Of a DNA stretch of 64,000 nt, positions 1 through 64,000 are shown piece by piece. Within the stretch, counting starts at the first letter, position 1; each line of letters begins with the position of its first letter. The DNA lies in contig UCKM01000007.1 in NCBI GenBank assembly GCA_900473175.1, positions 34,849-98,848 on the forward strand, given 5' to 3'. The notes beneath the pieces are model-generated. The model was given only the letters and a program-made list of their open reading frames with translations. It ran no database searches and had not been told where the DNA came from. This stretch comes from Hyphomicrobiales bacterium. GTDB lineage: Bacteria > Pseudomonadota > Alphaproteobacteria > Rhizobiales > Rhizobiaceae. The position numbers were made by a program, and so were the translations under genes.

Positions 1-66
1 GAAGCGGCGGGGTGGGGGATTCCTTAGCGGTTTTTTTTGCTGCAGAGCCGACTTGGAGCCGAGAGT

Positions 67-921
67 TTAGCCGAAGACCACGGTCTTGTGGCCGTTAAGC
101 ATGACGCGGGATTCAAGGTGCTTCTTCACCGCCCGTGCCAGCACCCGGCTCTCGATGTCGCGGCCGGTGGCGACAAAATCCTCGGCGCTCATCGCATGGC
201 TGACCCGTTCGGTCTCCTGCTCGATGATCGGACCCTCGTCGAGATCGGGGGTTACATAATGGGCGGTGGCGCCGATCAGTTTGACGCCGCGCTCATGCGC
301 CTGATGGTAGGGCTTGGCCCCCTTGAAGCTTGGCAGGAACGAGTGGTGGATGTTGATCACCTTGCCGAACAGCCGCTTCGACAGATTGTCAGACAGAACC
401 TGCATGTAGCGGGCGAGGACGACCAGGTCGGCGCCGGTGTCCTTGACGATCTGCAAGAGTGCCTCTTCCTGCTCCTTCTTGGTATCCTTGGACACCGGCA
501 GCACGTGATAGGGCAGGCCCTCGTGCTCGGCGAACCGGCGGCTGTCCTCATGGTTGGAGACGATGGCGACGACCTCGGCATCGAGCCAGCCGACGCGGAT
601 CTGATAGATCAGGTGCTGCAGCGCATGGTCGAACTTCGACACCATGATGACGATCTTCGGCTTCCTGGCCTGGTCGACGATGTTGGTCTTCATGTCGAAG
701 CGGTCGATGGCCGGCTTCAGTGCCCGCTCGACATCATCCTTGGTGGTGCCTTCCGCGGCGGTAAAGGCGATGCGCATGAAGAAGCGGTTGGTCTGCCGGT
801 CCCAGAACTGGTTGCTCTCGGCAATGTTGGCGTCCATGCCGGCAAGCTCCGTCGTCACCGAGGCGACGATGCCGGGGCGGTCTTCGCAGGAAAGGGTAAG
901 CACGTAATTCTTGTCTGGCAT
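67..921 (-). CDS. purU: Formyltetrahydrofolate deformylase
   Basis: PurU hydrolyses 10-formyl-THF to formate and THF in the cytoplasm, balancing the one-carbon pool and feeding formate to purine synthesis. The 284 aa protein has an N-terminal ACT domain (about residues 6-80, beginning LTLSCEDRPGIVASVT) and a C-terminal formyltransferase-like hydrolase domain. The latter contains INIHHSFLPSFKGAKPY, with the catalytic-type HHSFLP block, and a late D in LDEGPIIEQ. Length is typical of the family. It is the last gene before the left edge of the window and is transcribed alone. Assignment is firm. Confidence 0.95.
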   Translation of the reverse strand: MPDKNYVLTLSCEDRPGIVASVTTELAGMDANIAESNQFWDRQTNRFFMRIAFTAAEGTTKDDVERALKPAIDRFDMKTNIVDQARKPKIVIMVSKFDHALQHLIYQIRVGWLDAEVVAIVSNHEDSRRFAEHEGLPYHVLPVSKDTKKEQEEALLQIVKDTGADLVVLARYMQVLSDNLSKRLFGKVINIHHSFLPSFKGAKPYHQAHERGVKLIGATAHYVTPDLDEGPIIEQETERVSHAMSAEDFVATGRDIESRVLARAVKKHLESRVMLNGHKTVVFG

Positions 922-1072
922 GGGAACTCCGGAAAACAGGCAATCTTATCTCGGCGGATCATAGTGAGCGGTGTTGAGGCGCGGCGATACAAAAGCGAAG
1001 CGCTCAGTCCTTTTTCCGGCATCTCCCGCTATGGTCAAATGATCTTTCTTCACCGGACGATGAGTTTTCAGC

Positions 1073-2494
1073 TCATGATGCCGGCTTGGTTCCGTACCAG
1101 CGCGGTGTATAAACCCAATCCCCGCCGCCCGCACGGCCAAAGCGCCTTGTATGCGACGAGCCGATGATGACGACCGTGCGCATGTCCACCTGTTCGGGGT
1201 CCAGCTCTGCGAGCGTGATCGTACGCAGCGTTTCGCCCGGCCGCCCTATATCGCGGCCAAGAACGATCGGCGTTTCGGGAGCGCGATGCTGCCGAAGAAT
1301 TTCGATGGCGCGCGGCAATTGCCAGGGGCGCGGCTTCGAGATCGGATTGTAAAAGGCCATGGCGAGATCGGCTTCGGCAGCCAGCGCAATGCGCTTTTCG
1401 ATCACCTCCCAGGATTTGAGATTATCCGAGAGCGACAGGATGCAGAAGTCATGGCCGAGCGGCGCACCGCTGCGACTGGCAGCGGCCATGGCGGCCGAAA
1501 CGCCCGGAAGAATCTCGAGTTCGACGCCATGCCATGCCGGATTGTCCGATTCGTGCAATGCTTCAATGACGGCTGCGGCCATGGCGAAGACGCCGGGATC
1601 GCCGGAGGAGACCATTACGACGGACCGTCCCGTTGCCGCGAGCTCGAAAGCATGGCGCGCACGCTGCATCTCCTCGCGATTGTCCGTCATGTGCACGGTC
1701 TGATCGGACCGGAAGGGTCCTGCCATGTGGATATAGGTCTCATAGCCGAGCACGTCCTCGGCGCTTTGCAACGCCCGTTTGACGGCCGGAACCATATAGT
1801 CTGGATCGCCGGGTCCAAGGCCGATGACGGCAAGCCGGCCGCGCCTCTGCCCGACCGGGTCTGGCGTCGCGGGACTTGGCTGGAAAATCAGTTCGCCCTT
1901 TTGCGGCGTCGTTTCGGCCGACGTGACCCGGATGACGAGTTCACCATCGTCGTCCAAGGGTAGTTGGGCTTCCCGGAGCCACGGGGCGTCTCCCTCGATC
2001 CGCACGGTCTTGCCGGCAAGCAGATCCGCGATGAAGGTCTTGGCGTCCTCAGGATTTTTCAGAATAAATTCCGGTGGCGGATTGAGTAGGCAGGTGCCGA
2101 AGCGCAACTCGCCGGAGGTGGTTATGGCTGGCGTAACGCCGAGGATCTGTGCGATCTGGCGTGCGAGGACGTTCACGCCTGTGGTACCGCCCAACAGGGG
2201 CACAACAGTGCTGCCATCATCGGCGATGGCGAGCACGGGCGGTTCGGCGCCCTTGTTGCCAAGTATCGGCGCCAGCGAGCGGATAGTGATGCCGGCCGAG
2301 CAAAGCGCTGCAATCGCGTGTCCGCTGCGATAGTGCTCGCGGATCGTGCCGCCGAAATCGCTGAAGTTCTCGTCGGCGCCCTCGATGCGGCTTTCAAGAC
2401 CAAGAATGGTGGAATCGGCAATGCTCGCCTTGATGCGGCGGGCGGTTTCGAGGCCGCGCATGGAAAGAACCAGGATGGCGAGTGGCGCTGTCAT
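1073..2494 (-). CDS. cobJ: Precorrin-3B C17-methyltransferase with N-terminal CbiG-like domain
   Basis: The C-terminal half (about residues 225-473) is a SAM-dependent tetrapyrrole methylase with the [12 protein letters not shown] loop, [11 protein letters not shown] and the late [10 protein letters not shown] motif. It catalyses ring-contracting C17 methylation of precorrin-3B. The N-terminal ~215 residues match the CbiG N and middle domains ([16 protein letters not shown], then [12 protein letters not shown] and TTSGE). The CbiG C-terminal domain (CobE equivalent) is absent. An ATG at 2494 overlaps the cobI stop as ATGA, so it is preferred over the ATG at 2512. It is the final gene of a translationally coupled cobG-H-I-J operon. 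Confidence 0.92.
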
Positions 2495-3231
2495 TCGCTG
2501 CCGCCTTGCCATTTTTCGCCCGGCACGAGGATGAGCGAAAAGTACGGGGAGGAATCCGGGTCAACGTCGGCAAGCGGGATGATGCGCTGTGCATCCATCG
2601 TTGCGCGCTCGACGTAAAGTGCACGGTCCATCAGGCCAAGCTCGGCGATTATGCCGCGGACCTTGGCGAGGTTCTTCCCGAGTTTCATGATGGCGGCGGC
2701 CTCAGTAGCGGCAAGACGCGCTTTCAGATCGCCTGCAGGCAAAACACCCGACAATACCGTGAGCGTCTGGTTGCGATAGACCAAGGGTGCACCGAGAACG
2801 GCCGCACCGCCAAGGATGGAACAGACGCCGGGGACGACCTCGGTGTCGTAGTCTCCAGCGAGTCGGTCGTGAATGTACATGAATGAGCCATAAAAGAACG
2901 GGTCGCCTTCGGCGATAACCGCCACGTCCTTGCCCGCATCTAGATGAGAGCGCAGGAGGCCGGTGATCTCGCCGTAGAAATCGCTGACGATGGCTTCATA
3001 ATTCATGTGCGCCGGCAGCACTTCGGTGGTTACCGGATAGATGAGCGGCACGAGAAGCTGATTATCGTCGAGATATCGTTCGACGATGGTAAGCGCATTG
3101 CCCTTCTTGCCCTTCGCGGCATGATAGGCGACGACGGGCGCGGATTGCAGCAGGCGCAACGCTTTCAAGGTGATGAGTTCGGGGTCGCCGGGGCCGACGC
3201 CCAGCCCGAAGAGCCGTCCCTTTTGCGGCAT
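2491..3231 (-). CDS. cobI: Precorrin-2 C20-methyltransferase
   Basis: CobI methylates precorrin-2 at C20 using SAM to give precorrin-3A in aerobic cobalamin synthesis. The 246 aa protein is a single tetrapyrrole-methylase domain, with [16 protein letters not shown] at the N terminus, a [13 protein letters not shown] stretch, and [18 protein letters not shown] in the SAM-binding centre. Its ATG shares one base with the cobH stop (TAATG) and its stop overlaps cobJ, so the operon is translationally coupled. Length is normal. Confidence 0.95.
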
Positions 3232-3857
3232 TATTCTTTCTCCGAGGCGAGCGCGTTGATAGCAGCAGCGGCCATGGCGCTGCCACCGCGGCGGCCATGC
3301 ACGACGACATAGGGAATGCCGCGGCTGTTTTCGGCAAGTGCTGCCTTCGATTCCATCGCCCCGACAAAGCCGACGGGAAAGCCAAGGATCAAAGCGGGTT
3401 TCGGCGCCCCATCGTCGATCATCTCGAGAAGGCGGAAAAGCGCAGTCGGCGCATTGCCAAAGGCGACGACAGCCCCCCGCAAGTGCGGACGCCAGAGTTC
3501 TAGCGCCGCGGCCGAGCGCGTATTGCCCATATTTTGTGCCAGCGCCGCAACCGACGGGTCGTTGAGCGTGCAGATCACCTCATTGTTAGCTGGAAGGCGG
3601 GCACGCGTGACGCCTTCTGCGACCATGCGTGCGTCGCAAAGGATCGGTGCACCGGCGAGCAAGGCTTGGCGTCCCGCGGTTCCGGCTTTTGCGGAAAAGG
3701 CAAGGTCCTCGATCACATCCACCATGCCGCAAGCATGGGCGACACGCACCGCCAGCTTTTCGAGATCGGCCGGGACGCGGCTTAGATCGGCCTCGGCACG
3801 GATGATGGCGAACGAGCGATCATAGATCGCCTGACCGTCGCGAATGTAATCAAGCAT
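3231..3857 (-). CDS. cobH: Precorrin-8X methylmutase
   Basis: CobH moves the C11 methyl group to C12, converting precorrin-8X to hydrogenobyrinate. The 208 aa length fits the family. [16 protein letters not shown] carries the conserved active-site histidine, and the C terminus has [17 protein letters not shown], a strong CobH/CbiC signature. The start codon overlaps the cobG stop by one base and the stop overlaps the cobI start, which supports a single polycistronic transcript from cobG. Confidence 0.95.
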
Positions 3858-5221
3858 TAGATGGCCCCGAAATTCTCGCCGATCAAATCAGCTGCTTCCT
3901 CGATAGTGACATTGGCAGCCAATAGCTTGCCAAATCGCGACGGTCCATTGGTCGCGCGCAGAAAGATATCATAATGGCCGGGCGCCGTTGCCACCAGCGT
4001 GACCGGCTGGGCCGAAGGCGATGCGCAGGACTTGCGGCAACCACTCATGTGAATTTGTGGAATAGCCGTTCCAGCGCCCAGCAGGGCCGCTAGTCGCAGT
4101 CCGTCGGCCTGGGTAGCGGCCAGCGCCGATCCGCACCCGGCGGACCCGGAGCAACTGATCATCGTCGCAAGCGGTTGACGCACATCGAAGCGCAGGCCAA
4201 GCGATTCGAGATCGGCGAGGACGCTTTCTGCCTCGCTTGTCGCAACACCTGCAAGAATGACGCTCTGCCAGGGTGTCATGCGCAGTGTGCCGTTGCCACG
4301 CTTGCCCGCAAGGTCGGCAAGCGCCCACAGCAGTCCTGGGTCGAGGCGCCCCAGTGGCGGTATGGCACCGACAAGACAGGTCAAGCCGTCACGCACCGGC
4401 AAGACGCCGAGGTGCGCATTCGGCCGCGGCGGCGCCCTGTACCAATCACTCATTGCCTTTGCGAGCCCAAAACCGGGATGGCTTTCCAGCTTTTCTGCCA
4501 GACAGGCGGTGCCGGTTTCGGCAATCATGTGCCGCAGGCGTGATGCCGCCGGATGGTCCCGGCTCCAATCGATGAAGAGGTCGAGAATTTTCGTGATGAG
4601 ATCGAAGACATGTTCGCCACCGACAGAGCCGAGGGTGGTTTGGTCGCCGTGTTTTGTCGGTGGCACGCCCGCGACGCCGAAAGCAAACTGCGGCGTAGTG
4701 CCGGCCGGATTGATTGGGCTGACCCAAATATCATGCGGATGATCGACCATGGCCACGCTTTCCCCGCCATCAATCAGCACCGAGAATTTGGGGGACAGTG
4801 TCTGGTAGGATGCATTGGTCTGCAGGATCTGCAAAAGCCGCAATGCGAGAGGCCGAATATCGACCGTATTCGTGTCGAGGCCCGCAACCGGGCTGATCAT
4901 CACGTTGCGCACATCGTCGCCCTTGTCGGTCAAGGGCCCGAGTCCGGCATCCAGTAGCGCCCGGATCAGCGATGCTTCGGCTTCTGGTTGCACGCCGCGT
5001 ATCTGCAGATTGGCGCGATTGGTAATTTCGATTACGCCATTTCCGAAGCGCTTTGCCGCCTCGGCCACTTGCCGCGCCTGCTCGGCACTGAGATCGCCGA
5101 AGGTCAGCTTGACCCTGCAGATCGAGCCATCGAGCGCCCTTGCCATGCGAAACAATCCCGGACAGGCGGAACGCCGGTCTTCGATCGTCGGGGGCGACGG
5201 AATCTGTGCTTGCTGGATCAT
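3857..5221 (-). CDS. cobG: Precorrin-3B synthase (oxygen-dependent)
   Basis: CobG is the O2-dependent monooxygenase of the aerobic cobalamin pathway, making precorrin-3B from precorrin-3A. The 454 aa protein has the duplicated sulfite/nitrite-reductase fold. Its siroheme-type [4Fe-4S] ligands are visible as CSGSAGC (Cys-x5-Cys) and SGCRKSC (Cys-x3-Cys) near residues 350-400. Its presence marks the pathway as aerobic. It is the first gene of the operon and is divergent from cobL across 119 bp. No cobalamin riboswitch core could be recognised in that gap. Confidence 0.93.
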
Positions 5222-5340
5222 CGTTTGAGGGTTTTACAGGATGGCCGCCAGCGTGCCAACTATTCTCATATGCGGCCGTTTCGTTGACCCGCCAACCGCT
5301 TTCGGGCATGCATAGCCGCAACGGATTTATGGAATGCATG

Positions 5341-6555
5341 ATGGCGCAGTGGCTGACAATTATCGGGATTGGCGAAGATGGCTATGGTGGCCTTGGCGAG
5401 ATTGCCCGCGATGCGCTGGCCCGTGCCGAAACAGTCTTTGGCGGCAAGCGGCACCTTGAGCTTCTGCCGGACACCGTTGCCGCAAAGCGCATTGCCTGGC
5501 CGACGCCCTTCTCCGATGCTTATGTCATGCTGCTGGCGTTGCGCGGTCAGCCTGTTGCCGTGCTTGCCAGTGGCGATCCGATGCATTTCGGCATGGGCGC
5601 AACGCTGACGCGCTATGTTGCGCGCGATGAAATGCTGATCCTTCCGGCGCCCTCGTCGTTCTCGCTGGCGGCAGCGGCGATGGGCTGGCCGATCCAGGAT
5701 CTCCAAATGCTGAGCGTCCATGGTCGGCCGGTCGAGACATTGTTCAAGGCGTTCACGCCGGGAGCCCGCCTGCTCATCCTCAGCAATGATGGGGAAACGC
5801 CGGCGCGGGTGGCGGGAATGTTGAACGCATGCGGGTTCGGGCACGCGCAATTGACCGTGCTTGAACATATGGGCGGAGATGAGGAGCGGCGCATCGATGG
5901 AATTGCCCATGCGTGGAATCACCCGCGCAGCGCCGATCTCAACGTGCTGGCCGTGGATTGCGGGGTGCCGGGACCGGCGGCCCGCATTTATCCATTGCTG
6001 GCTGGGCTGCCCGACGAAGCCTTTGAACATGACGGGCAGCTGACCAAGCGCGACGTTCGGGCGGTTACCCTGGCGCATCTTGCGCCGCTGCCGGGCGAGT
6101 TGTTGTGGGACGTCGGGGCAGGTTGTGGATCGATTGGCATCGAATGGATGCGCAGCCATCCGACGTGCCGGGCCTTGGCAATCGAAGCAAATGAGAAGCG
6201 CCAAGGATTGATCCGGCGAAACAGCAGCGCGCTCGGAGTACCGGATCTTCAACTCGTCCGAGGCGAAGCCCCCGGGGCGCTATCGGGCCTCGCGACACCT
6301 GATGCAGTCTTTATCGGTGGAGGGATTACCGATGCAAATGTGTTGCAAACCTGCTGGGAGAATCTGAAGCCCGGTGGACGGCTGGTCGCAAATGCGGTGA
6401 CGATCCAGGGTGAAATGGTGCTGTTCGAGTGGCGCAACACCCATGGCGGAGAATTGACCAAACTGAATGTTTCGCAGGGTCAGCCACTTGGAAATTTCGA
6501 TACATGGCGAGCTGCCCTGCCGGTGACCGTCTACACCGTCCACAAGCCATCTTGA
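5341..6555 (+). CDS. cobL: Precorrin-6Y C5,15-methyltransferase (decarboxylating)
   Basis: CobL methylates precorrin-6Y at C5 and C15 and decarboxylates the C12 acetate. The N-terminal CbiE-type methylase domain (residues 1-200) starts [15 protein letters not shown] and carries [15 protein letters not shown]. The C-terminal CbiT-type domain carries [17 protein letters not shown] and FIGGGITD. Two adjacent ATGs (5338, 5341) are possible starts, and I chose 5341 (404 aa). The frame stays open back to 5140, but the extra N terminus would overlap cobG and is not homologous in appearance. It is transcribed divergently from cobGHIJ. Confidence 0.93.
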
Positions 6556-6624
6556 GTGATTTGGCTAAATGCGCTGCGCGACAGGATCGAGACAGGTTTG
6601 TGCCGTTTAAAGGAGGCGGGAGAT

Positions 6625-6713
6625 TGCAATTTGCTGGGAACTCATGTTCAAACGGCCCATAAACTCGCCCTTGCGGTGGTTATGGCCGTCCTGAGTTCCC
6701 ATCTCTAATTGCA
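6625..6713 (+). promoter_or_regulatory. Long structured leader before the DUF475/TerC-like gene
   Basis: Three nested helices stack into one extended hairpin ending 28 bases before the downstream ATG. They are TGCAATT (6625-6631) with AATTGCA (6707-6713), GGGAACTCA (6636-6644) with TGAGTTCCC (6692-6700), and CGGCC-c-ATAA (6653-6662) with TTATGGCCG (6680-6688). The apical loop is about 17 nt. No U-run follows, so it is not a simple terminator. TerC-like genes are often controlled by yybP-ykoY manganese riboswitches, but I could not find that riboswitch's conserved loops here. Function is unknown. Confidence 0.55.
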
Positions 6714-6741
6714 GTCAGGGAGTTTCAAGCAGGAATTGCGC

Positions 6742-7788
6742 ATGGCAAGCTATAAATATTTCACGTGGCCGTTTGTATTCACAATTGTCGGGCTCGCAAT
6801 CGGTACATGGATAGGCTTCATCTATACCGGAACAGTGCAGGGCGCACTTTCGGTCCTGTTTATCTGCGCCGTCCTCGGCATTCTCGAAATCTCGCTGTCG
6901 TTCGACAATGCAATCGTCAATGCCAAAATATTGCGCGACATGACGCCGGTCTGGCAGAAACGGTTCCTGACCTGGGGCATCATCATTGCCGTCTTCGGCA
7001 TGCGCATCATCTTTCCGCTGGCAATCGTCGCCATCGCCGCCTGGATCGATCCAATCTCCGCGTTAAAACTCGCTATTTCCAATCCGGAAGAATATGCGCG
7101 CATCATGCAGGATGCCGATGTGGGAATCGCCGCTTTCGGCGGCACGTTCCTTTTGATGGTTGGCCTCAAATTCTTCTTCGATCATGAAAAAGACGTCCAC
7201 TGGATCAAGGTGATCGAAAGCCGCGCCTCACGCTTTGCCTCGATCCAGGGTATCGAAGTCGCCGTTGCGCTTATCCTGATCATCTTTTTCTCCAAGCAGT
7301 TGGAGGGCGAGGAATCCGTCACATTTCTGACCTCGGCGATCTACGGTCTGCTTACGTTCCTCATCGTCGAGGGCCTCGGTGCGATCCTCGACGCAACCCA
7401 GGAACAGATGGATACGGTCCACAAGGGTGGCCTTGGCGCCTTCCTTTACCTCGAGATGCTCGATGCGAGCTTCTCGTTCGATGGTGTCATCGGCGCCTTC
7501 GCGCTCTCGACAAACCTCTTTGTGATCGCCATTGGTCTTGGCATCGGCGCGTTTTATGTGCGAGCCCTGACCATCATGATGGTCGACAAGGAAACGCTCG
7601 GCCAGTACCGCTATCTCGAACATGGTGCATTCTACGCGATCCTTGTGCTCGCGGTGATCATGTATTGTCAGACCCTGTTCCACATCCCTGAAGTCATTAC
7701 CGGCGTGATTGGCGCGGCCGTGATCTTTTTCGCTTTCTTCTCATCCATCCGGTATCGCCGACGCAACGGCGAAGCGCAGGAGGCGTGA
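6742..7788 (+). CDS. DUF475 family TerC-like integral membrane protein
   Basis: This is a 348 aa polytopic membrane protein with about eight to nine hydrophobic segments. The two intramembrane acidic motifs typical of TerC/DUF475 proteins are present: EISLSFDNAIVNAKIL near residue 50 and DASFSFDGVIGAFALS near residue 240. TerC relatives act in metal (Mn2+, Ca2+) or tellurite homeostasis, and the substrate here is unknown. The ATG at 6742 is chosen because it has AGGAA upstream. The upstream in-frame start at 6709 lies inside the leader hairpin. A weak hairpin (7811-7831) separates it from the MscS gene. Confidence 0.85.
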   Translation: MASYKYFTWPFVFTIVGLAIGTWIGFIYTGTVQGALSVLFICAVLGILEISLSFDNAIVNAKILRDMTPVWQKRFLTWGIIIAVFGMRIIFPLAIVAIAAWIDPISALKLAISNPEEYARIMQDADVGIAAFGGTFLLMVGLKFFFDHEKDVHWIKVIESRASRFASIQGIEVAVALILIIFFSKQLEGEESVTFLTSAIYGLLTFLIVEGLGAILDATQEQMDTVHKGGLGAFLYLEMLDASFSFDGVIGAFALSTNLFVIAIGLGIGAFYVRALTIMMVDKETLGQYRYLEHGAFYAILVLAVIMYCQTLFHIPEVITGVIGAAVIFFAFFSSIRYRRRNGEAQEA

Positions 7789-7866
7789 AGCGGCCCGGCG
7801 CGGAAACACTGGCAGGTCCGGTCGTCCTGCCGTTGAATTTTTCCCGCCGAAACGGAGAATTGTCCC

Positions 7867-8664
7867 ATGGAACTTGATCCGCAAAACGCCCTATCGGCAA
7901 TTCAGACGGGTATTCGTCAGGCCAGCGCGCTCGTCGTCACCTATGCGTTTTCGGTGGTTGGAGCTTTTCTCCTTTTGATCATCGGATTCCTGGTGGCAGG
8001 TCTCATCGAGCGCTGGCTCTTTGCCGGCCTCGGACAGGTAAGCGGTTTTGATCTGACATTACGGCGTTTCTTCTCGAAGATCGCCCGCTATATGGTGCTT
8101 GGATTGGTCGTGGTCATGGTGCTTGGCCAGTTCGGCATTCAGACCGCATCGGTGATCGCCGCGATCGGCGCCGTCGGCCTCGCGATCGGATTGGCCCTCC
8201 AAGGGACGCTGCAGAACATCGCTGCGGGAATAATGCTGCTTGCGCTGCGTCCCCTTCGTATTGGCGAATATGTCGAGGTGGGCAGCATCTCCGGGACTGT
8301 GGAGGAAATCGGGCTCTTCGCAACACGGCTCCGCGCTGCAGACGGGGTCTATATTCTTGCGCCCAATTCCACGCTGTGGACGCTTCCCGTGAAAAACTAC
8401 ACGCGCAATGGTGTGCGACGCAACGACATCACCATCACCATTCCGAATACCGATGATATCGACCGGCTGCAGAAATCCCTGGTGGGTCTTGCCGAACGGG
8501 ATGCACGCGTGAAGAAGGATCCGGCTCCGTCAGCGTTTGTGGCCGAGCTCGGCGATAGTAGCATCACCGTCACACTGCGCTATTGGACGACCGTCAATGA
8601 CTTCGCGCTGGCGAAAGTCGATTTGAACAAGAGCGTGCGCAGCACACTCAACGCCAAAGCTTGA
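7867..8664 (+). CDS. Small-conductance mechanosensitive channel, MscS family
   Basis: This 265 aa protein has the basic MscS layout: TM1 (about residues 25-50), TM2 (70-90), and the pore-lining TM3 helix rich in Gly and Ala (AIGAVGLAIGLALQGTLQN). A cytoplasmic beta domain follows (RIGEYVEVGSISGTVEEIGL, then ILAPNSTLWTLPVKNYTRN). MscS channels open on membrane tension and release solutes during hypo-osmotic shock. A GGAGAA ribosome-binding site precedes the ATG. It lies 78 bp after the DUF475 gene and may be co-transcribed with it. Confidence 0.92.
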   Translation: MELDPQNALSAIQTGIRQASALVVTYAFSVVGAFLLLIIGFLVAGLIERWLFAGLGQVSGFDLTLRRFFSKIARYMVLGLVVVMVLGQFGIQTASVIAAIGAVGLAIGLALQGTLQNIAAGIMLLALRPLRIGEYVEVGSISGTVEEIGLFATRLRAADGVYILAPNSTLWTLPVKNYTRNGVRRNDITITIPNTDDIDRLQKSLVGLAERDARVKKDPAPSAFVAELGDSSITVTLRYWTTVNDFALAKVDLNKSVRSTLNAKA

Positions 8665-8771
8665 ATTAGAGTGGTGCGGTATTCTTCCGAACTCATCTGG
8701 CCCTTCGCGGTTCTCCCTGACGGACATCCGCGAAATGGAACTGGCTCCGTATAGACAAACTTGCTTCAGGA

Positions 8772-9729
8772 TCAGGCCGTCATCCTGGATATCCGCCGCA
8801 CGGTCTGTGGCGGTTGGCCGAAGGCGCGCAGGAAGGCCCGGCGCATCCGCTCGCGGTCAGCAAAGCCCGTCTCATTGGCGATCATATCCATTGAGAGCCT
8901 GCCCTGCTCCATGAGTATGCGCGCAGTCTCCACCCGCAGGTTCTCGACAGCCTTCGCCGGCGACTGACCGGTTTCTGCCCGGAATGCCCGGCTGAACTGA
9001 CGCGGACTCAAATTTGCAGCCTCAGCCAGGTCTTCGACTGAAAGCGCCGTTCGCAGGTTCTGCTTTGCAAAATCCACGGCCTTCTGGATGCGATCCGATT
9101 TTGGTTCGAGCTCAAGAAGAGCGGAGAACTGCGATTGGCCGCCCGCGCGGCGATGGTACATGACGAGCTTGCGGGCCACCGAACGTGCGACCTCGGGTCC
9201 GAGGTCTTTCTCGACCAAGGCCAGCGCGAGATCAATGCCCGCCGTCATGCCGGCCGAAGTCCAGATAGATCCGTCGATAATGAATATGCGGTCTTCCTCC
9301 ACCTTCAAACGGGGAAAACGAAATCTGGAGCTCGCGGGCAAATGCCCAATGCGTCGTCGCCCGTCGGCCATCGAGAACGCCAGCCTCGGCCAGGGTGAAT
9401 GCGCCGATACATGGGGCCGCCACGCGCCTTGCGGTTTGAACTGAACTGCGTACGAAGTCCAGGAGTCCCGGCGTTGTCGGTTCCAGCTGATTGCCGGCGC
9501 CGAAGATGACCGTGTCGAAGGTCGATTGGCCAAAGGCTTCCGTCTCCACGCCAAAACCGGCCGAGGAGCGGACCATGCCACCATGCTCCGAGAGCAGGCG
9601 AACATCGTAGATGGCTTCCTTGGCCACCAGATTGGCGATCTCGAAGACGGTAATGGCGGCAAAGCCCAACACCTGAAAATTCGGGAAGACGACGAAACCA
9701 ATCGCTTGCATGACTTCTCCAGTGGCCAA
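8772..9729 (-). pseudogene. GlxA/FtrA-type AraC regulator, split by a frameshift
   Basis: Two overlapping reading frames together make one GlxA-type regulator. The N-terminal part (9729 down to about 9325) is a DJ-1/PfpI-like domain (IGFVVFPNFQVLGFAA ... VAAPCIGAFTLAEAGVLDGR). The C-terminal part in another frame continues RFPRLKVEEDRIFIIDG and ends in an AraC double helix-turn-helix (SVEDLAEAANLSPRQFSRAF). The break is near 9320-9324. Removing one base of the AAA run there would restore ELQIRFPRLKVEEDR. It is either a natural frameshift or a one-base sequence error. It is divergent from the SDR gene at 9843, its likely target. Confidence 0.8.
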
Positions 9730-9842
9730 ACGGCTATGTCCTAAAATGCCGCATATATGACCTTTGAGACAAATGATAGGGAGAGTAACTTCCGTTTCAA
9801 GGCGCTTTTGACCGCGCTGATATTGAAAGGAAGGAGAAACCC

Positions 9843-10646
9843 ATGGTTTCGAATATTCAAAATGGCACAGCCCTCATAACAGGCGCATCCTCCGGCATCG
9901 GAGCGATCTATGCCGACCGCCTTGCCCATCGTGGCTACGATCTCATCCTCGTTGCGCGCAATCGTGACCGCCTTGACCGAATTGCAGTACGTCTCGCTGA
10001 CGAGACGGGGCGGACAGTTGAAGTCATTGCTGCAGACTTGAACGACGCGTCCGATTTGGCGCGGATCGAAGAGGTGCTCCGTACTGATGCAAGTATCACC
10101 TTGCTCGTCAACAATGCGGGCGTCGGCGCAACCGCCCCGCTGCTCGCCTCCGACGTCAACAAAATGGCCGACATGATCAATCTGAACGTGGTCGCACTTA
10201 CGCGGCTGACCTATGCGGCTGTTCCCGGTTTCGCCACACGCGGCGGTGGTTCCATCATCAATATCGCATCAATCGTCGGCATCGCGCCCGAAAGGCTCAA
10301 TGGGGTCTATGGCGGCACGAAGGCCTTTGTGCTGGCGTTCAGCCAATCCCTGAAGCAAGAACTGTCGGAAAAGAACATCCGCATCCAGGCCGTTCTTCCC
10401 GGCGCTACAGCAACCGATTTCTGGGAGATTGCCGGCACGCCATTGGCACATCTGCCCGGCGAGATCATCATGCGATCCGAAGACCTGGTGGATGCGGCGC
10501 TCGTTGGTTTCGATCAGGGGGAACTTGTTACGATCCCGTCGCTGCCGGACATTGCCGATTGGCAAGAATATGAGGCAGCCCGCCAAAAGCTGATGCCGAA
10601 CCTTTCGAAACAAGAGCCCGCCGCGCGCTATCGCACGTCCATCTGA
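9843..10646 (+). CDS. Short-chain dehydrogenase/reductase (SDR)
   Basis: This is a 267 aa classical-type SDR. The Rossmann dinucleotide motif TGASSGIG is at residues 13-20, NNAG follows in the middle, the serine lies in IINIASIVG, and the catalytic pair is in YGGTK. Residues after the first strand (VARNRDRL) suggest NADP(H) preference. The substrate is unknown. An AAGGAGAAA ribosome-binding site lies just before the ATG. It is divergent from the frameshifted GlxA-type regulator and 24 bp ahead of a second SDR, so it heads a small oxidoreductase operon. Confidence 0.88.
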   Translation: MVSNIQNGTALITGASSGIGAIYADRLAHRGYDLILVARNRDRLDRIAVRLADETGRTVEVIAADLNDASDLARIEEVLRTDASITLLVNNAGVGATAPLLASDVNKMADMINLNVVALTRLTYAAVPGFATRGGGSIINIASIVGIAPERLNGVYGGTKAFVLAFSQSLKQELSEKNIRIQAVLPGATATDFWEIAGTPLAHLPGEIIMRSEDLVDAALVGFDQGELVTIPSLPDIADWQEYEAARQKLMPNLSKQEPAARYRTSI

Positions 10647-10670
10647 ACCGCCTGAGCGGAGAACACGAAA

Positions 10671-11384
10671 ATGAAGATCCAAAATTCCGTGGTGTTCATC
10701 ACGGGCGCAAATCGCGGCCTGGGCCCCGCCTTTGCCGAAGAAGCCGTCAAGCGCGGTGCGAGGAAAGTCTATGCCGGCGTGCGCAATCCTACTGATATAA
10801 GCCCGCCAGGAGTCGTGCAGGTCAGACTCGATGTCACCGATCCTGCCTCCGTCGCTGAAGCCGCGAAGCAATGCGGCGATACCACCTTGCTGGTGAACAA
10901 TGCCGGTATCGCTCGCTTGACCAACAGTACGCTTGAGCCCGCAATGATCGACGACATGCGGGATATCTTCGAGACGAATGTCTATGGAACGATGCGCGTC
11001 AGTCAGGCCTTTGCTCCGGTGCTTGCGAGGAATGGCGGCGGCGCCATCATCAATATGCTCTCCGATGCCGTCTGGTTTGCACGCCCGATGCTTGCAGCTT
11101 ATTCTGCCTCGAAATCCGCTGTGTGGAGCTTCACCAACGCGTTGCGCATTGAACTGCGCGGCCAGAAGACCACGGTGCTCGGGCTGCATGTCAGCTTCAT
11201 GGATACGGACATGACCAAAGGACTGGAGATCAAGAAGACCAGTCCCCAACAGGTTGCCGAAGCCGCCCTGCTTGGCATTGAAGCCGGCCAGGAGGAGGTT
11301 CTGGTGGATGATTTCACCAGGGAGGTAAAGCGAAGCCTCGCCACCGCGGCGGCGATCTATCTCAATCCGCCAGAGATCGGATGA
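10671..11384 (+). CDS. Short-chain dehydrogenase/reductase (SDR)
   Basis: This 237 aa SDR has TGANRGLG at residues 11-18, NNAG after the fourth strand, the catalytic tyrosine and lysine in YSASK, and the SDR C-terminal DTDM segment. The short ARKVYAGVRNP stretch after strand two suggests NADP(H) binding. It follows the other SDR with a 24 bp gap and its own AGCGGAGAA-like ribosome-binding site, so the two are probably co-transcribed. Substrate is not evident. The two SDRs are clearly distinct in sequence, not a recent duplication. Confidence 0.87.
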   Translation: MKIQNSVVFITGANRGLGPAFAEEAVKRGARKVYAGVRNPTDISPPGVVQVRLDVTDPASVAEAAKQCGDTTLLVNNAGIARLTNSTLEPAMIDDMRDIFETNVYGTMRVSQAFAPVLARNGGGAIINMLSDAVWFARPMLAAYSASKSAVWSFTNALRIELRGQKTTVLGLHVSFMDTDMTKGLEIKKTSPQQVAEAALLGIEAGQEEVLVDDFTREVKRSLATAAAIYLNPPEIG

Positions 11385-11566
11385 ACCACGGCGAGGGATG
11401 AATCAGGGTTCTGCTTGATGTTCATTCAGGGGGCGCGCAATTGTAAGCAGATGTATCTGGATGCCCGCAAGCTACATTTGCATTCAAATCCGATGGATCG
11501 TGACGTATCGCGGATACATCGGAACTGTCTTGTTCAAGCTGTGCTGAATTCAACTGGAGAGATGCA

Positions 11567-12619
11567 ATGCCCGAAGAAATCGACTATCGTCGCCGCGGTC
11601 TTCTTGGCGCCGTGGCAATGGCGGTTGCCACCGCGCCGCTCGCTATGATCGGTTCTGCAGAGGCACAGTCGAGCGGGACCAAGGCGGTCGCCCTGCCCGC
11701 CATCAAGCCGGGGACGAACACGTCCTTCGCCGCATTGAAGCAGATCGACGCGGGCGTACTCAATGTCGGATATGCCGAAGCAGGCCCGGCCGAGGGTCCG
11801 GCGGTGATGCTTCCGCACGGCTGGCCCTATGACATTCACGGCTTCGTCGATGTCGCCCCCCTGCTCGCGTTCCAGGGTTACAGGGTTATCGTCCCTTATC
11901 TGCGCGGTTACGGAACGACGCGCTTTCTTTCGGGCGAAACAGTACGGAATGGCCAGCAGTCGGTAATTGCCGTCGACATCATCGCTTTGATGGATGCTCT
12001 CAAAATCGAAAAGGCGATCGTCGCGGGTTATGACTGGGGAGCGCGGACCGCCAATATTATGGCCGCGCTTTGGCCCGAGCGGTGCAAGGCCATGGTCTCC
12101 GTGAGCGGCTATCTGATCGGCAGCCAGGAAGCCAACAAGAAGCCCCTGCCGCCAAAGGCCGAACTCGCCTGGTGGTACCAGTTCTACTTTGCGACGGAAC
12201 GCGGCCGGCTCGGCTATGAAAGCAACCGGCACGATTTTGCGAAACTCATCTGGCAGACCGCCTCGCCAAAATGGAACTTTGACGATGCAACGTTCGAGCG
12301 ATCCGCTGAGGCCTTCAATAATCCGGATCACGTCGCTATCGTGATCCATAACTACCGCTGGCGGCTCGGTCAGGAGCAGGGCGAACCGCAATACGATGCG
12401 CTCGAACAAAAGCTTGCATTGGCTCCGGCGATTTCGGTGCCAACAATTACACTTGAAAGCGATGCCAATGGCGCACCGCATCCCGATCCCGCAGCCTACG
12501 CCAAGAAGTTTTCCGGGAAGTACACGCATCGGACTGTCGAGGGCGGCATCGGCCACAATCTGCCGCATGAAGCCCCGCAAGCCTTTGCCCAGGCGGTTGT
12601 CGACGTCGATGGATACTGA
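11567..12619 (+). CDS. Tat-exported alpha/beta hydrolase, epoxide-hydrolase-like
   Basis: The 350 aa precursor begins with a twin-arginine signal (YRRRGLLGAVAMAVATAP ... AEAQ, cleavage near residue 34), so the mature enzyme is probably periplasmic. The alpha/beta hydrolase core has the oxyanion-hole segment PHGWPYDIHGF and VPYLRGYGTT. The nucleophile elbow AGYDWGAR carries Asp rather than Ser, as in soluble epoxide hydrolases and haloalkane dehalogenases. The catalytic His is in GGIGHNLPHE. The substrate is unknown. It sits alone between the SDR pair and the two-component system. Confidence 0.85.
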   Translation: MPEEIDYRRRGLLGAVAMAVATAPLAMIGSAEAQSSGTKAVALPAIKPGTNTSFAALKQIDAGVLNVGYAEAGPAEGPAVMLPHGWPYDIHGFVDVAPLLAFQGYRVIVPYLRGYGTTRFLSGETVRNGQQSVIAVDIIALMDALKIEKAIVAGYDWGARTANIMAALWPERCKAMVSVSGYLIGSQEANKKPLPPKAELAWWYQFYFATERGRLGYESNRHDFAKLIWQTASPKWNFDDATFERSAEAFNNPDHVAIVIHNYRWRLGQEQGEPQYDALEQKLALAPAISVPTITLESDANGAPHPDPAAYAKKFSGKYTHRTVEGGIGHNLPHEAPQAFAQAVVDVDGY

Positions 12620-12656
12620 TCGCCGTCTATATCGCTACATAAGTTGAAGGTGTCTG

Positions 12657-13397
12657 ATGGATCATATCGACCATATTCTGATTGTCGACGACGATCGCGA
12701 AATCCGCGAATTGGTTTCGAGCTATCTGAAAAAGAACGGCTTGCGCGTCACTGTGGCGGCAGACGGGCGGCACATGCGGGCTTTTCTGGAAACGGACTCG
12801 GTCGATCTTATCGTTCTCGACGTCATGATGCCTGGCGATGACGGTCTCGTTTTGTGCCGGGAACTGCGCGCCGGCAAACACAAGGCGACGCCGATCCTGA
12901 TGCTGACGGCCCGCAACGACGAGACCGATCGCATTGTCGGTCTGGAGATGGGAGCCGATGACTATCTGGCCAAACCGTTTGCTGCGCGCGAGCTCCTCGC
13001 CCGTATCAAGGCTGTGCTGCGCCGGACCCGAATGCTGCCGCCCAATCTTCAGATTACCGAGGTCGGCCAATTGCTGAGCTTTGGCGATTGGCGACTGGAC
13101 ACCACCGGTCGGCATCTGCTCGATCGCGATGGCACGACCATCGCACTTAGCGGCGCCGAGTATCGCTTGCTTCGTGTGTTTATCGATCATCCGCAGCGGG
13201 TGCTCAACCGGGACCAGCTGTTGAACCTCACGCAAGGGCGCGAAGCCGACCTGTTCGACCGGTCTATCGACCTTCTGGTCAGCCGACTGCGCCAACGCCT
13301 CTGCGACGATGCGCGGGAACCGGCCTATATCAAGACGGTGCGCAGCGAGGGGTACGTCTTCTCCATGCCCGTCGAAATCTCAGAGCTTCGCCGGTGA
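12657..13397 (+). CDS. OmpR/PhoB-family response regulator
   Basis: This 246 aa protein has a receiver domain (residues 5-120) with the acidic pocket in LIVDDDREI, the phosphoacceptor Asp in LIVLDVMMPGDDG, and the conserved Lys in YLAKPFAARELL. A winged-helix DNA-binding domain follows (about 140-240) with ALSGAEYRLLRVFI and a VSRLRQRL recognition helix. Its end overlaps the histidine kinase start by four bases (GTGA), so the pair is translationally coupled. Targets may include the downstream dipZ-msrA genes. That is an inference from position. Confidence 0.92.
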   Translation: MDHIDHILIVDDDREIRELVSSYLKKNGLRVTVAADGRHMRAFLETDSVDLIVLDVMMPGDDGLVLCRELRAGKHKATPILMLTARNDETDRIVGLEMGADDYLAKPFAARELLARIKAVLRRTRMLPPNLQITEVGQLLSFGDWRLDTTGRHLLDRDGTTIALSGAEYRLLRVFIDHPQRVLNRDQLLNLTQGREADLFDRSIDLLVSRLRQRLCDDAREPAYIKTVRSEGYVFSMPVEISELRR

Positions 13398-14710
13398 GCG
13401 CCTTCGCATTCAGTAGATTTCGGCCATGGCCGCGCACTTTGGGTTGGAGGCTGTTCCTGATCCTTTTGTTGGGTTTGACGATCGCTCATGGTCTTTCCTT
13501 CAGCCTGCTGTTTCTTGAACGCTACATCACCACCAAGACCGTGATGCTGAACACCCTCGAGAGTGATGTGGCGACGTCGATCGCCATACTGGACCGCCTC
13601 CCGGCGAACGAACGCGCTGATTGGCTGACACGGCTCGATCGGGGAACCTATCGGTTTGTGCTGGGCCCGGGGCTCGCTGGTGTTCCCGACATGAGTGTGC
13701 GCGGCGCTGAGATCGCCGCCAAAATACAGGATGCGGGCGGGCGGCGCTTTCCCATCAAGGTCGAATCCATTCCCGGCGACGGCAAGCGCCTTCAGGCCCA
13801 TCTGACCTTGAGCGATGGCAATCCGCTCACAATCGACGTGAACCCGGCGCCCATGCCGGTGGCTGAATGGCTGCCCTATGTGCTTGTCGCCCAGCTCGTT
13901 CTTCTCACGCTGTGCAGCTGGTTTGCCGTACGGCTTGCGATTCGTCCGCTCGCGGATCTTGCCAATGCCGCCGATGCGCTGGACCCGAACAAGAAGACGC
14001 CGCGCTTGAGCGAGACTGGTCCACGTGAAGTCGCACACGCGGCGCTCGCCTTCAACGCGATGCGCGATCGCATTGCGCATTATCTCGAGGAGAGAGCGCA
14101 GATCCTCGCGGCGATCTCACATGACCTGCAAACGCCGATCACACGCATGAAGCTCCGCGCCGAGATGGCGGAAGACTCCGTTGAAAAGGAGAAACTTGTC
14201 CAGGATCTGGCCGAAATCGAGCGTCTTGTCCATGAAGGAGTGGCCTATGCCCGCAGCGCCCATGGCAATACCGAGAAATCCTCCCGCGTGGATATCGGCT
14301 CTTTCATCGAGAGCCTCGTTTACGATTATCAGGACACGGGCAAAGCCGTGACGTTAACCGACAGGATCTCGGGCGCAATCGTGACGCGGCCACATGCTCT
14401 GCGCCGCATCCTGACCAATCTCATCGATAACGCCCTGAAGTTCGGTGGAACTGCCGAGGTATCCGTGCAGAAGGACGCCGATGGCGCGGTCAGTATAAAG
14501 GTGCTCGATCGCGGCCCTGGAATCCCCGAAGATCAGCTTGACGCTGTCCTGCAACCGTTCTTCCGACTTGAACAGTCGCGCAACCGCGGAACCGGCGGAA
14601 CGGGACTGGGATTGGCCATCGCCCAACAGCTGGGCCTGGCAATAGGCGGCTCCTTGAAACTGCGCAATCGCGATGGCGGGGGGCTCTCGGCGGAACTATT
14701 GATCCATTGA
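13394..14710 (+). CDS. Sensor histidine kinase, EnvZ-like
   Basis: This is a 438 aa inner-membrane kinase starting with GTG inside the response regulator stop (GTGA overlap). TM1 is at about residues 15-38, a periplasmic loop of about 125 residues follows, and TM2 is at about 160-180 (VLVAQLVLLTLCSWFA). A HAMP linker (IRPLADLANAADAL) leads to the dimerisation/phosphoacceptor helix (AAISHDLQTPITRMKLRAE). The ATPase domain shows N (LIDNALKFG), G1 (DRGPGIPED) and G2 (GTGGTGLGLAI) boxes. The stimulus is unknown. The partner is the preceding regulator. Confidence 0.92.
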   Translation: MSAFAFSRFRPWPRTLGWRLFLILLLGLTIAHGLSFSLLFLERYITTKTVMLNTLESDVATSIAILDRLPANERADWLTRLDRGTYRFVLGPGLAGVPDMSVRGAEIAAKIQDAGGRRFPIKVESIPGDGKRLQAHLTLSDGNPLTIDVNPAPMPVAEWLPYVLVAQLVLLTLCSWFAVRLAIRPLADLANAADALDPNKKTPRLSETGPREVAHAALAFNAMRDRIAHYLEERAQILAAISHDLQTPITRMKLRAEMAEDSVEKEKLVQDLAEIERLVHEGVAYARSAHGNTEKSSRVDIGSFIESLVYDYQDTGKAVTLTDRISGAIVTRPHALRRILTNLIDNALKFGGTAEVSVQKDADGAVSIKVLDRGPGIPEDQLDAVLQPFFRLEQSRNRGTGGTGLGLAIAQQLGLAIGGSLKLRNRDGGGLSAELLIH

Positions 14711-14897
14711 AACGCCGACGAACCTGGCCGGAGTGGCTTTTGTATTTCACTGTAGCGCCCCGCCATCTGCCAACACTTCGATACAATTCTGTCCGATCGG
14801 GACACATGCCGGATACGTCGCCCGCGCCCTATGCACGCAATGGCTGCTCCTCAGCCGTTGCGCTTCTGGCGCCGACCAACACGTCAAGGAAACGATG

Positions 14898-16199
14898 ATG
14901 TCCCTTCTTGTTATTGCCTATCTCGGGGGTGTGTTGACGATCCTCAGCCCATGCATCCTGCCGGTTCTGCCCTTTGTCTTCGCACGTGCGGGACAGCCTT
15001 TCGTGAAAAGCACATTGCCGATGCTCGCGGGTATGGCAATGACCTTCGCCCTTGTCGCCACGCTTGCCGCTGTCGGGGGTAGCTGGGCCGTCCATGCCAA
15101 CGAGTACGGGCGCTACCTCGCGCTTGCGCTGCTGGCAGTCTTCGGCGTGACGCTTGTCTCGCCGCAGCTTGCCGCCGTCCTGGCGCGCCCTGTCGTTGCA
15201 TTGGCAAACAAGCTGTTGAATTCGGCCGGCGGCCCGCGTTCGACGCCGACGGCCGCAAGCTCGTTGATACTTGGTATTGCAACCGGTCTGCTGTGGGCGC
15301 CCTGTGCCGGACCGATCCTCGGCCTCGTCTTGACCGGGGCCGCTCTTCAGGGCGCAAATGTTCAGACGACCCTGCTTTTCATCGCCTATTCGGCTGGTGC
15401 TGCGACATCGCTTGCCGTTGCCGTCCTGATCGGCGGGCGAATCTTTGCCGCCATGAAGCAGACACTCGGTGCAGGCGAATGGCTGCGCCGCGGCCTGGGT
15501 ATTGCTGTGATCGGCGGTGTCGTTGTCATCGGGCTTGGCGCTGATACCGGGTATCTCGCACGTCTTCCGAGCTTCAACACCGGCAAGTTCGAACAGGCCC
15601 TGCTTGATGCCGTTCATTCGAACAAGCCGCAGGTTGCGACAATGCCGGCCGACAAAGTGGTGCTCGCGACGGAAGTTCGCCAGAACTATCGCAGCGACCT
15701 GCCGGTCGAGGGGCAGTTTCCCTCGCTGGATGGTGCGGTCGAATGGCTGAATTCACCGCCGCTGACCACTGAACAGTTGCGCGGCAAGGTTGTGCTGGTC
15801 GATTTCTGGACCTTCTCGTGCATCAATTGCATTCACACCGTCCCGCATGTTCGCGCCTGGTACGAAAAATACAAGGATCAGGGCCTTGTGGTGATCGGCG
15901 TGCACGCACCGGAATACGCCTTTGAAAAGAAGATCGACAACGTCAAGAAGGCGATCAGCGACTTCAAGATCGGCTACCCGGTCGCCATCGATAACAACTT
16001 CAAAATCTGGCAGGCCTTCGACAACAGCTATTGGCCGGCCCATTACTTCATCGATGCCAAGGGTCAGATCAGGTACCATCATTTCGGCGAAGGCGACTAT
16101 GAAGAGTCGGAGAAAGTCATTCAGGATCTGCTGGCCGAAGCCAAAAGCGAACAGGCAGAAAACCATCCCGCTGCGCCAGCGCTGCGGAACAATGGCTGA
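14898..16199 (+). CDS. DipZ-like CcdA/thioredoxin fusion, thiol-disulfide transporter
   Basis: The N-terminal half is a CcdA/DsbD-type membrane domain with about six helices and the redox-active prolines and cysteines in LSPCILPVLPFVFA and WAPCAGPILGL. The C-terminal half (about residues 260-420) is a TlpA/Redoxin-type thioredoxin domain with CINC in the active-site position (FWTFSCINCIHTVP). Such proteins carry reducing equivalents across the membrane to extracytoplasmic thioredoxin partners. ATGs at 14895 and 14898 are both possible, with AAGGA upstream favouring 14898. It lies upstream of msrA. Confidence 0.88.
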   Translation: MSLLVIAYLGGVLTILSPCILPVLPFVFARAGQPFVKSTLPMLAGMAMTFALVATLAAVGGSWAVHANEYGRYLALALLAVFGVTLVSPQLAAVLARPVVALANKLLNSAGGPRSTPTAASSLILGIATGLLWAPCAGPILGLVLTGAALQGANVQTTLLFIAYSAGAATSLAVAVLIGGRIFAAMKQTLGAGEWLRRGLGIAVIGGVVVIGLGADTGYLARLPSFNTGKFEQALLDAVHSNKPQVATMPADKVVLATEVRQNYRSDLPVEGQFPSLDGAVEWLNSPPLTTEQLRGKVVLVDFWTFSCINCIHTVPHVRAWYEKYKDQGLVVIGVHAPEYAFEKKIDNVKKAISDFKIGYPVAIDNNFKIWQAFDNSYWPAHYFIDAKGQIRYHHFGEGDYEESEKVIQDLLAEAKSEQAENHPAAPALRNNG

Positions 16200-16273
16200 A
16201 GCAAAGCTTGTTTGGCGCGGGGCTCTTTGAAGTCCCTCGCGCCAGACGCCATCACAAATGAAAGGAACTCGAC

Positions 16274-16516
16274 ATGCAGATTGTCATCACGTGCCTTGTC
16301 GGCATCGCGGTGCTAGTATCGCCATGTGCCTATGATACAGATCCCCGCGAACCGCCGGTTGCCGCTATGATCGCGAGCGCGGCTGTTCCGGACACGTTGC
16401 AGATGGCAGCGGCATCCGCCGGCTTTCCTGACGGATCAGGAGAACTGGTTTTAACTCATACAAGAATGGGAACTGCAGCCAGTGCCCATCTCAATCAAGT
16501 GGAGGACATCCAATGA
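16274..16516 (+). CDS. Small putative exported protein, coupled to msrA
   Basis: This 80 aa reading frame has an AAAGGAA ribosome-binding site close to its ATG. The hydrophobic N terminus ([20 protein letters not shown]) looks like a short signal sequence. The mature part is small, Ala-rich and has no recognised domain. Its stop overlaps the msrA start (ATGA), suggesting translational coupling. It is plausible as a genuine small gene, but there is no family match to confirm it. Confidence 0.45.
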
Positions 16517-17022
16517 CCGAAGAACGTGCAGTCCTTGCCGGTGGTTGCTTCTGGGGCATGCAGGACCTTATTCGCCGCTACGACGGGGTGATTTCAACGC
16601 GCGTCGGCTATGCGGGCGGCGATGTGCCAAATGCCACCTATCGCAATCACGGCAACCACGCGGAAGCCATCGAGATCATCTTCGATTCATCCAAGATCAG
16701 CTATCGCAAGATCCTCGAATTCTTCTTTCAGATCCACGATCCAAGCACGCGCAATCGTCAGGGCAACGACGTCGGAGCAAGCTATCGCTCGGCGATTTTC
16801 TACACCAGCGAAGAACAGAAGCGGGTTGCCCTCGACACGATCGCAGATGTCGATGCATCGGGACTATGGCCCGGCAAGGTCGTGACCGAAGTCACCCCGG
16901 CTGGCGATTTCTGGGAAGCTGAACCCGAGCATCAGGATTATCTGGAACGCATCCCGAATGGTTATACATGCCACTTCATCCGTCCAGACTGGAAGCTCCC
17001 CGTCCGCGAGAACATCGCCTGA
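16513..17022 (+). CDS. msrA: Peptide-methionine (S)-S-oxide reductase
   Basis: MsrA reduces methionine-S-sulfoxide in oxidised proteins. The 169 aa protein carries the catalytic cysteine motif [10 protein letters not shown] near the N terminus, followed by [28 protein letters not shown] and the [14 protein letters not shown] block. No resolving Cys pair is seen near the C terminus, so it may use a single-Cys cycle. There is no signal peptide, so it is probably cytoplasmic even though DipZ-like proteins act across the membrane. It ends at a strong hairpin (17038-17064). Confidence 0.94.
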
Positions 17023-17037
17023 CGAAACGGAAAAACC

Positions 17038-17064
17038 TCCCGGCGCATCGTTGATGCGTCGGGA
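17038..17064 (+). terminator. Hairpin terminator after msrA
   Basis: CCCGGCGCATC (17039-17049) pairs with GATGCGTCGGG (17053-17063), with a three-base loop and one G-T pair. T17038 and A17064 extend the stem. It is followed by a short AT-rich, T-containing stretch. It lies 15 bp after msrA and before the convergent dehydrogenase gene, so it could serve both strands. Confidence 0.7.
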
Positions 17065-17089
17065 ATTCCTTCAATAAATGCCTGTTTGT

Positions 17090-18031
17090 TCAGCCGGCTT
17101 CGGGCGAATCATGAAATGGAGCCACAACCACGCGCTTGCCCAGCATGAACGAGTCGGCCACATGCCGAAGTGGCGCGAGATCGACGTCAGAGGTTCCATT
17201 GCTGATTATATCGGCAAACCGCCGGTAAAGCGCTGAGTACTCCGTCTCCGGTGCTGCGGGAACAGCCGCACCGTTGATCGTGAGCGTTGCGCCGCCATGT
17301 GACAAAACCATTTGCCCGCCCGAGGTCTCGGCTATGATGTTCCAGGTCTGTTCGCCGACCTGTCGCCAGTCAAATTCCCCGTGGACGGGCACGTTCTCGG
17401 CGTTCGTGAAATGAAGGTCCGCAGCGATCGGCGCATGCTTGTTCTCGGGAAATTCCAGCGTGGCGCTCCTGAGAAAAATGTCAGTCGGCAAGATATGCGT
17501 GACAATCGAGAGCGCATTGATACCGGGATCAAAGACGCCGAGGCCCCCGGCCTCCCATATCCACTCCTGATTGGGATGCCAATGGCGGACGTCCTCTTTC
17601 CAGACAATGTGGACGCTGCTGATCTTTACCGATGCAAGAAACGACTTCGCCGCTTCGACGGCACCCGCATAGCGGGAATGCCAGCTGGCGAACAGCGAGA
17701 CACCTTTGTGCTTGGCAAGAGCCTCCAGGTCACTGACCTCGCTGAGCGTTGCGCCTGGCGGCTTTTCGAGAAAGACATGCTTGCCTGCGCTGATCGCCTT
17801 GTATGCAGCATCATAGCGAAACTGCGGAGGCATGCAGAGCGATACCGCGTCGATGGACGGGACAGCGTCAAACATTGCCTCGATGGTTGTAAAATTGGCA
17901 ATGTCCTCGACCGCGCCATTGCGGCTCGCCGCCGCAACAAGCTTGAAGTTCTGATTGCCGGCAATCGAAGGCAGATGCTGGTCACGGGCAATTTTACCAA
18001 CACCCACGATGGCTAAATTGATGGGGAGCAT
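17090..18031 (-). CDS. Gfo/Idh/MocA oxidoreductase, D-galactose/L-arabinose 1-dehydrogenase-like
   Basis: This is a 313 aa enzyme with an N-terminal Rossmann fold (NLAIVGVGKIARDQHLPSI) and the family EKPPG motif (HVFLEKPPGATLSEV). The segments FASWHSRYAGAVE, WKEDVRHWHPNQEWIW and GGLGVFDPGINALSIVT closely resemble the NAD(P)-dependent L-arabinose/D-galactose 1-dehydrogenases of Azospirillum and rhizobia. Those enzymes oxidise aldoses to lactones in non-phosphorylative sugar degradation. No other genes of that pathway lie nearby, so physiological sugar use is an inference. Confidence 0.82.
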   Translation of the reverse strand: MLPINLAIVGVGKIARDQHLPSIAGNQNFKLVAAASRNGAVEDIANFTTIEAMFDAVPSIDAVSLCMPPQFRYDAAYKAISAGKHVFLEKPPGATLSEVSDLEALAKHKGVSLFASWHSRYAGAVEAAKSFLASVKISSVHIVWKEDVRHWHPNQEWIWEAGGLGVFDPGINALSIVTHILPTDIFLRSATLEFPENKHAPIAADLHFTNAENVPVHGEFDWRQVGEQTWNIIAETSGGQMVLSHGGATLTINGAAVPAAPETEYSALYRRFADIISNGTSDVDLAPLRHVADSFMLGKRVVVAPFHDSPEAG

Positions 18032-18209
18032 ACCGAATTCCTTCTAACGGGTTTGGCAACCGAATTGGCGCGATCACAGGGTCATAGCAGCTTTTATGGA
18101 CAAATGAAGCGCGTAAAAAAGGAGATCGAAATGCCTTGCCCAATCAGAATTTGCAACCTGTAGTTTCGCCTGTATCTTGTGGATATCTAGCCGACTGAGA
18201 AGATTGCTG

Positions 18210-19394
18210 ATGACAGAGCGGATTGTCCCGAACTGGCGGCGCAGGGGAATGTGCACTCTTTCTCTCCTGACGATACTGCTTGTCGTTTTGTTCGTCGTGA
18301 TGCCGGCGCCCGCCGCTCCGCAGGACAATATGGTCGTCGCGCAAGCGACAACGCCTGAAAGAGCCGATGAAACCGATCCCAAGGAATTTCCGGGTCGTGA
18401 ACTTATCGTCGGTACAAAGGAGGCGCCTCCTTTTGCAATGAAGGCGTCCGATGGGACCTGGACTGGCATCTCCATCGATCTCTGGCAGCAGATCGCACAG
18501 AAGCTGGGCGTCAAATTCCATCTGGTCGAGGAACCCACGGTGCAAAGCCTGCTCGAGGCAACGTCAAAGCGAACCTACGATCTGTCAGTCGCGGCGATCA
18601 CCATCACTGCTGAGCGAGAGCGTAGCGTCGACTTCTCCCAACCTTTCTACAATACCGGGCTTGGCATCGCCGTTTCGCTCAAGAACGTTTCTGTCTGGCG
18701 CGAGATCATCCGGACAATGACCTCCTTCGGCTTCCTTCAGGCGGTTGGCGCGCTCATTGCCATCTCGCTTCTGGTGGGCGCCCTGATCTGGTTGTTTGAA
18801 CGCCGGCACAATGAAGATTTCGGCGGCAGCGCCGCTACTGGTCTTGGCGCCAGCATCTGGTGGTCTGCCGAGGCAATGACGCAGGCGAGCACCGGACATC
18901 GCGGCCCCAAGACCCTGGCTGGGCGCGTGCTTGCGATCATCTGGATGGTGGTCTCGATCATCACGATTGCAGTCTTCACCGCCAGCGTTACATCGGCCCT
19001 GACGACACGGCAGATCCGCAGCATCGTCAACGGCGTCGAGGACCTGCCAAGGGTCCGCGTTGGCGCCGTGGCCGGGTCGGCAACGATCGGCTTTCTTGAC
19101 GGTACCCGCATCAAGCATCGTGATTTCGATAAGGTACAGGACGGCCTCAACGCGCTCGAGGCAGGCTCGATCGACGCCTTTGTCTATGACAAGCCGTTGC
19201 TCGGCTGGATTGCGACACAGCAATATTCCGGCAGGGTCGAAGTGCTAGATGTCGTGTTCGATCCGCAGAGCTATGGCATCGCCATGCCCACAGGCAGTCC
19301 CTATCGCAAGGCGCTCGATGTCGCCATTCTTGAGACAATCCGCGATCCGCAGTGGAAACAGACATTGTTCAGATATCTGGGCGAGAAGGATTGA
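18210..19394 (+). CDS. Bacterial ionotropic glutamate receptor-like channel/binding protein
   Basis: This 394 aa protein has the prokaryotic iGluR layout. An N-terminal signal/TM is followed by the first half of a type-3 periplasmic binding lobe (LIVGTKEAPPFAMKASDG ... YDLSVAAITITAERE). Next come TM (FLQAVGALIAISLLVGALIW), a pore-like re-entrant helix (GASIWWSAEAMTQASTG), a third helix ending VFTASVTSALTT (compare SYTANLAAF of animal receptors), and the second binding lobe. Unlike GluR0, the pore shows no TVGYG K+ filter, so ion selectivity is unclear. The start at 18210 is chosen for its GAGAAG site. Confidence 0.82.
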   Translation: MTERIVPNWRRRGMCTLSLLTILLVVLFVVMPAPAAPQDNMVVAQATTPERADETDPKEFPGRELIVGTKEAPPFAMKASDGTWTGISIDLWQQIAQKLGVKFHLVEEPTVQSLLEATSKRTYDLSVAAITITAERERSVDFSQPFYNTGLGIAVSLKNVSVWREIIRTMTSFGFLQAVGALIAISLLVGALIWLFERRHNEDFGGSAATGLGASIWWSAEAMTQASTGHRGPKTLAGRVLAIIWMVVSIITIAVFTASVTSALTTRQIRSIVNGVEDLPRVRVGAVAGSATIGFLDGTRIKHRDFDKVQDGLNALEAGSIDAFVYDKPLLGWIATQQYSGRVEVLDVVFDPQSYGIAMPTGSPYRKALDVAILETIRDPQWKQTLFRYLGEKD

Positions 19395-19689
19395 ACCAAC
19401 GAAACCAAGGCTCTTCCCATGGGCGTGAGAGGGAATTTTCGGTGCCTGCCACGACGCTTTTTCATCGCTGCGCCGTGTAAAAAAACGGGGTCAGCCTTCG
19501 GCGTGACGCCTTCAAATTGTCCCAATGGGGTTTAACTCTCGGGATCACTGCCGCTGATGCTTTCAAACACGCCTTGACATCATGCCCGATTGGGATCGCA
19601 CTGCGATAACATCGGCAATTCGTTTGCGGAGTTTGTTGGCAAAAGGACCGGCTGCGCTGCACCGGTCTCAATCTGAGAAGGAGAGAATG

Positions 19690-20202
19690 ATGAAGACATT
19701 TGCGATGGCGCTCACCGCAGGTTCACTGGTTCTCGCCGGCGCGACTGGCGCCAATGCTGCCGACGTCCGGCGCTATCAGAACCAGGACGTCCGCGATGGC
19801 GTGAAAATCGGCTATCTCGATTGCGCGATCGGCGGCGGGGTCGGCTACCTTCTCGGCTCGGCCAAGGAAATCGACTGCGTCTTCCGTTCGTCATTGTCGG
19901 GCGAGCGTTCTGATCACTACGTCGGCGCTATCAGGAAGCTTGGCGTCGACCTTGGCTTTACGACGCGCAGTCGGCTCCTTTGGGCGGTATTCGCCCCAAC
20001 TGCCGGCTACCACCACGGATCGCTTGCCGGCGTCTACAGTGGCGCAACCGCTGAGGCGACGATCGGCGCAGGCGTTGGCACCAATGTGCTTTTTGGCGGC
20101 ACCGCTGGCTCGGTTCATCTTCAGGCCATCAGTGTGACGGGCCAGATCGGCCTTAACGTCGCCGCAAGCGGCACGTCGATGACACTCGCCTCGGCGAACT
20201 GA
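19690..20202 (+). CDS. DUF992 family exported protein
   Basis: The 170 aa precursor has a cleavable signal peptide (MKTFAMALTAGSLVLAGATG, then ANAAD). The mature protein matches the Rhizobiales-typical DUF992 pattern: KIGYLDCAIGGGVGYLLGSAKEIDC with two cysteines, a YVGAIRKLGVDLGFT strand and Gly/Ala-rich strands near the C terminus. It is probably a small periplasmic or surface beta-structured protein of unknown function. AAGGAG lies six bases ahead of 19690, so this ATG is preferred over the adjacent 19687. It is monocistronic with a hairpin immediately after. Confidence 0.85.
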   Translation: MKTFAMALTAGSLVLAGATGANAADVRRYQNQDVRDGVKIGYLDCAIGGGVGYLLGSAKEIDCVFRSSLSGERSDHYVGAIRKLGVDLGFTTRSRLLWAVFAPTAGYHHGSLAGVYSGATAEATIGAGVGTNVLFGGTAGSVHLQAISVTGQIGLNVAASGTSMTLASAN

Positions 20203-20216
20203 CGAACGTCGATGCT

Positions 20217-20244
20217 TACCCCTTCCGCTCCGGCGGAAGGGGTA
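20217..20244 (+). terminator. Hairpin terminator after the DUF992 gene
   Basis: TACCCCTTCCGC (20217-20228) and GCGGAAGGGGTA (20233-20244) form a perfect 12 bp stem with a four-base loop, 14 bp after the stop codon. There is no long T-run after it, so termination strength is uncertain. Confidence 0.65.
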
Positions 20245-20343
20245 CTATCCTGGCGGCGCATCGTCAGGGGACGGTGAAATCGTCCCGACGTGCAATAGCT
20301 CGTTCCTTCCAGACAATTGGTGGCTTTTCAGCAGGGGTTTTGT

Positions 20344-20943
20344 GTGAAAATTGCAATCCGACTTTGCTTGCTGGCGGCCTCTTTTGTTCTGTCACCCATG
20401 GTGGCGCATGCCGATTGGCAGGCTGTCGAGAAGGTGCAGACCTACGCCATTTCAGGCAAATCCGGTGCTGAACTCTACGCCTCGATTGGTGAGAGGGGAC
20501 CCGAGGTGGGCGGCAGGATACGCGCCATCGCGCATACCAATTTCACGCTGACATGGACAAGGAAATACGAAAGGCAAGGCAATGCCTGCACGCTGGTTTC
20601 CGCGCGGCCAAAGCTCACCATCACCTACACGCTGCCCAAGCCCGCCGAGCCGCTGCCGCCCCCGGTCCGCAAGAATTGGGAGACCTTCATTGCCGGTGTC
20701 CATAGCCACGAATTGGTACACGGCGATACGATCAAGGAGATGGTAAAAGCGATTGAGGCTGTAAGTGTTGGCATGTCTGTGCCGAGCGACCCCAACTGCC
20801 AGAAAATCCGAAGCGAGTTGACGAAACGGCTTTCCGAACTCTCTCTGACGCAGCGGCAGCAAAGCCGCGATTTCGACCGGAGCGAACTCAGCGAGGGTGG
20901 TAATATCCACCAGCTCGTCCTCGCTCTGGTGAACGGGGCGTAG
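20344..20943 (+). CDS. DUF922-type exported putative zinc protease
   Basis: This is a 199 aa protein starting at GTG 20344 with AGGGG upstream. It begins with a signal peptide (KIAIRLCLLAASFVLS ... AHA). The core contains VHSHELVHGDTIKEM, where HELVH fits a zincin HExxH motif, as in DUF922 proteins, which are predicted metallopeptidases. Upstream strands (HTNFTLTWTRKYE, PKLTITYTLP) are also family-like. Enzymatic activity is an inference from the motif. It stands alone between the DUF992 gene and the Rieske reductase. Confidence 0.78.
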   Translation: MKIAIRLCLLAASFVLSPMVAHADWQAVEKVQTYAISGKSGAELYASIGERGPEVGGRIRAIAHTNFTLTWTRKYERQGNACTLVSARPKLTITYTLPKPAEPLPPPVRKNWETFIAGVHSHELVHGDTIKEMVKAIEAVSVGMSVPSDPNCQKIRSELTKRLSELSLTQRQQSRDFDRSELSEGGNIHQLVLALVNGA

Positions 20944-21089
20944 AACGCCTCCGCCAATCGCGCTCCGGCAAGTCGATCGACGATTATTGCCCCTTCTCTA
21001 CCCGGGTAACGGGTCGTATCATGCCGATGTCATTAGACCCTACGCTCCGCTTCAATGCTGCCTTTTGTTTGCTGTCGAAGGAGGCAATC

Positions 21090-22610
21090 ATGGCTGACAA
21101 ACAGTCCTCCAACGGTCCTGATCTGACCCATGGCGTTCCGGTCGCCGCTCTTGATGGAGGAAAGCTCCTCGGTCATGTCGGCGAGCGGGAGGTGCTCCTG
21201 TTGAAAGTGGCGGACGAGATCTTCGCGATCGATGCCCATTGCAGCCATTATCACGGGCCACTTATAGAGGGGTTGGTGCAAGGAGAGACCGTACGCTGCC
21301 CCTGGCACCACGCTTGCTTCGACCTTCGCAGCGGCGAAGCGATGCGTGCGCCGGCCCTGAGCCCATTGTCATTCTGGCAAGTGGAAAGGCGCGACGGGCA
21401 TATTTTCGTTCAGAACAAGCGCGAGGATCAAAAACAGGCGCAGCCAGCGGGCGGGCAGCAACCTGCACGAATCGTCATCATTGGGGGTGGCGCGGCGGGG
21501 TTTGCTGCAGCAGAGATGCTTCGCCGACGTCAGTTCCAGGGCAGCATTGTCATGCTGAGCGCTGATACCGCAGCACCGGTCGACCGACCGAACCTTTCAA
21601 AAGATTATCTGGCTGGCAGTGCGCCGGAAGCGTGGGTGCCGCTACGGTCGGACAAGTATTATGGCAAGATGAATATCGACCTTCGGCTGCGCACGGAGGT
21701 CACGTCCATCGACAGTATCTCGCGAGAAGCCATCACTGCGGGCGGAGACAAGATCGGCTATGACCGGCTGCTCCTGGCAACAGGCGCGGAACCCGTGCGC
21801 CTAACCATACCCGGCGCCGATCAGCCGCATGTCCATACGCTGCGTAGCCTCGATGACAGCCGCGCCATGATTGCTGCCGCCGCCGGCGCCCGCCGCGCTG
21901 TCGTGGTAGGGGCCAGCTTTATCGGGCTCGAAGTCGCCGCTGCGCTACGCGCACGCGATATCGAAGTTCACGTCGTCGCTCCGGACAAGCGGCCGATGGA
22001 GCGGGTATTGGGGGCGGAGATGGGGGATTTCATCCGTGCACTGCATGAAGAGCATGGTGTCTTTTTCCATCTCGAAGACACTGCGGTGGCAATCGAAGGC
22101 TCAAAAGTTCGGCTCAAGAGTGGAAGCGAATGTGAGGCCGACCTTGTTGTTGCCGGCATCGGGGTGCGGCCCCGACTTGCCTTGGCCGAGCAGGCTGGCC
22201 TTGATCTCGACAATGGCGTCGCAGTCGATGCGTATCTTGAAACAAGCACGCCCGGAATTTATGCCGCGGGCGACATTGCGCGCTGGCCAGATCCGCATTC
22301 CGGTCGAAATATTCGTGTCGAGCATTGGGTGGTCGCGCTACGCCAGGGGCAGGTCGCTGCGCTCAACATGCTTGGCCAACAGAAAAAGTTCGAGGCCGTG
22401 CCTTTTTTCTGGAGCCAGCATTATGATGTCCCGATCAACTATGTCGGCCACGCTGAAAAATGGGATGAGATTGTCATCGACGGCGATATCAACGCGAAGG
22501 ACTGTACGCTGCATTACAAAAGCGGCGGACGGGTCCTCGCCACAGCCTCCATTTACCGGGATCTGGAAAGTCTCGAGGCCGAAGTCCGAATGGAGCGCGA
22601 AACCGCCTGA
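21090..22610 (+). CDS. Rieske-FAD pyridine nucleotide-disulfide oxidoreductase (AIF/ferredoxin reductase-like)
   Basis: This is a 506 aa fusion. The N-terminal Rieske [2Fe-2S] domain has its CxH...CxxH ligands in HCSHYHGPL and RCPWHHACFD. It is followed by an FAD/NAD(P) reductase with the FAD GxGxxG-like IIGGGAAGFAAAEML, the NAD-binding VVVGASFIGLEVAAALR and the GIYAAGDIARW box. The layout matches AIFM3-like and ferredoxin-reductase-like proteins that pass electrons between NAD(P)H and iron-sulfur partners. The start at 21090 follows GAAGGAGGC. The electron partner is not apparent nearby. Confidence 0.88.
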   Translation: MADKQSSNGPDLTHGVPVAALDGGKLLGHVGEREVLLLKVADEIFAIDAHCSHYHGPLIEGLVQGETVRCPWHHACFDLRSGEAMRAPALSPLSFWQVERRDGHIFVQNKREDQKQAQPAGGQQPARIVIIGGGAAGFAAAEMLRRRQFQGSIVMLSADTAAPVDRPNLSKDYLAGSAPEAWVPLRSDKYYGKMNIDLRLRTEVTSIDSISREAITAGGDKIGYDRLLLATGAEPVRLTIPGADQPHVHTLRSLDDSRAMIAAAAGARRAVVVGASFIGLEVAAALRARDIEVHVVAPDKRPMERVLGAEMGDFIRALHEEHGVFFHLEDTAVAIEGSKVRLKSGSECEADLVVAGIGVRPRLALAEQAGLDLDNGVAVDAYLETSTPGIYAAGDIARWPDPHSGRNIRVEHWVVALRQGQVAALNMLGQQKKFEAVPFFWSQHYDVPINYVGHAEKWDEIVIDGDINAKDCTLHYKSGGRVLATASIYRDLESLEAEVRMERETA

Positions 22611-22626
22611 GCCAGGGGAAAGCCGG

Positions 22627-22782
22627 TCAGTAGTTTCGCTGGCGGAAAAGGCCGCGGTCGATCTGCCGCTGGCGGTATTCAAGGTCGACGTTTGAACTGG
22701 CGTCGTTGAGATACGCATCTTCGCGCGCCTTGGCGTGGTCGTGATTTATGAAATCTCGAATGCGGCTGAAATAGTTCTTCAC
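22627..22782 (-). CDS. DUF3563-like small protein
   Basis: This is a 51 aa gene hidden on the minus strand, starting with GTG behind an excellent AAGGAGATATATC ribosome-binding site. The protein begins KNYFSRIRDFINHDHAKARE, continues DAYLNDASSNVDLEYRQRQ and ends IDRGLFRQRNY. The AYL...DLExRxRQxDR pattern is like that of DUF3563 proteins (about 50 aa, conserved DLERRMR motif). The function of that family is unknown. It is convergent with the Rieske-FAD gene, ending 16 bp from its stop. Confidence 0.65.
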   Translation of the reverse strand: MKNYFSRIRDFINHDHAKAREDAYLNDASSNVDLEYRQRQIDRGLFRQRNY

Positions 22783-23092
22783 GATATATCTCCTTCTGTT
22801 GCACTAAACGTAGAAATGCATGGTGCAATGCACAATGAAGGATTGCCCATATCTCCTATGCGTTTGGCGCAACTCTAATTGCCGCGTCGATACCGAGCGG
22901 GCGATCCTCCTCTCCCAACTAGCCAGTCTGACATTCATACAGAAATTAAGCTGCCTCGCCCGCATGCAATTTGACATCGGCCGTCACGTCAGCCGTTCCG
23001 GCACATACCTTTCGAATATGATAAACGTTGCTATTTACAGATAGACTCAAAAGATATATCGTTAAGCATACGAACAAAGGAGATTTGAAGCA
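22783..23092. other. Intergenic region between DUF3563-like and padR genes
   Basis: These 310 bp lie between divergent promoters and hold no convincing gene. A 74-codon frame at 22820-23044 lacks a ribosome-binding site and any family look. A GATATATCG element occurs at both ends, in inverted orientation: minus strand 22782-22790 next to the DUF3563-like start, and plus strand 23053-23061 before padR. Confidence 0.6.
23051..23072 (+). promoter_or_regulatory. Candidate PadR/YqjI operator
   Basis: The AAGATATATCGTTAAG stretch followed by CATACG forms an imperfect dyad centred in the TTAA region, about 20 bp before the padR ATG. YqjI-type PadR regulators commonly bind AT-rich ATATATC dyads in their own promoter. 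Only the left half is well preserved here, so the call is tentative. Confidence 0.35.
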
Positions 23093-23683
23093 ATGTTTAG
23101 AGACTGTAATCACGAACGATCAATGATGTATGCGATGGCGCGCGGTCGCCATGGTGGTGGCCCGGAGGGCCCGGGTGGCGGCGGTTTCGGCGGGCGTTTC
23201 GGCCGCAGGGGCGGGGGAGGCAGGGTCTTTGCTTCTGGCGATCTGCGCCTGGTGCTGCTGGCCTTGGTTGCTGAGCGACCGCGGCATGGCTATGAGCTGA
23301 TCAAGGATATCGAAGAACTGTTCGGGGGTGCTTATGCGCCAAGCCCTGGCTCGGTCTACCCGTCGCTGACCTTTCTCGAAGAAATCGGACAGGTGACTGC
23401 CGCAGCGAGCGACGGAGCGAAAAAGCTCTATACCATCACTGAGGAAGGCCTTGCCTACCTGGCGGAAAACAAGGACCTTGTGGATGCGGTGCGTACGCGG
23501 ATGGGTATGGTCGCCCGGTCGATGGCTGGACAAAAGCCGCCGGAGGCGATCATCCATGCGATGAATACGCTAAGGACTGCGCTTCATCTGCACGGTCACG
23601 GCTGGCCCACCGAGGAAGTCGAACGAATCCGCAAGATACTCGAGCAGGCGGCGCTGGATATCGAAGCCGGCAAGACCAAGTAA
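23093..23683 (+). CDS. PadR-family transcriptional regulator, YqjI-like
   Basis: This 196 aa protein has a Gly/Arg/His-rich N-terminal tail (residues 18-44, GRHGGGPEGPGGGGFGG) and then a PadR winged helix: LRLVLLALVAERPRHGYELI, PSPGSVYPSLTFLEEIG and KLYTITEEGLAYL. A C-terminal dimerisation helix ends the protein. The flexible metal-binding-looking tail and the PSPGSVYPSLTFL block resemble E. coli YqjI, a nickel-responsive repressor of a ferric reductase. AAGGAGA precedes the ATG. No ferric reductase gene is adjacent, so its regulon is open. Confidence 0.85.
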   Translation: MFRDCNHERSMMYAMARGRHGGGPEGPGGGGFGGRFGRRGGGGRVFASGDLRLVLLALVAERPRHGYELIKDIEELFGGAYAPSPGSVYPSLTFLEEIGQVTAAASDGAKKLYTITEEGLAYLAENKDLVDAVRTRMGMVARSMAGQKPPEAIIHAMNTLRTALHLHGHGWPTEEVERIRKILEQAALDIEAGKTK

Positions 23684-23746
23684 CGGTCGGGCACATTGCC
23701 GGGTGCTACAATTGGCCTCTCCATTCGAGGGGCTAATTGTTCCGCG

Positions 23747-25174
23747 TCAGCTGTTCAGTGCAGCATGCTTCCAGAACCCGGTCTTGGTCCTGTGCAGGGT
23801 TCTCAGCTTCGCCACAAAGTCGTCATGGGAACTGATGGAACCATGTTCGGTGGTCGCCGCCGATAGCCGCCCGGCGTCAGCCAGGTGGCGGGCTGCGTGC
23901 TTATAACGGGCAGATCGTGCGCGTTCGAGCGTGAAGTCAATCATGGCCCGCAGCAGGATGATAGCAGCAAGCGGTTGTTGATCACGCAGTGCTTCGGCAG
24001 CAGATGTCAGCAGCTCATAGCGGTCGCCGTCAAGTTCCCCCGCGCGCGAAATGACAAGCTTTGCCGCACGACCGGGCGCCGGCCATGACAACAGGAACGC
24101 CAAAGCATCATGGACATCCGGATAGCGATCCAACAAGGCGAAGGCCTTGTCTTCTGCTTCCATGTCATCGAAATCCGGCAGGCGTTTCAGAAACGCGCGC
24201 AAGTGATCGGCATTCAGGGTTCTTTCGAAAGACTGCCATCGAAATGCCTGGGCCTCATCCTTGCGTCCCAAGGCGTCCAACACCTCCGTATAGGCCGCTT
24301 CCCATTCAAAAGGGGCTGGATGGCTGTCGGCGCGATCGGCCGCTCGAATGGCGTCCAGCGCTTCTTCGGGTCGTCCTGCAGCCAGCAGCCTGCGGGCGAT
24401 CTCGGCGGACACTCCCGGCTCGGACCTTGCTTGCTCGTCCTTCTGCGCGATGAATGCGTCGACATCGCCTTGTGCGTCGGCGATCTGTTCCAGGGCCGTT
24501 CGTATGGCTCGATCGCGTTGTCGCCGGTCGAGGATATTCTCGTAGGTTAACCTTGCATCGCTGCTGCCTGACCGGCGGTCCAGGTCCGAACCTTTCGACC
24601 ATTCCACAAGAAGGGCCTTCAGCTGGTCAAGTCCTTCCATGCCGAGGGCAGGCGCCAACGCGGCTATAAGCGTGTCATATTGCCCATAATCATTGTGCTG
24701 CAGGGCGCTGAAAGCGCGGTCCGCCAACAGATGCGGATCCGGTTGCGCCGCTTTGGCGATCGTGCCCAAATTGGCACAGGCCTGGCGGAAAACGGCCATG
24801 ATCGTACCGTTGCTGTCGGCGCAACGCGCGAACACCGAGTGAGCCAGGCTCATAAATCGCCACATCACGTCCAGAGCTTCATCGGCGTCGATCCCGGCGA
24901 TCGTTTCGGTGATAATCCGCCTCTGGGTGTCGAGATCGCTCTTCAGCGCCTTGATCCGCCGCCAGCCGATCTTCGATCTTGAGCGATCAATAGAGGACAA
25001 GCGCTTGGTCACCTCTCTGCCGACGTCGCCGCCGCCCTGCATCCCGGCAAGCTCAATGCGCAAACGTCGTTTATGGGCGGCGCTTCCCGTGCTGATCTCG
25101 ATCAGCAGTGCAGCCAGCTTTTGGGTGCCGAGCGCTTCGAGGTTTCTTGCGTTCAGTGTCGTCTTCGAAGCCAC
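23747..25174 (-). CDS. DUF6880-like hypothetical protein with helical repeats
   Basis: The 475 aa protein is almost entirely helical, with TPR/ankyrin-like Ala/Leu/Arg repeat segments (AGRPEEALDAIRAADRAD, LDALGRKDEAQAFRWQSF). The N-terminal LNARNLEALGTQKLAALLIE stretch and the overall pattern recall DUF6880 proteins. No catalytic motif, signal peptide or membrane segment is seen. It lies alone between padR (convergent) and tRNA-Arg. Its function is unknown, and the family name is given from memory. Confidence 0.7.
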   Translation of the reverse strand: MASKTTLNARNLEALGTQKLAALLIEISTGSAAHKRRLRIELAGMQGGGDVGREVTKRLSSIDRSRSKIGWRRIKALKSDLDTQRRIITETIAGIDADEALDVMWRFMSLAHSVFARCADSNGTIMAVFRQACANLGTIAKAAQPDPHLLADRAFSALQHNDYGQYDTLIAALAPALGMEGLDQLKALLVEWSKGSDLDRRSGSSDARLTYENILDRRQRDRAIRTALEQIADAQGDVDAFIAQKDEQARSEPGVSAEIARRLLAAGRPEEALDAIRAADRADSHPAPFEWEAAYTEVLDALGRKDEAQAFRWQSFERTLNADHLRAFLKRLPDFDDMEAEDKAFALLDRYPDVHDALAFLLSWPAPGRAAKLVISRAGELDGDRYELLTSAAEALRDQQPLAAIILLRAMIDFTLERARSARYKHAARHLADAGRLSAATTEHGSISSHDDFVAKLRTLHRTKTGFWKHAALNS

Positions 25175-25329
25175 GTGAGGTTCAATGCTCCAGGTCTGGC
25201 GAGTGGTCTAAGCTGCTGGTTCTTCGGAGGCATCCATGGGATATCCTATCCCCGGTCTATCCGATTTCGGTTTGCGCGGCGACCCCGTGGCGCCCAGCAC
25301 GCTCGCATCATATTGCTCGCCTTGGAGGG

Positions 25330-25406
25330 TGGTGATCCCGACTGGATTCGAACCAGTGGCCTACAGATTAGGAATCTGTCGCTCTATCCTACTGAGCTAC
25401 GGGACC
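25330..25406 (-). tRNA. tRNA-Arg (CCT anticodon)
   Basis: A complete cloverleaf is readable on the minus strand. The acceptor GGTCCCG pairs with CGGGATC, the D-arm is AGCTCAGTAGGATAGAGC, the anticodon stem is CAGAT/ATCTG around the TCCTA loop, and the T-arm is CTGGTTCGAATCCAG. A73 and an encoded CCA end follow. Anticodon CCT reads AGG (Arg). The 77 bp given include CCA. Confidence 0.95.
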
Positions 25407-25482
25407 ATGCCTGAGACATACTGTTTTTCAGCGTTCACGCCAAGTATGAAGATGCGCAGAAATTTTGACGCTCCGATGACGG

Positions 25483-26652
25483 TCAGGAGGCGGCCGGAAG
25501 CGCGCTTTCCGCCAGCTTTACCCAGTAGCTGATGCCATGCGGAATGGCTTCATCGTTGAAGTCATAGGCAGGATTGTGCAGCGAAGCGCTATCGCCATTG
25601 CCAATGAAAATGAAAGCGCCGGGGCGGGCTTCCAGCATGTATGAAAAGTCCTCGCCCGCCATCATCGGGGCGATCTCTTCATTGACGGCACCGTTTCCTG
25701 CAACGCTGCGGGCCGTTCGGGTGGCAAAATCGGTTTCACGCGCATGATTGAACGTTACCGGGTAGTTGCGCACATAGTGGACGTTCACGCTCGCGCCCAG
25801 CGCGCCGGCAACGCCCTGTGCCACTTCGGTGAGGCGCCGTTCGGCAAAGTCGCGCATTTCCGCGCGCAACGTGCGGACGGTGCCGGCCAGTTCCGCCTTT
25901 TGCGGAATGATATTGTGGGCGTCGCCCGCATGAAATTTGGTGACCGAGAGGACGACCGAATCCAGCGGGTCCGTGCCGCGCGAAACAATCGTCTGCAGCG
26001 CATTGACGAGCTGTGCGCCGATGACGACGGGATCGATCGTCCGGTGCGGTTGGGCGGCATGGCCGCCGCGTCCTTCGATGGTAATGGTGAACTCATCTGT
26101 CGCAGCCATGATCGGGCCCTTGCGGATGGCGAATTGACCGACCGGGAGCCCGGGAACGTTGTGCATGCCATAGACTTCGGAAATGGAGAACCGCTCCATC
26201 AGGCCATCCTTGACCATTTCGCGGCCACCGCCGCCGCCTTCCTCCGCCGGTTGGAAGATCACGGCGACCGAACCCCTGAAATTGCGGGTCTCCGCCAGAT
26301 ATTGCGCTGCGCCGAGAAGCATTGCCGTATGGCCATCGTGGCCACAGGCATGCATCTTGCCCTCCGTTCGCGACGCCCAGGGTGTTCCGGTGACCTCATT
26401 GAGGGGAAGGGCGTCCATGTCGGAGCGCAGACCCACCGTCGGCCCTTCGCCATGGCGACCCTTGATGATCCCGACGACGCCGGTACGGCCGATGCCGGTC
26501 TCGACTTGGTCGCAGCCAAAATCCCGCAGCTTTTCCGCAACGAAGCTTGCGGTCTCATGCACGTCGAACATCAATTCCGGGTTTGCGTGCAGGTGGCGGC
26601 GCCACTTCGAAACCTCGTTCTGCATTTCGATGGCGCGATTGAGCAAGGGCAT
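25483..26652 (-). CDS. M20 family amidohydrolase (hippurate hydrolase/aminoacylase-like)
   Basis: This 389 aa zinc amidohydrolase carries the M20D signatures: RRHLHANPELMFDVHETA, GLRSDMDALPLNE, the metal-binding HACGHDGHTAMLLG, FQPAEEGGGGGREM and a late MMAGEDFSYMLE. Family members cleave N-acyl amino acids (hippurate, N-acetyl amino acids). The exact substrate cannot be read. The start is placed at 26652 (MPLLNRAIEMQ). The longer open frame to 26745 has no family-like sequence and no ribosome-binding site. Confidence 0.88.
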   Translation of the reverse strand: MPLLNRAIEMQNEVSKWRRHLHANPELMFDVHETASFVAEKLRDFGCDQVETGIGRTGVVGIIKGRHGEGPTVGLRSDMDALPLNEVTGTPWASRTEGKMHACGHDGHTAMLLGAAQYLAETRNFRGSVAVIFQPAEEGGGGGREMVKDGLMERFSISEVYGMHNVPGLPVGQFAIRKGPIMAATDEFTITIEGRGGHAAQPHRTIDPVVIGAQLVNALQTIVSRGTDPLDSVVLSVTKFHAGDAHNIIPQKAELAGTVRTLRAEMRDFAERRLTEVAQGVAGALGASVNVHYVRNYPVTFNHARETDFATRTARSVAGNGAVNEEIAPMMAGEDFSYMLEARPGAFIFIGNGDSASLHNPAYDFNDEAIPHGISYWVKLAESALPAAS

Positions 26653-26811
26653 TGCGAACCAACTCCAAGTATTACATCTGACATTTTCGCGCACAGTATA
26701 AAGGAGCTTTGCCTTTTGCCTGCCACATAAGATAGATAAGGCCATTGCCGCCCGGCGTGAAGCGCGGCTTAATGCCTTTCCCGGTTCTTTATAACAGGTC
26801 GGATTTCAGGA

Positions 26812-27921
26812 ATGCGGAAAACTGTAGCACTTTTCCTTTGGGGTTGCGTCGTCCCGGCGATTGCATGCACGTCGCCAGCGCTTGCCGGCGCGAGCATCAC
26901 TGTCGATGCCGGAACGGGCGAGATCCTGTCGCAGGACGATGCTTTCCAGCGCTGGTATCCGGCGTCGCTGACCAAGCTGATGACGACCTATGTCGCTTTT
27001 CGCATGATCGAGTCCGGTCAGATCACGCTGGATACGCCAATCCGCATGACGGCGCGCTCCGTCAAGGAGCCGCCGAGCCGATCCGGCTACAAGGTTGGCT
27101 CCGAACTCACCCTGGATAATGCCCTCAAGATCATGCTTGTCCGGTCGACAAACGATGTCGCCATGGCGATCGGCGAAACGCTCGGCGGTTCCGAGGACAA
27201 GTTTGCCGCGCTCATGAATGACGAAGCGCAGCGGCTCGGCATGTACGGCACCCATTTCGTCAATCCCAATGGACTATATTCGGATGACCACTATACCACT
27301 GCCCGGGACCTCGCGATCCTGACGCTGCATCTGCGCCGGGAATATCCGCAATATGCGCACTATTTCGATATCGAAGCCATCGACTATGGAAACAAGAAGT
27401 CGCAGGCCAATTACAATGCCCTGATTGGCCGCTTCCAGGGAGCTGACGGCATGAAGACCGGGTTCGTTTGCCCCTCGGGTTACAACCTCATCGGCTCGGC
27501 AACACGCAATGGCCGGACGATCGTCACCGTCGTCCTCGGGGAAATGACAATCACATCGCGGGTGACCAAGGCGGCGGACCTTTTGGGCAAGGCGTTTGAA
27601 ACGAAGGGGGCCGGCCAAACGCTCGATACGCTGCAGCCTTATGGGTCACCGACAAGGGATGTCGCCGTAAACATGCGCCCGACGGTCTGCTCGAAACAGG
27701 CCGCCGCCTCCGACAATTGGGATGGCAAGGATTCCGAAGGGCACCTCGTCCAGGGCTCTGCCTATCTCACACGCCTGGATCATGAGCCCAAGTCGGAACA
27801 GGTCGCCTTGCTGCCGCCCAAAGTCAACTCGGAAGGCATGGAACTGAGCCGCATTCCCGTACCTTCGCCGCGCCCCGACCGGCCGTCGATGACCGATGCC
27901 AGCGGTGCGTTGAGGCAGTAA
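26812..27921 (+). CDS. Serine-type D-alanyl-D-alanine carboxypeptidase (S11, PBP5-like)
   Basis: This is a 369 aa exported enzyme that trims the terminal D-Ala from peptidoglycan stem peptides. A signal peptide covers residues 1-25 (ending SPALAGA). The three active-site motifs are present: SxxK in PASLTKLM, SxN in VRSTNDVAM and KTG in DGMKTGFVC. The C-terminal ~100 residues are Pro/Ser-rich and low in conservation, and a PBP5-type amphipathic anchor is not evident. It is four bases ahead of the COG0523 gene, so the two form an operon. Confidence 0.92.
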   Translation: MRKTVALFLWGCVVPAIACTSPALAGASITVDAGTGEILSQDDAFQRWYPASLTKLMTTYVAFRMIESGQITLDTPIRMTARSVKEPPSRSGYKVGSELTLDNALKIMLVRSTNDVAMAIGETLGGSEDKFAALMNDEAQRLGMYGTHFVNPNGLYSDDHYTTARDLAILTLHLRREYPQYAHYFDIEAIDYGNKKSQANYNALIGRFQGADGMKTGFVCPSGYNLIGSATRNGRTIVTVVLGEMTITSRVTKAADLLGKAFETKGAGQTLDTLQPYGSPTRDVAVNMRPTVCSKQAAASDNWDGKDSEGHLVQGSAYLTRLDHEPKSEQVALLPPKVNSEGMELSRIPVPSPRPDRPSMTDASGALRQ

Positions 27922-27925
27922 ACTA

Positions 27926-29068
27926 GTGGCCGACGCTCCCATTCCGGTTTCGGTGCTGACCGGCTTTCTCGGCTCCGGCAAGACGACTTTGCTCAACCGG
28001 CTGCTAAAAGATCCGGCGCTCGCCGATACGGCGGTTGTCATCAACGAGTTTGGCGATGTCGGCATAGATCATCTGCTCGTCGAGAAGGCGAGCGAGGGTA
28101 TTATCGAACTCTCCGACGGCTGTCTGTGCTGCACGGTGCGCGGCGAACTCGTCGACACGCTCGCCGATCTGATCGACCGGTTGCAGACCGGCAAGTTGCC
28201 GAGGCTCAAGCGGGTGATCATCGAGACCACCGGCCTCGCCGATCCGGCCCCGGTCCTGCATGCGATCATGGGGCACCCGGTCCTGTTCCAGGCCTTTCGA
28301 GTCGACGGCGTCATCACCACCGTCGACGCCGTCAACGGCATGGCGACGCTTGACGCCCATGAAGAGGCTGTAAAGCAAGCGGCGGTCGCCGACCGTATCG
28401 TCATCACCAAGACAGATCTGCCCGAGGCTGCCGCGAGCCTTCAGGCGCTGCGGGCTCGCCTTGCTGCGCTCAATCCTGGCGCCGACCTGATCGACGTTGG
28501 TGATCAACGTACGGGTTATGCGGCGTTGTTCGAGTGCGGCGTCTATAATCCCGAAACGAAGACGGTTGACGTTCAGCGCTGGCTGAAGGCGGAAGCCTAT
28601 CGCAACCGGGAACATGAACGCAGCGATATCGATGGCCACCACCATCACCACGACCATGGCGATCATCATCACCACGATGTCAATCGGCATGATGCATCGA
28701 TCCGGTCATTCTCGTTGACGCATGACAAGCCGGTTCCGCTGTCGAGCTTTGACATGTTCCTCGATTTGCTCCGCTCGGCGCATGGCGAGAAACTCCTGCG
28801 CGTGAAAGGCATCGTGCAACTGGCCGATGATCCGGATCGCCCTCTCGTCATTCACGGCGTACAGCAAATATTCCACCCGCCAGTACGGCTGGCTGCGTGG
28901 CCGGACGGGACCCGCGAGACGCGCCTCGTCATGATCGTGAAGGATTTACCCGAAAGCTACGTCACCCAGCTTTTCAACGCGTTCCTGAACCAGCCTCAAG
29001 TCGATACGCCCGATCGTGCCGCGCTGTTCGATAATCCCTTGGCGATAGCCGGGGTCAAGCTGAGGTAG
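27926..29068 (+). CDS. COG0523 (CobW/ZNG1-type) GTPase metallochaperone
   Basis: This 380 aa protein starts at GTG four bases after the carboxypeptidase stop. It has the P-loop GFLGSGKTTLLNRLL, the metal-binding GCLCC motif (CxCC type) in DGCLCCTVRGEL, the TKTD-like base motif ITKTDLPEA, and a His-rich stretch near residues 235-255 (DGHHHHHDHGDHHHHD). A CobW C-terminal domain follows. These proteins use GTP hydrolysis to deliver Zn or Co. Linkage to a cell-wall gene rather than cobN suggests zinc homeostasis more than B12 synthesis, but that is inference. Confidence 0.87.
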   Translation: MADAPIPVSVLTGFLGSGKTTLLNRLLKDPALADTAVVINEFGDVGIDHLLVEKASEGIIELSDGCLCCTVRGELVDTLADLIDRLQTGKLPRLKRVIIETTGLADPAPVLHAIMGHPVLFQAFRVDGVITTVDAVNGMATLDAHEEAVKQAAVADRIVITKTDLPEAAASLQALRARLAALNPGADLIDVGDQRTGYAALFECGVYNPETKTVDVQRWLKAEAYRNREHERSDIDGHHHHHDHGDHHHHDVNRHDASIRSFSLTHDKPVPLSSFDMFLDLLRSAHGEKLLRVKGIVQLADDPDRPLVIHGVQQIFHPPVRLAAWPDGTRETRLVMIVKDLPESYVTQLFNAFLNQPQVDTPDRAALFDNPLAIAGVKLR

Positions 29069-29081
29069 GGTCAAAAACGCT

Positions 29082-29306
29082 TTATCCGCGTTCGATATGA
29101 AAGCGGTGGCCGCCCGCGATGCTGAGGGTCTCAATCAGCCGGTGGCCCTCGCTCAGGCAGAAGTTTGGCATGTCGATAACGGCGAGCGGATCGCTGGTTT
29201 CGACCCATAGCCGGCTGCCGAGCTCCATATCCATGAGTTTTCTGCGGGTCTTGAGCACTGGCAACGGACAGTTCAGCCCGCGCAGGTCATATGTCTCGGC
29301 ATCCAC
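29082..29306 (-). CDS. TusA-family sulfurtransferase-like protein
   Basis: This 74 aa protein matches the small TusA/SirA/YedF fold. DLRGLNCPLPVLKTRRKL carries the single conserved cysteine in the CPxP motif, and LWVETSDPLAVIDMPNFC is the family's second block. TusA-type proteins relay persulfide sulfur. No tRNA-thiolation partners are adjacent, so the acceptor is unknown. It is convergent with the COG0523 gene, with 13 bp between the stops. Confidence 0.88.
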   Translation of the reverse strand: MDAETYDLRGLNCPLPVLKTRRKLMDMELGSRLWVETSDPLAVIDMPNFCLSEGHRLIETLSIAGGHRFHIERG

Positions 29307-29343
29307 AGCTAGAGCCTTTCTTGTTTAAGTGGAACAGTGGGCT

Positions 29344-30600
29344 CTAGTTCCCGAGGATTTTCCACCACGCCTTCTTGGCGGGTGCAGGCTGTTCCGCCGG
29401 CGCTGCCGCGGTCAGGGCTGCGGTGGTCTCAGGACTTGCCGGTGACTGCGCCGGCGCCGCAGCGGCGGGCGCTGGAGCTGCCGGTGCGACCGACATCGGC
29501 GTGGCCGATACCATCACTTTTGACATACGGGTGCGCTTGGCCGCTTCACGCTCTGCCTTGGCCTTGTCTGCGGCAACCGCAGAGGCAAGGCGAACCATGA
29601 TCTGAGGCTTCGATGCAGCGTCCTTGTCCTGCGGCGACAGGGACGGCGGTTCCATGGTCACACGTTCGCCACGGGCCCGGCGGGCGCTCCAGTCAGCAAT
29701 GATCTTGGCTTCGGTGATGCCCTGGATCGAGCGGGCGGGCGGTTGAATCTTGCCCTTGCCAACCATGGACGAAAAAGCCGTCTCATAGTTGCTCTGATAG
29801 GACTGATAGGCCGTCTTCAGCGAATCTGGCTGATCTGTCGGCGGACAGGTGCTTGTCGCAGCGATCGGCGCGTTCGGATCGGAGGTGTGATTGAAGACAT
29901 ATTTCTTCTCGCACACATCCACTTTCGGCGGCACCTTGGTGATCTCGAAATGATCATAACCTTCCTTGAGGTTCTTCCAGAAAGGATAGTTCGGATCATC
30001 CTTGTAGCGGGCCATGTTGGCCGCGGTCATGCGGAAGGGGAACGCTTCGAGTTGGATCGAGTCCTGGCCGCCCTTGAAGGCGTCACGCGCAAAAGCATAA
30101 ATCTGCGCAACCTGCGCATCACTCATGGAGTAGCAGCCCGACGAAGAACAGGCGCCGTGCACCATCAGGTTGGCGCCGGTGCGGCCAAGGGCCCGGTCCA
30201 GGCCATTGGGGAAGCCGGTATTGAACGAGAGGTAATAGCTCGATTTCGGGTTCATCTGCGCCGGGCGTACTGCGTAGAACCCTTCAGGTGCCTGGCGATC
30301 GCCTTCGATGAACTTCGGCCCGAGCTTGCCCGACCATTTGCAGATCTGGTAGCTCGTGATCATGTCATAGCGACCATTGTCCTTGCGCTTCCACACCTCA
30401 AGGACGTTCTCCTCCTTGAAGATGCGGAACATGACCGGAGACGTCAGGCTCATGCCTTTCGCCTTCATGCTCTCGACTATTTTCGGAGGCAGCTGCGTCG
30501 ACGCGCCGTTCGGGACGATATCCTCGACGGACGATCCCTGGCATGCCGCGAGGAAGACGGTTAGGAGCAAGGGTGCAAGAATATGTGTCGGTAGTTTCAT
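29344..30600 (-). CDS. Lipoprotein L,D-transpeptidase (YkuD family, YafK-like)
   Basis: This is a 418 aa exported protein. The start at 30600 gives a lipoprotein signal (LLLTVFLAACQG, lipobox LAAC). The YkuD domain (about residues 45-190) has VMFRIFKEENVLEVW and the catalytic motif MVHGACSSSGCYSM (HGxxSxxGC). The C-terminal third is Ala/Pro-rich and low-complexity (residues ~360-410), likely a flexible tail. L,D-transpeptidases crosslink peptidoglycan or attach proteins to it, or cleave such links. An upstream in-frame ATG at 30636 would bury the signal, so 30600 is preferred. Confidence 0.87.
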   Translation of the reverse strand: MKLPTHILAPLLLTVFLAACQGSSVEDIVPNGASTQLPPKIVESMKAKGMSLTSPVMFRIFKEENVLEVWKRKDNGRYDMITSYQICKWSGKLGPKFIEGDRQAPEGFYAVRPAQMNPKSSYYLSFNTGFPNGLDRALGRTGANLMVHGACSSSGCYSMSDAQVAQIYAFARDAFKGGQDSIQLEAFPFRMTAANMARYKDDPNYPFWKNLKEGYDHFEITKVPPKVDVCEKKYVFNHTSDPNAPIAATSTCPPTDQPDSLKTAYQSYQSNYETAFSSMVGKGKIQPPARSIQGITEAKIIADWSARRARGERVTMEPPSLSPQDKDAASKPQIMVRLASAVAADKAKAEREAAKRTRMSKVMVSATPMSVAPAAPAPAAAAPAQSPASPETTAALTAAAPAEQPAPAKKAWWKILGN

Positions 30601-30849
30601 CGCTGCAGCTGTTTTCGGTTCGCTTGCCAGTCTCATTGCCCGGACTCACGCTGGCCCGTTGCATCATCAATGCATTTGTTATGGTTGACAAACCCTTACC
30701 GCAACTATGCAAATTGCTCAATGATGCAAACGTCACCTGCAACGAAGACAGGGCGGATTTATGGCGGGACGTCAGCTGCCCTGAAACGCGCTGTATCTAT
30801 GGTGAATGAAAGGTAACCGCGTATGCCGGTGAATGGCAAGCCCCCAATG

Positions 30850-30879
30850 AAAAAGGCGGCGCACCAGCACCGCCCTTTT
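30850..30879 (-). terminator. Terminator of the HU gene
   Basis: On the minus strand AAAAGGGCGGTGC pairs with GCGCCGCCTTTTT around a TGGT loop, with one G-U pair and a one-base bulge. A T-run follows at once. It lies 21 bp after the HU stop codon and has the usual intrinsic terminator form. Confidence 0.8.
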
Positions 30880-30899
30880 GGGGACTGCGAAGAACAGAA

Positions 30900-31175
30900 T
30901 TATCCGTTCAGAGCGTCCTTCAGAGCCTTGGCAGGCTGGAACGCAACTTTCTTCGAAGCTGCGATTTTGATCGTTGCGCCAGTTGCAGGGTTACGGCCTT
31001 CGCGAGCGGCGCGCGACTGTACCTTGAACTTGCCGAAGCCCGGCAGGGAGACTTCATCGCCGGCTACGACGGAATCGGTGATACCTTTAAGAACGCTGTC
31101 AACAATCGCCTTTGACTGAACTTTTGTGAGACCCTGATCAGCAACGAGCTTCTCGATAAGATCGGACGTATTCAT
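30900..31175 (-). CDS. hup: DNA-binding protein HU
   Basis: This is a 91 aa nucleoid protein of standard HU length. It has the N-terminal dimerisation helix (NTSDLIEKLVADQGLTKVQSK), the saddle segment GDEVSLPGFGKFKVQSRAAR, the DNA-intercalating arm REGRNPATGATIKI and the C-terminal PAKALKDAL helix. The true start is 31175. The longer open frame upstream is non-homologous, and GAGGAAA lies before this ATG. It is monocistronic with its own terminator. Confidence 0.95.
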   Translation of the reverse strand: MNTSDLIEKLVADQGLTKVQSKAIVDSVLKGITDSVVAGDEVSLPGFGKFKVQSRAAREGRNPATGATIKIAASKKVAFQPAKALKDALNG

Positions 31176-31380
31176 TTTGGCGGTTTCCTCAGTATATTCG
31201 TTGATCGGAGGCGTCTGTATGGCACGCGATTCCGGCTCTGTCATCAGCAATAGCGGCCAAAATGCTGGTTTATACCCAGTGTTTACAGGCTTTTTTGCGA
31301 AACCGGCTATGAAAGCCAGGATTGGGCTGTGACGGACCATACAAAAGCGGAAAAGTGATTCGGGTCACGGCGCACGGGAA

Positions 31381-32322
31381 TCAGGCGGGTTCGGCCTGCA
31401 GAAGGTCGGTCATCTGCCAGATGGGCGGGTCGCCAATGTGGCGCACGAGATGATCGACAAAGGCGCGCACCTTTGCCGAAACATGCCGGGTCGGGGGATA
31501 GACGGCAAAAATCCTGTAGGGAAGGGGTCTGGCTTCGGGCAGCACGGGCATAAGCGTGCCAGCACGCAGGGCATCGGCGGCGATGAACATGGGAAGCAGC
31601 ACCAAACCGAGCCCAGAAATCGCCATGTCGCGCATCGCCTCGCCATTATTGGCGACGATGCGGCCATGCATGGCCACTGAAATGGGTTCGGCGGAACCAG
31701 CGGGATTTTCGAACTGCCATAACTGGCTGGTATTGACGTTCGAATAATCGATGCAGGCGAAGGTACTCAGTTCGTCAAGATTTTTCGGTATGCCATTGGT
31801 GGCGGCAAAATCCGGGCTGCAACAGATCACACGAGCGTCGGTACAGAGCTTTCGGGCGATCAGGCTTGAATCCTTCAGAATGCCGATGCGAATGCCGACA
31901 TCATAGCCGCCGCGCACGAGGTCAACCATGCGATCCTCGAATTCCACGGCGATTTCGAGATCCGGATATTGCCGGGCGAAATCGGCAATCATGCGACCGA
32001 GATAAAGTGTTCCGAATGTCATGGGTGCGGCGATGCGCAGACTACCGCGAATGGCACTGTGCCGTTCACCAACCCTGTCGGCGGCTTCAATGATTTCTCG
32101 TACCAAGGGCCTGATGCGCTCGACAAAGTCCAACGCATTGTCCGAAGCAACCAGTTTGCGGGGCGAGCGTTGAAACAGCTCGATGCCGAGCGCGGCCTCG
32201 AGGTCCGTGATGCGTTTGCTGACGACCGACTTCGACAGGTTGAGGCGCGCCGCAGTCGCTGTGACGCTGCCGGTTTCCATCACATCGAGAAAAGTGAGAA
32301 GATCATCAAAGCGCCATTTCAT
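31381..32322 (-). CDS. LysR-family transcriptional regulator
   Basis: This 313 aa regulator has an N-terminal winged helix (residues 4-62: DLLTFLDVMETGSVTATAARLNLSKSVVSKRITDLE) and a LysR substrate-binding domain (about 90-300). The start at 32322 (MKWRFDD) is supported by family alignment, and upstream residues in the longer frame are unrelated. It is divergent from the VOC dioxygenase at 32490, with 167 bp between, so it probably controls that gene. An aromatic or quinone co-inducer is inferred from the neighbours. Confidence 0.9.
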   Translation of the reverse strand: MKWRFDDLLTFLDVMETGSVTATAARLNLSKSVVSKRITDLEAALGIELFQRSPRKLVASDNALDFVERIRPLVREIIEAADRVGERHSAIRGSLRIAAPMTFGTLYLGRMIADFARQYPDLEIAVEFEDRMVDLVRGGYDVGIRIGILKDSSLIARKLCTDARVICCSPDFAATNGIPKNLDELSTFACIDYSNVNTSQLWQFENPAGSAEPISVAMHGRIVANNGEAMRDMAISGLGLVLLPMFIAADALRAGTLMPVLPEARPLPYRIFAVYPPTRHVSAKVRAFVDHLVRHIGDPPIWQMTDLLQAEPA

Positions 32323-32489
32323 GGTTTTGTTATAGTGGACGCGGGCGCTGTTTGGAAGATTTATGCCAGCACTTCGTTCGATTTGATCGAACATAAGTTG
32401 CAAAGAAACGCTCTTTATCGAGGAAGCCATAGCCCAGATATTCACCGCAACGGCAACAGCGCCGCAACGAACCCATTCAGGAGGCTTCA

Positions 32490-33443
32490 ATGACCTTACA
32501 ACTGACAGGCATTCATCACCTGACTGCCATAACTGCAAATGCGCCGGAGAACCTGCGTTTCTATACCCAGACCCTCGGTCTGCGACTGGTAAAGAAGACG
32601 GTCAACCAGGATGATACCAGCGCGTACCATTTGTTCTATGCGGATGGTGAAGCAACGCCTGGCTCGGACCTGACATTCTTTGACTGGCCAGTCGGGCCGG
32701 AGCACCGTGGCACGCACAGCATATCGCGCACCGGCTTGCGTGTTGGGAGCAAGGCCAGCCTCGACTGGTGGAAAGCCCGCTTTGCCGAACTCGGCGTGAA
32801 ATCGGGCGAGGTTTCCGAAGTCGGAGGCTACGATTCTCTTGACTTCGAAGATGGCGAAGGCCAGCGGTTCCGCCTGATCAATGATGGCGGCGCGGCGCCC
32901 TCACATCCCTGGGACAGGAGCCCGGTTCCGGCCGAGCATCAGATCCGCGGGCTCGGCCCGATCACGATCAGCGTGCCTGACATCACCAATACGGAGGCAA
33001 TCCTCCTACATGTCATGAACATGCGCAAAGCAAACACGTATCCGTCTCCCGACGGCGTCGGCCACGTGCAGGTGTTTGCCATGGGCGAGGGCGGGCCGGC
33101 TGCGGAACTCCACGTTGCGGTTCAGCCTGACCTTCCGGTTGCGCGGCAGGGTGCCGGCGCAGTGCATCACGTTGCATTCCGCGTGCCGGACGTGCCGCAC
33201 TTGCATGAATGGACCGAACGTTTGAAGGGCTTTCGCATGCCATCGAGCGGCGAGGTCGAGCGCTACTATTTCCGTTCGCTGTATTTCCGCGAACCGAATG
33301 GCATTCTGTTCGAGATTGCCACGGATACGCCTGGCTTTACGGTCGACGAGCCCATGGAAACGCTGGGTGAAGGCCTGTCATTGCCGCCATTCCTTGAAGG
33401 CAAGCGCGCATCCATTGAAGCGGGATTGAAGCCGCTCGTTTAA
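32490..33443 (+). CDS. VOC-superfamily ring-cleaving dioxygenase (MhqO/MhqE-like)
   Basis: This 317 aa protein contains two vicinal-oxygen-chelate modules. The likely metal ligands are His in GIHHLTAIT (residues 7-15), His in [12 protein letters not shown] and Glu in GILFEIATD, the extradiol H-H-E set. The [19 protein letters not shown] opening is typical of MhqO-type hydroquinone dioxygenases, which cleave hydroquinones and protect against quinones. AGGAGG lies close before the ATG. It is convergent with a related fusion gene, sharing a bidirectional hairpin. Confidence 0.85.
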
Positions 33444-33453
33444 CACCACGAAA

Positions 33454-33478
33454 GCAGGGCGGATCAGTTCCGCCCTGC
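33454..33478. terminator. Bidirectional hairpin between convergent VOC genes
   Basis: GCAGGGCGGA (33454-33463) pairs perfectly with TCCGCCCTGC (33469-33478) around a five-base loop. It begins 10 bp after the plus-strand stop and overlaps the last codons of the minus-strand fusion gene. It could end transcription from both sides. T-rich flanks are modest. Confidence 0.65.
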
Positions 33479-35029
33479 CTTCCTTTCCTCCAGCCATTGC
33501 CGGACGACCTCGATGTCCTGCGGCCCGGTTTCATGGCCAGCAGGTACGCTCGTCGCAGTGACTTGTGCGCCTGACTGTCGCAGCTCCGCTTCAAGCGCCG
33601 GTGCGTGGGCTCCAAACAGATCGTGGTCGCCAGTGACGAACAAGATACCCGTGCCAGACAGGTCCGCCTCGGGGGTGTCTTCGAGCACTTTGGTTGCGCG
33701 CAGGAGGACCGCATTTCGGACGAGGCCCGGATACAATTGCATCATGGCTGCGAGCAGGTTAGCGCCGTTGGAATAGCCGAGAAAAATTGTTGCCTGCAGA
33801 TCAAGTCCGTACGCCTCGGTGGCGCCCTCGACGAAGGCCGCGAAAGCTTCGGCTTCCGAGCGGATATCCTTCTGGTCGAAGCTGAGGGGGCCGAAGCGGC
33901 GGAACCAACGCCCCTGACCTTCCTCATTACTGCGGCCGCGCACTCCGATCAAGGTTGCGTCTGGCGCGGCTTTTGCGGCAAGTGGCATCAGACTGGCTTC
34001 GTTGCCGCCAGTACCATGCAAGAGAATGAGCGTTTGCCCGCCTGCAGGGTCCGGTGTGTAAACCCGGTGGACGAAGGGAAGCTCGCGATAGATGAAACGC
34101 TCTTCCTTCGGCATCCCGAATTGCGGCAGCATCACCTTCAGATTTTCCGCCTCCGTGGCGAAATGCGGCGGGATGAACAGGCTGGAACCCAACCCGGCAT
34201 CGTTCTCGTCGATCAGCATGCCTGGTCCGTCGGTCGCCATTTCAAACAGGCTGCCGCCCGGCTCGCGCACATAGATCGAATGGAAATATTTGCGGTCGTG
34301 CATTGCCGTTGCATTTGCTCCGCTCGCCGTCAGGCGATCATAAGTGGCGGTGACGGCAGCTACATCGGCGGCGCGGAAGGCGATATGATCTATCGTTCCG
34401 GTCCCCGGAGCCGAACTCCAAAAACCTGTCGCGTCACGCACATCGATGCAATCACCGGACGCCGAGATCATGCGTGTGATTGTCTCGCTCTGGCTGGCCA
34501 TCCGATAGCCGAAATAATCCTCGAGAAATGCGCGGGTCTGCTGCGGCATTTCGGTAAGGATCGTCGCACCCCTGATCCGTCGTACCGCATCGGGCTGCGG
34601 AATACCCTCGGCAGCCCAAGGATCTGCAACTTCGACAGCCTGGGTTCCGACAAGTTTGACGATGACTCCGTCGGGATCGTGAAGGCGCAGGACCGTTTCG
34701 CCGAACTCCTGTGCGGGTCCCGACACGGCGATGTTGAATTGCAGCGCCCGTGTCAGCCAGAACCCGATGCTTTCCGGCGCGATCGCCAATGCGATTTCAC
34801 TGGGTTGCCCATAGCCGGCGCGACCGGGCGAGCCGTCTTCCCAAACGAGAAAAGTGATGAGCGAACCCGGTGTGCCCGATCTGTCGCCATAGAGAAGGTG
34901 CAGCTGGGTTGCATCCTCATACCCACCCGTCCGTTTGACGAGCCGCAGTCCGAGGAAGCCGACATAGAAGTCGACATTGGCCTGCACCTTGCGCGTGATC
35001 AATGTGATGTGATGGATGCCGCCGGCCAT
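33464..35029 (-). CDS. Fusion of VOC ring-cleaving dioxygenase and alpha/beta hydrolase (MhqO-MhqD-like)
   Basis: This is a 521 aa two-part protein. Residues 1-310 form a two-module VOC dioxygenase with ligands in GGIHHITLITRK, GTIDHIAFRAAD and GSLFEMATDG. Residues 320-521 form a dienelactone-hydrolase/carboxylesterase-type alpha/beta hydrolase with oxyanion segment ILLHGTGGNE, nucleophile elbow LGYSNGAN (GxSxG), an acidic residue in TGDHDLFGA and His in AGHETGP. In Bacillus the matching activities are the separate MhqO and MhqD proteins. Here they share one chain, suggesting ring opening followed by hydrolysis. GGAGAG precedes the ATG. Confidence 0.85.
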   Translation of the reverse strand: MAGGIHHITLITRKVQANVDFYVGFLGLRLVKRTGGYEDATQLHLLYGDRSGTPGSLITFLVWEDGSPGRAGYGQPSEIALAIAPESIGFWLTRALQFNIAVSGPAQEFGETVLRLHDPDGVIVKLVGTQAVEVADPWAAEGIPQPDAVRRIRGATILTEMPQQTRAFLEDYFGYRMASQSETITRMISASGDCIDVRDATGFWSSAPGTGTIDHIAFRAADVAAVTATYDRLTASGANATAMHDRKYFHSIYVREPGGSLFEMATDGPGMLIDENDAGLGSSLFIPPHFATEAENLKVMLPQFGMPKEERFIYRELPFVHRVYTPDPAGGQTLILLHGTGGNEASLMPLAAKAAPDATLIGVRGRSNEEGQGRWFRRFGPLSFDQKDIRSEAEAFAAFVEGATEAYGLDLQATIFLGYSNGANLLAAMMQLYPGLVRNAVLLRATKVLEDTPEADLSGTGILFVTGDHDLFGAHAPALEAELRQSGAQVTATSVPAGHETGPQDIEVVRQWLEERKAGRN

Positions 35030-35274
35030 GAATCTCTCCTGTCTGCTTCGAACTGCAGATTAGACCTATTGTGGATCATATCCAGCGCTTCCGGCTTGCA
35101 GCTCGTCCTGACCCGCTTCATCGCTTCCAGCGAGTAATAATTGGCGGAATGAACTGGTCAGGATTCATTTCGGTAAAGGCAAGGACGCAGATCCTCAGCC
35201 CTACGAACGCAAAGCGCCGATGGTTCCAACAGCCATTTATTCAATTTTAGAGATGGGCCAGCAACGGTGGGCAG

Positions 35275-35394
35275 TACAAAAAACAACACCCACCGCGGGA
35301 GGAGATGCGGTGGGTGCTATTTGTAAAGACCGGCTGGGAGGAGGAGTGCCGGTCTTTAGTCGTCCAGAGCTTGGGAGGAGGAGTGCTCCGGACG
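35275..35394 (-). ncRNA. Three tandem CUCCUCCC-loop hairpins (ar14/CcsR 'cuckoo'-like sRNAs)
   Basis: Read on the minus strand, three hairpins follow the DUF1127 stop. C is CGTCCGGAGC/GCTCTGGACG (35361-35394, one mismatch). B is AAAGACCGGC/GCCGGTCTTT (35325-35357), a perfect 10 bp stem. A is CACCCACCGC/GCGGTGGGTG (35287-35316), also perfect, followed by a TTTTTT run, so it acts as terminator. Loops B and C contain CCTCCTCCC and loop A contains CTCCTCCC, complementary to Shine-Dalgarno sequences. The ar14 RNAs of rhizobia and CcsR1-4 of Rhodobacter share this motif, tandem layout and a DUF1127 gene upstream. Confidence 0.85.
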
Positions 35395-35407
35395 AAGCTG
35401 TATTCGA

Positions 35408-35557
35408 TTAGTGAGCCGAAGCGGCCTTCTTGGCAACGAAGGCGATATCGCCACGGGAGATGCCGAGGTCGTTCAGTTCACGTGCAGACAGGCGGCTCAG
35501 TTCGGTGACAGTGTCACGATAGCGGCGCCAGTTGTTGTAAGAGCGGATCAGGTTCAT
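35408..35557 (-). CDS. DUF1127 small protein, host gene of the CcsR-like hairpins
   Basis: This is a 49 aa protein, MNLIRSYNNWRRYRDTVTEL followed by SRLSARELNDLGISRGDI and AFVAKKAASAH. The W-R-R-Y-R...EL..LS.REL.DLGI.R.DI pattern is the DUF1127 (YjiS-like) domain. Such small Arg-rich proteins can bind RNA: the Rhodobacter homologue CcaF1 affects maturation of the CcsR sRNAs encoded just downstream. AAGGTGAGTGAA precedes the ATG. Its stop lies only 13 bp before the first hairpin, so gene and sRNAs should share a transcript. Confidence 0.88.
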   Translation of the reverse strand: MNLIRSYNNWRRYRDTVTELSRLSARELNDLGISRGDIAFVAKKAASAH

Positions 35558-35656
35558 TTCACTCACCTTGTTAATTTCTTGTTTGTTGGATCATTCTCGA
35601 TCGGTGAGCTGGATATAGTGAACGCCTTTGGAAACTTGCAGTGACGTTTTTGCATA

Positions 35657-35705
35657 GCAGCATTGCAATCCAAGAAGAGATGCTGCACTGCAACACACAT
35701 GTGTG
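35657..35705. promoter_or_regulatory. Inverted repeats upstream of the DUF1127 gene
   Basis: About 100-150 bp before the DUF1127 start are a dyad, GCAGCAT (35657-35663) with ATGCTGC (35680-35686), and a separate 12 bp perfect palindrome, CACACATGTGTG (35694-35705). They may be operators or part of a leader. No stress-sigma promoter could be assigned with confidence. Confidence 0.3.
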
Positions 35706-35730
35706 AAAGCTCGCATAAAGGGTGCTGGCC

Positions 35731-36183
35731 CTAACGCAAAATCAATCCCCCCGCTTTCGCGGGGGATGCTTTCGCTGGAGCCTTTTTTCGAGCGCGTTTT
35801 TGAGCTTCGAGTTCTGCGAGCTCCTTGTCAGCCTTTTTCGCAGCTGCCTCGCATTGCCGGCGGAATTTCTCCACCTCTTCCTCGGTCAGATGTTCGATAC
35901 CAATAAAGGCGTTCTTGGCTTCGGATACCCGCACAAGTTCATCGAGTTTGGCCTGTATGGCGACACCGTCGCGATTCTGCGTATTCTGGATAAGGAAGAC
36001 CATCAGGAAGGTGATGATGGTGGTACCGGTATTGATGATGAGCTGCCACGTGTCGGAGAAACCGAAGATCGGCCCGCTGACGGCCCAAACGATGATGGTC
36101 AGGCAGCACAGTATGAAGGTGATCGGTTTGCCCGCCGCCATTGCGACGCTATTGGCGATGCGTGTGAACAATTTGCCGAACAT
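35731..36183 (-). CDS. Low-affinity iron permease family protein
   Basis: This 150 aa membrane protein has two hydrophobic helices (about residues 20-40, ITFILCCLTIIVWAVSG, and 50-66, TGTTIITFLMVFLIQNTQNRD), the core of the low-affinity iron permease (PF04120-like) family. The QNTQNRD motif after the second helix is characteristic. The C-terminal part is a charged helix ending in a Lys/Ala-rich tail. Bacterial members are poorly studied, so iron transport is uncertain. The last codons form a terminator-like hairpin (ATCCCCCGC/GCGGGGGGAT, 35745-35767), which is unusual. Confidence 0.82.
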   Translation of the reverse strand: MFGKLFTRIANSVAMAAGKPITFILCCLTIIVWAVSGPIFGFSDTWQLIINTGTTIITFLMVFLIQNTQNRDGVAIQAKLDELVRVSEAKNAFIGIEHLTEEEVEKFRRQCEAAAKKADKELAELEAQKRARKKAPAKASPAKAGGLILR

Positions 36184-36451
36184 TTCTCCGACCTCCCGTG
36201 CGCCCGCTTTGGGCCAGCGATCGGTAACAACGATCGGGCTGAAATAGTTCCGCCCTCATTGTCAGATTAACGGCCGAATCTGTCGCGCCTTGTCCACCGG
36301 GTCAGGTCTCGTCGTGTCATAAGGAGTAGATGATGCGGTGTAGGCCGCGCATAGGCCGGCTAACCCAAGCTGGTTAACCCACTATGATATGCATTCAGGC
36401 CGCAATGATTCTGCTAAGATGTTCCCAAAACAATAAGAAAAGGGGGCTGAA

Positions 36452-36559
36452 ATGTTCGAGGTAACCGATGGGGCCATGCTGGTAGTGATTGCGATCGCAA
36501 CGGCAATCGGGGCCTATATCTTCTACGGAATCTCCATTCTCCAGCTTACGGCCTTTTAG
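36452..36559 (+). CDS. Possible 35 aa single-pass membrane peptide
   Basis: This short frame follows a strong AGGGGGCTGA ribosome-binding site. The peptide starts MFEVTDGAMLVVIAIATAIG and ends AYIFYGISILQLTAF, so most of it is one hydrophobic helix. It has its own upstream AT-rich region and no overlap with another gene. Small membrane proteins of this type are common in rhizobia but no family can be named. Confidence 0.4.
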   Translation: MFEVTDGAMLVVIAIATAIGAYIFYGISILQLTAF

Positions 36560-36726
36560 GGCTGGCCTCGGGATAGCAGGACAGCTGGCGCATGTCAGCT
36601 TCAAGGCTGGAAGCGCGACCTGCGCTTGGCGACTTCGAAGACGCGTCGCAAATCAGAAAAAAGGGTCCAAAACCCGCCCGCAAACTGCGGTTGAGAGCGC
36701 GAGCCATCATTGAAAGAAAAGGAAAA

Positions 36727-36803
36727 TGGCGCGCCCGAAAGGATTCGAACCTCTGACCCCCAGATTCGTAGTCTGGTGCTCTATCCAGCTGAGCTACGGG
36801 CGC
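36727..36803 (-). tRNA. tRNA-Arg (ACG anticodon)
   Basis: A full cloverleaf lies on the minus strand. The acceptor GCGCCCG pairs with CGGGCGC, the D-arm is AGCTCAGCTGGATAGAGC, the anticodon stem CCAGA pairs with TCTGG around CTACGAA, and the T-arm is AGAGGTTCGAATCCTTT. G73 and an encoded CCA follow. Anticodon ACG (wobble A, normally edited to inosine) reads CGN Arg codons. Confidence 0.95.
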
Positions 36804-36981
36804 GTGCCACTTATGCGCGTTCGTCTGCGCAGCGCGGTTCGTAATGGGTTGAGAACTGAATTGCAAGCTGCTTCGGCAAAAAAACCGAAACTATTTTCAC
36901 GCCGGCAATCGGCAGTGGATTCTTCGGCGGCTTATCAATGCATGCGGCCTACGCCACGGCACAGCACAGAAAGCTCCAAGA

Positions 36982-37007
36982 AAAAGCCCGGTCATGACCG
37001 GGCTTTT
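36982..37007. terminator. Bidirectional terminator after accA
   Basis: AAAAGCCCGGTCA and TGACCGGGCTTTT make a perfect 26 bp palindrome. Either strand reads as a GC stem followed by T4. It lies 16 bp downstream of the accA stop on the minus strand. Confidence 0.85.
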
Positions 37008-37022
37008 CACTGACCTTCAGAT

Positions 37023-37976
37023 CTAAAGATTACGGCCGATACCAAGATATTTTTCGCGCCGGTCCTGTCGCAATGCATCGCCATCCATGTTGCCCATGGA
37101 TTTGAGCGCAACGTTGATGATGTTGCCCGTGGCCTCGATAGCCGCATCCTTGCCGCGATGCGCGCCGCCCATCGGCTCTGGAATGATGCCGTCGATGATC
37201 TTCAGCTCGTAAAGATCCTGCGCCGTGATGCGCATCGACGTGGCCGCATCCTTTGCCCTGGTGGAATCATGCCAAAGGATGGAAGCGGCGCCTTCCGGCG
37301 AGATCACCGAATAGATCGAGTGTTCGAGCATGTAGACGCGATTGGCCGTGGCAATGGCGATGGCGCCGCCAGAGCCGCCTTCGCCGATAATGACTGAGAC
37401 GATCGGCACTTTCAGGTTGAGGCAGGCGGCAGTGGAGCGTGCAATCGCCTCGGCCTGGCCACGTTCCTCGGCGGCGATACCAGGAAAGGCGCCGGCCGTA
37501 TCGACGAGGGTCAATACCGGCAGCTTGAAACGGTCGGCGAGTTCCATGACGCGCACCGCCTTGCGATAGCCTTCGGGCATGGCCATGCCGAAATTGTGCT
37601 TGAGGCGCGTTTTGGTATCGCTACCCTTCTCCTGGCCGATGACGGCAACGGCCTGGCCGTTGAAACGGGCAAGCCCTGCCTGCACCGCATCGTCGTCGGA
37701 AAAATTGCGGTCGCCGGCAAGGGGCGTGAAGTCGGTGAAGAGTTTCGCGATGTAATCGACGCAATGCGGACGGTCCGGATGGCGGGCGATCTGGGCCTTC
37801 TGCCAGGGGGTCAGCTTGCGATAAAGATCGCGCAAGGCCTCGGCCGACCTCTTCTCCAGTCGTGCGATCTCGTCATTGGTGTCTAGGGCGTCGCCCTCTT
37901 CGCCAAGCTTTTTCAGTTCGAGAATCTTGCCATCGAGATCGGCAACCGGTTTTTCGAAGTCTAGGTAGTTATACAT
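37023..37976 (-). CDS. accA: Acetyl-CoA carboxylase carboxyltransferase subunit alpha
   Basis: AccA pairs with AccD to transfer CO2 from carboxybiotin to acetyl-CoA, giving malonyl-CoA for fatty acid synthesis. The 317 aa protein has the typical opening [19 protein letters not shown], the carboxyltransferase core GFRKA-like [49 protein letters not shown] and [20 protein letters not shown]. Length and order are standard. It is monocistronic with a strong palindromic terminator. Confidence 0.96.
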
Positions 37977-38113
37977 GGACGAGGGGTCTGCCTGCAGAAC
38001 GGTTGATTTCGTGGAACTAACTGGCTGTTGCCGAGGCGCATGTCAAGGAAACAAGCCGAGATGGCCTGGAAGCAGGGCAACTTATAGGGTGAATTCCGGC
38101 GAAGGTGTGGTGG

Positions 38114-38644
38114 CTACCGTACCCTACTGTTGCGTTTGACGAGCTTTGGCGGTTTGGGAGGAATTGAAGCCTTCAATCGCTTCGGGCTCTTCACCTGTTT
38201 CGCCGCGCCGGTTCGTTGCCAGCCGATCCATCTGCCTTCGCCTTCGTGGTTGTGAAAGCCAGCTGCCGCCCTCAAACCGCATCTCAATTCCTCAATATCG
38301 AGCCCCGGCGTCTGGGCAAGCAGGCCGGGCGGCAGATGATCGAGATCGAGCCAGGCGACGTCGAAATAGATGGTCTCCGGCCGGTTTTCATTATTCACCG
38401 CGAAGAACCATTGGCTTTCCATATAGTCGCCGAACCAGGGATCCGGAAACATGGAAGGCGAGAATGCAAAGCCGAATGCGGTAATTTCTTCCCAGCGCCA
38501 ACTCTGGCGCCAGCCCATCGAACGTGTCAGATGGCTTGAACGGGTAAATCCGTTATCATCGAAGTGCATCACTTCGCCGTCGGTTTCAACGGGAGGCGGC
38601 TCAGGTCCGGAAAGTATCCTTTTCAACAACTGCCACATGGACAT
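38114..38644 (-). CDS. Hypothetical protein, cytoplasmic
   Basis: This 176 aa protein has no recognised domain. The sequence is Trp-rich in its first half (SMGWRQSWRWEEITAFGFA, WFGDYMESQWFF) and ends in a Lys/Pro-rich basic tail (RLKASIPPKPPKLVKRN). The pattern resembles small PH-like or DUF proteins, but no family can be assigned. It has no signal peptide and no membrane segment. It sits between accA and xerD on the same strand, with 49 bp to the xerD stop. Coding is supported by length and codon use. Confidence 0.65.
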   Translation of the reverse strand: MSMWQLLKRILSGPEPPPVETDGEVMHFDDNGFTRSSHLTRSMGWRQSWRWEEITAFGFAFSPSMFPDPWFGDYMESQWFFAVNNENRPETIYFDVAWLDLDHLPPGLLAQTPGLDIEELRCGLRAAAGFHNHEGEGRWIGWQRTGAAKQVKSPKRLKASIPPKPPKLVKRNSRVR

Positions 38645-38693
38645 TCCGCCGGTTCATTGGTCAGGGTCGTCTGGAAGCTGCATGGTCCTGACC

Positions 38694-39620
38694 CTAGTCT
38701 GCCAGAGGATGGTGCTCCGTGACAAGCCTGTGCAGCCGCTCTTCCATGACGTGGGTATAGATCTGGGTCGTCGAAATGTCGGAATGGCCGAGCAGCTGCT
38801 GCACCGCGCGCAAATCGGCGCCGTTCTGCAAGAGATGGCTGGCAAAGGCATGGCGCAACACATGCGGTGAGATCGCCGATGCCTTCAAGCCGGCGCGCGC
38901 GGTCAGCCCTTTCAACTCACGGGCAAAAACCTGCCGCGCCAGAAAGCCGCTTTCCGACATGGCCGGGAACAGCCACGGATTATCGGGAAGGTTGGGCTGC
39001 AGGTCGCGCTCGGCCAGATATTTGTTCATTACCTCTCGCGCTTTGGTAGAAAGTGGGACCATCCGATCTTTCGAGCCCTTGCCGCGCACCATCAGGAACC
39101 GGTGGTCGGCGCGGGCGACGGTAACGGGAAGGCCGACAAGCTCGGAAACGCGCAAGCCAGTCGCATAAAGGATTTCGAGCAGTGCATGCAGCCGCAGGGC
39201 GTGGAAATGCGCGAGGTGAGACGCTTTGCCGTCCCGTGTCTCCTCTTCGGCGCGCGACAGCAGTTTCTCGACATCTGATTCACTCAGTATCTTGGGCAGC
39301 GGACGATCCTTCTTGGGCGTATCCAGCGTGCTGGTCGGGTCGTCAGCGCGGATGTTCTCCGTGTACAGGAAACGAAAGAACTGGCGCAGTGCGGAGAGGC
39401 GGCGCGCCTGCGAGGTCGCGGCAAAACCCCGGCCCGCGATGTCATCCAGGTAGGAGCGAATGATCGAAGGTTCCGCCAGGGTCAGCTGCACGCCGGTTGC
39501 AGCGCTGAATGCCGCCGCATCGTCGAGGTCACGCCGGTAAGACTCGAGTGTGTTCTGCGCGGCGCCCCGTTCGGCGCTCATCATTTCAAGGAAGGTCTCT
39601 ATGGCTGCTGCGGCGCGCAT
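38694..39620 (-). CDS. xerD: Site-specific tyrosine recombinase XerD
   Basis: XerD acts with XerC at dif to resolve chromosome dimers during division. The 308 aa protein has the N-terminal SAM-like core-binding domain ([23 protein letters not shown]). The catalytic domain has Arg in [13 protein letters not shown], Lys in [13 protein letters not shown], the [19 protein letters not shown] box, His in [16 protein letters not shown] and the tyrosine nucleophile in IYTH. It is four bases downstream of a small membrane-protein gene and divergent from aroK, as in many rhizobia. Confidence 0.94.
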
Positions 39621-39624
39621 CGGG

Positions 39625-39828
39625 TCACTTCGGCTGATCGGGTTTCTGATTGAGCCTTTCGGGTGGAATTCGAATGGTCATTTCCGTTTGGGTGGGATGC
39701 ACGAAGGTCACCAGCGCAATCATGCCCGCATAGACGAGCCCGGCAAGGATTGCGAGAATGATGATCAATCGTGTGAGCGTTGGCATATACTGTTCAATCG
39801 GAGTTGCGACCCGCGGAATGGGTTCCAT
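39625..39828 (-). CDS. Small single-pass membrane protein upstream of xerD
   Basis: This 67 aa protein has one central hydrophobic helix ([20 protein letters not shown], about residues 18-40) and a Pro-rich C-terminal tail ([16 protein letters not shown]). It ends four bases before the xerD start, so the two are probably co-transcribed. A similar small gene next to xerD is common in Rhizobiales as far as I recall. Its role is unknown. Confidence 0.7.
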
Positions 39829-39931
39829 AACCTTGCTACCAAAACTCTTATGATTTCATGAAGCTGGCAACAGAGTTTGGAACGCTATAGTTTGCTTGAC
39901 GACAGCGTCGTTTTCCTGTCGAAACGCGATT

Positions 39932-40540
39932 ATGAACACGACTGAAGACATCCTTGGCCTGGCCAACGTACCGGAGATGGCAAAATCCATTCGCGCGCGC
40001 CTTGGACGCAGGTCGATCGTGCTTGTTGGTTTGATGGGCGCAGGCAAATCAACGGTCGGCAAGAAGCTGGCGACACTGGTTGAACTGCCATTCTTCGATG
40101 CGGATCACGAGATCGAAAGGGTCTCGACCATGACCATCCCCGAACTCTTCGAAACCTATGGCGAGGCGGAGTTCCGCGATCTTGAGCGCCGGGTCATTTC
40201 ACGCATGCTCGAAGACGGCCCGATCGTGCTTGCAACCGGCGGCGGCGCTTACATGAATGACCAGACGCGCAGGGCAATTTCGACCGAGGGTGTCTCACTT
40301 TGGTTAAAGGCAGAACTCGACGTGTTGATGCAGCGTGTTGCGCGCAAGCAAAACCGACCGCTCCTGAAGAACGAAAATCCGCGTGGCGTGATGGAGCGCC
40401 TGATGACCGAGCGTTACCCGGTCTATGCGCTCGCTGATCTGACGATCAACTCTCGCGAAGAAAAGAAGGAAGTCATCGCGTTCGAAGCGATGCAGGCGAT
40501 TGCCCAGCACCTTGATGGGAACCAGGAACCCGGCTCATGA
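39932..40540 (+). CDS. aroK: Shikimate kinase
   Basis: AroK phosphorylates shikimate with ATP in the chorismate pathway. The 202 aa protein has the Walker A loop [15 protein letters not shown], the shikimate-binding DADHEIE, the FRDLERRVI stretch, the GGGAY loop ([11 protein letters not shown]) and the LID Arg in KNENPRG. The start at 39932 (MNTTEDIL) is preferred over 39896 because the longer N terminus looks unrelated. It overlaps aroB by four bases (ATGA), so the two are coupled. Confidence 0.95.
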
Positions 40541-41667
40541 CCGAAATGACGACCCGCCCAATTACCACAGTTCCGGTCAAGCTTGGCGACCGATCCTACG
40601 ATATTCTCATCGGTGCGGGACTCATCGATCAGGCCGGACAGGAAATCTCCAGACGCGCCAAGGCCGTGCGTGTCGCGGTTGTCAGCGATGAAACCGTTGC
40701 GGGTCTGCATCTTGACCGGCTGACCAAGGGCCTTGACGCCGCCGGGATTCACTCCACTCCGGTTCTGGTGGCACCGGGTGAGAAGTCCAAGGGCTTTGCG
40801 ACACTCGAAACCGTGACCAATGCGATTCTTGCGGCGCGGCTCGAGCGCGGCGATATCGTCATCGCCTTTGGCGGCGGCGTCATTGGCGATCTGGCTGGCT
40901 TTGCCGCCGGGATCGCCCGCCGTGGCATGGGCTTCGTCCAGATGCCGACGTCGCTGCTGGCGCAGGTCGATTCCTCCGTCGGCGGCAAGACCGGCATCAA
41001 TACGGCCCATGGAAAGAATCTCGTCGGCGTTTTCTATCAACCCCAATTGGTTCTGGCCGATACTGATGTTCTCGACACGCTTTCGCCGCGCGAGTTTCGC
41101 GCGGGCTATGCGGAGATTGCCAAATATGGCCTGATCGACAGGCCCGATTTTTTTGCATGGCTTGAAAAGAACTGGCGCGGGATATTCGCCGGCGGTCGGG
41201 AGCGGACTGAGGCGATCGCCGTCTCATGCCGGTCGAAGGCCGAGGTGGTGGCGAGGGATGAGCGCGAGACTGGAGACCGTGCGCTACTCAATCTTGGCCA
41301 TACCTTCGGCCACGCGTTCGAGACGGCAACGAATTATGATTCCACCCGGCTCGTCCACGGCGAAGCCGTTTCCATCGGCATGGTTCTGGCACATCAGTTT
41401 TCGGCCAAGATGAACCTTGCAAGCCCAGACGATGCGGCCCGGGTCGAGGCCCATCTGCGCACCGTAGGTCTGCCGGTTTCGATTGGCGATATTCCCGGTG
41501 AAATGCCGCCGGCCGACAAGCTGATGGACTATATTGCGCAGGACAAGAAGGTTGCGCGCGGCGCACTGACCTTCATTCTGACACGCGGCATCGGCCAATC
41601 GTTCATTGCGAAAGACGTGCCGCCATCGGCAGTGCTGAGCTTCTTGCAGGAGAAACATCCAAAATGA
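40537..41667 (+). CDS. aroB: 3-dehydroquinate synthase
   Basis: AroB converts DAHP to 3-dehydroquinate, using NAD+ and a divalent metal. The 376 aa protein shows [24 protein letters not shown], the NAD-binding [36 protein letters not shown], and the metal ligands in the C-terminal domain ([21 protein letters not shown]). It overlaps both aroK upstream (ATGA) and the CNNM-type gene downstream (ATGA), forming one compact operon. Confidence 0.96.
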
Positions 41668-42953
41668 ACCTCGAGCTCTGGATCTTTTGCGGAGTAATCT
41701 TCGGTTTGATCCTGATGTCTGGGCTTTTTGCCGGATCTGAAACGGCGTTGACCGCCGCCTCGCGTGCCCGCATGCATCGCCTCGCCAAGCGTGGTGATCA
41801 GCGCGCCAAAATTGTCGATTTGCTCATTCAAAAACGTGACCGGCTGATCGGGGTCATGCTGATCGGCAACAATCTGATCAACATTCTGGCTTCATCCCTG
41901 ACGACGAGCATGTTGCTCGATCTCTTCGGTCAGGCAGGTGTCGCCTATGCGACCGCAATCATGACCGTGCTGCTGGTGGTATTTGCCGAGGTGCTGCCGA
42001 AATCCTGGGCGGTTGCCAGCCCGGATCGGCATGCATTGGCGCTGGTTCGCTTTGCGCAGGCGGCCGTTTTCGTTTTTGGCCCGCTTTCCGATCTGGTCAA
42101 CTGGATCGTTCGAAAAATTCTTGGGGCGTTTGGCATCAATCTCGCTGCCGGCACATCCATGCTGTCGGCGCAGGAAGAGCTTCGCGGGGCGGTCGACCTG
42201 CTCCACAAGGAAGGCTCGGTGATGAAGGGTGACCGCGACCAGATCGGCGGCTTGCTCGACCTGCGCGAACTCGAAGTCTATGATGTCATGATCCATCGGA
42301 CCAACATGGATTCGGTGAACGCCGATGATCCGATCGAAACCGTCATCAGCGAGATACTGGCCAGCCACCATACCCGCATACCTGTGTGGAAAGACGCGAA
42401 CGACAACATTGTCGGGGTCGTCCATGCCAAGGATCTCGTCCGGGCGATCCGCGACGCCGACCGGGATTTCTCCAAGATCAACATCATGAAGGTAGCGACC
42501 AAGCCGTGGTTCGTGCCCGACACCACGACGCTCCAGGATCAGCTCAACGCCTTCCTGCGCCGCAAGGCGCATATCGCCATCGTCGTTGACGAATATGGCG
42601 ATGTGCAGGGGCTGATCACGTTGGAGGACATTCTGGAAGAAATCGTCGGCGACATTGCCGATGAGCACGACATCGATGTGCAAGGGTGCCGGCCGCAGCC
42701 GGACGGCTCCGTGCTGGTGGATGGTTCTGTTCCCATCCGCGATCTCAACCGGGCGCTGGACTGGAATCTGCCGGACGCGGAAGCGACGACGATTGCCGGA
42801 CTGGTGATCCACGAGACACAGAGTATCCCCAAGGAAAAGCAGGCTTTCACCTTCCACGGCAAGCGGTTTACCATCCTTCGGCGCGAAAAAAATCGCATTA
42901 CGCGGCTGCGCATCCGCCCCTTGGAGGATGAGGACAAGGCGAAGCTGAGTTAG
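41664..42953 (+). CDS. CNNM/CorC (HlyC-type) membrane transporter
   Basis: This 429 aa protein has an N-terminal DUF21 membrane domain with about four helices (residues 1-150: [23 protein letters not shown]), two CBS domains (about 200-330: [39 protein letters not shown]) and a C-terminal CorC/HlyC domain ([12 protein letters not shown]). Such proteins are linked to Mg2+/Co2+ efflux. The older 'hemolysin' label is historic. Translational overlap with aroB makes it part of the aroK-aroB operon, an arrangement seen across Rhizobiales. Confidence 0.92.
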
Positions 42954-42963
42954 TGCGCGGCGC

Positions 42964-43266
42964 TTAGCGGCGCGTCGCTTCTCCGGGCGCGGCCGGTTCC
43001 AGCGCCAAGGCGTGGACACTGCCCTTCAGTTCGTCCTGCAGCACATCATTGATGGCCCGGTGACGCGCCACGCGTGACATGCCTGCAAAGGCTTCCGCGA
43101 CAATACGCACCCGAAAATGCGTTTCGCCTGACCCGTCAAATGTGCCATGATGGTCGCTGTCAGAATGATGGTGGCCGGCATGAAGGTGGCTTTCATTGAT
43201 GACTGCCAAAGAAACCGGATGAAAAGCCTGCGTCAGTTTGTTTTCGATAGTGGACTGAGTGGACAT
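42964..43266 (-). CDS. BolA-family protein
   Basis: This 100 aa protein has the BolA fold. IENKLTQAFHPVSLAVINES is the N-terminal part, HFRVRIVAEAFAGMSRVARHR the helix-turn-helix-like core with the FxGxSxxxRHR pattern, and ELKGSVHALALEP the final strand. A His-rich insertion (HLHAGHHHSDSDHH, residues ~28-42) supplies extra metal ligands in the loop that binds shared Fe-S clusters with monothiol glutaredoxins. The start at 43266 (MSTQSTIE) is preferred to 43305. It is convergent with the CNNM-type gene. Confidence 0.92.
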   Translation of the reverse strand: MSTQSTIENKLTQAFHPVSLAVINESHLHAGHHHSDSDHHGTFDGSGETHFRVRIVAEAFAGMSRVARHRAINDVLQDELKGSVHALALEPAAPGEATRR

Positions 43267-43399
43267 TTCGTTCTCCTGCGCCCATATGGTAGTTTCACTT
43301 GGCAAATCCGCACATGATCACAAATTTACCGCCATTTCAGGCGTTAGGTCGATCCATGGGCAAATGTCAATTCATGCTTATGTAAGATAACCTGACGAG

Positions 43400-44047
43400 A
43401 TGACCTCGAATTCGAAATATTTTGACAGCATCCGCATCCGCCCGAAAAAGGCGGAAGAGGAGAAATCGCGCACGCCCGTCTGCCAGTGGGATGGCTGCGA
43501 AAAGCCCGGCCCGCATCGCGCCCCCGTGGGCCGTATGAAGGAAGGTGAGTTCTTTCACTTCTGCATCGACCATGTTCGTGAGTACAACAAGGGCTACAAC
43601 TATTTCTCCGGCCTGTCGGACGCCGAGGTGGCGCGCTACCAGAAAGAGGCGCTGACCGGCGACCGTCCTACCTGGACCATCGCCGGGCTGCCGGGAAGCG
43701 GCGCAGGCGCGAGCGCGCAGGCCGCGACAGCTGGCGGTACGCGGACCTCGCCGGATTTTTCCAAGCTGCGTTCCGGTCGCGCGGCCTATCAGAATCGTTT
43801 TCGCGATCCCAATAGTGTGTTCAACGAGGCGAGGGTGCACATCCGCAAACCCAAGCCTTTGGAAGCAAAAGCGCTGGATACGCTCGGGCTTGGCGCAAAA
43901 GCCAGTGGCGAAGATATCAAGTCGCGCTATAAAGAACTCGTGAAGCGCCACCACCCCGATGCAAACGGCGGTGACCGGGCTTCCGAGGATCGTTTCCGTG
44001 ACGTAATCCAGGCCTATCAATTGCTTAAGCAGGCGGGTTTTTGCTAG
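43400..44047 (+). CDS. Small J-domain protein (DnaJ-like)
   Basis: The 215 aa protein has its J domain at the C terminus (residues ~150-215), with the HPD motif in KRHHPDANGGDRAS. The N-terminal ~130 residues include WDGCEKPGPHRAP and FHFCIDHVREYNKGYNYF, with Cys and His that may bind metal. It could deliver clients to DnaK. It precedes cobS and cobT, a common rhizobial order, but a role in cobaltochelatase assembly is only inferred. A hairpin around 44074-44090 may partly separate it from cobS. Confidence 0.88.
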   Translation: MTSNSKYFDSIRIRPKKAEEEKSRTPVCQWDGCEKPGPHRAPVGRMKEGEFFHFCIDHVREYNKGYNYFSGLSDAEVARYQKEALTGDRPTWTIAGLPGSGAGASAQAATAGGTRTSPDFSKLRSGRAAYQNRFRDPNSVFNEARVHIRKPKPLEAKALDTLGLGAKASGEDIKSRYKELVKRHHPDANGGDRASEDRFRDVIQAYQLLKQAGFC

Positions 44048-44140
44048 AAACCCTGCTTGGCTGATTTCCGAGCCTCGCCACGAGGCTTCAAAGTGTGACT
44101 ATCTTTTTGCGTCTGCGCGTGCAGTCGCGCTGGAGGCATG

Positions 44141-45127
44141 ATGAACAAGGTTGATCGCGATATAGCGAATTTGCCAGACACAATGGTTTCTGTCGCAAAG
44201 CTCTTCGGATTCGAGTCGGACATGATGGTTCCTGCCTACAAGGCAGGCGATGCCTATGTACCGGAGATCGATACCGATTATCTGTTCGACAAGCAAACCA
44301 CCCTCGCTATCCTCGCGGGCTTTGCCTACAACCGCCGCGTCATGGTTTCCGGCTATCACGGAACCGGCAAATCAACCCACATCGAACAGGTCGCGGCGCG
44401 GCTGAACTGGCCCTGCGTGCGCGTCAATCTCGACAGCCATGTGAGCCGTATCGATCTCGTGGGGAAGGACGCGATCGTCGTCAAGGAAGGCATGCAGATC
44501 ACGGAATTCCGCGATGGCATCCTGCCTTGGGCTTACCAGCACAATGTCGCTCTGGTTTTTGACGAATATGACGCTGGCCGTCCGGACGTGATGTTCGTAA
44601 TCCAGCGCGTGCTCGAATCATCCGGCCGCCTGACGCTGCTCGACCAGAGCCGCGTCATCCGTCCGCACCCGGCCTTCCGCCTGTTTGCAACGGCAAACAC
44701 CGTCGGTCTCGGCGATACCACCGGCCTTTACCACGGGACGCAGCAGATCAACCAGGCGCAGATGGATCGCTGGTCCATCGTGACGACCCTGAACTATCTT
44801 CCGCACGACAATGAGGCGGCGATCGTTGCAGCCAAGGCCAAGCACTACCAGAACAAGGAAGGCAAGGAGATCATTTCCAAGATGGTTCGGGTCGCCGACA
44901 TGACCCGTTCGGCCTTCATCAATGGCGATCTGTCGACGGTCATGAGCCCGCGCACGGTTATCACCTGGGCCGAGAATGCCGATATCTTCAAGGATGTCGG
45001 GTTTGCCTTCCGGCTCACGTTCCTCAACAAGTGCGATGAGCTGGAGCGTCCGATCGTTGCGGAGTTCTACCAGCGTGCCTTCGGCAAGGAACTGCCTGAA
45101 TCAACGGCCAATGTCGTTATAAGCTGA
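44141..45127 (+). CDS. cobS: Cobaltochelatase subunit CobS
   Basis: CobS is the AAA+ ATPase of the CobNST complex, which inserts Co2+ into hydrogenobyrinate a,c-diamide. The 328 aa protein has Walker A in [14 protein letters not shown], Walker B in [16 protein letters not shown] and sensor residues in [18 protein letters not shown] lies upstream. I chose ATG 44141 over the adjacent 44138 because the spacing is better. The gene is 12 bp from cobT. The large subunit gene cobN is not in the window. Confidence 0.96.
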
Positions 45128-45139
45128 GCGACCTTAGAC

Positions 45140-47029
45140 ATGGCAGGTCCCGGAGATAATCTACGTGCAAATCCGAAAGGCCCGGTTGATTCCGAGCCTT
45201 TCAAGCGCGCCGTTACGGCCTGCATGCGTGCTATCGCCGGCGACCACGAGATGGAAGTCGGCTTCGGCAACGACAAGCCAGCCCTGACCGGACACCGCGC
45301 CCGGCTGCCTGACCTGCCCAAGCGGCCGTCTGCCAATGATATTGCGGTCACGCGCGGCCTCGGCGATTCCATGGCGCTACGCAAGGCATGCCACAATGAT
45401 CGTATCCACGCGACGCTTGCGCCGGAAGGCAAGCAGGCGCGGGCGATCTTCGATGCGGTCGAACAGGCGCGCGTCGAAGCAATCGGCGCATTGCGCATGG
45501 ATGGTGTTGCCGAAAACCTGACCTCGATGCTTTCCGACAAATATGCCCGCGCCAATTTCCCGGCGATCACGGACAAGGCGGAGGCACCTCTCGAGGAAGC
45601 CGTGGCGCTTCTGGTGCGTGAGAAGCTGACAGGGCGCAAAGCGCCTGAATCTGCCGGTAACGTGCTCGATCTTTGGCGTGACTGGATCGAGGAAAAGGCC
45701 GCGACCGACCTCGATCATCTTGCTGGCAAGATCAACGACCAGAACGCTTTCGCCCGCGTCGTGCGCGAAATGCTGGCTTCAATGGAGATGGCCGAAGAGC
45801 TTTCGCAGGAGAGCGAGCAGGACGACAGTCAGGACAACAACGAAGACGCGCCCGAGCCCGAAGAAAACAATGAGGGTGGTTCCGAGGAGGACCAGGGCAG
45901 CGATTCCTCCGAGAATGACGAGTCAGACACATCGAGCGACGACAGCCAGGCCGGTGAGACCGAAGCCACCGACGCGTCTTCCGATGACATGGACGAGGAT
46001 TCGGACGCCGACGCCGAAATCCCGGGTGAGGCGCGCCGCCCCAACCCGCCATTCTCCAATCTCGGCAGCGAAAGCGGTTACAAGATCTTCACCCAGGAGT
46101 TCGACGAGACCACGGATGCCGAGGAACTCTGCGACGAGGCCGAATTGGAACGGCTGCGCGCGTTCCTCGACAAGCAGCTCGCCAATCTCTCGGGCGTTGT
46201 CGGCAGGCTGGCAAACAGGCTGCAACGCCGCCTGATGGCGCAGCAGAACCGCTCCTGGGATTTCGATCTTGAGGAAGGCTATCTCGATTCAGCCCGGCTC
46301 GTTCGCATCGTCATCGACCCGACGCAGCCGCTTTCCTACAAGCAGGAACGCGATACGGATTTCCGCGATACGGTTGTGTCGCTCCTCATCGATAATTCCG
46401 GATCGATGCGCGGCCGTCCAATCACCGTTGCCGCCACCTGCGCCGACATTCTCGCGCGCACCCTCGAACGCTGCGGCGTGAAGGTGGAAATTCTCGGTTT
46501 TACCACGAAGGCGTGGAAGGGTGGACAGGCGCGCGAGGCGTGGCTAGAGCGCGGCAAGCCGGCCAATCCCGGTCGCCTCAACGATCTGCGCCATATCGTC
46601 TACAAGCGCGCCGACGCGCCCTGGCGCCGTTCCAGACGCAATCTCGGGCTGATGATGCGCGAGGGTCTCCTGAAGGAGAACATCGATGGTGAGGCCCTGA
46701 TCTGGGCGCATCAGCGGTTGCTCGGGCGTCCCGAGCAGCGCCGGATCCTGATGATGATTTCCGACGGCGCACCGGTCGACGACTCTACATTGTCGGTCAA
46801 TCCCGGCAATTACCTGGAGCGCCATTTGCGCGCGGTGATCGAGGAAATCGAAACCCGTTCGCCCGTCGAATTGATTGCTATCGGTATCGGCCATGACGTG
46901 ACCCGCTACTATCGCCGCGCAGTAACCATCGTCGATGCCGAAGAACTCGCCGGAGCGATGACGGAGCAGCTGGCGTCGCTCTTCGAAGAGCCGGAGCGCA
47001 AAACCGCCAAATTCGCGCGGATGCGATAG
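45140..47029 (+). CDS. cobT: Cobaltochelatase subunit CobT
   Basis: CobT is the partner of CobS in cobalt insertion. The 629 aa protein has a helical N-terminal part (residues 1-210), a long acidic linker rich in Glu, Asp and Ser (about 215-300, EESEQDDSQ-like repeats), and a C-terminal von Willebrand A domain with the MIDAS DxSxS motif in [13 protein letters not shown]. The acidic stretch and the VWA domain mirror BchD/ChlD of magnesium chelatase. It is 12 bp after cobS and two bases before the next gene. Confidence 0.96.
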
Positions 47030-47030
47030 C

Positions 47031-48047
47031 ATGAGGTCAATCGCGCTTGGTTCAAGGCGCGTATCGCTTTTGATTGGTCTTCCCTTTCTATTGGCGAATG
47101 CCTCGCAAGCGCAGGAGAGCGGCGTTTCGCCTGCGATAATCGCTGCGCGGCCTATCACCAATTTTCGCATCGGTTCGCCCGAAACGCGGTTTGGTTCGCT
47201 GGAATTTGTCGGCGGGCTGGAGATGCGTTCCACCAACCGGGACTTTGGCGGGCTTTCCGCCTTCCGCTATCTCGACGACGGCGGCGAATTTCTCGGCATT
47301 ACGGACACCGGGTTCTGGTATGCGGGCAGGATGGAACGGGATGGGAGGGGCAGGCCGGCATCGGTCGATAATTTTCGCCTTGCGCCGATCCAGAGCGAAT
47401 TGGGCGCACCGGTTGAGGGCAAGTGGAACTCGGATGCCGAAGGCATGGATGTTTCCGGGGCGACTGTCACCGTGTCGTTCGAGCGCATACACCGTATTGC
47501 CGTGTTCGATCTTGATCTGAATGGGTTCGCCTCGAAGCCGAAATATCTGCCCTTGCCGATCCCGAAGAACGAATTGCGCAATAATCGCGGCATCGAAACA
47601 ATCGCCCATGCGCCGCTTTCGAGCCCGCTGCAGGGTGCACGGGTGGCCGTGACGGAGAAAAGTCTCAACAAGGCGGGCGACATCTTTGCCGCCGTGATCG
47701 AAGGACCACGAAAAGGAATCTTCTACATCCAGCGCTCGGATGATTTCGATATCAGCGATGGAGATTTCCTGCCGGGCGGCGACCTGCTTCTGCTGGAGCG
47801 AAGGTTCAGCATTTCGAGCGGCGTGACCCTGCGCATCCGGCGTATTGCCGCGGACGCCATCAAGCCAGGCGCAACGGTGGATGGCGCCCTGATACTCGAT
47901 GCCGATATGCGCTACCAGATCGACAATATGGAAGGCCTGGATGTCTGGCAGGCCAAGGATGGCAGCACGCGCGTGTCACTCGTCTCCGATGACAATCATT
48001 CGATCGTGCAGCGAAACCTCTACCTGGAGTTCCGGTTGGCCGAGTAG
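47031..48047 (+). CDS. Esterase-like/phytase-like beta-propeller protein, exported
   Basis: The 338 aa precursor has a signal peptide (SLLIGLPFLLANASQAQES, cleavage near residue 25). The mature part matches phytase-like/esterase-like (PF13449-type) domains: FGGLSAFRYLDDGGEFLGIT, DAEGMDVSGATVTVSFER, NRGIETIAH and the final NMEGLDVW ... SLVSDDNHS. Activity in this family is seldom tested. It starts just after cobT, so it may be the last gene of that operon. Its end overlaps the convergent transporter gene by 28 bp. Confidence 0.85.
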   Translation: MRSIALGSRRVSLLIGLPFLLANASQAQESGVSPAIIAARPITNFRIGSPETRFGSLEFVGGLEMRSTNRDFGGLSAFRYLDDGGEFLGITDTGFWYAGRMERDGRGRPASVDNFRLAPIQSELGAPVEGKWNSDAEGMDVSGATVTVSFERIHRIAVFDLDLNGFASKPKYLPLPIPKNELRNNRGIETIAHAPLSSPLQGARVAVTEKSLNKAGDIFAAVIEGPRKGIFYIQRSDDFDISDGDFLPGGDLLLLERRFSISSGVTLRIRRIAADAIKPGATVDGALILDADMRYQIDNMEGLDVWQAKDGSTRVSLVSDDNHSIVQRNLYLEFRLAE

Positions 48048-48670
48048 ATGGCCGGCGCAAAGATCGCCAGGATTGCTCCGTAGGGCACCAGCATCACGAT
48101 CGCCATGACGAGCTTGACCGTCAGATCGCCGAATCCAAGCGACATCCACAACGGGATTTCCTGGCTGAAGAACGGCACGGGCATTGCAAGGGATGAGTCG
48201 GCCTGGCCGGTCATCGCGTCGATCCAGGCAAAGCGGGCGGCAAAGGCGATCGAAAAGAATAGCAGCGTATCGAGAAGCGAGCCGAAAATGGCTGAGGCAA
48301 ACGGCGCTTTCCACCACGTCAACTGACGCAGCTTGTTGAACATGGTAATGTCAAGAAGCTGGGCGGTGAGGAAGGCGGTGCCGGAGGCGATGGCAATGCG
48401 CGGCGTTGCCAGCCAGATCGACAAGACAACCGCAATCGCAAAGCCCACATAGACGACCCTGCGCGCGAAGGCCGGGCCATAGCTGCGATTGGCGAGATCG
48501 TTGACCAGGAACGCGATCGGATAGGTGAACGCGCCATAGGTGAGTATTTCGCCCAAGCCGAAATGGTTGAATGGATACTGAACCAATATATTGGAAGCAG
48601 CCACGACCGCGCACATGGCGAAGACGGGAAGGATGAAGTCCGACAGGGAATAGGCGCTCTTGAGCGGCAT
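48020..48670 (-). CDS. Queuosine precursor transporter (YhhQ/VUT family)
   Basis: This 216 aa polytopic membrane protein has about six helices. Family hallmarks are FPIAFLVNDLANRSYGPAFAR-like (TYPIAFLVNDLANRSYGPAF), LDITMFNKLRQLTWWKAPF and SAIFGSLLDTLLFFSIAFA. YhhQ imports preQ0/preQ1, and VUT homologues do likewise. ATG 48670 has AGGAT upstream. The longer frame to 48712 starts inside the rpmB terminator region. It lies about 100 bp downstream of rpmB on the same strand. Confidence 0.9.
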   Translation of the reverse strand: MPLKSAYSLSDFILPVFAMCAVVAASNILVQYPFNHFGLGEILTYGAFTYPIAFLVNDLANRSYGPAFARRVVYVGFAIAVVLSIWLATPRIAIASGTAFLTAQLLDITMFNKLRQLTWWKAPFASAIFGSLLDTLLFFSIAFAARFAWIDAMTGQADSSLAMPVPFFSQEIPLWMSLGFGDLTVKLVMAIVMLVPYGAILAIFAPAIYSANRNSR

Positions 48671-48717
48671 TTTTTTATCCTGGGTAATGGAACCAGCAAC
48701 GGCGATGGCCACAGTAA

Positions 48718-48741
48718 TAAGGCCAGCCGAAGCTGGCCTTA
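48718..48741 (-). terminator. Terminator of rpmB
   Basis: TAAGGCCAGC and GCTGGCCTTA form a 10 bp perfect stem with a stable TTCG loop on the minus strand, 28 bp after the rpmB stop. The downstream ATTACTG is only moderately T-rich, so some readthrough into the queuosine precursor transporter gene is possible. Confidence 0.75.
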
Positions 48742-48768
48742 ATGGCTACAGAAATATGCGCTTGCTGA

Positions 48769-49068
48769 TCAGGCAGCAATCGGAGCTTCGAGAAGCTTCT
48801 TGGCGATCTGACGCTTCAGAAGACGGGCGCGCTGCGACAGCTCCTTCTCGTCAGCCTTGACCAGAAACGCGTCCAGGCCACCACGATGCTCGACGCTGCG
48901 CAGGGCATGAGCCGAAACGCGCAGGCGGAAGCTCTGACCGAGAGCTTCGGAGATCAGTGTTACGTGGCAGAGGTTCGGCAAAAAGCGGCGGCGCGTGCGG
49001 TTGTTCGCGTGGCTCACATTGTTACCGTACTGTACCGATTTAGCGGTCAATTCACATGTGCGGGACAT
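48769..49068 (-). CDS. rpmB: 50S ribosomal protein L28
   Basis: This 99 aa ribosomal protein opens with the typical L28 [20 protein letters not shown] and continues [20 protein letters not shown] and [17 protein letters not shown]. The short Lys/Arg/Ala-rich C-terminal extension ([18 protein letters not shown]) is usual in alphaproteobacteria. Its own promoter (49181-49210) and a hairpin terminator frame the gene. It is not in a ribosomal operon, as is normal for rpmB in this group. Confidence 0.96.
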
Positions 49069-49180
49069 TGGGTCTCACCTTCAAATTTCATTACCTATAG
49101 CCCGAATGTTTCTTGTTACCATCGCACGTCGCCGTGCAGCGGCGCGCTTATCGGACAGGCGGCCTATTGGGAAGTCGCGT

Positions 49181-49210
49181 TTCTATAGTGATATGAGCCG
49201 CGCGCGTCAA
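49181..49210 (-). promoter_or_regulatory. Sigma-70-type promoter of rpmB
   Basis: On the minus strand TTGACG (49205-49210) and TATAGA (49181-49186) are spaced by 18 bp, close to the housekeeping consensus, about 115 bp before the rpmB start. The start point should be near 49174. Confidence 0.65.
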
Positions 49211-49228
49211 GTGTGCTTCTGTGAACTT

Positions 49229-49243
49229 TGGCACGGCTTTTGC
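49229..49243 (+). promoter_or_regulatory. Sigma-54-like -24/-12 element before the DUF3108 gene
   Basis: TGGCACG-gctt-TTGC matches the sigma-54 consensus (TGGCACG-N4-TTGC) exactly, with GG and GC at the correct spacing. The expected start is near 49255, about 85 bp before the DUF3108 start. A chance match is possible, and no enhancer site could be assigned. Confidence 0.45.
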
Positions 49244-49339
49244 GTGTTATAGGCCGGTGCAGCAAGGTTATCACAACTTTGCCTGCTTTATACAGTCGAT
49301 GCATGGGGCAGGGACTGCTTTTGACGGGATTGGTAGTGA

Positions 49340-50146
49340 ATGAAATCGAAGCGGCATTTTGCCATTGGAACAATTTTGTCTGTACCGCTCGCGGCGGCGG
49401 TGCTGATTGCGGCTGCGCCGGCTCATTCCGCTCAATCCTTTCAGACCGATTACCGCGTTTCGCTGTTCGGATTGTCGATTGCCAAGGCAAGTTTCTCGAC
49501 GAATGTGTCAGATAACGGCACCTACAAGGTTACCGGCAATCTTTCGAGCTCGGGGCTCGCGAGCCTCTTCGACGATACAAACGGCAAGCTCGACGTTACG
49601 GGTCAAATTTCCAAGAATGGTCCCGTGCCAAGCTCATACGAAGTCAAATACAAGCACGGGAACCGCGACAAGATCACCTCGATAGCCTTTGCCAACGGCA
49701 ATGTGACCAATACGACGAACGTTCCGCCAATCAACAAGAAAAAAAACTGGGTGGAACTTACGCCTGCCGACCTTCAATCTGTCGCCGACCCCATATCCGG
49801 CGTGATGGTCGCGGCAAGCACGCCCACGCAGGTCTGCACCCAAACGCTGCATATTTATGATGGACAGACGCGTGTCGATCTCAAGCTCTCGCCATCCGGT
49901 GGAGCCCAGCCCTTTGCAACCAAAGGGTTCAAGGGCGACGCGATCACCTGTTCGGCCAAATTTGTTCCCATCGCCGGCTATCAGTCCGGGCGCAAAGCCA
50001 TCGAATATCTGAAAAACAGCAGCAAGATCAGTCTCACCTTTGCATCGCTTGGCAAGTCCGCTATCTATTCGCCGGTGCAGGCGAAGATCGGCACGCAGGT
50101 CGGTACGGTTACCATTTATGCGACCCGGTTCGAAAAGACACAATAG
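49340..50146 (+). CDS. DUF3108 exported protein
   Basis: The 268 aa precursor has a signal peptide (FAIGTILSVPLAAAVLIAAA ... HSAQ, residues ~6-31). The mature part is a DUF3108-like beta-rich domain: FQTDYRVSLFGLSIAKASFS, GLASLFDDTNGKLDVTGQI, YEVKYKHGNRDK, ADPISGVMVA and CSAKFVPIAGY. DUF3108 proteins are envelope proteins of unknown function. A sigma-54-like element lies upstream. The gene ends 35 bp before a transporter gene on the same strand. Confidence 0.85.
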   Translation: MKSKRHFAIGTILSVPLAAAVLIAAAPAHSAQSFQTDYRVSLFGLSIAKASFSTNVSDNGTYKVTGNLSSSGLASLFDDTNGKLDVTGQISKNGPVPSSYEVKYKHGNRDKITSIAFANGNVTNTTNVPPINKKKNWVELTPADLQSVADPISGVMVAASTPTQVCTQTLHIYDGQTRVDLKLSPSGGAQPFATKGFKGDAITCSAKFVPIAGYQSGRKAIEYLKNSSKISLTFASLGKSAIYSPVQAKIGTQVGTVTIYATRFEKTQ

Positions 50147-50181
50147 ACGCGGCCGATGGGTGGCCGCTTTGGGGGCGGTAC

Positions 50182-51042
50182 TTGGCTACGTTCGTTGGGT
50201 TTCTTGCGATCATCATGTGGGCGATGCTGGCGCTTTTCACCGACGTTTCGGGAAAGGTGCCGCCATTTCAGCTGACGGCCATGACCTTTGCAATCGGCGC
50301 GAGCCTCGGGTTCATTTCGTGGCTGTGGCGACCGGGCGCGGCCCGGCACCTGCGCCAGCCGGGGCGGGTGTGGCTGCTCGGCGTCGTCGGACTGTTCGGC
50401 TACCACTTCCTCTATTTCACCGCGCTGCGTAATGCGCCCGCCGTCGATGCGAGCCTGATCGCCTATTTGTGGCCGCTTTTCATCGTGGTCGGGTCGGCAC
50501 TCATGCCGGGCGAACGGCTGCGCTGGTTCCATATCGCCGGCACATTGCTGGGACTCTCGGGAACCGTGCTTATCATCACCAAGGGCGGTCACCTGGGATT
50601 CGACGCACGCTATGGTTTCGGCTACGCGATGGCGGGTCTGTGCGCAGTGACCTGGGCGGCCTATTCGTTGCTATCGCGGCGCTTTGCCAATGTTCCGACA
50701 GATGCGGTCACCGGATTTTGCGCAGCAACCTCGGTGCTATCGCTCATTTCACATCTTCTATTGGAACAGACGGTCTGGCCGGAAGGCGTCGTCCAATGGC
50801 TCGCGGTGTTGGGACTTGGCCTCTTTCCCGTGGGTGCCGCTTTCTACGTCTGGGACTACGGCGTCAAGCACGGCAATATCCAGGTTCTTGGCGCGTCGAG
50901 CTATGCCGCGCCGCTCCTGTCGACGCTGGTTCTGATCATCGCAGGTGTTACCGAGCCGACCGCACGCGTGCTACTGGCTTGCCTGCTAATTACGCTTGGC
51001 GCTGTTCTGGCGGCCAAGGAAATGCTGCTCAAGCGACGCTAG
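50182..51042 (+). CDS. EamA-type drug/metabolite transporter (DMT superfamily)
   Basis: This 286 aa protein has ten hydrophobic helices in two EamA repeats, for example AIIMWAMLALFTDVSGKVP, FHIAGTLLGLSGTVLIITKG and GASSYAAPLLSTLVLIIAG. DMT transporters export amino acids or other metabolites, and the substrate here is unknown. The start is a TTG codon at 50182, preceded by GGGGGCGG. No ATG in frame would give a complete first helix. It may be co-transcribed with the DUF3108 gene. Confidence 0.88.
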   Translation: MATFVGFLAIIMWAMLALFTDVSGKVPPFQLTAMTFAIGASLGFISWLWRPGAARHLRQPGRVWLLGVVGLFGYHFLYFTALRNAPAVDASLIAYLWPLFIVVGSALMPGERLRWFHIAGTLLGLSGTVLIITKGGHLGFDARYGFGYAMAGLCAVTWAAYSLLSRRFANVPTDAVTGFCAATSVLSLISHLLLEQTVWPEGVVQWLAVLGLGLFPVGAAFYVWDYGVKHGNIQVLGASSYAAPLLSTLVLIIAGVTEPTARVLLACLLITLGAVLAAKEMLLKRR

Positions 51043-51051
51043 AGCCTTTGT

Positions 51052-51486
51052 CTAAGGCTCCCAGCCGGGTTCGGCCAGTTCGAACTGGGCGAATTCGAAT
51101 CCAGGGGCCACGGTACAGCCAACGAGCGTCCAGTCTCCCGTACTTCTGGCCGTCTGCCACAGCCCGGCGGGAACGATTGCCTGCGGCCGTTCGCCATTGG
51201 CAAGGTCGAGGCCAAGCCGGTGGGTTTCGTGCGCCCCACCTTCCGCAGCGATGGTTAGCAGCAGGGGCGCGCCGCCATACCAGTGCCAGACCTCCGCCGC
51301 ATCCTTGACGCGATGCCATGCCGAGACTTCATCCTTTTCGAGAAGAAAGTAGATCGCCGTCGAATGGCCGCGCCCGCCGACCGGCCAGCCATTCTCGTTA
51401 TCGCGAAACGTCTGTACGTAGGCGCCGCCTTCTGGATGTGGCTCCAGACCGAGGTGCTGGCGAATCTCCTCCGGCGTCAAAGGCAT
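51052..51486 (-). CDS. Cupin protein, DUF985 family
   Basis: This is a 144 aa single-domain cupin. The DUF985 signatures are IRQHLGLEPHPEGGAYVQTF, STAIYFLLEKDEVSAWHRV, EVWHWYGGAPLLL and VGCTVAPGFEFAQFEL. The His residues of the cupin barrel are visible, so metal or sugar-nucleotide binding is possible. The function of the family is mostly unknown. Its start overlaps the gloB stop by one base, so the two are co-transcribed. Confidence 0.88.
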   Translation of the reverse strand: MPLTPEEIRQHLGLEPHPEGGAYVQTFRDNENGWPVGGRGHSTAIYFLLEKDEVSAWHRVKDAAEVWHWYGGAPLLLTIAAEGGAHETHRLGLDLANGERPQAIVPAGLWQTARSTGDWTLVGCTVAPGFEFAQFELAEPGWEP

Positions 51487-52256
51487 CAGAAATTATCCTT
51501 GCGCTTGCGTATCTCCGCGAATACGGCCTCGTCGCTCGCATCCTCCATCTTGAGATTGCGGCGGATCGACGGATCGTGCCAGCGCAGGAACGGATTGGTC
51601 GCCATCTCGCGCAGGATCGTTGTCGGCAGCGTCGGATGTCCGGCTTCGCGCAAGGCGGTGACCTCCTTGGCGCGCTCTTTCAGCGCCGAATTCTCCGGGT
51701 CGACCGTCAGTGCGAACCTTGCATTGCTCTCCGTATATTCGTGACCGCAATAGACTTCCGTGTCACCCGGTAGCGCCGTCAGACGCTGCAGCGACTTGAA
51801 CATGGTCGCCGGGGTTCCTTCGAAGAGGCGTCCACATCCAAGGGAAAAAAGCGTATCGCCTGTGAAGACGACCTTCGCCGCCGGAATATGGAACGAGATC
51901 TCGCCCGCCGTATGTCCCGGGGTGGAAATCGCCTCCACTTCGAATGTGCCGAACGCAAAGCGCTCGCCGTGACTGAGCGCGCGGTCGATGCCTGGGATCT
52001 TCGTCTCCTCGTCGCGCGGTCCAATAATTTCGGCACCGAATCGTTTCTTGAGGGCGAAATTGGCTTCGACATGATCGCCATGATGGTGCGTGGTGAATAT
52101 GTGGGTGAGTTTCCAGCCGCGGCGCTTCAGCGCTTCAAGGATCGCATTTTCGTCCGGGGCATCGATCGATGCCGTAACGCTGGCTTCAGGATCGTGGATC
52201 AGCACGCCGAAATTGTCGCTGCGCGCGCTGAACTGTTCTATTTGGAGATTGGACAT
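51486..52256 (-). CDS. gloB: Hydroxyacylglutathione hydrolase (glyoxalase II)
   Basis: GloB hydrolyses S-lactoylglutathione to D-lactate and glutathione, the second step of methylglyoxal detoxification. The 256 aa metallo-beta-lactamase fold has THHHGDHVE (HxHxDH), the later His in STPGHTAGEIS and Asp in VFTGDTLFSLGCGRLFE, plus YCGHEYTESNARFA for glutathione binding. The start at 52256 (MSNLQIEQF) is chosen over the longer frame. It is followed directly by the DUF985 gene and is divergent from a methyltransferase gene. Confidence 0.95.
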   Translation of the reverse strand: MSNLQIEQFSARSDNFGVLIHDPEASVTASIDAPDENAILEALKRRGWKLTHIFTTHHHGDHVEANFALKKRFGAEIIGPRDEETKIPGIDRALSHGERFAFGTFEVEAISTPGHTAGEISFHIPAAKVVFTGDTLFSLGCGRLFEGTPATMFKSLQRLTALPGDTEVYCGHEYTESNARFALTVDPENSALKERAKEVTALREAGHPTLPTTILREMATNPFLRWHDPSIRRNLKMEDASDEAVFAEIRKRKDNF

Positions 52257-52367
52257 GTTGGTTTCTCTTCCGGAAGGGGGTCCACACAGGATAGCCGGAG
52301 CGAGCCGGGGCGCAACCCATGTTTCTGTGATCCTTGATGTTCCAGACTGCCGTGTTAGGTTGCGGCC

Positions 52368-53120
52368 ATGCATCTCGACATTATTGACCTGCGCGCATTC
52401 TACGCTTCAACGCTCGGCCATCTGGCTGAGCGTTCCATTACCATGGCATTGGCCTCCATCTGGCCGAAGCTGCCGGGCGAACGTTTGGTCGGACTTGGCT
52501 ATGTCGTCCCCTTTCTGGATCGCTTTCGCGGCGACACGGAGCGAACCTTCGCCTTCATGCCCGCCGGGCAGGGCGCGGTGAGTTGGCCGCCCGCCGCACC
52601 ATCCTCGACAGCATTGATATTCGAAGAGGAGTTGCCGCTGCCGGATTCGGCGGTGGACAGGATACTGATGGTGCACGCGTTGGAGCATGCGGAAGACCCG
52701 CGCGAAACCTTGAAGGAAATGTGGCGGGTGCTCGCCCCGAATGGCCGGCTGGTCATTGTCGTCCCTAACCGGCGCGGGCTCTGGGCACGTTTCGAACATA
52801 CCCCGTTTGGCAGCGGTCGCCCCTATAGCGGAGGGCAACTGACGCGCCTGTTGCGTGAGGCAAATTTCACGCCCGGACCTTGGGCCGAGGCGCTGTTTTT
52901 TCCGCCATCGTCGCGGCGCTGGATCATGCGCCCATCGGCAATTTTCGAGCGGCTGGGCCGGCGCTTCTGGCCGATGTTCTCGGGCGTCCTGATCGTGGAG
53001 GCGCAGAAGCGCATTTATCAGGGGCTGCCGGTGGCGCAGCGATCATCGCGGCGCGTTTTCGTACCGGTCCTGTCGCCGCAAGGCACGGCGAGCGCGCGAC
53101 GGGTGAAATCTTCCGACTAG
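52368..53120 (+). CDS. Class I SAM-dependent methyltransferase-like protein
   Basis: This 250 aa protein contains a Methyltransf_11-like core (LPLPDSAVDRILMVHALEHA, then LKEMWRVLAPNGRLVIVVPN). The usual glycine-rich motif I is degenerate (ERLVGLGYVVPFLDRF), so SAM binding may be altered. This gene is commonly found divergent from gloB in rhizobia. The substrate is not known. It is convergent with metW. Confidence 0.83.
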   Translation: MHLDIIDLRAFYASTLGHLAERSITMALASIWPKLPGERLVGLGYVVPFLDRFRGDTERTFAFMPAGQGAVSWPPAAPSSTALIFEEELPLPDSAVDRILMVHALEHAEDPRETLKEMWRVLAPNGRLVIVVPNRRGLWARFEHTPFGSGRPYSGGQLTRLLREANFTPGPWAEALFFPPSSRRWIMRPSAIFERLGRRFWPMFSGVLIVEAQKRIYQGLPVAQRSSRRVFVPVLSPQGTASARRVKSSD

Positions 53121-53129
53121 CCTGGTAGT

Positions 53130-53744
53130 CTAGCGTTTGAGCAGGAATACCGCCTGCTGGCCGAACAGATTCCAGAAACCCCAAGGCATGTTGAAGCCGA
53201 GCCTTTGTCCCAAGGCATTGAGCGCTACTGCCGATTCCACTTGCGCGCCGACTTCCCTGGTCATGTCGACAAAGTCACTGATGGTGCAGAAATGAATATT
53301 CGGCGTATCGTACCAGCTGTAGGGCAGGTCCTTCGTTACCGGCATACGGCCGTTGAGGGCGAGCGAAGCGCGCACCCGCCAGTGGCCGAAATTCGGGAAG
53401 GAGACGATGGCGCGCTCACCAATGCGCAAAAGTTCGGTCAGGACATTCTTCGGATTGCGTGTGGCCTGCAAGGTCTGTGACAGGATCACGTAGTCAAAGC
53501 CGGAATCCGGATAATATTTCAGGTCGCTGTCGGCGTCGCCCTGGATCACCGAAAGGCCGCGCGCAACCGATTCGTTGACGCCTTTTTGCGACAATTCCAC
53601 ACCGCGTCCGTCGACGCCCCTGGCTGCTTGCAACAGTTCCAGCAGTTCGCCGTCGCCGCAGCCGACGTCGAGAACGCGCGAACCCGGCTTCACCAGTGAG
53701 GCGATCACATCGAAATCGACACGGGGATGGGTATTGACGCTCAT
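53130..53744 (-). CDS. metW: Methionine biosynthesis protein MetW
   Basis: This 204 aa protein has a class I methyltransferase-like fold with motif [16 protein letters not shown], the [13 protein letters not shown] block, [15 protein letters not shown] and the [19 protein letters not shown] segment that defines MetW. MetW acts with MetX in homoserine acetylation and methionine synthesis, and its exact activity is debated. It overlaps metX by four bases, so the two are translationally coupled. Confidence 0.95.
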
Positions 53745-54928
53745 GCTGGAAGAAGCCCCTTCGCCCGGGCAGCCGAACGGATGAAGCCATTGATCGCCGA
53801 AAACATCTCCGGCTCATCCAGCAGGAATGCGTCGTGGCCGCGATCGGATTCGATCTCGACAAAGGAAACCGAAGCGCCCGCCGCGTTCAACGCATGGGCG
53901 ACGGTGCGGCTTTCGCTTGTCGGGAACAGCCAGTCGCTGGTGAAGGACACTATACAGAAGCGGGTTTTCGATCCGGCAAAGGCATCGGCAAGCCGGCCTT
54001 CATGCTCGGCGGCCAAATCGAAATAATCCATGGCGCGGGTCATGTAGAGATAGGAATTGGCGTCAAAGCGATCGACGAAGGTCATGCCCTGATGGCGCAG
54101 GTAGCTTTCGATCTGGAAATCCGCGTCAAAGCCGAATGTCACATTCTGCCGGTCCTGCAAGTTGCGGCCGAACTTGCGGTGCAGTGCTGGCTCGGACAGA
54201 TAGGTAATATGCGCCGCCATCCGGGCGACTGAGAGGCCTTTGCGCGGCACAGTCCCTGCTTCGAGATAGCGTCCGTCCTTCCACTCAGGATCGGCCATGA
54301 CCGCCTGACGACCTACCTCATGGAAGGCAATGTTCTGCGATGAGTGGCGTGCGCCGGTTGCGATTGCGACGGCGGCAAACACCCTGTCGGAATGGCTCGA
54401 CGCCCACTCAAGCACCTGCATGCCGCCCATCGACCCGCCGATCACCGCAAAGAGCTGCTTGATGCCGAAATGATCGATGAGCATGGCCTGTGCGCGGACC
54501 ATGTCGGCAATCGTGATGATGGGCAGATCGAGCGCATAGGTCTTGCCTGTTCGCGCGTTGATCGAAGCGGGACCGGTGGAACCAAGGCATCCGCCAAGGA
54601 CATTGGAGCACAGCACGAAATAGCGGTCCGTATCGATGGGCTTGCCGGGGCCGACCAGCGTTTCCCACCAGCCGGACTTGCCCGTGACGGGATGGACATT
54701 GGCAACGTGCTGGTCGCCGGTCAGGGCATGGCAAATCAGGATCGCGTTGGACTTGTCCGCATTGAGTTCGCCGTAGGACTGGTAAGCGATGCGAAAGGGC
54801 GACAGCGCAACCCCGCTATCGAGATGCAAGGGCTTGTCAGCACCAAAATCCACCACGGGGCTGTGGGGATTTGTGGCTTCCTGCAGTCTCTGATCGTTCG
54901 TGGCGGCTGGTCGGCTGGCTTTTGTCAT
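53741..54928 (-). CDS. metX: Homoserine O-acetyltransferase
   Basis: MetX activates homoserine for methionine synthesis. The 395 aa alpha/beta-hydrolase-fold protein has the opening [20 protein letters not shown], the nucleophile elbow [14 protein letters not shown] (GxSxG), Asp in [11 protein letters not shown] and His in [11 protein letters not shown]. The start at 54928 (MTKASRP) is chosen, and the longer N terminus to 55045 is unrelated. A TTGACT box upstream on the minus strand (54982-54987) may be part of its promoter. No SAM riboswitch core was recognised. Confidence 0.95.
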
Positions 54929-55128
54929 GATTGCGCGGATTGGAGCAAGGTGCCGGGTAGGTATGGTTGCGACCGTGCCAAAGTCAATGGTTTCTTTCGT
55001 ATGAGTGGCTGGGTGGGCCCTTGCGCAGTAACTTGTTCTCGACATCAGGCTCTTTGGCAGCTATGTCCGCACGGTTGCTCTTGCCCGCAACGACCATCGA
55101 CCCGAACGATGCACGGATGTCCTCGATC

Positions 55129-56235
55129 ATGACCACGACACGACAAGACACGCGCCCAACCCCGAAAGCCGGTTTGCTGGACATCGCAGCCTATGTGCCG
55201 GGCAAGGAACATGCGCCCGGCGTCGCGAAGGTCTACAAGCTCTCGTCCAATGAAACGCCGCTTGGTGCAAGCAGGCACGCGATCGAGGCCTATCGCGAAG
55301 CGGCGGAACGGCTGGAAATCTATCCGGACGGCCAAGCGACCGCGCTGAAGAAGGCCATCGCCGATGTACATGGTTTGAACGCTGACAATATCCTCTGCGG
55401 CAATGGCTCCGACGAGCTGCTCGGCCTTCTTTGCCAAACCTATCTCGCGCCGGGTGATGAAGCGATTTACACTGAGCACGGCTTCATGGTGTACAAGATC
55501 TACATCATGGCGGCTGGCGCCACACCGGTGGTCGCGAAGGAAAAGAACGAGCAGGCGGAAGTCGACTCCATCCTGAGCGCCGTCACGCCGCGCACCAGGA
55601 TCGTGTTCCTTGCCAATCCGAACAATCCGACCGGCACATATCTTCCATTCGAAGAGGTGCGCCGACTGCATGCGGGGCTGCCGAAGAATGTGCTGCTGGT
55701 GCTCGACGCCGCCTATGCGGAATATGTACGCCGCAACGACTACGAAGCCGGCGTTGAATTGGTTTCGTCATTCGAAAATGTCGTCATGACCCGCACCTTC
55801 TCGAAAATCCATGGCCTTGCAGCGCTGCGGATCGGCTGGATGTTCGCGCCGGCTCACGTCATCGATGCGGTCAACCGCATCCGCGGGCCGTTCAATCTCA
55901 ACTCGGCGGCCATTGTCGCTGGAGCCGCGGCCATCCGCGACCGTGCGCATGTGCAAGAGGCCGTGGCTTTCAACGAGAAGTGGCTACCCTGGCTGACGGA
56001 ACAACTGACGGCGCTTGGCCTGCGGGTCACGCCATCGGTCGGCAACTTCCTGCTGGTGCATTTTCCGGACAACGTAGCGAAGTCGGCCGAGAAGGCGGAC
56101 GCTTACCTTACGAGCAAGGGGTATATTTTGCGCCGTGTTGCGGGATACGGATTCCCCAATGCGTTGCGCCTTACCATCGGATCCGAGGAAGCCAATCGCG
56201 GCGTAGTCGCCGCACTCTCCGAATTCTTGAAGTAG
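55129..56235 (+). CDS. hisC: Histidinol-phosphate aminotransferase
   Basis: HisC makes histidinol phosphate from imidazole-acetol phosphate, and rhizobial homologues also act on aromatic amino acids. The 368 aa class I/II PLP aminotransferase shows [44 protein letters not shown], the LDAAYAEYV segment, the PLP lysine in [17 protein letters not shown] and the late [17 protein letters not shown]. Starts at 55117 or 55129 are possible, and 55129 gives the usual length. It is three bases ahead of tyrC. Confidence 0.92.
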
Positions 56236-56238
56236 AAG

Positions 56239-57177
56239 ATGTCCAAAATCCACTTTGATAAAATCGCACTGATCGGCATCGGCCTCATCGGTTCGTCGCT
56301 GGCACGCGTCATCAAGCGTGAGGGCCTCGCCGGTCAAATCGTCATCTCCACCCGCAGCGAAAAGACACTGGAACGGGCCAAGGCGCTTGGCCTCGGCGAC
56401 AGCTACACGCTTGACAGCGCCGAGGCGGTGAAAGACGCCGATCTCGTCGTCATTTCCGTACCGGTCGGCTCATCGGGCGAAGTCGCGCGGCATATTGCGG
56501 GTTCGCTGAAGCCGGGCGCAATCGTCACCGATGTCGGCTCGACCAAGGGCTCGGTCATCGCGCAGATGCAGCCCGAGCTTCCATCCAATGTGCATTTCAT
56601 CCCCGGCCACCCGCTGGCAGGCACGGAATATTCGGGTCCCGATGCCGGCTTTGCCGAGCTCTTTTCCAATCGCTGGTGCATCCTGACGCCACTCGACGGA
56701 ACGGATACCGATGCTCTCGACCGGCTGACGAAATTCTGGGAGGCCTGCGGTTCGAGACTCGACACGATGGATCCGGTGCATCACGACAGGGTTCTCGCCA
56801 TCGTTTCGCACCTGCCGCACATCATCGCCTACAATATCGTAGGCACGGCAAGCGATCTTGAGGAAGTGACGAACTCCGAAGTCATCAAATATTCGGCTTC
56901 CGGATTTCGCGACTTCACCCGCCTTGCAGCGTCGGATCCGACGATGTGGCGCGACGTCTGTCTGCACAACAAGGAAGCCATCCTCGAAATGCTCGCGCGG
57001 TTTTCCGAGGACCTTGCATCGTTGCAGCGATCGATCCGCTGGGGCGACGGCGACGCGCTCTTCAGCCTGTTCACCCGGACCCGTGCAGTCCGGCGAGGCA
57101 TCATCGACGCCGGTCAGGAAGTAGACGCGCCCGATTTCGGGCGGCAGAAAGCAACGCAGGCCACGCCGTCACAGTGA
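56239..57177 (+). CDS. tyrC: Prephenate/arogenate (cyclohexadienyl) dehydrogenase
   Basis: TyrC oxidatively decarboxylates prephenate or arogenate towards tyrosine. The 312 aa protein has the N-terminal Rossmann motif IALIGIGLIGSSLARVIKR, the catalytic His segment FIPGHPLAGTEYSGPDAG and VHHDRVLAIVSHLPHIIAY. No chorismate mutase or ACT domain is seen. Its start is only a few bases after hisC, so the two form an operon for aromatic and histidine amino acids. The C terminus overlaps the convergent DUF2125 gene slightly. Confidence 0.93.
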   Translation: MSKIHFDKIALIGIGLIGSSLARVIKREGLAGQIVISTRSEKTLERAKALGLGDSYTLDSAEAVKDADLVVISVPVGSSGEVARHIAGSLKPGAIVTDVGSTKGSVIAQMQPELPSNVHFIPGHPLAGTEYSGPDAGFAELFSNRWCILTPLDGTDTDALDRLTKFWEACGSRLDTMDPVHHDRVLAIVSHLPHIIAYNIVGTASDLEEVTNSEVIKYSASGFRDFTRLAASDPTMWRDVCLHNKEAILEMLARFSEDLASLQRSIRWGDGDALFSLFTRTRAVRRGIIDAGQEVDAPDFGRQKATQATPSQ

Positions 57178-58188
57178 CGGCAGGCGGCCAATATTGATAA
57201 AGCCCACCGACATCTTGCCGTTCTTGACCGTGATCGGCAGGGTCGGTACACCGCTCGCGTCTCTCGGAGCGAATGCCAGAGCCTGGAGCACGGTGGAAAT
57301 GGTGTTTCCGGCCTCCGGGAAGATGCCGTGGAGCGCGGCGGCGAAACCCTCCGGATTGCGCATCGTCACCTGGAATTCGCCGCTGATCCGTCCGTCTTCA
57401 GCAATTGAGAATGGCCCCGTCACTCCGACACCGCTGCCGTCGCCGAAGGAAAGATCGATCTTGCGCAAGGTGCCCGTCTGGCCGCGCAGCACCGTCAGGT
57501 CGCGTTCCGCCTTGCCGAGAAGCGCAAAGCCATTGGCGAGTTGTACATCCGCCGCGCCGGCAAGCTCGGGCAGGGAACGGTTGGGAATGACATTGTCTGC
57601 AATTTTGAGCTTGTCGAATGACAGCGCGACATCCATTTGCGGGTCATTCGCGATGAATTTCAGCTTGCCGTCGCCGAGCACGGCTATAGATGCGTCACTC
57701 GCTGCGGCATCCCGCTTGTTGACCACGACATTGCTGCCCTGAAATTCCATCTGGCGGGGAAGCGGCCTGTCAAGATGGATGCTCGATGTGAGTTTGTCCC
57801 ATTTTGCGTCAAGCGGCATCAAGCCGGGTAGATCGATTGCCGCCGGACCATCGATCGTGTTGACTATCTGAAGCGGGTCGTAAAGTCGCGCTGCCGAGCG
57901 GAAGGTGCCCGCCGCGATGGAAAGGCCCTTGGCTTTGTCGGCCCAACCTACCTTGGTGCAATCAAGACCGACCCTTAAGGGGAAACCGCTGGCCCGCGCA
58001 TCTTCGCAAGTGGCGTCGATGCCCTTTTCCCTGAAGGCAGCGAGGTTGGTCGCAAGGCGCGATTCCAGCTCATGCGCGAGATAGTACCAGCCAGCCGTAT
58101 AGAGGAGCCCAAGCACAACGATTGTGCCCACGCCATATTTCCAAAGGCGTCCGGTCTTCTTGCTGCTCTCTGGGGTGCTTGACGGCAT
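57169..58188 (-). CDS. DUF2125 membrane-anchored protein
   Basis: This 339 aa protein has an N-terminal TM anchor (YGVGTIVVLGLLYTAGWYYL, about residues 18-38) and a periplasmic DUF2125 domain rich in beta strands. It contains the family CEDARASGFPLRVGLDCTKV pair of cysteines near residues 60-80. The family is alphaproteobacterial, and a role in the envelope is likely but not known. The start at 58188 (MPSSTPESS) is chosen over 58236. It is convergent with tyrC, overlapping by 9 bp. Confidence 0.88.
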   Translation of the reverse strand: MPSSTPESSKKTGRLWKYGVGTIVVLGLLYTAGWYYLAHELESRLATNLAAFREKGIDATCEDARASGFPLRVGLDCTKVGWADKAKGLSIAAGTFRSAARLYDPLQIVNTIDGPAAIDLPGLMPLDAKWDKLTSSIHLDRPLPRQMEFQGSNVVVNKRDAAASDASIAVLGDGKLKFIANDPQMDVALSFDKLKIADNVIPNRSLPELAGAADVQLANGFALLGKAERDLTVLRGQTGTLRKIDLSFGDGSGVGVTGPFSIAEDGRISGEFQVTMRNPEGFAAALHGIFPEAGNTISTVLQALAFAPRDASGVPTLPITVKNGKMSVGFINIGRLPSL

Positions 58189-58253
58189 GGTCCGGCTCTC
58201 GCTATCGATCAGGGGGAAGTGCTTCTTGGGGAACAAAAGCTATCAGGACGGAT

Positions 58254-58778
58254 ATGGGCGATTTTTGGGTCTTTGGCTATGGTTCTTTGATGTGGAAGCC
58301 GGGCTTTGCACATGAGGAAACGGTACATGCCCGTCTTCATGGCTATCGAAGAGCCCTATGCGTGCGCTCCTACGTGCATCGCGGGACGCCAGAGCGACCC
58401 GGTCTGGTGCTCGGTCTCGACCGGGGCGGTTCCTGTCTTGGCATGGCCTTTCGCGTGCCGGGCGACCTTGAGGACGAGGTGGTTGCCTATCTGCGCGCGC
58501 GCGAACTTGTCACCCACGTCTATCTCGAAAGGCGGCTCGGCGTGCGTCTCGCCGACGGCCGCAAAGTCGAGGCGCTGACCTACATCGTCGACCGTGGCCA
58601 CGTGCAATATGCCGGGTCCCTTTCTGTCAGCGAGGCGGCCCGTGCCGTACGCGGCTCCGTCGGCCAGTCTGGCCGCAATGAGGATTATGTGCACAATACG
58701 CTGGAGCACCTCCGCAAGATGAACATCAGAGACCACTGGATGGAAGCGGTGGTCGCGGCGGTCGATGGGGGCGTTTAA
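58254..58778 (+). CDS. ChaC-like gamma-glutamylcyclotransferase
   Basis: This 174 aa protein opens with the family's FVFGYGSLMWKPGF-like motif (FWVFGYGSLMWKPGFAHEE) and carries YRRALCVRSYVHRGTPERPG and EDEVVAYLRARELVTHVYLE, where Glu is the catalytic acid. ChaC enzymes degrade glutathione to 5-oxoproline and Cys-Gly. The start at 58254 is supported by the family opening. It is divergent from the DUF2125 gene. Confidence 0.92.
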   Translation: MGDFWVFGYGSLMWKPGFAHEETVHARLHGYRRALCVRSYVHRGTPERPGLVLGLDRGGSCLGMAFRVPGDLEDEVVAYLRARELVTHVYLERRLGVRLADGRKVEALTYIVDRGHVQYAGSLSVSEAARAVRGSVGQSGRNEDYVHNTLEHLRKMNIRDHWMEAVVAAVDGGV

Positions 58779-58820
58779 GGCGAATCCGTCAGTGTGGTAA
58801 CCCGGATGCGCCAGCCCGGC

Positions 58821-59606
58821 TTAAGCGTCTACGCCCAGTTCCTTGAGCCGCGCGATCGCCGTTGGTGGCATGGGCGGAGGATTGCCGGATTTCGCGGTGG
58901 CGATCAAAAGGTCGTCGCATGCAGCTTCCGTGACCTCTTCCAGCTTTTTTAGGAAAGCGTCATTGTCGAGGCCAGGCTCGATCGGCGGCAGGATGCGGCA
59001 GCGGATCACGCCCGGATAGCGCATGAACTTGCGGCGTGGCCAGAACAGCCCGGCATTGTGGGCGATCGGAACCACGGGAACGCCAAGCTCGCCATAGATA
59101 TGGGCGACACCGTATTTGTAGTGGGGCGGTGCTCCGGGCGCCGTGCGTGTCCCTTCGGGATAGATCATCAGCTGTCGGCCATCGGCAACGGCCGCACGGG
59201 CGCCCTTGACAGCAGCCTTCATGGCGGCAGAGCGTTTGCCGCGATCAATCGGCACCATCTTCATCTTGGCGATGTACCAGCCGAAGAGCGGGATCCAGGT
59301 CAATTCGCGCTTGAGGATATAGACCGGGTCGGCGATGTGGGGAAGAAAGGCATAGGTATCCCAGAAGGATTGATGCTTCGGCGCGCAGATATAGGGGCCG
59401 TCGGGAATGTTCTCCAGGCCTTCAATATGATGGTCCGCGCCGACGATGATCTTCTGCAGCCAGAGGTTGGATCGGGCCCAATTCTTGGGAACACTCCAGG
59501 CCTGCTTGCGCGGGCTTAGAAAGTAATAGGGCGTGAATATGATCATCTGGATGATCATATTGAGATAGAAGGCGGCGTTGAAAGCAAGTGATCGGATGAT
59601 CGTCAT
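58821..59606 (-). CDS. plsC: 1-acyl-sn-glycerol-3-phosphate acyltransferase
   Basis: PlsC makes phosphatidic acid from lysophosphatidic acid. The 261 aa membrane-bound protein has an N-terminal hydrophobic helix (FNAAFYLNMIIQMIIFTPY) and the acyltransferase boxes: I ICAPKHQSFWDTYAF (the HX4D motif appears as HQSFWD), II VPIDRGKRSAAMKAA and III IYPEGTRTAPG, then PVVPIAHNAGLFW. It is 119 bp downstream of ydcF on the same strand. Confidence 0.93.
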   Translation of the reverse strand: MTIIRSLAFNAAFYLNMIIQMIIFTPYYFLSPRKQAWSVPKNWARSNLWLQKIIVGADHHIEGLENIPDGPYICAPKHQSFWDTYAFLPHIADPVYILKRELTWIPLFGWYIAKMKMVPIDRGKRSAAMKAAVKGARAAVADGRQLMIYPEGTRTAPGAPPHYKYGVAHIYGELGVPVVPIAHNAGLFWPRRKFMRYPGVIRCRILPPIEPGLDNDAFLKKLEEVTEAACDDLLIATAKSGNPPPMPPTAIARLKELGVDA

Positions 59607-59725
59607 GAGGGTCTCTGGTGGCGCCGGTGGGTTTGCGGCCTTGGTTATACTAGACGGGACCTGCCGTACACTAGGGTCAGGACCCTAATACGATCAAAAT
59701 GGAACTGGCCGGGAACGGCAGGGCT

Positions 59726-60448
59726 TCAGTCCTTGATGCGATGGAGCAACGCGGCGGAAGCTTCCGACAGGCTGTCAGGCAACTCCGAGCGCATGACGGC
59801 TCCAAGGTATTTGACATATTCAACGAGGAGCACGCGAACGACGAGGCCGCGTGCAATCCAGTCTCCGTCCCGCAGATTGCTGTTGATGATCGGGTAGGGA
59901 ATGAACTCGATGTCCTGCGAGGCGTGGCGCAGTTCAACCATTGTGCGGGGAATGTGATAATTGTTGGTGACGACGATGATCCGTTTGTAGTGGTTCGCAT
60001 TGGCCCACTTGACGCTCTCGGCGGCATTGCCGATCGTATCCAGCGCCGAGCGGTCTATGTCGACGCAACATTCGAACAGGGTGGCGTCGCCGCCGGTCAC
60101 GCGCTGCAATTCGCTGCGGTTGATGGCGGAATGCACGCCGCTGATGAACAAGCGTTCGCCGCGCTTGTTCTTGAGGAGATCGAGCGCGCCCTCGATGCGA
60201 GAATAGCCACCGGTGAGGACGACAATCCCATCGGCGGGCTCGATCAAATCCGGTGCCTCCATGGTGGTCACCCGATCACTGAATATGATGAAGCCGCCGA
60301 TGAACAGGCCAAGGCCGAGAATGCAAAGCACGAACAGCGGCAGAACGATCCGTCTGCGGATGAACGTGATCAATCGACCATCGCCGTTGATATCGCCGGT
60401 GCCTGGCTTACCGTTGCTGTCGTTCACGCCGTCCATTTTGCGCCGCAA
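59726..60448 (-). CDS. YdcF-family (DUF218) membrane protein
   Basis: This 240 aa protein has one N-terminal TM helix (LPLFVLCILGLGLFIGGFII, about residues 36-56) and a DUF218 domain facing the periplasm: GIVVLTGGYSRIEGALDLL, RLFISGVHSAINRS, ESVKWANANHYKRIIVVTNNYHIPR. YdcF/SanA-like proteins are linked to envelope integrity and vancomycin resistance. The listed start is TTG with AAGG upstream. ATG at 60436 is an alternative. It lies between ftsX and plsC and may be in the same transcript. Confidence 0.87.
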   Translation of the reverse strand: MRRKMDGVNDSNGKPGTGDINGDGRLITFIRRRIVLPLFVLCILGLGLFIGGFIIFSDRVTTMEAPDLIEPADGIVVLTGGYSRIEGALDLLKNKRGERLFISGVHSAINRSELQRVTGGDATLFECCVDIDRSALDTIGNAAESVKWANANHYKRIIVVTNNYHIPRTMVELRHASQDIEFIPYPIINSNLRDGDWIARGLVVRVLLVEYVKYLGAVMRSELPDSLSEASAALLHRIKD

Positions 60449-60575
60449 ATTGCCTTATCTCAGATACTTTTTTAGAGGGTCGGCAGCAGGCGTGCCGGAG
60501 CCTTTGTGAAATCCATGCTACTGGAACTAAATTAACAAACTTAGGGCCGCCATTTCATCGCAACAGGTTCTGGCT

Positions 60576-61580
60576 CTAGCCTTCATGACTGTCGCCTGTG
60601 CGTCCGTCCACCTGCCGCAAATGGGCGATGACTGTCATTCTTGTTGTTATCATGGTCAAAACACTGACTGCGAGGATTATGAGGACGACACCGGAATAAC
60701 CGCCTGAACCGATGGAAAAATTACCGAAAAGCGCGGTTGCCTGGTCGGCCTCCGGAGTCGCGAGATTGTGCGAAGACCACCAGGCAATCATCAGGAAAAT
60801 CGCCATGGCAAGGGCACCGCCGCAAAGCGCGCCTTTGAGTGCCGTCCAGAAGAAATGCCGCTCGAACTGGCGCGCCACGAACTTCTGTTCCGCCCCGATG
60901 AAATGGAGGACTTCGATAATATGCCCGTTGCCGGCCATGGCTCCCCGCGTGGCGAAGATGACGGTAAGGACCGTCGCCGCGATGACGAGGCCGAGAACCG
61001 CCATGCCGATGAGCACGGTCGATCGCGCCATCGATACCAACCGGTCAACCCAATTGCGATGATCGTCAAAGCTGGCGCCGGGCACGTCCTTGACGAGCGC
61101 GGCGCGGATGGCGGCGAAATCCGGCGGGGAGGCTTCATCGAGCGTGACGATGACCAGACGCGGGACAGGCAGTTCGTCAATATCAAGCCCAGTGCCAAGC
61201 CAAGGCTCCAGAAGCCGCGCAGTGGCAGCGCGATCGATGACGCGCGTGGATTTCACGCCGGAAAAGCCTTGCGCGATCGAGCTCGCTTGTGCGAGCAACG
61301 CTTCCATGTCCTGCCCTTCGACGGGCCGGATCTGGATTGTCGCTTCGGTCGAGATCTGGCTCTGCCAGGTTGCCGCAGTCGATTGGACGAGGCTGACGGC
61401 GCCGATGGTGAGGCAGGCAAGGAATGTCATGATGGCGATGACGATCATCAAGGCGTGGCCGACGACGTTGCCGGCCGGTACGATGGGCGCCTGGCCATTC
61501 TTGCGGCGCACGAGCTTCGTGAACTTCTCGATAAGGGGCCACGCCTGATCCTTGAGTTTGGCGGCGTCAATCATAGACAT
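60576..61580 (-). CDS. ftsX: Cell division ABC-type membrane protein FtsX
   Basis: FtsX is the membrane partner of FtsE in control of peptidoglycan hydrolysis at the septum. The 334 aa protein has four TM helices (first near residues 45-67: HALMIVIAIMTFLACLTIGA) and a large periplasmic loop between TM1 and TM2. The FtsX permease domain is at the C-terminal end (LGLVIAATVLTVIFATRGAM, FIGAEQKFVARQFERHFF). GGAAGG precedes the ATG. The first codons overlap the ftsE end by 14 bp, so the two are coupled. Confidence 0.93.
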   Translation of the reverse strand: MSMIDAAKLKDQAWPLIEKFTKLVRRKNGQAPIVPAGNVVGHALMIVIAIMTFLACLTIGAVSLVQSTAATWQSQISTEATIQIRPVEGQDMEALLAQASSIAQGFSGVKSTRVIDRAATARLLEPWLGTGLDIDELPVPRLVIVTLDEASPPDFAAIRAALVKDVPGASFDDHRNWVDRLVSMARSTVLIGMAVLGLVIAATVLTVIFATRGAMAGNGHIIEVLHFIGAEQKFVARQFERHFFWTALKGALCGGALAMAIFLMIAWWSSHNLATPEADQATALFGNFSIGSGGYSGVVLIILAVSVLTMITTRMTVIAHLRQVDGRTGDSHEG

Positions 61581-62226
61581 CGAGCCTTCCCTGGTCGAGG
61601 ATCATGCGCCGCGCGTTGATCTGGTCCATCAGCGTCAGGTCGTGGGTCGCGATCACAACTGCAGTGCCTGATCTATTCAATTCGCCGAAAAGCCGCAGCA
61701 ACCGGCGTGCGAGCGGCGGATCGACATTGCCGGTCGGTTCGTCGGCCAGAAGGATCTCCGGCTGGTCGATCAAGGCGCGGGCAATGGCGGCGCGCTGCTT
61801 CTCTCCGCCGGACAGGACCGGCGGCAGCACATGCATGCGCTCGCCAAGGCCGACCCAGTGCAGGAGTTCCTCGACTTCGGCCCGGTAAGTGGCTTCTTCC
61901 TTGCCCCGCACACGCAGGGGCAGCGCGACGTTCTGATAGGTAGTCATATGGTCGAGCAGGCGGAAATCCTGGAACACCACACCGATGCGGCGGCGTAGCA
62001 ACGGCATTTCCTTTGACGAGATGGTGGAAATGTCCTTGCCGAAGACGGTGATCAGACCACGCGTCGGTTTCAGGGTCATGAAAAGCAGACGCAGCAGGGA
62101 TGTCTTTCCGGCGCCCGAGGGGCCGGTCAGGAACTGGAACGACCGGGGCGAAATATGGAGGCTGACGTCGCGCAGAACCTCCGGGCCCATCCCGTATCGC
62201 AAACCGACATTCTCAAAACGAATCAA
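61567..62226 (-). CDS. ftsE: Cell division ATP-binding protein FtsE
   Basis: FtsE is an ABC ATPase that drives FtsX. The 219 aa protein has Walker A in GPSGAGKTSLLRLL, the Q-loop VFQDFRLLDHM, the signature LSGGEKQRAAIARAL, Walker B ILLADEPTGNVD and the His switch in VIATHDLTLM. I chose the TTG at 62226 because GGAAAA lies six bases before it and the protein then begins IRFENVGLRYG after the start codon, as usual. A GTG at 62256 would add ten residues but has no ribosome-binding site. Confidence 0.93.
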   Translation of the reverse strand: MIRFENVGLRYGMGPEVLRDVSLHISPRSFQFLTGPSGAGKTSLLRLLFMTLKPTRGLITVFGKDISTISSKEMPLLRRRIGVVFQDFRLLDHMTTYQNVALPLRVRGKEEATYRAEVEELLHWVGLGERMHVLPPVLSGGEKQRAAIARALIDQPEILLADEPTGNVDPPLARRLLRLFGELNRSGTAVVIATHDLTLMDQINARRMILDQGRLDVYD

Positions 62227-62400
62227 GCGTAATTTTCCAATCTCGTGGCCACGCACGTTTTATTTTGCGCAGATCGATTTGACCACCCACCAAACGTACC
62301 TGAACAGCAGCCGAAAACATTAATTTTTGCGCGCTAGGCTTCCTGCCATGATTCGGAGAAACATGACTGCAACATGGCAGGATGATCGGAAAAGCGTGTG

Positions 62401-62697
62401 ATGACACAATCCGCACCGCTGGCGGCCACAAATGATGCATTTGTCTTCGCTTTGCCGCCCGACAAGTTAGCGGTTGAAGACGCCTGTTTCGAAACCATTG
62501 TTCCGGGTGCACAGGGCACAGCGTCGGCTCAGCTCCACCGTCCATCGCTTGACGACGAGAACATGACCATCTTCCAGGGTGGTTCGAGCGCGCAGAGCAA
62601 ACGTCCAGGTTTCGGTTACTGGCTTTTCGTTGCCTTGGTCGCTGTTTCCGTTTTCTGGATTACCGGCGGCCATGCACTCTTCTTGACGTCGCGCTAG
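62401..62697 (+). CDS. Small single-pass membrane protein
   Basis: The 98 aa protein has a disordered N-terminal region (residues 1-65, including FQGGSSAQSKRPGFGYWLFV) and a C-terminal TM helix (WLFVALVAVSVFWITGGHALF). No domain is recognised. A GGAAAAG-like site precedes the start. The adjacent GTG at 62398 could also be used. It is divergent from ftsE and precedes hpt. Proteins with this layout are found in Rhizobiales as far as I recall, but no function is known. Confidence 0.65.
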   Translation: MTQSAPLAATNDAFVFALPPDKLAVEDACFETIVPGAQGTASAQLHRPSLDDENMTIFQGGSSAQSKRPGFGYWLFVALVAVSVFWITGGHALFLTSR

Positions 62698-62789
62698 GGC
62701 GAGGGCGGACACTGGGTTTTGCTTTTTGCATGTAGATCGGGTTATAGCAGCCTCCGTGACATCCCCAGCGACGAACCAGGAAGACGCGC

Positions 62790-63326
62790 ATGCCCAAGGT
62801 CAGCGGAAAAAATATCGACGTTCTCTTTAGTGCGCAGACCATTGCTGATCGCAATCTCGAGCTTGCAAAGGCAATCGTTGCGCGGAACTTCGAGAATCTT
62901 CTGGTAATCTCGATCCTGAAAGGATCGTTCATTTTTGCGGCTGATTTGATCCGCGCCATGCACGATGCCGGTGCCGAACCCGATGTGGAATTCATTACCG
63001 TTTCAAGCTATGGCAAGGGCACCGAGAGCGGCGAAGTGCGCTTGCTGCGCGATATTGACAGCGATGTGCACGGGCGTGACGTGCTGTTGATCGACGATAT
63101 CCTGGAATCGGGCAGGACGCTCAAATTCACCCGCGAGTTGATGCTGGAGCATGGCGCCCGCAGCATTTCGATTGCCGTGCTGCTCGACAAGAGCGTCAAG
63201 CGCAAGACCGACATCGAAGCCGATTTCAAGGGCTTTGAATGCCCCGATTATTTTGTCGTGGGCTACGGCATGGATGTCGGGCATTCGTTCCGGCAACTGC
63301 CCTATGTCGGGGTGGTTACCGAGTAA
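62790..63326 (+). CDS. hpt: Hypoxanthine phosphoribosyltransferase
   Basis: Hpt salvages hypoxanthine (and guanine) with PRPP to form IMP/GMP. The 178 aa protein has the PRPP-binding motif VLLIDDILESGRTLKF, the flexible-loop SSYGKGTESGEV, an N-terminal LLVISILKGSFIFAADLIRA and the C-terminal CPDYFVVGYGMDVGHSFRQLPYVGVV purine-binding segment (shown in parts: YFVVGYGMD, RQLPYVGVV). Length is typical. It is convergent with the TIGR02302-type gene. Confidence 0.94.
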   Translation: MPKVSGKNIDVLFSAQTIADRNLELAKAIVARNFENLLVISILKGSFIFAADLIRAMHDAGAEPDVEFITVSSYGKGTESGEVRLLRDIDSDVHGRDVLLIDDILESGRTLKFTRELMLEHGARSISIAVLLDKSVKRKTDIEADFKGFECPDYFVVGYGMDVGHSFRQLPYVGVVTE

Positions 63327-63329
63327 GAC

Positions 63330-64000
63330 TCAATCGAATTTGAGCAGGCGTTCCAGATAGTCTTTTTCCATCTGCGGGCTTAGCGCATTGCCGAGGCGGC
63401 GGCGGATTTCTTCGAGAATTTCGCGCGCCCGCTGGATATCGATCTCGCCCGGAACCTTGGTCTTGGTGCCATCGTCGACGCCGCCAGTGCGTGTCTCGCG
63501 CCCCAACGGATCACGGCGGCCAGTTTGCTGCCCGCCAGGGCCGGTCTGTCCGTCCTGGCTCATGGCCTGCTGCATCTGCTTCATCATGTCCTGCCCGCCA
63601 CGGCGCAGGGCATCGAGGGCATTGCTCTGCTGGTCGAGTGCCTCCGCGCCATCGGCTTCCCCCAGCGATTTGCCGGCCTCGCCCATGGATTTTCCGGCAT
63701 CGCCGAAATCCTTGCCGGGATTGATTCCAAGTCCCTTCAAATCTTCCATCATCTGCTCAAGATCCGACTGGAGCTTGTCCTGACCTTGTTGAAGACCGCG
63801 CAATGCCTTGCCGATCTCCTCTTCCGACATCTGACCTTGATTGCCTTGCTGGCCTTCCTGCCCATTCTGGCCGTAATCCTGCTGCATGCCGTTCTGGCGC
63901 TGCTGTTCAAGCCGGTGGGTCTGGTTCATCATGTCCTGCTGACGGCGCATCAACTCGCCGAGCTTGTCCATCTGCTGGCGCATCTGCCCCTGCTGGCCGT
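63330..64000 (-). CDS. TIGR02302/DUF4175 family protein, C-terminal part (truncated by window)
   Basis: This is the last ~220 residues of a larger protein that runs off the right edge. The visible part is Gln/Met/Gly-rich low complexity with coiled-coil character (KLGELMRRQQDMMNQTHRLE, MSEEEIGKALRGLQQGQDKL) and ends ERLLKFD. The pattern is characteristic of the C-terminal half of TIGR02302 (DUF4175) membrane proteins of alphaproteobacteria, whose N-terminal TM helices would lie outside. The function is unknown. The call from this fragment is likely but not certain. Confidence 0.75.
   Translation of the reverse strand, partial: GQQGQMRQQMDKLGELMRRQQDMMNQTHRLEQQRQNGMQQDYGQNGQEGQQGNQGQMSEEEIGKALRGLQQGQDKLQSDLEQMMEDLKGLGINPGKDFGDAGKSMGEAGKSLGEADGAEALDQQSNALDALRRGGQDMMKQMQQAMSQDGQTGPGGQQTGRRDPLGRETRTGGVDDGTKTKVPGEIDIQRAREILEEIRRRLGNALSPQMEKDYLERLLKFD

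What the first reader, a model, noticed from the sequence alone, without database searches (positions are those of the whole stretch)
35275..35557. DUF1127 gene with three tandem CUCCUCCC-loop hairpins: a CcsR/ar14 ('cuckoo')-type sRNA locus
On the minus strand a 49 aa DUF1127 gene is followed, 13 bp after its stop, by three strong 10 bp hairpins. Their loops repeat CTCCTCCC (the full CCTCCTCCC in two of three), complementary to Shine-Dalgarno sequences. The last hairpin ends in a T6 run. Stems differ while loops are conserved, which points to selection on the loop. This matches the layout of CcsR1-4 in Rhodobacter and the rhizobial ar14 RNAs. The first copy's stem has one mismatch and the last loop is shortened, so copies may have diverged in role. 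Expected role: stress-induced post-transcriptional control, with the DUF1127 protein as a possible maturation factor.
Basis: partly seen in the sequence, partly recalled or inferred. Interest (0 to 1): 0.82.

Follow-up and report, generated by a model that had tools for sequence, protein, structure and literature searches.

The report
DUF1127 gene carrying an ar14 sRNA
A tiny bacterial gene is followed on the same strand by a three-hairpin regulatory RNA of a known family that can stick to the ribosome-binding sites of other messages; it is a well-formed member of a known kind, with promoter evidence suggesting which regulator switches it on.

Summary
On the minus strand of a probable Phyllobacterium genome, a 49-aa DUF1127 gene (35557-35408) is followed by three hairpins matching Rfam ar14 (RF02344) over the full model: 104.7 bits, gathering score 58.8. 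Thirteen orthologues show covariation (14 of 38 pairs changed on both sides; 0 of 500 shuffles); loops are more conserved than stems. The "mismatch" in hairpin 1 is a G-U wobble. The third loop carries one C-to-U change.

It is a new member of a known kind: the DUF1127/cuckoo (CIN1) layout, ar14 family. What I add is the promoter. A conserved inverted repeat (35668-35650) resembles published VtlR/LsrB boxes and precedes an invariant CTATAT in 13 of 13 orthologues. Among 80 named DUF1127 relatives, 80 have an ar14-type RNA downstream and 80 a box-like site. An LsrB-like regulator is encoded elsewhere in the genome.

So I expect LsrB/VtlR control rather than the RpoH control of Rhodobacter ccaF1-CcsR. 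Co-transcription, LsrB binding, processing and target silencing are inferred, not shown.

The parts
35650..35668 (-). Inverted-repeat VtlR/LsrB-like box TTGCAATGCTGCTATGCAA (inferred activator site)
   Evidence: Published VtlR motif CAATGCAGCCATGCA (PMC12595884, passage) agrees at 13 of 15 positions. 89% mean pairwise identity among 13 orthologues against 42% upstream of it. The 17-mer TGCAATGCNGCNATGCA, which I composed with the window in view, has 2 exact sites in 4.88 Mb, this being one by construction.
35636..35641 (-). -35-position hexamer CTGCAA (weak match to consensus, 17 nt from the -10)
   Evidence: CTGCAAGTT 94% identity against 51% for the spacer; the consensus scan found no TTGACA-type promoter
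35613..35618 (-). -10 element CTATAT; transcription start inferred near 35606
   Evidence: Invariant in 13 of 13 orthologues; start site not mapped
35562..35569 (-). Shine-Dalgarno-like AAGGTGAG of the DUF1127 gene
   Evidence: AAGGTGAGTGAAATG 97% identity in 13 orthologues
35408..35557 (-). DUF1127 small protein gene, 49 aa
   Evidence: PF06568 60.2 bits; 92-98% identical in 17 named loci, L110-L126
35281..35400 (-). ar14-family RNA (RF02344) in the 3' region of the DUF1127 gene
   Evidence: 104.7 bits, model 1-123; covariation
35360..35395 (-). Hairpin 1, loop with CCTCCTCCC (35373-35381)
   Evidence: 8 of 11 pairs with both-side changes in A1
35324..35358 (-). Hairpin 2, loop with CCTCCTCCC (35336-35344)
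   Evidence: 5 of 11 pairs with both-side changes in A1
35278..35322 (-). Hairpin 3, loop with CTCCTCCC (35297-35304), with T6 (35283-35278): intrinsic-terminator-like end
   Evidence: sequence. The terminator scan did not list it on this strand, its loop limit being 8 and this loop 10

Best explanation
One transcript of about 330 nt starts near 35606 from an activator-dependent sigma-70 promoter carrying a VtlR/LsrB-type LysR box. It encodes the 49-aa DUF1127 protein and ends in a three-hairpin ar14 RNA whose last hairpin is the terminator. Cleavage in the short linker after the stop codon (probably RNase E, as reported for ccaF1-CcsR) would release the ar14 RNA. Its exposed C/U-rich anti-Shine-Dalgarno loops would pair with the ribosome-binding sites of several mRNAs and silence them, as NfeR1 does in Sinorhizobium. 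Shown here: gene, RNA family, covariation, loop conservation, conserved box and -10, an LsrB-like regulator in the genome. Inferred: LsrB control, one shared transcript, processing, targets.
For: Rfam match; covariation 14/38 pairs in 13 orthologues and 19/38 in 25 distinct sequences, 0/500 shuffles each; motif identity 0.96-0.98 against stem 0.77-0.78. Promoter footprint: box 89%, -10 100%, spacer 51%, upstream 42%. Box with at most 3 of 15 mismatches in 13 of 13 window-type loci. 80 of 80 named DUF1127 relatives have an R1 RNA hit downstream and a box-like site with at most 4 of 15 mismatches starting 93-133 nt before the ATG; at most 1 of 40 single-base shuffles per locus does as well. By Rfam's own cut-off, 18 of the 20 of these that I scanned have ar14 (L163 and L181 do not). 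Six other DUF1127-like genes of this genome (five over cut-off) have no TCCTCCC within 220 nt downstream. LsrB-like regulator: full-length 484.7 bits to 9HH1, which PMC11975290 deposited as LsrB. No sigma-70 consensus promoter found inside the DUF1127 gene. Precedents: NfeR1 is LsrB-bound and silences by its aSD loops (PMC10746234, passages and section 5); VtlR directly activates atu1667 (PMC7486931, passages).
Against: No RNA data for this organism. The consensus scan also misses the proposed promoter. The box pattern was composed with the window in view, so its exact match here is by construction; the relaxed pattern (at most 2 mismatches) is not enriched in the window (7 found, 4.29 expected). 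The other exact genomic box (L011) has no identified target. In the sister L001-type loci the best site has 2-4 mismatches (13 of 13). One DUF1127 gene without ar14, L034, also has a 3-mismatch site, so the box does not mark ar14 alone. Elsewhere in the family most ar14 RNAs sampled are not directly behind DUF1127 (24 of 28), so a separate start is not excluded. Window-type loops are partly eroded in congeners.
Confidence: 0.72

Rival explanations
1. CcsR-like, RpoH-driven stress operon: the same parts, but transcribed from an RpoH-type promoter on heat or oxidative stress, with the DUF1127 protein maturing the RNA.
For: Same gene order as ccaF1-CcsR1-4, where CcaF1 binds RNA and promotes RNase E maturation (PMC10253847 passages).
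Against: The conserved promoter has CTGCAA (CTCCAA in a few), not CTTG, 17 nt before CTATAT, plus a VtlR/LsrB-like box (RpoH consensus recalled). LsrB is itself redox-responsive in A. tumefaciens (PMC11975290, title and passages), so oxidative induction is still possible by that route.
Confidence: 0.12
2. The ar14 RNA is an independent NfeR1-like gene with its own promoter that merely lies behind DUF1127.
For: Stand-alone ar14 genes exist in the same genome (L003, L004), and 24 of 28 RNA-first family loci are not directly behind a DUF1127 gene.
Against: In the stand-alone loci of this genome the box lies 63 nt (L003, 1 mismatch) and 55 nt (L004, 4 mismatches) before ar14; here it lies 267 nt before ar14, ahead of the DUF1127 gene, and no consensus promoter was found in the gene.
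Confidence: 0.12
3. The hairpins are only a terminator and 3' stabiliser of the DUF1127 mRNA.
For: Hairpin 3 plus T6 looks like a terminator. The near-twin DUF1127 gene at L007 keeps hairpin 3 while hairpins 1-2 have decayed, so the gene can persist without the full RNA.
Against: Two further hairpins with conserved loops are not needed for termination; the loop motif is more conserved than the stems; NfeR1 of this family silences through its aSD loops (PMC10746234).
Confidence: 0.04

Closest known systems
alpha-r14 family / NfeR1 of Sinorhizobium meliloti (Rfam RF02344)
   Same: Three hairpins with CCUCCUCCC aSD loops, variable stems, full-length model match; LsrB-type box in the promoter (PMC10746234).
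   Different: NfeR1 is a 123-nt RNA from its own promoter; here the box and -10 lie before a DUF1127 gene. Two window loops carry the full 9-mer and the third one substitution.
ccaF1-CcsR1-4 operon of Rhodobacter sphaeroides (CIN1 / cuckoo locus)
   Same: DUF1127 gene followed on the same strand by cuckoo-type hairpins (PMC10253847, passages).
   Different: Three hairpins of ar14 type rather than four CcsR RNAs, 49 aa rather than 71 aa, LysR-box promoter rather than RpoHI/HII.
VtlR/LsrB-activated DUF1127-type genes (atu1667 of A. tumefaciens; bab1_0914 and bab2_0512 orthologues)
   Same: Short DUF1127-type protein gene and a similar box motif (PMC7486931, PMC12595884, passages).
   Different: The passages seen treat the protein gene; PMC7486931 states it is unknown whether atu1667 acts as protein or RNA. 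I could not inspect atu1667 itself.
AbcR1/2 (ar15, RF02345)
   Same: aSD loop sRNA next to the lsrB-like gene; present in this genome (L005, 59.4 bits).
   Different: Different family and architecture.

Membership tests
ar14 (RF02344) | Covariance-model score above the curated gathering score, full length | tested here: met
   104.7 against 58.8 bits, model 1-123
ar14 (RF02344) | Three hairpins each with an unpaired CCUCCUCCC | tested here: met
   Two exact, third UCUCCUCCC, so met with one substitution; three hairpins aligned in 13 orthologues with some shortened loops
ar14 (RF02344) | Structure conserved by compensatory changes | tested here: met
ar14 (RF02344) | Discrete stable transcript that silences mRNAs through its aSD loops | not testable with these tools
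   No RNA data; reported for NfeR1 (PMC10746234)
CIN1 / ccaF1-CcsR locus | Short DUF1127 gene directly followed by cuckoo-type hairpins | tested here: met
   R1 hit downstream in 80 of 80 named relatives
CIN1 / ccaF1-CcsR locus | RpoHI/RpoHII promoter (as in R. sphaeroides; I do not know that the CIN1 label requires it) | tested here: not met
   No CTTG at the -35 position; CTGCAA-N17-CTATAT conserved; RpoH consensus recalled
CIN1 / ccaF1-CcsR locus | RNase E processing and RNA binding by the DUF1127 protein | not testable with these tools
   -
NfeR1 orthologue proper | Own sigma-70 promoter immediately before the RNA | tested here: not met
   No consensus promoter in 35250-35760 (a simple scan that also misses the proposed upstream promoter); L003 in the same genome has the NfeR1-like arrangement instead
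VtlR/LsrB regulon | Box motif in the promoter and an LsrB-like regulator in the genome | tested here: met
VtlR/LsrB regulon | Binding by, and dependence on, LsrB | not testable with these tools

The most novel reading that the evidence does not exclude
In Phyllobacterium and its relatives the LsrB/VtlR-controlled DUF1127 genes are dual-output transcripts: each induction yields both a small protein and an anti-Shine-Dalgarno sRNA. Effects credited to the DUF1127 proteins of this regulon would then be partly RNA effects, and complementation with the open reading frame alone would miss half of the product.
Probability: 0.5. Interest if true: 0.55.

Novelty: new member of a known kind. Interest (0 to 1): 0.33.

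Why it matters
The locus itself is ordinary for the family: ar14 is over the cut-off in 108 of 121 sampled genomes of the taxonomic family. Its value is that it joins two lines of work that the passages seen here treat apart: LsrB-driven ar14 sRNAs and VtlR/LsrB-driven DUF1127 genes. PMC7486931 leaves open whether its VtlR target atu1667 works as a protein or as an RNA (passage). In the loci seen here both products share a gene and, by inference, a transcript. Of the 9 papers listed, none holds both 'DUF1127' and 'alphar14', and no paper held DUF1127, CcsR and LysR together. The original cuckoo-family paper was not held, so priority cannot be judged fully.

Tried and rejected
Chance hairpins: rejected. 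An E. coli-like sigma-70 promoter: the consensus scan found none, so the promoter rests on comparison. A relaxed LysR-box scan of the window: not enriched. Rhizobiaceae plasmid DUF1127 relatives (4 records inspected of 299 hit): no ar14 is fused directly to the gene. Rhizobium L191 has one starting 218 nt after the stop, behind a hairpin that looks like a separate terminator; S. meliloti Ak57 L190 has two ar14 before two DUF1127 genes, between tig and trmFO; Ensifer L192 and Rhizobium L193 have none over the gathering score. These count against a universal operon. Among 28 RNA-first family loci (L194-L221) a DUF1127-like ORF was found within about 1.6 kb on the same strand in 16 by a simple regular expression that can miss some; it lies directly before the RNA in 3 of the 28 by that expression (L211, L214, L216) and in a fourth (L199) by eye from the printed sequence. 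So the fused layout is one of several. The 80 named loci were chosen by similarity to this protein (80 kept of 396) and partly are the same loci as those of the 12 unnamed congeners, so they are not independent of them. L011, the other exact box, led nowhere. I did not run target prediction or structure prediction.

Full report
WHAT IS THERE. On the minus strand at 35557-35408 lies a 49-aa DUF1127 gene (PF06568, 60.2 bits). Twelve nucleotides after the stop begin three hairpins that match Rfam ar14 (RF02344) from first to last model position, 104.7 bits against a gathering score of 58.8. The region folds far better than shuffled sequence (z -9.42, 0 of 200). CTCCTCCC occurs only three times in the 64-kb window, once in each loop. 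The finding's 'one mismatch' in stem 1 is a G-U wobble. Loop 3 is 10 nt long, as in 17 of 26 aligned rows that read ACCTCCTCCC there, and differs from them by one C-to-U change.

WHERE IT LIVES. The genus is inferred as Phyllobacterium: the closest named DUF1127 loci (L110-L126, 92-98% identity) are of that genus except one labelled only Rhizobiales bacterium. The window's own genome has four ar14 loci over the cut-off. Two follow a DUF1127 gene (the window and L001). Two stand alone with a LysR-type box shortly before the RNA: L003 with 1 mismatch and L004 with 4. A further locus, L007, is a DUF1127 gene with a decayed ar14 below the cut-off (26.5 bits), hairpin 3 largely intact. Among 21 genomes searched, ar14 is over the cut-off in the 13 of the own genus (own included) and in none of the 8 from other families, three of which have weak matches. 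My sorting of the genus loci finds the window-type locus in 13 of 13 genomes, the L001 type in 13 of 13 and the L003 type in 13 of 13. A glyoxalase-like motif follows the window-type locus in 18 of 18 loci checked by a short peptide pattern.

IS THE RNA UNDER SELECTION. On 13 window-type orthologues, 91.5% of pair cells are standard pairs, and 14 of 38 pairs have changes on both sides (27 cells; 0 of 500 shuffles reach it; sliding the partners drops pairing to 37-48%). With the 13 L001-type sequences added (25 distinct rows), 19 of 38 pairs and 81 cells change on both sides. Motif columns are 96-98% identical pairwise, stems 77-78%. The finding's refuting condition, absence of loop conservation in close relatives, is not met. 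Against it: by folding, only 2 of 13 window-type loci keep the full 9-mer in all three loops, against 12 of 13 of the L001 type; several have 8- or 7-mers, and L107 keeps only CTCCC in the third loop.

WHAT SWITCHES IT ON. Aligned upstream regions of the 13 window-type loci show islands of identity: an inverted repeat around GC.GCTATGCA (19 columns, 89% mean pairwise identity), CTGCAAGTT (94%), a variable spacer (51%), an invariant CTATAT, and the Shine-Dalgarno region (97%); sequence before the repeat is 42% identical. The repeat agrees with the published VtlR motif CAATGCAGCCATGCA (PMC12595884, passage) at 13 of 15 positions in the window. NfeR1's LsrB site is described as TGCA-N6-GCAT (PMC10746234, section 5 read). 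A 17-mer that I composed from that motif and the window, TGCAATGCNGCNATGCA, has 2 exact sites in 4.88 Mb (the window's by construction) and 22 with at most two mismatches, against 3 for the reversed pattern. Within the window alone the relaxed 15-mer is not enriched (7 against 4.29 expected). An LsrB-like regulator is present: a LysR-type protein encoded beside an ar15/AbcR RNA aligns over its full length to PDB 9HH1 (484.7 bits), which PMC11975290 deposited as LsrB. This points to LsrB/VtlR control, not to the RpoHI/HII promoter of ccaF1-CcsR (PMC10253847, passages). LsrB binding itself is inferred.

BREADTH. Of 396 DUF1127 relatives in named genomes the best 80 were kept. All 80 have an ar14-type RNA downstream on the same strand by model R1; of 20 that I also scanned with Rfam, 18 pass its cut-off, L163 and L181 do not. 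In 79 of 80 a TCCTCCC lies within 220 nt of the stop; the exception, L171, has its array starting at that edge. All 80 have a box-like site (0-4 of 15 mismatches) starting 93-133 nt before the ATG, reached by at most 1 of 40 single-base shuffles per locus. R1 was built from loci of this genus, some of which are the same loci as among the 80. Five other DUF1127 genes of the own genome over the Pfam cut-off, and one below it, have no TCCTCCC within 220 nt downstream; one of them, L034, has a 3-mismatch box-like site. Elsewhere in the family the parts are rearranged: in S. meliloti Ak57 (L190) two ar14 RNAs precede two DUF1127 genes between tig and trmFO, and RNA-first sampling gives mixed layouts, with DUF1127 directly before the RNA in 4 of 28. 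Over 121 genomes of the family, 114 have an ar14 match and 108 one over the cut-off.

HOW IT PROBABLY WORKS. Activation by LsrB gives one transcript; the protein is translated; the 3' RNA is released and its C/U-rich loops block ribosome-binding sites. The last step is established for NfeR1 (PMC10746234, passages), and RNase E processing for ccaF1-CcsR (PMC10253847, passages). Whether this DUF1127 protein binds RNA (as CcaF1) or proteins (as the A. tumefaciens short DUF1127 proteins with PhoR; PMC12501420, passages) is open.

NOVELTY. The DUF1127-cuckoo layout is known (CIN1, PMC10253847, passages), and so is ar14 with its loops (PMC3927594, PMC7143759, passages). This is a new member of a known kind. 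The joint reading, LsrB/VtlR-driven DUF1127 genes as protein-plus-sRNA transcripts, was not found, but the cuckoo-family paper and the CcaF1 paper could not be read.

Noticed in passing
L006 (G000:C36:121521-121602) and L089, L092, L094, L095, L098, L099, L101, L102, L105, L106, L108: ar14-like hairpin arrays follow a phasin-like gene in 12 of 13 own-genus genomes (8 of the 12 over the RF02344 cut-off). The ORF was read in 6 of the 12 (stop 13-21 nt before the RNA), the rest grouped by RNA similarity; PF09361 (63.3 bits) was tested for L006 only. The own-genome copy is degraded (27.3 bits). One search listed one paper with both 'phasin' and 'NfeR1' (PMC7143759), whose phasin passage I did not read.
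   Followed up: partly
L007 (G000:C25:157022-157251): A near-twin of the L001 DUF1127 gene whose ar14 has decayed to hairpin 3: a natural case of the protein kept without the RNA.
   Followed up: partly
L185, L187, L188, L189, L164, L170: Two or three ar14-type RNAs in tandem behind one DUF1127 gene.
   Followed up: no
L011 (G000:C28:85012-85028): The only other exact site of the VtlR/LsrB-like 17-mer in the genome, with no RNA family hit over the gathering score in its 3-kb locus.
   Followed up: partly
L190 (CP090106.1, S. meliloti Ak57), and L132, L134, L171 and others: A TrmFO-like N-terminus lies downstream of the DUF1127/ar14 cluster in several genera: a shared neighbourhood, probably ancestral. 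L190 is probably the NfeR1 locus (gene neighbours recalled).
   Followed up: partly
G019:C130:31746-32772: Three weak ar14-like matches (45.6, 31.7 and 45.1 bits, below cut-off) in a row in a genome of another family; the first overlaps the end of a DUF1127-like ORF with a 2-mismatch box-like site upstream.
   Followed up: no
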